Source: Candidatus Fermentibacterales bacterium (lineage in GTDB: Bacteria > Fermentibacterota > Fermentibacteria > Fermentibacterales > JAFGKQ01). Taken from it: a DNA stretch of 11,388 bases. Shown here in pieces: positions 1 through 11,388 of this stretch (the stretch's first letter is position 1; every line of letters begins with the position of its first letter). The stretch covers positions 1-11,388 of the forward strand of contig JAFGKQ010000119.1 of NCBI GenBank assembly GCA_016928495.1. The letters run 5' to 3'. Made by a program: the position numbers and the translations under genes. A model generated the notes under the pieces. The model saw nothing but the letters and a program-made list of their open reading frames with translations, was not told the origin of the DNA and ran no database searches.

Positions 1-660
1 GAGGCCAGTCTCTCGCATAACGGAGTCCTGTTCCTGGATGAGCTCCCGGAGTTCCGCCAGTCCGCCCTCGAAGTCCTGAGACAGCCCATGGAGGACGGCT
101 ACGTGACGATATCAAGAGCCTCGACCTCGACGACCTACCCTGCCAGGTTCATGCTCGCCGCGGCCATGAACCCCTGCCCGTGCGGCTTCATGACTGACGG
201 AAGGAAGCCATGTACCTGCACTGCCCCTCAGATCCAGAAGTACCTGAACAGGATCTCGGGCCCTCTCCTGGACAGGATCGACATCCACATCGAGGTCGCC
301 GGGGTCCGCTACAGCGATCTGAGCGGCTCCTCACCCTCAGGGGTCTCGTCGCTCGAGATGGCAGACCGTGTTCTCGCGGCCCGGAACAGGCAGTCAAGCA
401 GGTTCTCGGGCACCAGGGCGGTATACTGCAATGCCCAGATGACCCCTCGTCAGATCAGGGAGGTCTGCCGGACCTCCCGGGCAGTGTCCTCCCTGCTCGA
501 GGCGGCGATCGACAGGTATGGCTTCTCGGCCAGGGCGTACGACAGGATACTGAAGGTCGCTAGGACTATCGCCGACATCGAGGAGAGCCAGTCGATAGCC
601 GCCGATCACGTAGCGGAGGCGATCCAGTACAGGGCCCTGGACAGGGACTACTGGGCCTGA
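1..660 (+). CDS. comM: ComM/YifB family Mg-chelatase-like AAA+ ATPase, C-terminal part (5' end outside window)
   Basis: The reading frame is open from the first base and ends in TGA at 658-660, giving 219 visible residues of a protein usually about 500 long. The Lon-like N-domain and Walker A therefore lie off the left edge. Visible are the Walker B stretch [10 protein letters not shown] (about 9-18), [11 protein letters not shown], the sensor-1 region [10 protein letters not shown] (about 54-63) with a family-typical cysteine cluster (C59, C61, C71, C73), [15 protein letters not shown] (about 85-99), and the C-terminal Mg_chelatase_C domain with [17 protein letters not shown] (about 176-192). 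In Proteobacteria ComM is a hexameric helicase that drives branch migration during integration of transformed DNA. The widespread homologues in non-competent bacteria have less certain roles. The gene converges on znuB and overlaps its 3' end by 13 bp, leaving no room for an intergenic terminator. Family assignment is firm; the function in this organism is inferred. Confidence 0.96.
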
Positions 661-1484
661 AGGCTCTCCGAAGCCCGCCTCGCCCTTCCCGTCCTCGCCG
701 CGAGCAGCGCCAGGAAGTAGACCAGACCGGAGACCAGGATTATCACGGCGCCCGTGGGAAGGTCGAGGACCCAGGCCAGAGCCAGCCCCGCCAGCATGAA
801 GGCGGCTGAGAGAGCCACCGACAGGATCATCATGGCCCTGACGGTTCTCAGGAACAACCTCGCCACGGAAGCCGGTATCGTCATCATCGCGATTACCATT
901 ATCAGGCCCGCTATCCTCACCAGCATCACCACGCTCAGTGCGGTGAGGCAGACCATGAGCATGAACAGGGCCCTGACCCTGAGTCCGTTGGCGCGCGCGA
1001 ACTCGGGGTCGTAGGAGACCGCTACCAGACGCCTGAACAGAGCTCCGACCAGGGCGAGGATCACCACGTCCAGGGAGGCCATGAGCAGCAGGTCGCTGCG
1101 GGTGACCGAGAGAATGCTGCCGAAGAGGTAGCTCATCAGGTCGACCGCATACCCCGGAGCCAGGCGTATGAAAACGAGGCCGAGCGCCATCCCGATTGCC
1201 CAGAAAGCGGCTATGACCGTGTCGGAGCGCTTCGGGTTGCAGCTCGAGATGGCGCCTATGCCCAGCCCGGAGCCCAGGCTGAACAGCGCTGCACCTGCGA
1301 GAGGGTGGATCCCGACCAGGTAGGACAGGCCGAGGCCCCCGAAGGCCGCGTGAGCGATGCTGCCCGTGAGGGCCGACATGCGGTTGACGACCACCAGGGT
1401 CCCGACGACGCCGCAGGCTATGGAGCCCAGCATCGCGGCAGCGATAGCGTTCTGCATGAACGCGTGGCCGAGCGCCTCCGTCAT
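648..1484 (-). CDS. znuB: Zinc/manganese-type ABC transporter permease (ZnuB-like, ABC-3 family)
   Basis: This 278-residue polytopic membrane protein has about eight hydrophobic segments and the ABC-3 family layout: an N-terminal region like [20 protein letters not shown], then [20 protein letters not shown], then the cytoplasmic coupling region [15 protein letters not shown], then a long [15 protein letters not shown] segment. It would form the inner-membrane channel through which the metal delivered by ZnuA passes, powered by ZnuC. The frame stays open to an ATG at 1550, which would overlap znuC by 56 bp. The ATG at 1484 is preferred because a GAGG Shine-Dalgarno (1496-1493) lies 8 nt upstream and overlaps the znuC stop, and because the family N-terminus begins here. 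It is the last gene of the znuA-znuC-znuB operon, with a 10-nt gap after znuC. Metal specificity (Zn versus Mn or Fe) cannot be proven from the permease alone. Confidence 0.93.
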
Positions 1485-1497
1485 CCGCCCTTCCTCA
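1485..1497 (-). promoter_or_regulatory. Shine-Dalgarno of znuB overlapping the znuC stop
   Basis: On the minus strand, TGA of znuC (1497-1495) is embedded in TGAGGAAGGGCGG, followed at once by the ATG at 1484. The GAGG core sits 8 nt before the ATG. This decides the start in favour of 1484 over the upstream in-frame ATG at 1550, and suggests translational coupling of permease to ATPase. Confidence 0.7.
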
Positions 1498-2316
1498 CTG
1501 ATCGTCCGCAGAGCGGCTGTGAGTCCCGAGGACCCTGTGAGGAACGCCATGCGTGATCAGATCCACCGGGCAGCCGTATGCCCTCGCGAGGTCCGCCTCG
1601 AGGAGCTTTTCCCCGTGCCGGAAGAGCTGGACGTTCATGCAGGCTATGCTCTTGATCTGAGTCGACACGGCTCCGACGTCGTGCGTCACCATCAGGATGG
1701 TCACGCCGCTCTCGTTGAGCTCGTGAAAGATGGTGTAGACGCTGTCCTGGCTCGCGCTATCGACGCTGGCAACCGGCTCGTCGAGCAGGAGCAGCCGGGG
1801 GCTGCCGACCAGCGCCCTGGCGATGAGCATCCTCTGCCGCTGTCCGCCCGAGAGGGAGGAGACGCTCTCAGAGGCGAGCTCGGAGATGCCGAGACGGGAC
1901 ATCATCTCGAGGGCGGTCTCTCTGTCTCTTCGCCTGCCTCCTCGCGGGCCGCCGTGCCCTATCCTGCCCATGAGCACGACCTCGAGGACGGAGGCCGGGA
2001 AGTCCCCTGCCGAGGTAGTGAGCTGAGGCACGTATCCAACGAGGCTAAGGGCCTGCGAGGGGTCCCTGCCGAAGACCCTGACGCTGCCGCTCGAAGGCCT
2101 GACCAGCCCGAGTATCAGCCGGAGGAGAGTGGTCTTGCCGCCTCCGTTCGGGCCCAGTATCGCGATGTAGTCACCCTGCTCCACGCGGAGATCCACGTCC
2201 CTCAGGACCTGGTGGCCGGCTCCGGCGGACGCGAGGGAACCATACTGGAAGGAGACCTCTCTCAGCAGAACGGCGGGAGCGCCCCCGGAAAGGTCCTCGC
2301 GGGCCGGCCCCGTCAT
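1495..2316 (-). CDS. znuC: Zinc-type ABC transporter ATP-binding protein (ZnuC-like)
   Basis: This 273-residue ABC ATPase has every catalytic motif intact: Walker A GPNGGGKT (55-62), Q-loop Q98 in YVPQ, signature LSGGQ (155-159), Walker B LLLLDEP (175-181) and H-loop H212 in VTHD. The segment YVPQLTTSAGDFPASVLEVVLMGR is typical of the Znu/Mnt metal-importer subfamily. So is the C-terminal CPVDLITHGVPHRVLGTH, a histidine-containing tail after the nucleotide-binding domain. It would dimerise on the cytoplasmic face of ZnuB and couple ATP hydrolysis to metal import. The ATG at 2316 is separated from the znuA stop (2320-2318) by a single base (TGA-C-ATG), and a GGGGAG lies about 10 nt upstream inside znuA, so the two genes are very probably translationally coupled. 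It has a normal length for the family and shows no sign of decay. Confidence 0.95.
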   Translation of the reverse strand: MTGPAREDLSGGAPAVLLREVSFQYGSLASAGAGHQVLRDVDLRVEQGDYIAILGPNGGGKTTLLRLILGLVRPSSGSVRVFGRDPSQALSLVGYVPQLTTSAGDFPASVLEVVLMGRIGHGGPRGGRRRDRETALEMMSRLGISELASESVSSLSGGQRQRMLIARALVGSPRLLLLDEPVASVDSASQDSVYTIFHELNESGVTILMVTHDVGAVSTQIKSIACMNVQLFRHGEKLLEADLARAYGCPVDLITHGVPHRVLGTHSRSADDQ

Positions 2317-2317
2317 G

Positions 2318-3265
2318 TCAGAGGTTCTCCCCGAGCACTCTCGCGACCTCCAGCAGGTTCTCGGCCCAGTCCTCCGCGAGGGGGTCTATGGTTATCAGAT
2401 CGATTCCCAGCTCGGATGCGATGCGCTCCGCGGGTCTGGCGTCGAACTGAGGCTGCACGAACAGGGCGCGGATGCCCAGGGAGTCGGCAACCTCGAGCCA
2501 GCGACCCATTGCCGATGGTGACGGCTCGCTCCCTCCGGACTCCAGCGGGAGCTGCAGCAGGCCGAACTCGTCCGCAAAGTAGCCCCATGAGGGGTGGTAG
2601 ACTGCAAAGGTCCTTCCGCGCACAGGCTCGAGCACTGCCGAAATCGCGGCCTCGAGGGAGTCCAGCTCCCGCTCGAACTCGTCGAGAGCGAGAAGGTATG
2701 AACCCTCACCCTCGGGGTCCAGAGCCACGAGCGTCCGGGTCACTACCACCGCCTGGCTCTCGACCAGGGCGGGAGAGAGCCAGACGTGGGGATCGGGCAT
2801 GCCCCCGTGGTCGTGCTCGCCGTCCGGGGAACCGGCGCTTTCCGGTCCGTCGGAGCTCCACCGCTCGATGCTCCTCCGATCGATGCCCGAGTGGGTCGGG
2901 ACGATAGCCAGCCCGGGGCTGGCCGAGGCTATCCTCGGGACCCAGGCCTGCTCGAACGGGACGCCGATCGTGAAGTAGACGTCGGCACGGGAGACCGTTG
3001 CGATGTCGCCGGGGGTGGGCTCGTAGGTCGCAGGGCTGTGGCCCGGGCTCACCAGCACGTGCACGGATCCGGTCCTTCCGGCGCCGAGGCGTTCGACGAA
3101 GTACCTCTGGGGCAACAGGCTGACCACGACCTCAACGGGGCGGTCGCGGGCATCCCGCGATCGGGCATCTTCCCCGGGCACCCTTCCGCATCCGGCGTGG
3201 ATGAGCAGTGACGCACCGGTGAGAAGAAGAACCGGGCACCTTCGGGACGACTCGCAGCCGCGCAT
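2318..3265 (-). CDS. znuA: Periplasmic metal-binding protein of the zinc ABC transporter (ZnuA-like, cluster A-I), probable lipoprotein
   Basis: This 315-residue solute-binding protein begins with a basic n-region and a hydrophobic stretch ending in LLIHAGC (C26), a plausible though imperfect lipobox that would anchor it to a membrane. Family landmarks are SPGHSPATYEPTP (73-85), ADVYFTIGVPFEQAW (94-108), a short acidic/histidine insert GEHDHGG (149-155), DPHVWLSP (158-165), YHPSWGYFADEFGL (223-236) and IDPLAEDW (293-300). H160, H224 and D294 fall at the expected metal-ligand places. The usual first ligand (SPHxYE) is alanine here, and H76 lies three residues earlier. The ATG at 3265 was chosen because AAGGAG (3279-3274) stands 8 nt upstream and a signal sequence begins there. 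The open frame upstream to 3514 runs antisense to yggS and lacks any such signal. It is the first gene of znuACB. Zinc is the likeliest substrate; manganese is the alternative. Confidence 0.93.
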   Translation of the reverse strand: MRGCESSRRCPVLLLTGASLLIHAGCGRVPGEDARSRDARDRPVEVVVSLLPQRYFVERLGAGRTGSVHVLVSPGHSPATYEPTPGDIATVSRADVYFTIGVPFEQAWVPRIASASPGLAIVPTHSGIDRRSIERWSSDGPESAGSPDGEHDHGGMPDPHVWLSPALVESQAVVVTRTLVALDPEGEGSYLLALDEFERELDSLEAAISAVLEPVRGRTFAVYHPSWGYFADEFGLLQLPLESGGSEPSPSAMGRWLEVADSLGIRALFVQPQFDARPAERIASELGIDLITIDPLAEDWAENLLEVARVLGENL

Positions 3266-3388
3266 GGGGTCTGCTCCTTCCGCAGACTGGCTTGCCTCTC
3301 TTGTCAGAGTGCAAGAATACTGCAGGCCGTCTTCCGGTGCCAGGCTGCAGGTTTGAGGATGCCCGACGGGCGACCATATTCGGGCATC
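3266..3388. promoter_or_regulatory. Divergent control region between znuA (-) and yggS (+)
   Basis: These 123 bp separate two divergent genes, so promoters in both directions are expected. Toward znuA there is a possible -10, TATTCT, on the minus strand (3319-3314), but no convincing -35. It would leave a leader of about 40 nt carrying the AAGGAG ribosome site. Toward yggS, TTGAGG (3353-3358) and CATATT (3375-3380) are 16 bp apart, but would start transcription almost at the yggS ATG. Two dyads lie here: an imperfect one, CTGCAGgCC (3320-3328) against GGCTGCAG (3343-3350), and a perfect 8-bp pair at 3358-3365 and 3381-3388. They are candidate operators, for example for a metal-responsive repressor. 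No known Zur-box consensus is recognisable. Promoter calls are weak. Confidence 0.4.
3358..3388. repeat. Inverted repeat abutting the yggS start codon
   Basis: GATGCCCG (3358-3365) and CGGGCATC (3381-3388) are perfect 8-bp reverse complements separated by 15 bases. The right arm ends directly before the ATG at 3389. The left arm also starts a smaller palindrome, GCCCG-A-CGGGC (3361-3371), so three related CGGGC/GCCCG units lie within 31 bp and alternative pairings are possible. It could be a protein operator or an RNA hairpin that affects yggS initiation. There is no T-run, so it is not a typical terminator. Confidence 0.5.
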
Positions 3389-4105
3389 ATGGCCGTAACC
3401 GTTGATTCCGTGAGAGAGAATCTCGATCGAGCCCGCGCGGAGATCGGGAGCGCTCTCGGACGCTCCGGCGCGCCCGCCAGGGAGGTCAGGATCATGGCCG
3501 TCACCAAGACCCATCCCCCTGAGGTCGTCCTATCGGTTCTGCGTGCCGGCATCCGCATCATCGGAGAGAACAGGACGAGCGAAGGGGGAAGGAAGGTAGC
3601 GGCCATCGGCCGGAAGGCTGCCGAATGGCACATGATCGGCCCCCTGCACCGGAGCGAGGTCAGGCGCGCGGTCCGCGACTTCGACTGGATAGACTCGATA
3701 GACAGACCCGCTCTGCTGCCGGAGATAGCGTCCCGTCTCGCTTCCAGCGAGAGTCCCGGTGCGGAGGCCGTCCCGGGCATGCTGCTCGAGGTCAACACCT
3801 CCGGCGAGGCCTCCAAGCACGGCCTGGATCCGGACCGATCCAGTCTGGCGGAGGTCCTGGGCAGGGCAGGAGATCTGGGGCTGTCCATCGCGGGGCTGTT
3901 CACCGTCGGGCCCCTGACGAGCGACGAGTCGGAGTCCCGCCGTGCCTTCGCTGCCCTCCGGGAGCTGAGGGACTCTCTGAGAGCCAGCGTCTGCCCCACC
4001 CTGACCGAGCTCTCCATGGGGATGAGCGATGACTTCCATCTCGCGGTCATCGAGGGTGCCACTATCGTCAGGCTCGGAAGGTACCTCCTCGGCGACAGGG
4101 GTTAG
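3389..4105 (+). CDS. yggS: YggS/PLPBP family pyridoxal-phosphate-binding homeostasis protein
   Basis: This 238-residue, single-domain alanine-racemase-like TIM barrel has the length usual for YggS/PROSC proteins. These bind PLP without known catalysis and keep free PLP and amino-acid/keto-acid pools in balance. The PLP lysine is K40 in RIMAVTKTHPPE. Other family landmarks are IIGENR (58-62), EWHMIGPLH (79-87), LLEVNTSGEASKHGL (132-146) and the phosphate-binding C-terminal block LSMGMSDDFHLAVIEGATIVRLGRYLLGDR (208-237). Two normally conserved spots differ: GENR instead of GENY/F, and LHRSEVR where LQ(S/x)NK is usual. The ATG at 3389 best matches the family N-terminus but has no clear Shine-Dalgarno. 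In-frame alternatives are an ATG at 3359 and a TTG at 3353, which would add 10-12 residues. It is divergent from znuA and 116 bp upstream of divIVA, a linkage reminiscent of the Gram-positive ylmE-divIVA cluster. Confidence 0.94.
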   Translation: MAVTVDSVRENLDRARAEIGSALGRSGAPAREVRIMAVTKTHPPEVVLSVLRAGIRIIGENRTSEGGRKVAAIGRKAAEWHMIGPLHRSEVRRAVRDFDWIDSIDRPALLPEIASRLASSESPGAEAVPGMLLEVNTSGEASKHGLDPDRSSLAEVLGRAGDLGLSIAGLFTVGPLTSDESESRRAFAALRELRDSLRASVCPTLTELSMGMSDDFHLAVIEGATIVRLGRYLLGDRG

Positions 4106-4221
4106 GGCCGCGGGTTCCGCCTCAGCTTGCAGCGCCAGATCGCCTCGGGTATCTTCGAACGACGCCCGCGGGAGATCGGTGTTCCGGGCTCACAACCCCG
4201 ATTGCCGTGATTGGTGGATGA
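4106..4221 (+). promoter_or_regulatory. yggS-divIVA intergenic region with a possible sigma70-type promoter
   Basis: The 116-bp gap contains TTGCAG (4127-4132) and TATCTT (4150-4155) with an ideal 17-bp spacer, a passable -35/-10 pair that would give divIVA a leader of about 60 nt. A small stem GCGG-GTT-CCGC (4110-4120) follows the yggS stop but has no U-tract, so termination there is doubtful. GGTGG (4213-4217), 4 nt before the divIVA ATG, may serve as ribosome site. No gene or RNA is recognised. All calls are from motif inspection only. Confidence 0.3.
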
Positions 4222-4785
4222 ATGGACAAGGAACCGGAGAAGAAGAGAAGCGTTCGGATGACGCCGCTGGACATACGCAGACAGCGTTTCCGCAAGGCCA
4301 TGAGGGGATACGATCCTGCCGAGGTAGAGGCTTTCCTCGAGATGCTCGCAGGCGCCTGGGAGGAGCTGACCGATGGCGCGGAGTCCAGGGAGAGGGAGCT
4401 CTCGGTGCTGAGGGCCAGGGCATCGGACTTCGATCGCATGGAGAGCGCCGTGAGGGAGGCGCTCGTCGTCCAGCAGCGGAGCGCCTCGAAGGCCAGGGAG
4501 GATGCGGAGAAGGAGGCCGAGCTGATCGTAATGGACGGCGAGGTCAAGGCCGCCAATCTCGTCAACGAAGCCAGGGAGCGTATGCAGGTCCTCATGGAGA
4601 CCGTGCGCGAGCTTCAGGACAGGAGGATGGCGATCATCGCCCAGATGAGGGCCTTCCTCACCGCGCAGGACAAGATGCTCGAACTGGAGGAAGGCAGGAT
4701 CAGGGAGGAGACCCTGCCCGAAAGGGAGAGGCTCCCCGACGAGGAAGAAGGGGATGGTCCGATCCTCGAGCTATCCGAGCTCTGA
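4222..4785 (+). CDS. divIVA: DivIVA domain protein (coiled-coil polarity/cell-division factor)
   Basis: This 187-residue cytosolic protein opens with the DivIVA lipid-binding signature: MTPLDIRRQRFRKAMRGYDPAEVEAFL (13-39), with the family F23/R24, RGYD (28-31), EV and FL positions all present. A long, charged, heptad-like helix (about residues 45-160) rich in E, R, K, A and L follows, predicted to form a parallel coiled coil. An acidic tail EEEGDGPILELSEL closes the protein. DivIVA proteins bind negatively curved membrane at poles and septa and recruit partners for division, growth or secretion. They are typical of Firmicutes and Actinobacteria but are also found in some Gram-negative phyla. 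It lies behind yggS and 57 bp ahead of porU on the same strand, so cotranscription with the secretion genes is possible. The ATG at 4222 has GGTGG at 4-nt spacing. M13 is a less likely start, since it would begin inside the signature. Confidence 0.9.
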   Translation: MDKEPEKKRSVRMTPLDIRRQRFRKAMRGYDPAEVEAFLEMLAGAWEELTDGAESRERELSVLRARASDFDRMESAVREALVVQQRSASKAREDAEKEAELIVMDGEVKAANLVNEARERMQVLMETVRELQDRRMAIIAQMRAFLTAQDKMLELEEGRIREETLPERERLPDEEEGDGPILELSEL

Positions 4786-4831
4786 GAGCGCTGCCATGTC
4801 TGGAGTCGCGAGCTTCTCGAGACAGTTCTGA

Positions 4832-4845
4832 GAGGAGATCCGTTG
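4832..4845 (+). promoter_or_regulatory. Strong Shine-Dalgarno fixing a TTG start for porU
   Basis: GAGGAG (4832-4837) lies 5 nt before TTG at 4843. The frame starting there immediately encodes a basic residue and a hydrophobic signal-peptide core. No in-frame ATG nearby offers both, so the TTG start is preferred. Confidence 0.65.
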
Positions 4846-7800
4846 CCCCGGTCTTCCCCGCTTCCCCTGGCTCTGATCCTGCTGGTCGCAGGCGCAGCCC
4901 CGGGGAGCTTCGACGGTCCGGTGCCCGGCTTCGCCCCGGCATCCGACGGCAGAACCGCAGACCCGGAAGCCTCTTCGGAGCGCTGTGCGGCTCTGCCAGG
5001 GAGGACTCTCTACAGCTATCCGGTGCCGGAGCTCGTGGCAGTCGGTGGGCTGCCCACCGGGCTGGTCGGCTTCACTGCCCCGGGGTGCGGGCTCGCGAGC
5101 GCTGGCGGCGACGGCAGCTCCAGCGAGCATGTTCTCCTGCCATCCAGGCTGGCATTCTTCTCGGTGCCTTTCGGAGTCAGGGCAGGGCTCTCCGTCACGG
5201 CGAACGGGGTCCAGCGCCTGACCGCAGAAGGCGCAGTGGCCCTCGTCACTCCGACGCCATCGGGAGACCGCTTCACTGCCGCTGCGGACGGCAATCTCCC
5301 GTCGTCATGGGCCGAGCTGGTCAGCGTATCGGACTACAGGGGGATCAGGCTTGCCGCAGTGAGGATCAACCCGGTGATCCTCTCGGCCGACTGGGGCGGG
5401 TTGTGCACTGCCAGAGGGCTCCGGATATCCCTGGACTACGGCGCTGCAGCCGGATCCCCGGTCCGGGCCCCGGGCGAGGAGGCCCGCTTCTACGACCTCC
5501 TGCTCGAGGGCGGCAGCATGGTCTGGCGCTCGACATCCGCGAGGGAGCAGGCGGACAGCCCCTTCTGGGGAAGGCCATGGGCCAGGATACAGGTCGATAC
5601 CACCGGCATCTATAGACTCCGAGGCCACGACGTCCCCTGGGCCGTCGGCCAGTCTGCGTCCGGCCTGGCGCTCTACTGCGGAAGGGGCAGGGAGATGGAC
5701 GAGAGCCGGCCCTGGTCGGACGCCTACTCGCCCGTCCCGGTCAGCATCGCCGTCGATGATGGCGGAGACGGCATCCTGGACGAGGAGGACACGATCCTGT
5801 TCCATGGCCGGGGGCTCTCATGGTGGGAGGCCTCAGCCGACAGCATGCCGGAGCACTACACGCACCGATACGATGAAGAGAACTGCTACTGGCTAACATG
5901 GGGCGGCGAGGGCGGCAGCTTCATGGACACCCTGAGCGGAGCCATAACGGGTGAGCCAGCTCTGCCAGCCGAGCATCTCGGAATGTCACACTTCGAGGTA
6001 GAGGCGGTCTGGATGCTCAACTTCGTTGACAGCGACTGGGTCTGGGACAGGAATTCCGGCTCCGGTACCCAGTGGCTCTACCACCTCTTCGAGTTGCCCG
6101 AGTGCAGTGGAGAGGGCTACGTACGGCTGCTTCTCAGGTCCGAGGACGGCGGCAGGCACGCGATAAGGGTCTACCTGGACCAGGAGATGATAGGCGAGGC
6201 AAGCTGGATCGGCACCTCTCCCTTCGTTCCCGTCTTCCCCTGTTCCACGCTGGAGCAGGGAAGCGCCAGACTGGGCGTGGAGATCATCAGAGAGAGCTCT
6301 TCCGAGACGATCGTGCTGGACTGGTTCGACGTCTTCTACCGGAGACCGAACAACGCGGTCCCCGGCCTCCCTATTCCCCTTGACTCGTGGAACCTCACGG
6401 GGCGGCGCCGTCTGGACTGGGGCGCTCCCCTCGATGACATGCTGGTGGTGGTGACCAGGGGTGACAGCTCCGCCTCCCTGGTCTCGACCGGGCAGGGAGC
6501 CACCTCCTTCGAGCTGGACCTGCCGGAGCCCGGAGGCCGGCTGCTCTACGTGATCTCCGAGGATGACCTGCTCTCACCGCTGAGCATCGAGGAGGCGGCC
6601 CCCGGACGCATCATGGGCACTCTCTCCGGGGCCAGGGCCCTCTACGTGGCGGCCGATCATCTCGCCTCTGACGTACGGCCGCTGGCGGATCGTGACGGCT
6701 GGGGAGAGGTCGTCACCACGACCGAGGTATACGACGAGCTGAACGGCGGGGTCAGGGACCCTCATGCGATAAGGGCCCTCGCAGACCAGGCCGTGTCCTC
6801 GTGGGACCCTGCCCCGACGGACGTCATCCTTGTTGGCTCGGGCCACTACGACCCCCGAGGGCACCAGACCACCAGGATATCCTACATAGAGCCTCTCTTC
6901 ACGTCCGGCGGCTACGTCATGGACGATCTCTTCGGGACGATCTCCGGGGACTCCGTCCTCCCCCAGGTGGCCATCTCACGAATGAGCATCTCGTCAAGGT
7001 CCGAGCTCCAGCTCCTGGTCGGGCTCTCGCTCTCCTACTGGGCCGGGGAGGCTTCCGGAGACTGGCAGGCGAGAGTCATCGGGGCGGCGGATGACGAGAG
7101 GTCCGGAAGCTACAGCCAGGACGAGGTGGTTCATACCCAGGACATGGAGGAGACGCTCGAGGGCTATCTGCCGTCACGCTTCGAGAGCATGAAGCACTAC
7201 CTGATCTTCTATGACTGGGACGAGCTCTGGAACAAGCCCGAGGCCAGGCAGGACCTGAGGGAGCTCTGGAGCGAGGGCGCGCTGCTCTTCCTCTACCTCG
7301 GGCACGGGGGTTTCGACCAGGTTGCGGACGAGGGCCTGATGTACCTCGAGGATGCCGATCTTCTTTCCTGCGGCAGCAGGCTTCCCATCGCCTTCTTCGG
7401 TTCCTGTTCCGTGGGGGAGTTCCACAGCCCGCTCCACTCCTGCCTGGCTCAGGAGGTCACGACCTGCCCCGGAGGAGGAGCGATCGCGGGAATAGGAGCC
7501 ACCGGACCCACGGGAGCCTCGTCCAATGCCAGCCTCATCAGGACCTGGCTCGACCTGATCCTCCCGAGCTCAGCGCCGGACGTGAGCATGGGTCAGGCTC
7601 TGCTCGTCGCGAAGCTGCTCAACGGCTACACGGTCAACGATGCGCAGTACGTCCTCTTCGGGGATGGCAGCATACAACCCGCGGTTCCCTCCGAGTCGGG
7701 CTTCCATCTCGACTGCAGCGGGTTCCATACGGGCGAGCCGGCGGTGATCTCGGGCATCTGCCCCGCCACCGGAGTCGCGACCGTCCAGGCGTTCGAGTCC

Positions 7801-8691
7801 TGCCGTCCGGATACCTACTACACCTTCCGGCAGAGCTACGTCATCGCCTACCTGAGCAAGGGTGCCGCATTCTTCGATGGCTCCGTGACGGCCGATCCGG
7901 CCTTCGAGACTGGCGTGTTCGTTCCGGTCGATGCCGACACCGGGGCGATGGCCAGGCTCCAGTCCTTCTTCTTCGGGAGCGGGATGGTCAGGGCAGCCGC
8001 TGCCTACCCCCTTCTCCTGGACTACGGTTATCCCTCGGGCAGCGACTCTGCGGGCCCCGAGATAGAGCTGTGGCTGGATGGGTTCCGTCACGTGGAGAAC
8101 CCCGTGGTGTCGGGCGAGGTCAGCGTGCGCGCCGAGCTCTCCGACAGCTCCGGCATAGACCTGCTCGGGAACACCGGCCGGCAACTGGCGCTCTACGTTG
8201 ACGGAGAGCCTTCCGACGTATCGTCCTTCTTCAGCTACTACCCGGGAAGCTGGACCACCGGCAGCCTCGAGGTGTCTCTGGGCACCCCCGCCGAGGGAGA
8301 CCACCAGATCGAGCTCCGTGCGAGCGACGGTGTCCTCAACAGGAGCAGCCAGTCGATGGGATTCAGCGTTCTCGAAGGCTCGGGGCTCGAGCTGGACTGC
8401 GTTTTCGTCTATCCCTGCCCCTGCAGCGACACGGCCTGCTTCAGCTGGTTCCTGGGGCAGGACGCGCTGGTGAGCATCGACATCTACACTGTGACCGGAA
8501 GGCGGGTCTTCTCCGCGGGGAACATCGCTGCCGGTACCGGTTATAATCAGTACAAGTGGGACGGCAGGGATAGCGATGGTGACCGTCTCGCGAGCGGGAC
8601 CTATGTGTACGTGCTATCTGCGGAAGCGGTTTCGGTCGGCGGCTCCGGGGGCTCTGCCTCCGAGACCGGGGTTCTGGCCGTGATCAGGTAG
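4843..8691 (+). CDS. porU: PorU-like type IX secretion sortase, C25 (gingipain-type) cysteine peptidase with FlgD-like C-terminal domain
   Basis: This 1282-residue exported protein has a TTG start with GAGGAG 5 nt upstream. A signal peptide is visible (LPLALILLVAGAA, about 7-19). A PorU-type N-terminal region follows, including WARIQVDTTGIYRLRGHDV (246-264) and DDGGDGILDEEDTILFHGRG (305-324). The C25 peptidase domain (about 640-920) shows GGYVMDDLFG with D694/D695, the histidine loop YLGHGG (H821) and the nucleophile loop FGSCSVGEF (C855). The 34-residue His-Cys spacing is close to that of gingipains. GGAIAGIGATG and YVLFGDGS close the domain. A FlgD-like/type-IX C-terminal Ig domain (about 1183-1270) carries VSIDIYTVTGRRV, KWDGRDSDGDRLASGTYVYVL and a terminal hydrophobic strand. 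In Bacteroidota PorU removes the C-terminal signal of cargo proteins and attaches them to surface lipopolysaccharide. PorV follows 62 bp downstream, as expected for a partner. A gingipain-like secreted protease is the alternative, but length and neighbour favour PorU. Confidence 0.85.
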   Translation: MPRSSPLPLALILLVAGAAPGSFDGPVPGFAPASDGRTADPEASSERCAALPGRTLYSYPVPELVAVGGLPTGLVGFTAPGCGLASAGGDGSSSEHVLLPSRLAFFSVPFGVRAGLSVTANGVQRLTAEGAVALVTPTPSGDRFTAAADGNLPSSWAELVSVSDYRGIRLAAVRINPVILSADWGGLCTARGLRISLDYGAAAGSPVRAPGEEARFYDLLLEGGSMVWRSTSAREQADSPFWGRPWARIQVDTTGIYRLRGHDVPWAVGQSASGLALYCGRGREMDESRPWSDAYSPVPVSIAVDDGGDGILDEEDTILFHGRGLSWWEASADSMPEHYTHRYDEENCYWLTWGGEGGSFMDTLSGAITGEPALPAEHLGMSHFEVEAVWMLNFVDSDWVWDRNSGSGTQWLYHLFELPECSGEGYVRLLLRSEDGGRHAIRVYLDQEMIGEASWIGTSPFVPVFPCSTLEQGSARLGVEIIRESSSETIVLDWFDVFYRRPNNAVPGLPIPLDSWNLTGRRRLDWGAPLDDMLVVVTRGDSSASLVSTGQGATSFELDLPEPGGRLLYVISEDDLLSPLSIEEAAPGRIMGTLSGARALYVAADHLASDVRPLADRDGWGEVVTTTEVYDELNGGVRDPHAIRALADQAVSSWDPAPTDVILVGSGHYDPRGHQTTRISYIEPLFTSGGYVMDDLFGTISGDSVLPQVAISRMSISSRSELQLLVGLSLSYWAGEASGDWQARVIGAADDERSGSYSQDEVVHTQDMEETLEGYLPSRFESMKHYLIFYDWDELWNKPEARQDLRELWSEGALLFLYLGHGGFDQVADEGLMYLEDADLLSCGSRLPIAFFGSCSVGEFHSPLHSCLAQEVTTCPGGGAIAGIGATGPTGASSNASLIRTWLDLILPSSAPDVSMGQALLVAKLLNGYTVNDAQYVLFGDGSIQPAVPSESGFHLDCSGFHTGEPAVISGICPATGVATVQAFESCRPDTYYTFRQSYVIAYLSKGAAFFDGSVTADPAFETGVFVPVDADTGAMARLQSFFFGSGMVRAAAAYPLLLDYGYPSGSDSAGPEIELWLDGFRHVENPVVSGEVSVRAELSDSSGIDLLGNTGRQLALYVDGEPSDVSSFFSYYPGSWTTGSLEVSLGTPAEGDHQIELRASDGVLNRSSQSMGFSVLEGSGLELDCVFVYPCPCSDTACFSWFLGQDALVSIDIYTVTGRRVFSAGNIAAGTGYNQYKWDGRDSDGDRLASGTYVYVLSAEAVSVGGSGGSASETGVLAVIR

Positions 8692-8753
8692 GATGCCGAC
8701 AGGCAGCAGCCCCAATACCGGTCTGGCACCGGATGTTATGGAGTGACGAAGAT

Positions 8754-9767
8754 ATGAACTTCTCCCCCGCAGTGCGCTGGCTCCTGGGGCTGGCGGTCTT
8801 CGCGACGACCTCGATGGCCTCGACGGCCAGCGTTATCTGGATGACCATCACCCCCGGCGCCAGGCCGAACGGCATGGGTGAGGCCTTCGTTGCCCTCTCC
8901 GACGATGCAACGGCCTCGTTCTGGAACCCGGCCGGGCTGGCGTTCGTCGAGAAGGAAGGCAACGAGATCACGCTGCAGCACTCCCCCTGGCTGAGGCAGC
9001 TCGCCGACGACCTCTACTTCGAGTACCTCGGCTACGCCAGGTATCTCGAAGGCTGGGGCGGCGTTGGAGGCAACGTCACCTTCATGTCCATGGGAGAGCA
9101 GCAGGAGACGGTCGAGGGCAACCCCGATCCCATCGGCACCTTCTACTCCTATGGCTTTGCCGTGACCGGGGCCTTCGGCACCGAGGTCGCTCCCGGCGTG
9201 GCCGTCGGGCTCGGAGCCAAGTTCATCTACGACCACCTCTACTACGAGGACTCCGGCAAGGGAAGCTCCTTCGCGGTCGACCTGGGCACCGTCTACAGGA
9301 TCCCCATGGACGAGATCGGGCTCGAGGGCCTGGGCCAGGCAGCGATAGGCGCCTCTCTCCAGAATCTGGGTCCGAACATGAGCTACGGGGGAGAGAGCGA
9401 GGGCAATCCTCTGCCGAGGACCGTCAGGCTGGGCATTGCCTACGTTCCCTTCGACACCCGCATGACTCAGCTCAGGTTCGCCGCCGACTACAGCAAGCTG
9501 CTGACCTACGTCGAGGACGGGCTCGGCGAGGAGATCAAGGAGAACAAATGGGGCCTGGGTGCGGAGTACTGGTACTACGACCTCCTGGGCCTCAGGCTCG
9601 GCTACAGCCACGATACCGAGGGAGCCTCGACGATCCACGGCCTGACGTTCGGGGCCGGCGTCCACTACAGCGCTTTCCAGTTCGACATGGCCTTCATACC
9701 CGTGGAGTCGAGCCTTCAGGGCAGCGGCAAGTTCAACCAGAAGTACTCGCTGACGGTGGCCTTCTGA
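8754..9767 (+). CDS. porV: PorV/PorQ family outer-membrane beta-barrel protein of type IX secretion
   Basis: This 337-residue protein has a signal peptide (hydrophobic 8-20, likely cleavage after SMASTA). It then carries the family fingerprint at 32-63: ITPGARPNGMGEAFVALSDD followed by SFWNPAGLA, typical of PorV/PorQ and UPF0164 FadL-like barrels. Alternating amphipathic strands with many Gly and Tyr fill the rest, and the chain ends in SLTVAF, a terminal aromatic strand typical of outer-membrane proteins. In Bacteroidota, PorV binds the C-terminal domain of cargo leaving the Sov translocon and delivers it to PorU. Adjacency to porU makes PorV likelier than PorQ or a general UPF0164 member. 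The ATG at 8754 is chosen because GGAG (8740-8743) precedes it and the signal peptide starts there. The in-frame ATG at 8733 has no ribosome site and would add seven polar residues. The 62-bp gap after porU holds only a 5-bp stem (8718-8732). Confidence 0.88.
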   Translation: MNFSPAVRWLLGLAVFATTSMASTASVIWMTITPGARPNGMGEAFVALSDDATASFWNPAGLAFVEKEGNEITLQHSPWLRQLADDLYFEYLGYARYLEGWGGVGGNVTFMSMGEQQETVEGNPDPIGTFYSYGFAVTGAFGTEVAPGVAVGLGAKFIYDHLYYEDSGKGSSFAVDLGTVYRIPMDEIGLEGLGQAAIGASLQNLGPNMSYGGESEGNPLPRTVRLGIAYVPFDTRMTQLRFAADYSKLLTYVEDGLGEEIKENKWGLGAEYWYYDLLGLRLGYSHDTEGASTIHGLTFGAGVHYSAFQFDMAFIPVESSLQGSGKFNQKYSLTVAF

Positions 9768-9783
9768 GCGGGCTTCCCGAGTA

Positions 9784-11388
9784 ATGTCCTCGAGCGGCCC
9801 CGAGCCGGCACCCCTTCGACCGTCGAGTCCCCGCGCGGTTTCTCCGGTTCTCGTCCTGCTGGTGGCGCAGGTCGTGATGCTCGGCCCGCTTGCGCGAGGG
9901 GCGGCCCCCGTGGTTCCCGGCGCCTGTCCCGAGTGGGGTGGGAGCCCTTCTACCGGCATCTCGATCTGGGACCCCGGCTCGAGCGGCGGGCTGGCCAGCC
10001 TGGGGACCGTTGAGGTCTGCGTCCTCAGGGTGGAGTTCCTGGAGGACTTCACGACCCAGACGACCGGCGATGGCAGGTTCGACCTCGAGTCCTCGCCGCC
10101 GCACGACAAAGACTACATCGAAGGGATATGGGAAACCGTCTCCGGGTACTTCGGGGATGTCTCCGGCGGTCAGATGGAGCTTCGCTACACGGTCTTCCCC
10201 GAGCAGCAGACCGCGGCCTACGGTCTGCTGCATCAGATGTCCTGGTATGGCGGAAGAGACGACTGGCTCGAGGGATCATGCATGCTCTTGAGGGATGCCG
10301 TCGAGGCCGCCGATCCGGAGGTGGACTTCAGCCTCTTCGACGTCGTGGTCGTGGTCCATGCCGGCGCCGGCCGTGAAGCGGACATACTGCGCGACAGCCC
10401 TCACGACCTCAGCTCGGTCTTCCTCACGCTCCAGGAGCTCCTGTCGTACCTGCCGGGCCTGGATCCCTACGGCATCGCCACCGATGACGGAGTCTACGTC
10501 CAGGCCGGCTGCATCGTTCCGGAGGAGGAAACCCAGGATGGCTTCGGGCTGGGTGTCATCGGGGTCACTGTCTACGAGTTATGCAGGCAGCTCGGCCTCC
10601 CGGCGCTCTGGAACACCCTGGACGGGGGAGTCGGAATCGGCGCCTGGGGCATAATGGGCTACGGGCAGTGGGTGATGGACGGCTTCTGGCCTCCGGCGCC
10701 CTGCGCCTACTGCAGGGCCAGGCTCGGCTGGATCGCTCCGCAGACGGCTTCCGAAGACGGCACCTGGCCTGTCATCCTCGATGGAACGGTCCTCAGGATC
10801 GATCTGAGCGGCTCCGAGTACTTCCTCGTCGAGAACCGCGTGCGGGATCCGGACGCAGACGGCCTGCCCGGGGAGCATGAGCACGACTTCGGCCTGCCGG
10901 GGAGCGGAGTGCTCGTCTGGCACGTCGACCAGGGCGTCATCGAGTCTCGTGAGCCCTTCGGCGACGTGAACGGGAACCCCGATCACAAGGGAGTGGACCT
11001 CGAGGAGGCGGATGGAATCCAGGACTTCGACTACTCACTGCCCGACGTGTACGGGATCTATGGCAGCGAGTACGATCCCTACTTCCAGGGAGGCTATGCC
11101 TGGCTTCTGGGTCCCGACACGGAGCCCTCGTCGGCAACGAGCTGGGGAGGAAACACCTTCCTGACCCTCGAGATTCTCGACCAGCCGGCGGATACCATGG
11201 ACGTCAGCCTCTCCAGGACGGGCAACCTGGATGGATGGCCCATCAGGACCGGCTCGAAGGCATCCGGGGTGTTGTGTGCCGACTTCGACGGCAACGCCCT
11301 TCCGGATCACCTGATCTGGCTCGATCCCCTGGGGATCATCTGGATCTACGGGACTGACGGGAGCTTCCTGAAGGCCATCCCGGCCGGC
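9784..11388 (+). CDS. Secreted M6-metalloprotease-like protein with a degenerate zinc site (3' end outside window)
   Basis: The frame is open from ATG 9784 to the window edge: 535 residues without a stop. A signal peptide is visible (hydrophobic SPVLVLLVAQVVMLGPLA, about 20-37). The M6/immune-inhibitor-A pattern follows in order: YIEGIWETVSGYFGDVSGG (111-129), VVVVVHAGAGRE (187-198), IGAWGIMGYG (285-294), EYFLVENR (345-352), LPGSGVLVWHVDQG (371-384) and HKGVDLEEADG (401-411). The expected zinc motif HExxHxxGxxD reads YELCRQLGLPA (264-274). Both histidines and the third ligand are lost and only the glutamate remains, so protease activity is doubtful. A CxxC (C307, C310) lies shortly after. From about 495 an FG-GAP/beta-propeller-like repeat begins (CADFDGNALPDHLIW). 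The gene starts 16 bp after porV with only a weak ribosome site, suggesting cotranscription and perhaps type IX export. A C-terminal sorting domain would lie outside the window. Confidence 0.8.
   Translation, partial: MSSSGPEPAPLRPSSPRAVSPVLVLLVAQVVMLGPLARGAAPVVPGACPEWGGSPSTGISIWDPGSSGGLASLGTVEVCVLRVEFLEDFTTQTTGDGRFDLESSPPHDKDYIEGIWETVSGYFGDVSGGQMELRYTVFPEQQTAAYGLLHQMSWYGGRDDWLEGSCMLLRDAVEAADPEVDFSLFDVVVVVHAGAGREADILRDSPHDLSSVFLTLQELLSYLPGLDPYGIATDDGVYVQAGCIVPEEETQDGFGLGVIGVTVYELCRQLGLPALWNTLDGGVGIGAWGIMGYGQWVMDGFWPPAPCAYCRARLGWIAPQTASEDGTWPVILDGTVLRIDLSGSEYFLVENRVRDPDADGLPGEHEHDFGLPGSGVLVWHVDQGVIESREPFGDVNGNPDHKGVDLEEADGIQDFDYSLPDVYGIYGSEYDPYFQGGYAWLLGPDTEPSSATSWGGNTFLTLEILDQPADTMDVSLSRTGNLDGWPIRTGSKASGVLCADFDGNALPDHLIWLDPLGIIWIYGTDGSFLKAIPAG

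Follow-up and report, generated by a model that had tools for sequence, protein, structure and literature searches.

A gene at the end of a type IX secretion locus encodes a protein that carries the conserved signatures of M6 peptidases but reads YELCRQLGLPA where the family motif HExxHxxGxxD is expected. The question raised by this locus is what such a protein is kept for, if it is kept at all. We analyzed the whole window, a stretch of 11,388 nucleotides that forms contig C208 of a Candidatus Fermentibacterales genome, together with homologous loci. Our best explanation, to which we give a probability of roughly 0.65, is that the product is a type IX-secreted pseudoprotease that has retained the M6 body and most likely binds rather than cuts. 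A first-pass annotation had already proposed a secreted pseudoprotease kept for binding or structure. That reading remains the best supported, as the M6 fold, the frame, and the gene linkage are kept while the site is lost, and the loss recurs elsewhere; two accompanying ideas, a clade of its own that conserves YExxR and an altered site built on a CxxC, were not supported. The type IX context, which had gone unnoticed, proved to be the main one.

Zinc ligands are replaced within an open reading frame

The features of the locus are listed in Table 1. The M6-like frame contains no stop up to the contig end, and the flanking M6 signatures and residue numbers of the first-pass annotation, including those of C307 and C310, are correct. 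In the window, the codons of the site are tac gag tta tgc agg cag ctc ggc ctc ccg gcg. Compared with the five nearest relatives, codon 264 has changed from CAC to TAC (one base), codon 268 from CAC to AGG (three bases), codon 274 from GAC to GCG (two bases), and codon 276, that of the next conserved Tyr, from TAC to TGG (two bases), while E265 is kept. The alignment to relatives is gap-free at this position; thus, it is the zinc ligands themselves that have been replaced, and the motif has not simply moved. Since the relatives have HExxH exactly there, the zinc site does not lie elsewhere in the chain either, which removes an objection raised earlier. Moreover, the multi-base changes across codons 264, 268, 274, and 276 rule out a single read error, as had been argued from the sequence. 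A second M6 domain was not found in the source genome, which is 81% complete with 0.4% contamination, so that an intact second copy might still lie in the missing part.

Table 1. Positions of the genes and sites in the window
Feature	Position	Strand	Remark
PorU-like sortase (peptidase C25), FlgD-like CTD	4843..8691	+	PF01364 1.4e-53, NF033707 5.1e-86
PorV-family gene, directly upstream of the M6-like gene	8733..9767	+	NF033709 1.9e-71
M6-like gene (predicted pseudoprotease)	9784..11388	+	open frame, 535 residues, 3' end cut by contig end
Probable Sec signal peptide	9835..9903	+	hydrophobic stretch, about residues 18-40; read from sequence alone
Replaced zinc site YELCRQLGLPA, residues 264-274	10573..10605	+	H264Y, H268R, D274A
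M291 of the conserved IMGYG, kept	10654..10656	+	frequency 1.00 in intact, 0.95 in inactive members
C307 and C310 (CxxC)	10702..10713	+	single Cys at each also in intact relatives

The protein still resembles family M6

To place the protein, we compared it with family profiles and solved structures. Against the M6 domain model TIGR03296, it reaches 69.1 bits (5.7e-19; cut-off 110.8), and against PF05547 (Peptidase_M6), 12.7 bits (cut-off 22); the intact relative L003 passes the latter with 34.1. Against NF052323, it scores 193.6 bits (4.9e-57), with a further 71.9 bits from a probable 3' part described below, both under the cut-off of 600; these values come from two parts of the protein and not from its full length, and the full-length, intact L003 scores 357.8. 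The matches to TIGR03296 and NF052323 mean that the likeness to M6 is not due to chance.

AlphaFold2 modeled the M6 part with low confidence (pLDDT 56, pTM 0.61). When this model was compared by VIA-align, the top two of the chains compared were both the zymogen of immune inhibitor A2 (Z 15.0 and 14.0); entry 4yu5 aligned over 325 residues with a Z of 15.0, an rmsd of 4.2, and 20% identity. The next matches were OgpA (Z 9.8) and ADAM or venom proteases (Z at most 9.3). Because immune inhibitor A2 leads the structural matches, the chain still looks like M6, and the M6 fold appears to be kept. By contrast with immune inhibitor A2, with which it shares the N-terminal domain fold and the conserved signatures, the protein has replaced zinc ligands, followed by a propeller and a type IX sorting domain. 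A sequence search of solved structures gave no real match to the window protein, and plain Foldseek with the low-confidence model gave nothing at E 0.001.

The gene belongs to a conserved type IX locus

The M6-like gene starts 16 bases past porV, which itself follows porU. The PorU-like protein contains the motifs GHGG and GSCS (positions 7300 and 7399), which hold the catalytic His and Cys of family C25. Across 16 related loci, each compared as far as its contig reaches, the order is YggS, DivIVA, PorU, PorV, the M6-like protein, a 229-residue protein, a sorting-domain protein, and a weakly SprA-like protein. Another contig of the same genome, C318 (L027), carries the end of this order on its minus strand: 245 residues without a stop or frameshift correspond to the C-terminal region of the M6-like protein in the relatives and are followed by the same downstream genes. 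Based on this synteny, C318 probably holds the 3' end of the window gene, with about 190 residues missing between the two contigs. In this probable 3' part lie a propeller segment and a sorting domain of the type IX system (TIGR04183, 25.6 bits; cut-off 23); through this synteny-based join, the protein has the type A sorting domain that NF052323 describes. In addition, the source genome encodes the translocon protein SprA (summed score 417 bits) together with about 50 proteins that bear a sorting domain; therefore, the bacterium very probably has a working type IX system.

Among members with enough flanking sequence, porV lies directly upstream in 31 of 34 with an intact site and in 28 of 40 with an inactive one, and, according to the locus-order comparison, porV also adjoins the gene in L015, which is among the three intact exceptions. 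Several of the inactive members that lack an upstream porV have a PorV-like gene downstream. Such an arrangement, with a PorV/PorQ-family gene downstream instead of porV upstream, is seen in L129, L136, L145, L161, L163, L166, and L167, which perhaps represent a different sub-system. NCBIfam numbers its M6i, PorU2-like, and PorV2 models consecutively.

Two other neighbors were observed. The sorting-domain protein two genes downstream of the M6-like gene (L027, positions 4315-6015, minus strand, and the same gene in L002-L018) has a conserved motif, HELVHLIQW...ELWVIENQAQ; a simple pattern found no motif in L153, and the protein had no match to a Pfam peptidase model. Judged by this motif, it is possibly a metallopeptidase, and this HExxH neighbor on C318 might supply proteolysis at the locus. 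An ABC transporter set resembling metal (zinc or manganese) uptake systems (window positions 648-3514, minus strand) adjoins the type IX locus, as it also does in L003, L007, L008, L009, L013, and L014.

A proposed binding role at the cell surface

For the C-terminal half of the relative L002, the model is confident (pLDDT 90) and shows a propeller of about 355 residues and, after it, a beta-sandwich; this half matches propellers with a Z of about 30. PorZ is absent among the structural matches listed for this half. In Porphyromonas, the attachment complex is made up of PorU, PorZ, PorV, and PorQ; PorZ, with two propellers and an uncleaved CTD, brings anionic lipopolysaccharide to the sortase (PMC8545088). 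PorZ from Porphyromonas gingivalis provides a working model for the protein studied here: a non-enzymatic surface protein that has a propeller and a CTD and acts with PorU, PorV, and PorQ. In contrast to PorZ, the protein studied here has one propeller and an M6-like domain, which PorZ lacks, and the sequence likeness between the two is limited to the CTD.

By this analogy, the M6-like protein would be exported by Sec, and its C-terminal sorting domain would then direct it to the type IX translocon for passage across the outer membrane. Once outside, it would act together with the products of the neighboring genes, the PorU sortase and the PorV shuttle, as a predicted scaffold or ligand holder within the PorU-PorV surface machinery. 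There it may stay and, like PorZ, bind a glycan, a peptide, or a partner. The ancestor presumably had the zinc site, which would have been lost in this lineage, with selection continuing to act on the M6 body and the propeller; the ancestor may also have cut something, an ability then given up here. We infer that protease activity is absent, and the role in a surface complex, taken by itself, is put forward tentatively. More broadly, the M6-like protein of porU-porV loci is conceivably, though with more doubt than confidence on our part, a little-described component that belongs to the type IX surface machinery of bacteria other than the model Bacteroidota, mainly structural or ligand-binding, whose ancestral protease was given up several times independently, once in the lineage of the window.

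The strongest competitor is that the protein is ordinary secreted cargo, an inactive adhesin or substrate binder that adjoins porU and porV by chance. About 50 proteins of the genome share the same sorting domain, and propellers and M6 domains are generally found in secreted proteins, as cargo would have it; gene neighborhood alone, moreover, leaves machinery and cargo undistinguished. However, the gene directly follows porV in most members of many families, whether intact or not, and the entire arrangement of the locus is conserved across the order, a persistence unexpected for single cargo genes. We therefore regard cargo as a serious but somewhat unlikely reading.

The site was probably lost separately among intact relatives

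To trace the loss, we examined homologues and trees. Outside the window, 31 of the 33 distinct homologues of the order in which the site is covered have an intact HExxHxxGLPD, so that there is no evidence here of a separate clade that conserves YExxR. The remaining two, which have lost the site, belong to genus g7 (L049, HKLMR; L067, AKLLR). In these g7 members, Glu is changed to Lys and His to Arg, and their loci keep porV upstream (L153, L154). In L074 (G041:C12), pieces of the M6-like gene lie in several frames across about 1.3 kb, and one piece has an intact HEFGH, a state that we read as frameshifts or assembly errors.

The closest relatives of the window protein, at 57-60% identity, are all intact, and the YExxR state occurs in one genome only. 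In trees built without the site columns, the protein groups near L001, L046, L012, L015, and L004, all of which are intact. With the M6 gene alone, the AU test did not reject one loss shared with g7 (p 0.147); with PorU and PorV of the same loci, the grouping needed for a shared loss was rejected (p 0.0096). Two losses within the order are thus likelier. The family extends to other phyla, where it is mostly linked to porV and part intact, part lost. Across 102 rows including these phyla, 61 have the site and 41 have lost it; on a tree rooted on distant M6 paralogues, six losses were counted, one of them a clade of 26 rows, although this quick tree has long branches and the number is rough.

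These comparisons bear on how the protein is classified. Like the members of NF052323 (T9SSA_dep_M6i, 'T9SS-dependent M6-like inactivated metalloprotease', about 1000 residues), it combines an M6-like domain without a working zinc site and a C-terminal type IX sorting domain. In contrast, its scores lie far below the cut-off of that model, and its clade is otherwise mostly intact. Because it sits among mostly intact members, the loss is most likely a separate one, nested among intact relatives and outside the cut-off of NF052323. The inactivated kind has already been named by NCBIfam, and the present case is a separate instance rather than a new kind.

Among open-licence papers, we found none on an M6 protein in a type IX locus, and the type IX machinery of Fermentibacterota and other such lineages has hardly been studied. 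Close relatives that differ in whether the zinc site is intact or dead, in the same gene and at the same place in the type IX locus, provide a clean natural comparison, which makes an enzymatic versus a structural role of the M6-like protein in type IX secretion testable. They also call for caution in naming by homology alone, as neither 'metalloprotease' nor 'inactivated' fits all the orthologues next to porV.

The protein body is conserved when the site is lost

The metal ligands are replaced although nearly all close relatives keep them, which suggests that the protein body matters more than cutting activity. The 31 intact relatives of the order have 122 invariant columns, of which the window protein keeps 110. 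Five of the 12 changed columns fall within residues 260-280, although only 13 of the 122 lie there (p 0.003, with the interval picked around the site). Across phyla, columns conserved in at least 95% of intact members fall in inactive members to 0.22 at H264, 0.12 at E265, 0.39 at H268, and 0.27 at D274, and the next Tyr column falls to 0.49. In contrast, H192, G194, E247, G271, G294, P303, E345, R352, G375, H380, E408, and D431 remain at 0.95-1.00, and most other conserved columns are at 0.8 or above in members without the site, many at 0.95 or above. M291, probably the Met-turn, is also kept. The changed columns common to the window protein and g7 number three (p 0.22) or six (p 0.008) according to how g7 is counted; thus, we make no claim of parallel side changes.

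These data also weigh on whether the gene is decaying, that is, whether the protease ceased to be of use in this lineage, leaving a gene without function that is about to disappear. The restriction of YExxR to one genome would agree with decay, as would the branch of the window protein, the longest among its near relatives (0.52-0.59 versus 0.2-0.4), and its 12 changes at otherwise invariant columns, compared with 1-6 in single intact relatives treated alike. However, neither the 535 residues in the window nor the 245 on C318 contain a stop or frameshift, and nine-tenths of the invariant columns persist. Codon-position differences between the window gene and L001 (0.31/0.27/0.48) resemble those of the intact pair L001-L004 (0.31/0.27/0.49), with third positions near saturation at these distances, and GC3 is 0.84. 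The inactive form of the same gene is, moreover, kept over deep clades elsewhere. Decay is therefore improbable.

Less probable still is an enzyme with an altered site, in which E265 and the new cysteines C243, C267, C307, and C310 would bind metal in another way. E265 is indeed kept, C267 lies within the site helix, and C307 and C310 occur together only in the window protein among the relatives aligned; however, all three ligands are gone, and no inactive relative has the same set of cysteines. In particular, the CxxC was rejected as an altered metal site, since L004, L053, and L069 have Cys at 307 and L009, L013, and L014 have Cys at 310 beside intact zinc sites, and C307 and C310 hence need no role. 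Finally, an assembly or sequencing artefact can be dismissed as highly implausible: the metagenome assembly is fragmented (337 contigs), but eight base changes spread over four codons leave one frame without a frameshift, GC content is even along the window, and the gene order is that of the relatives.
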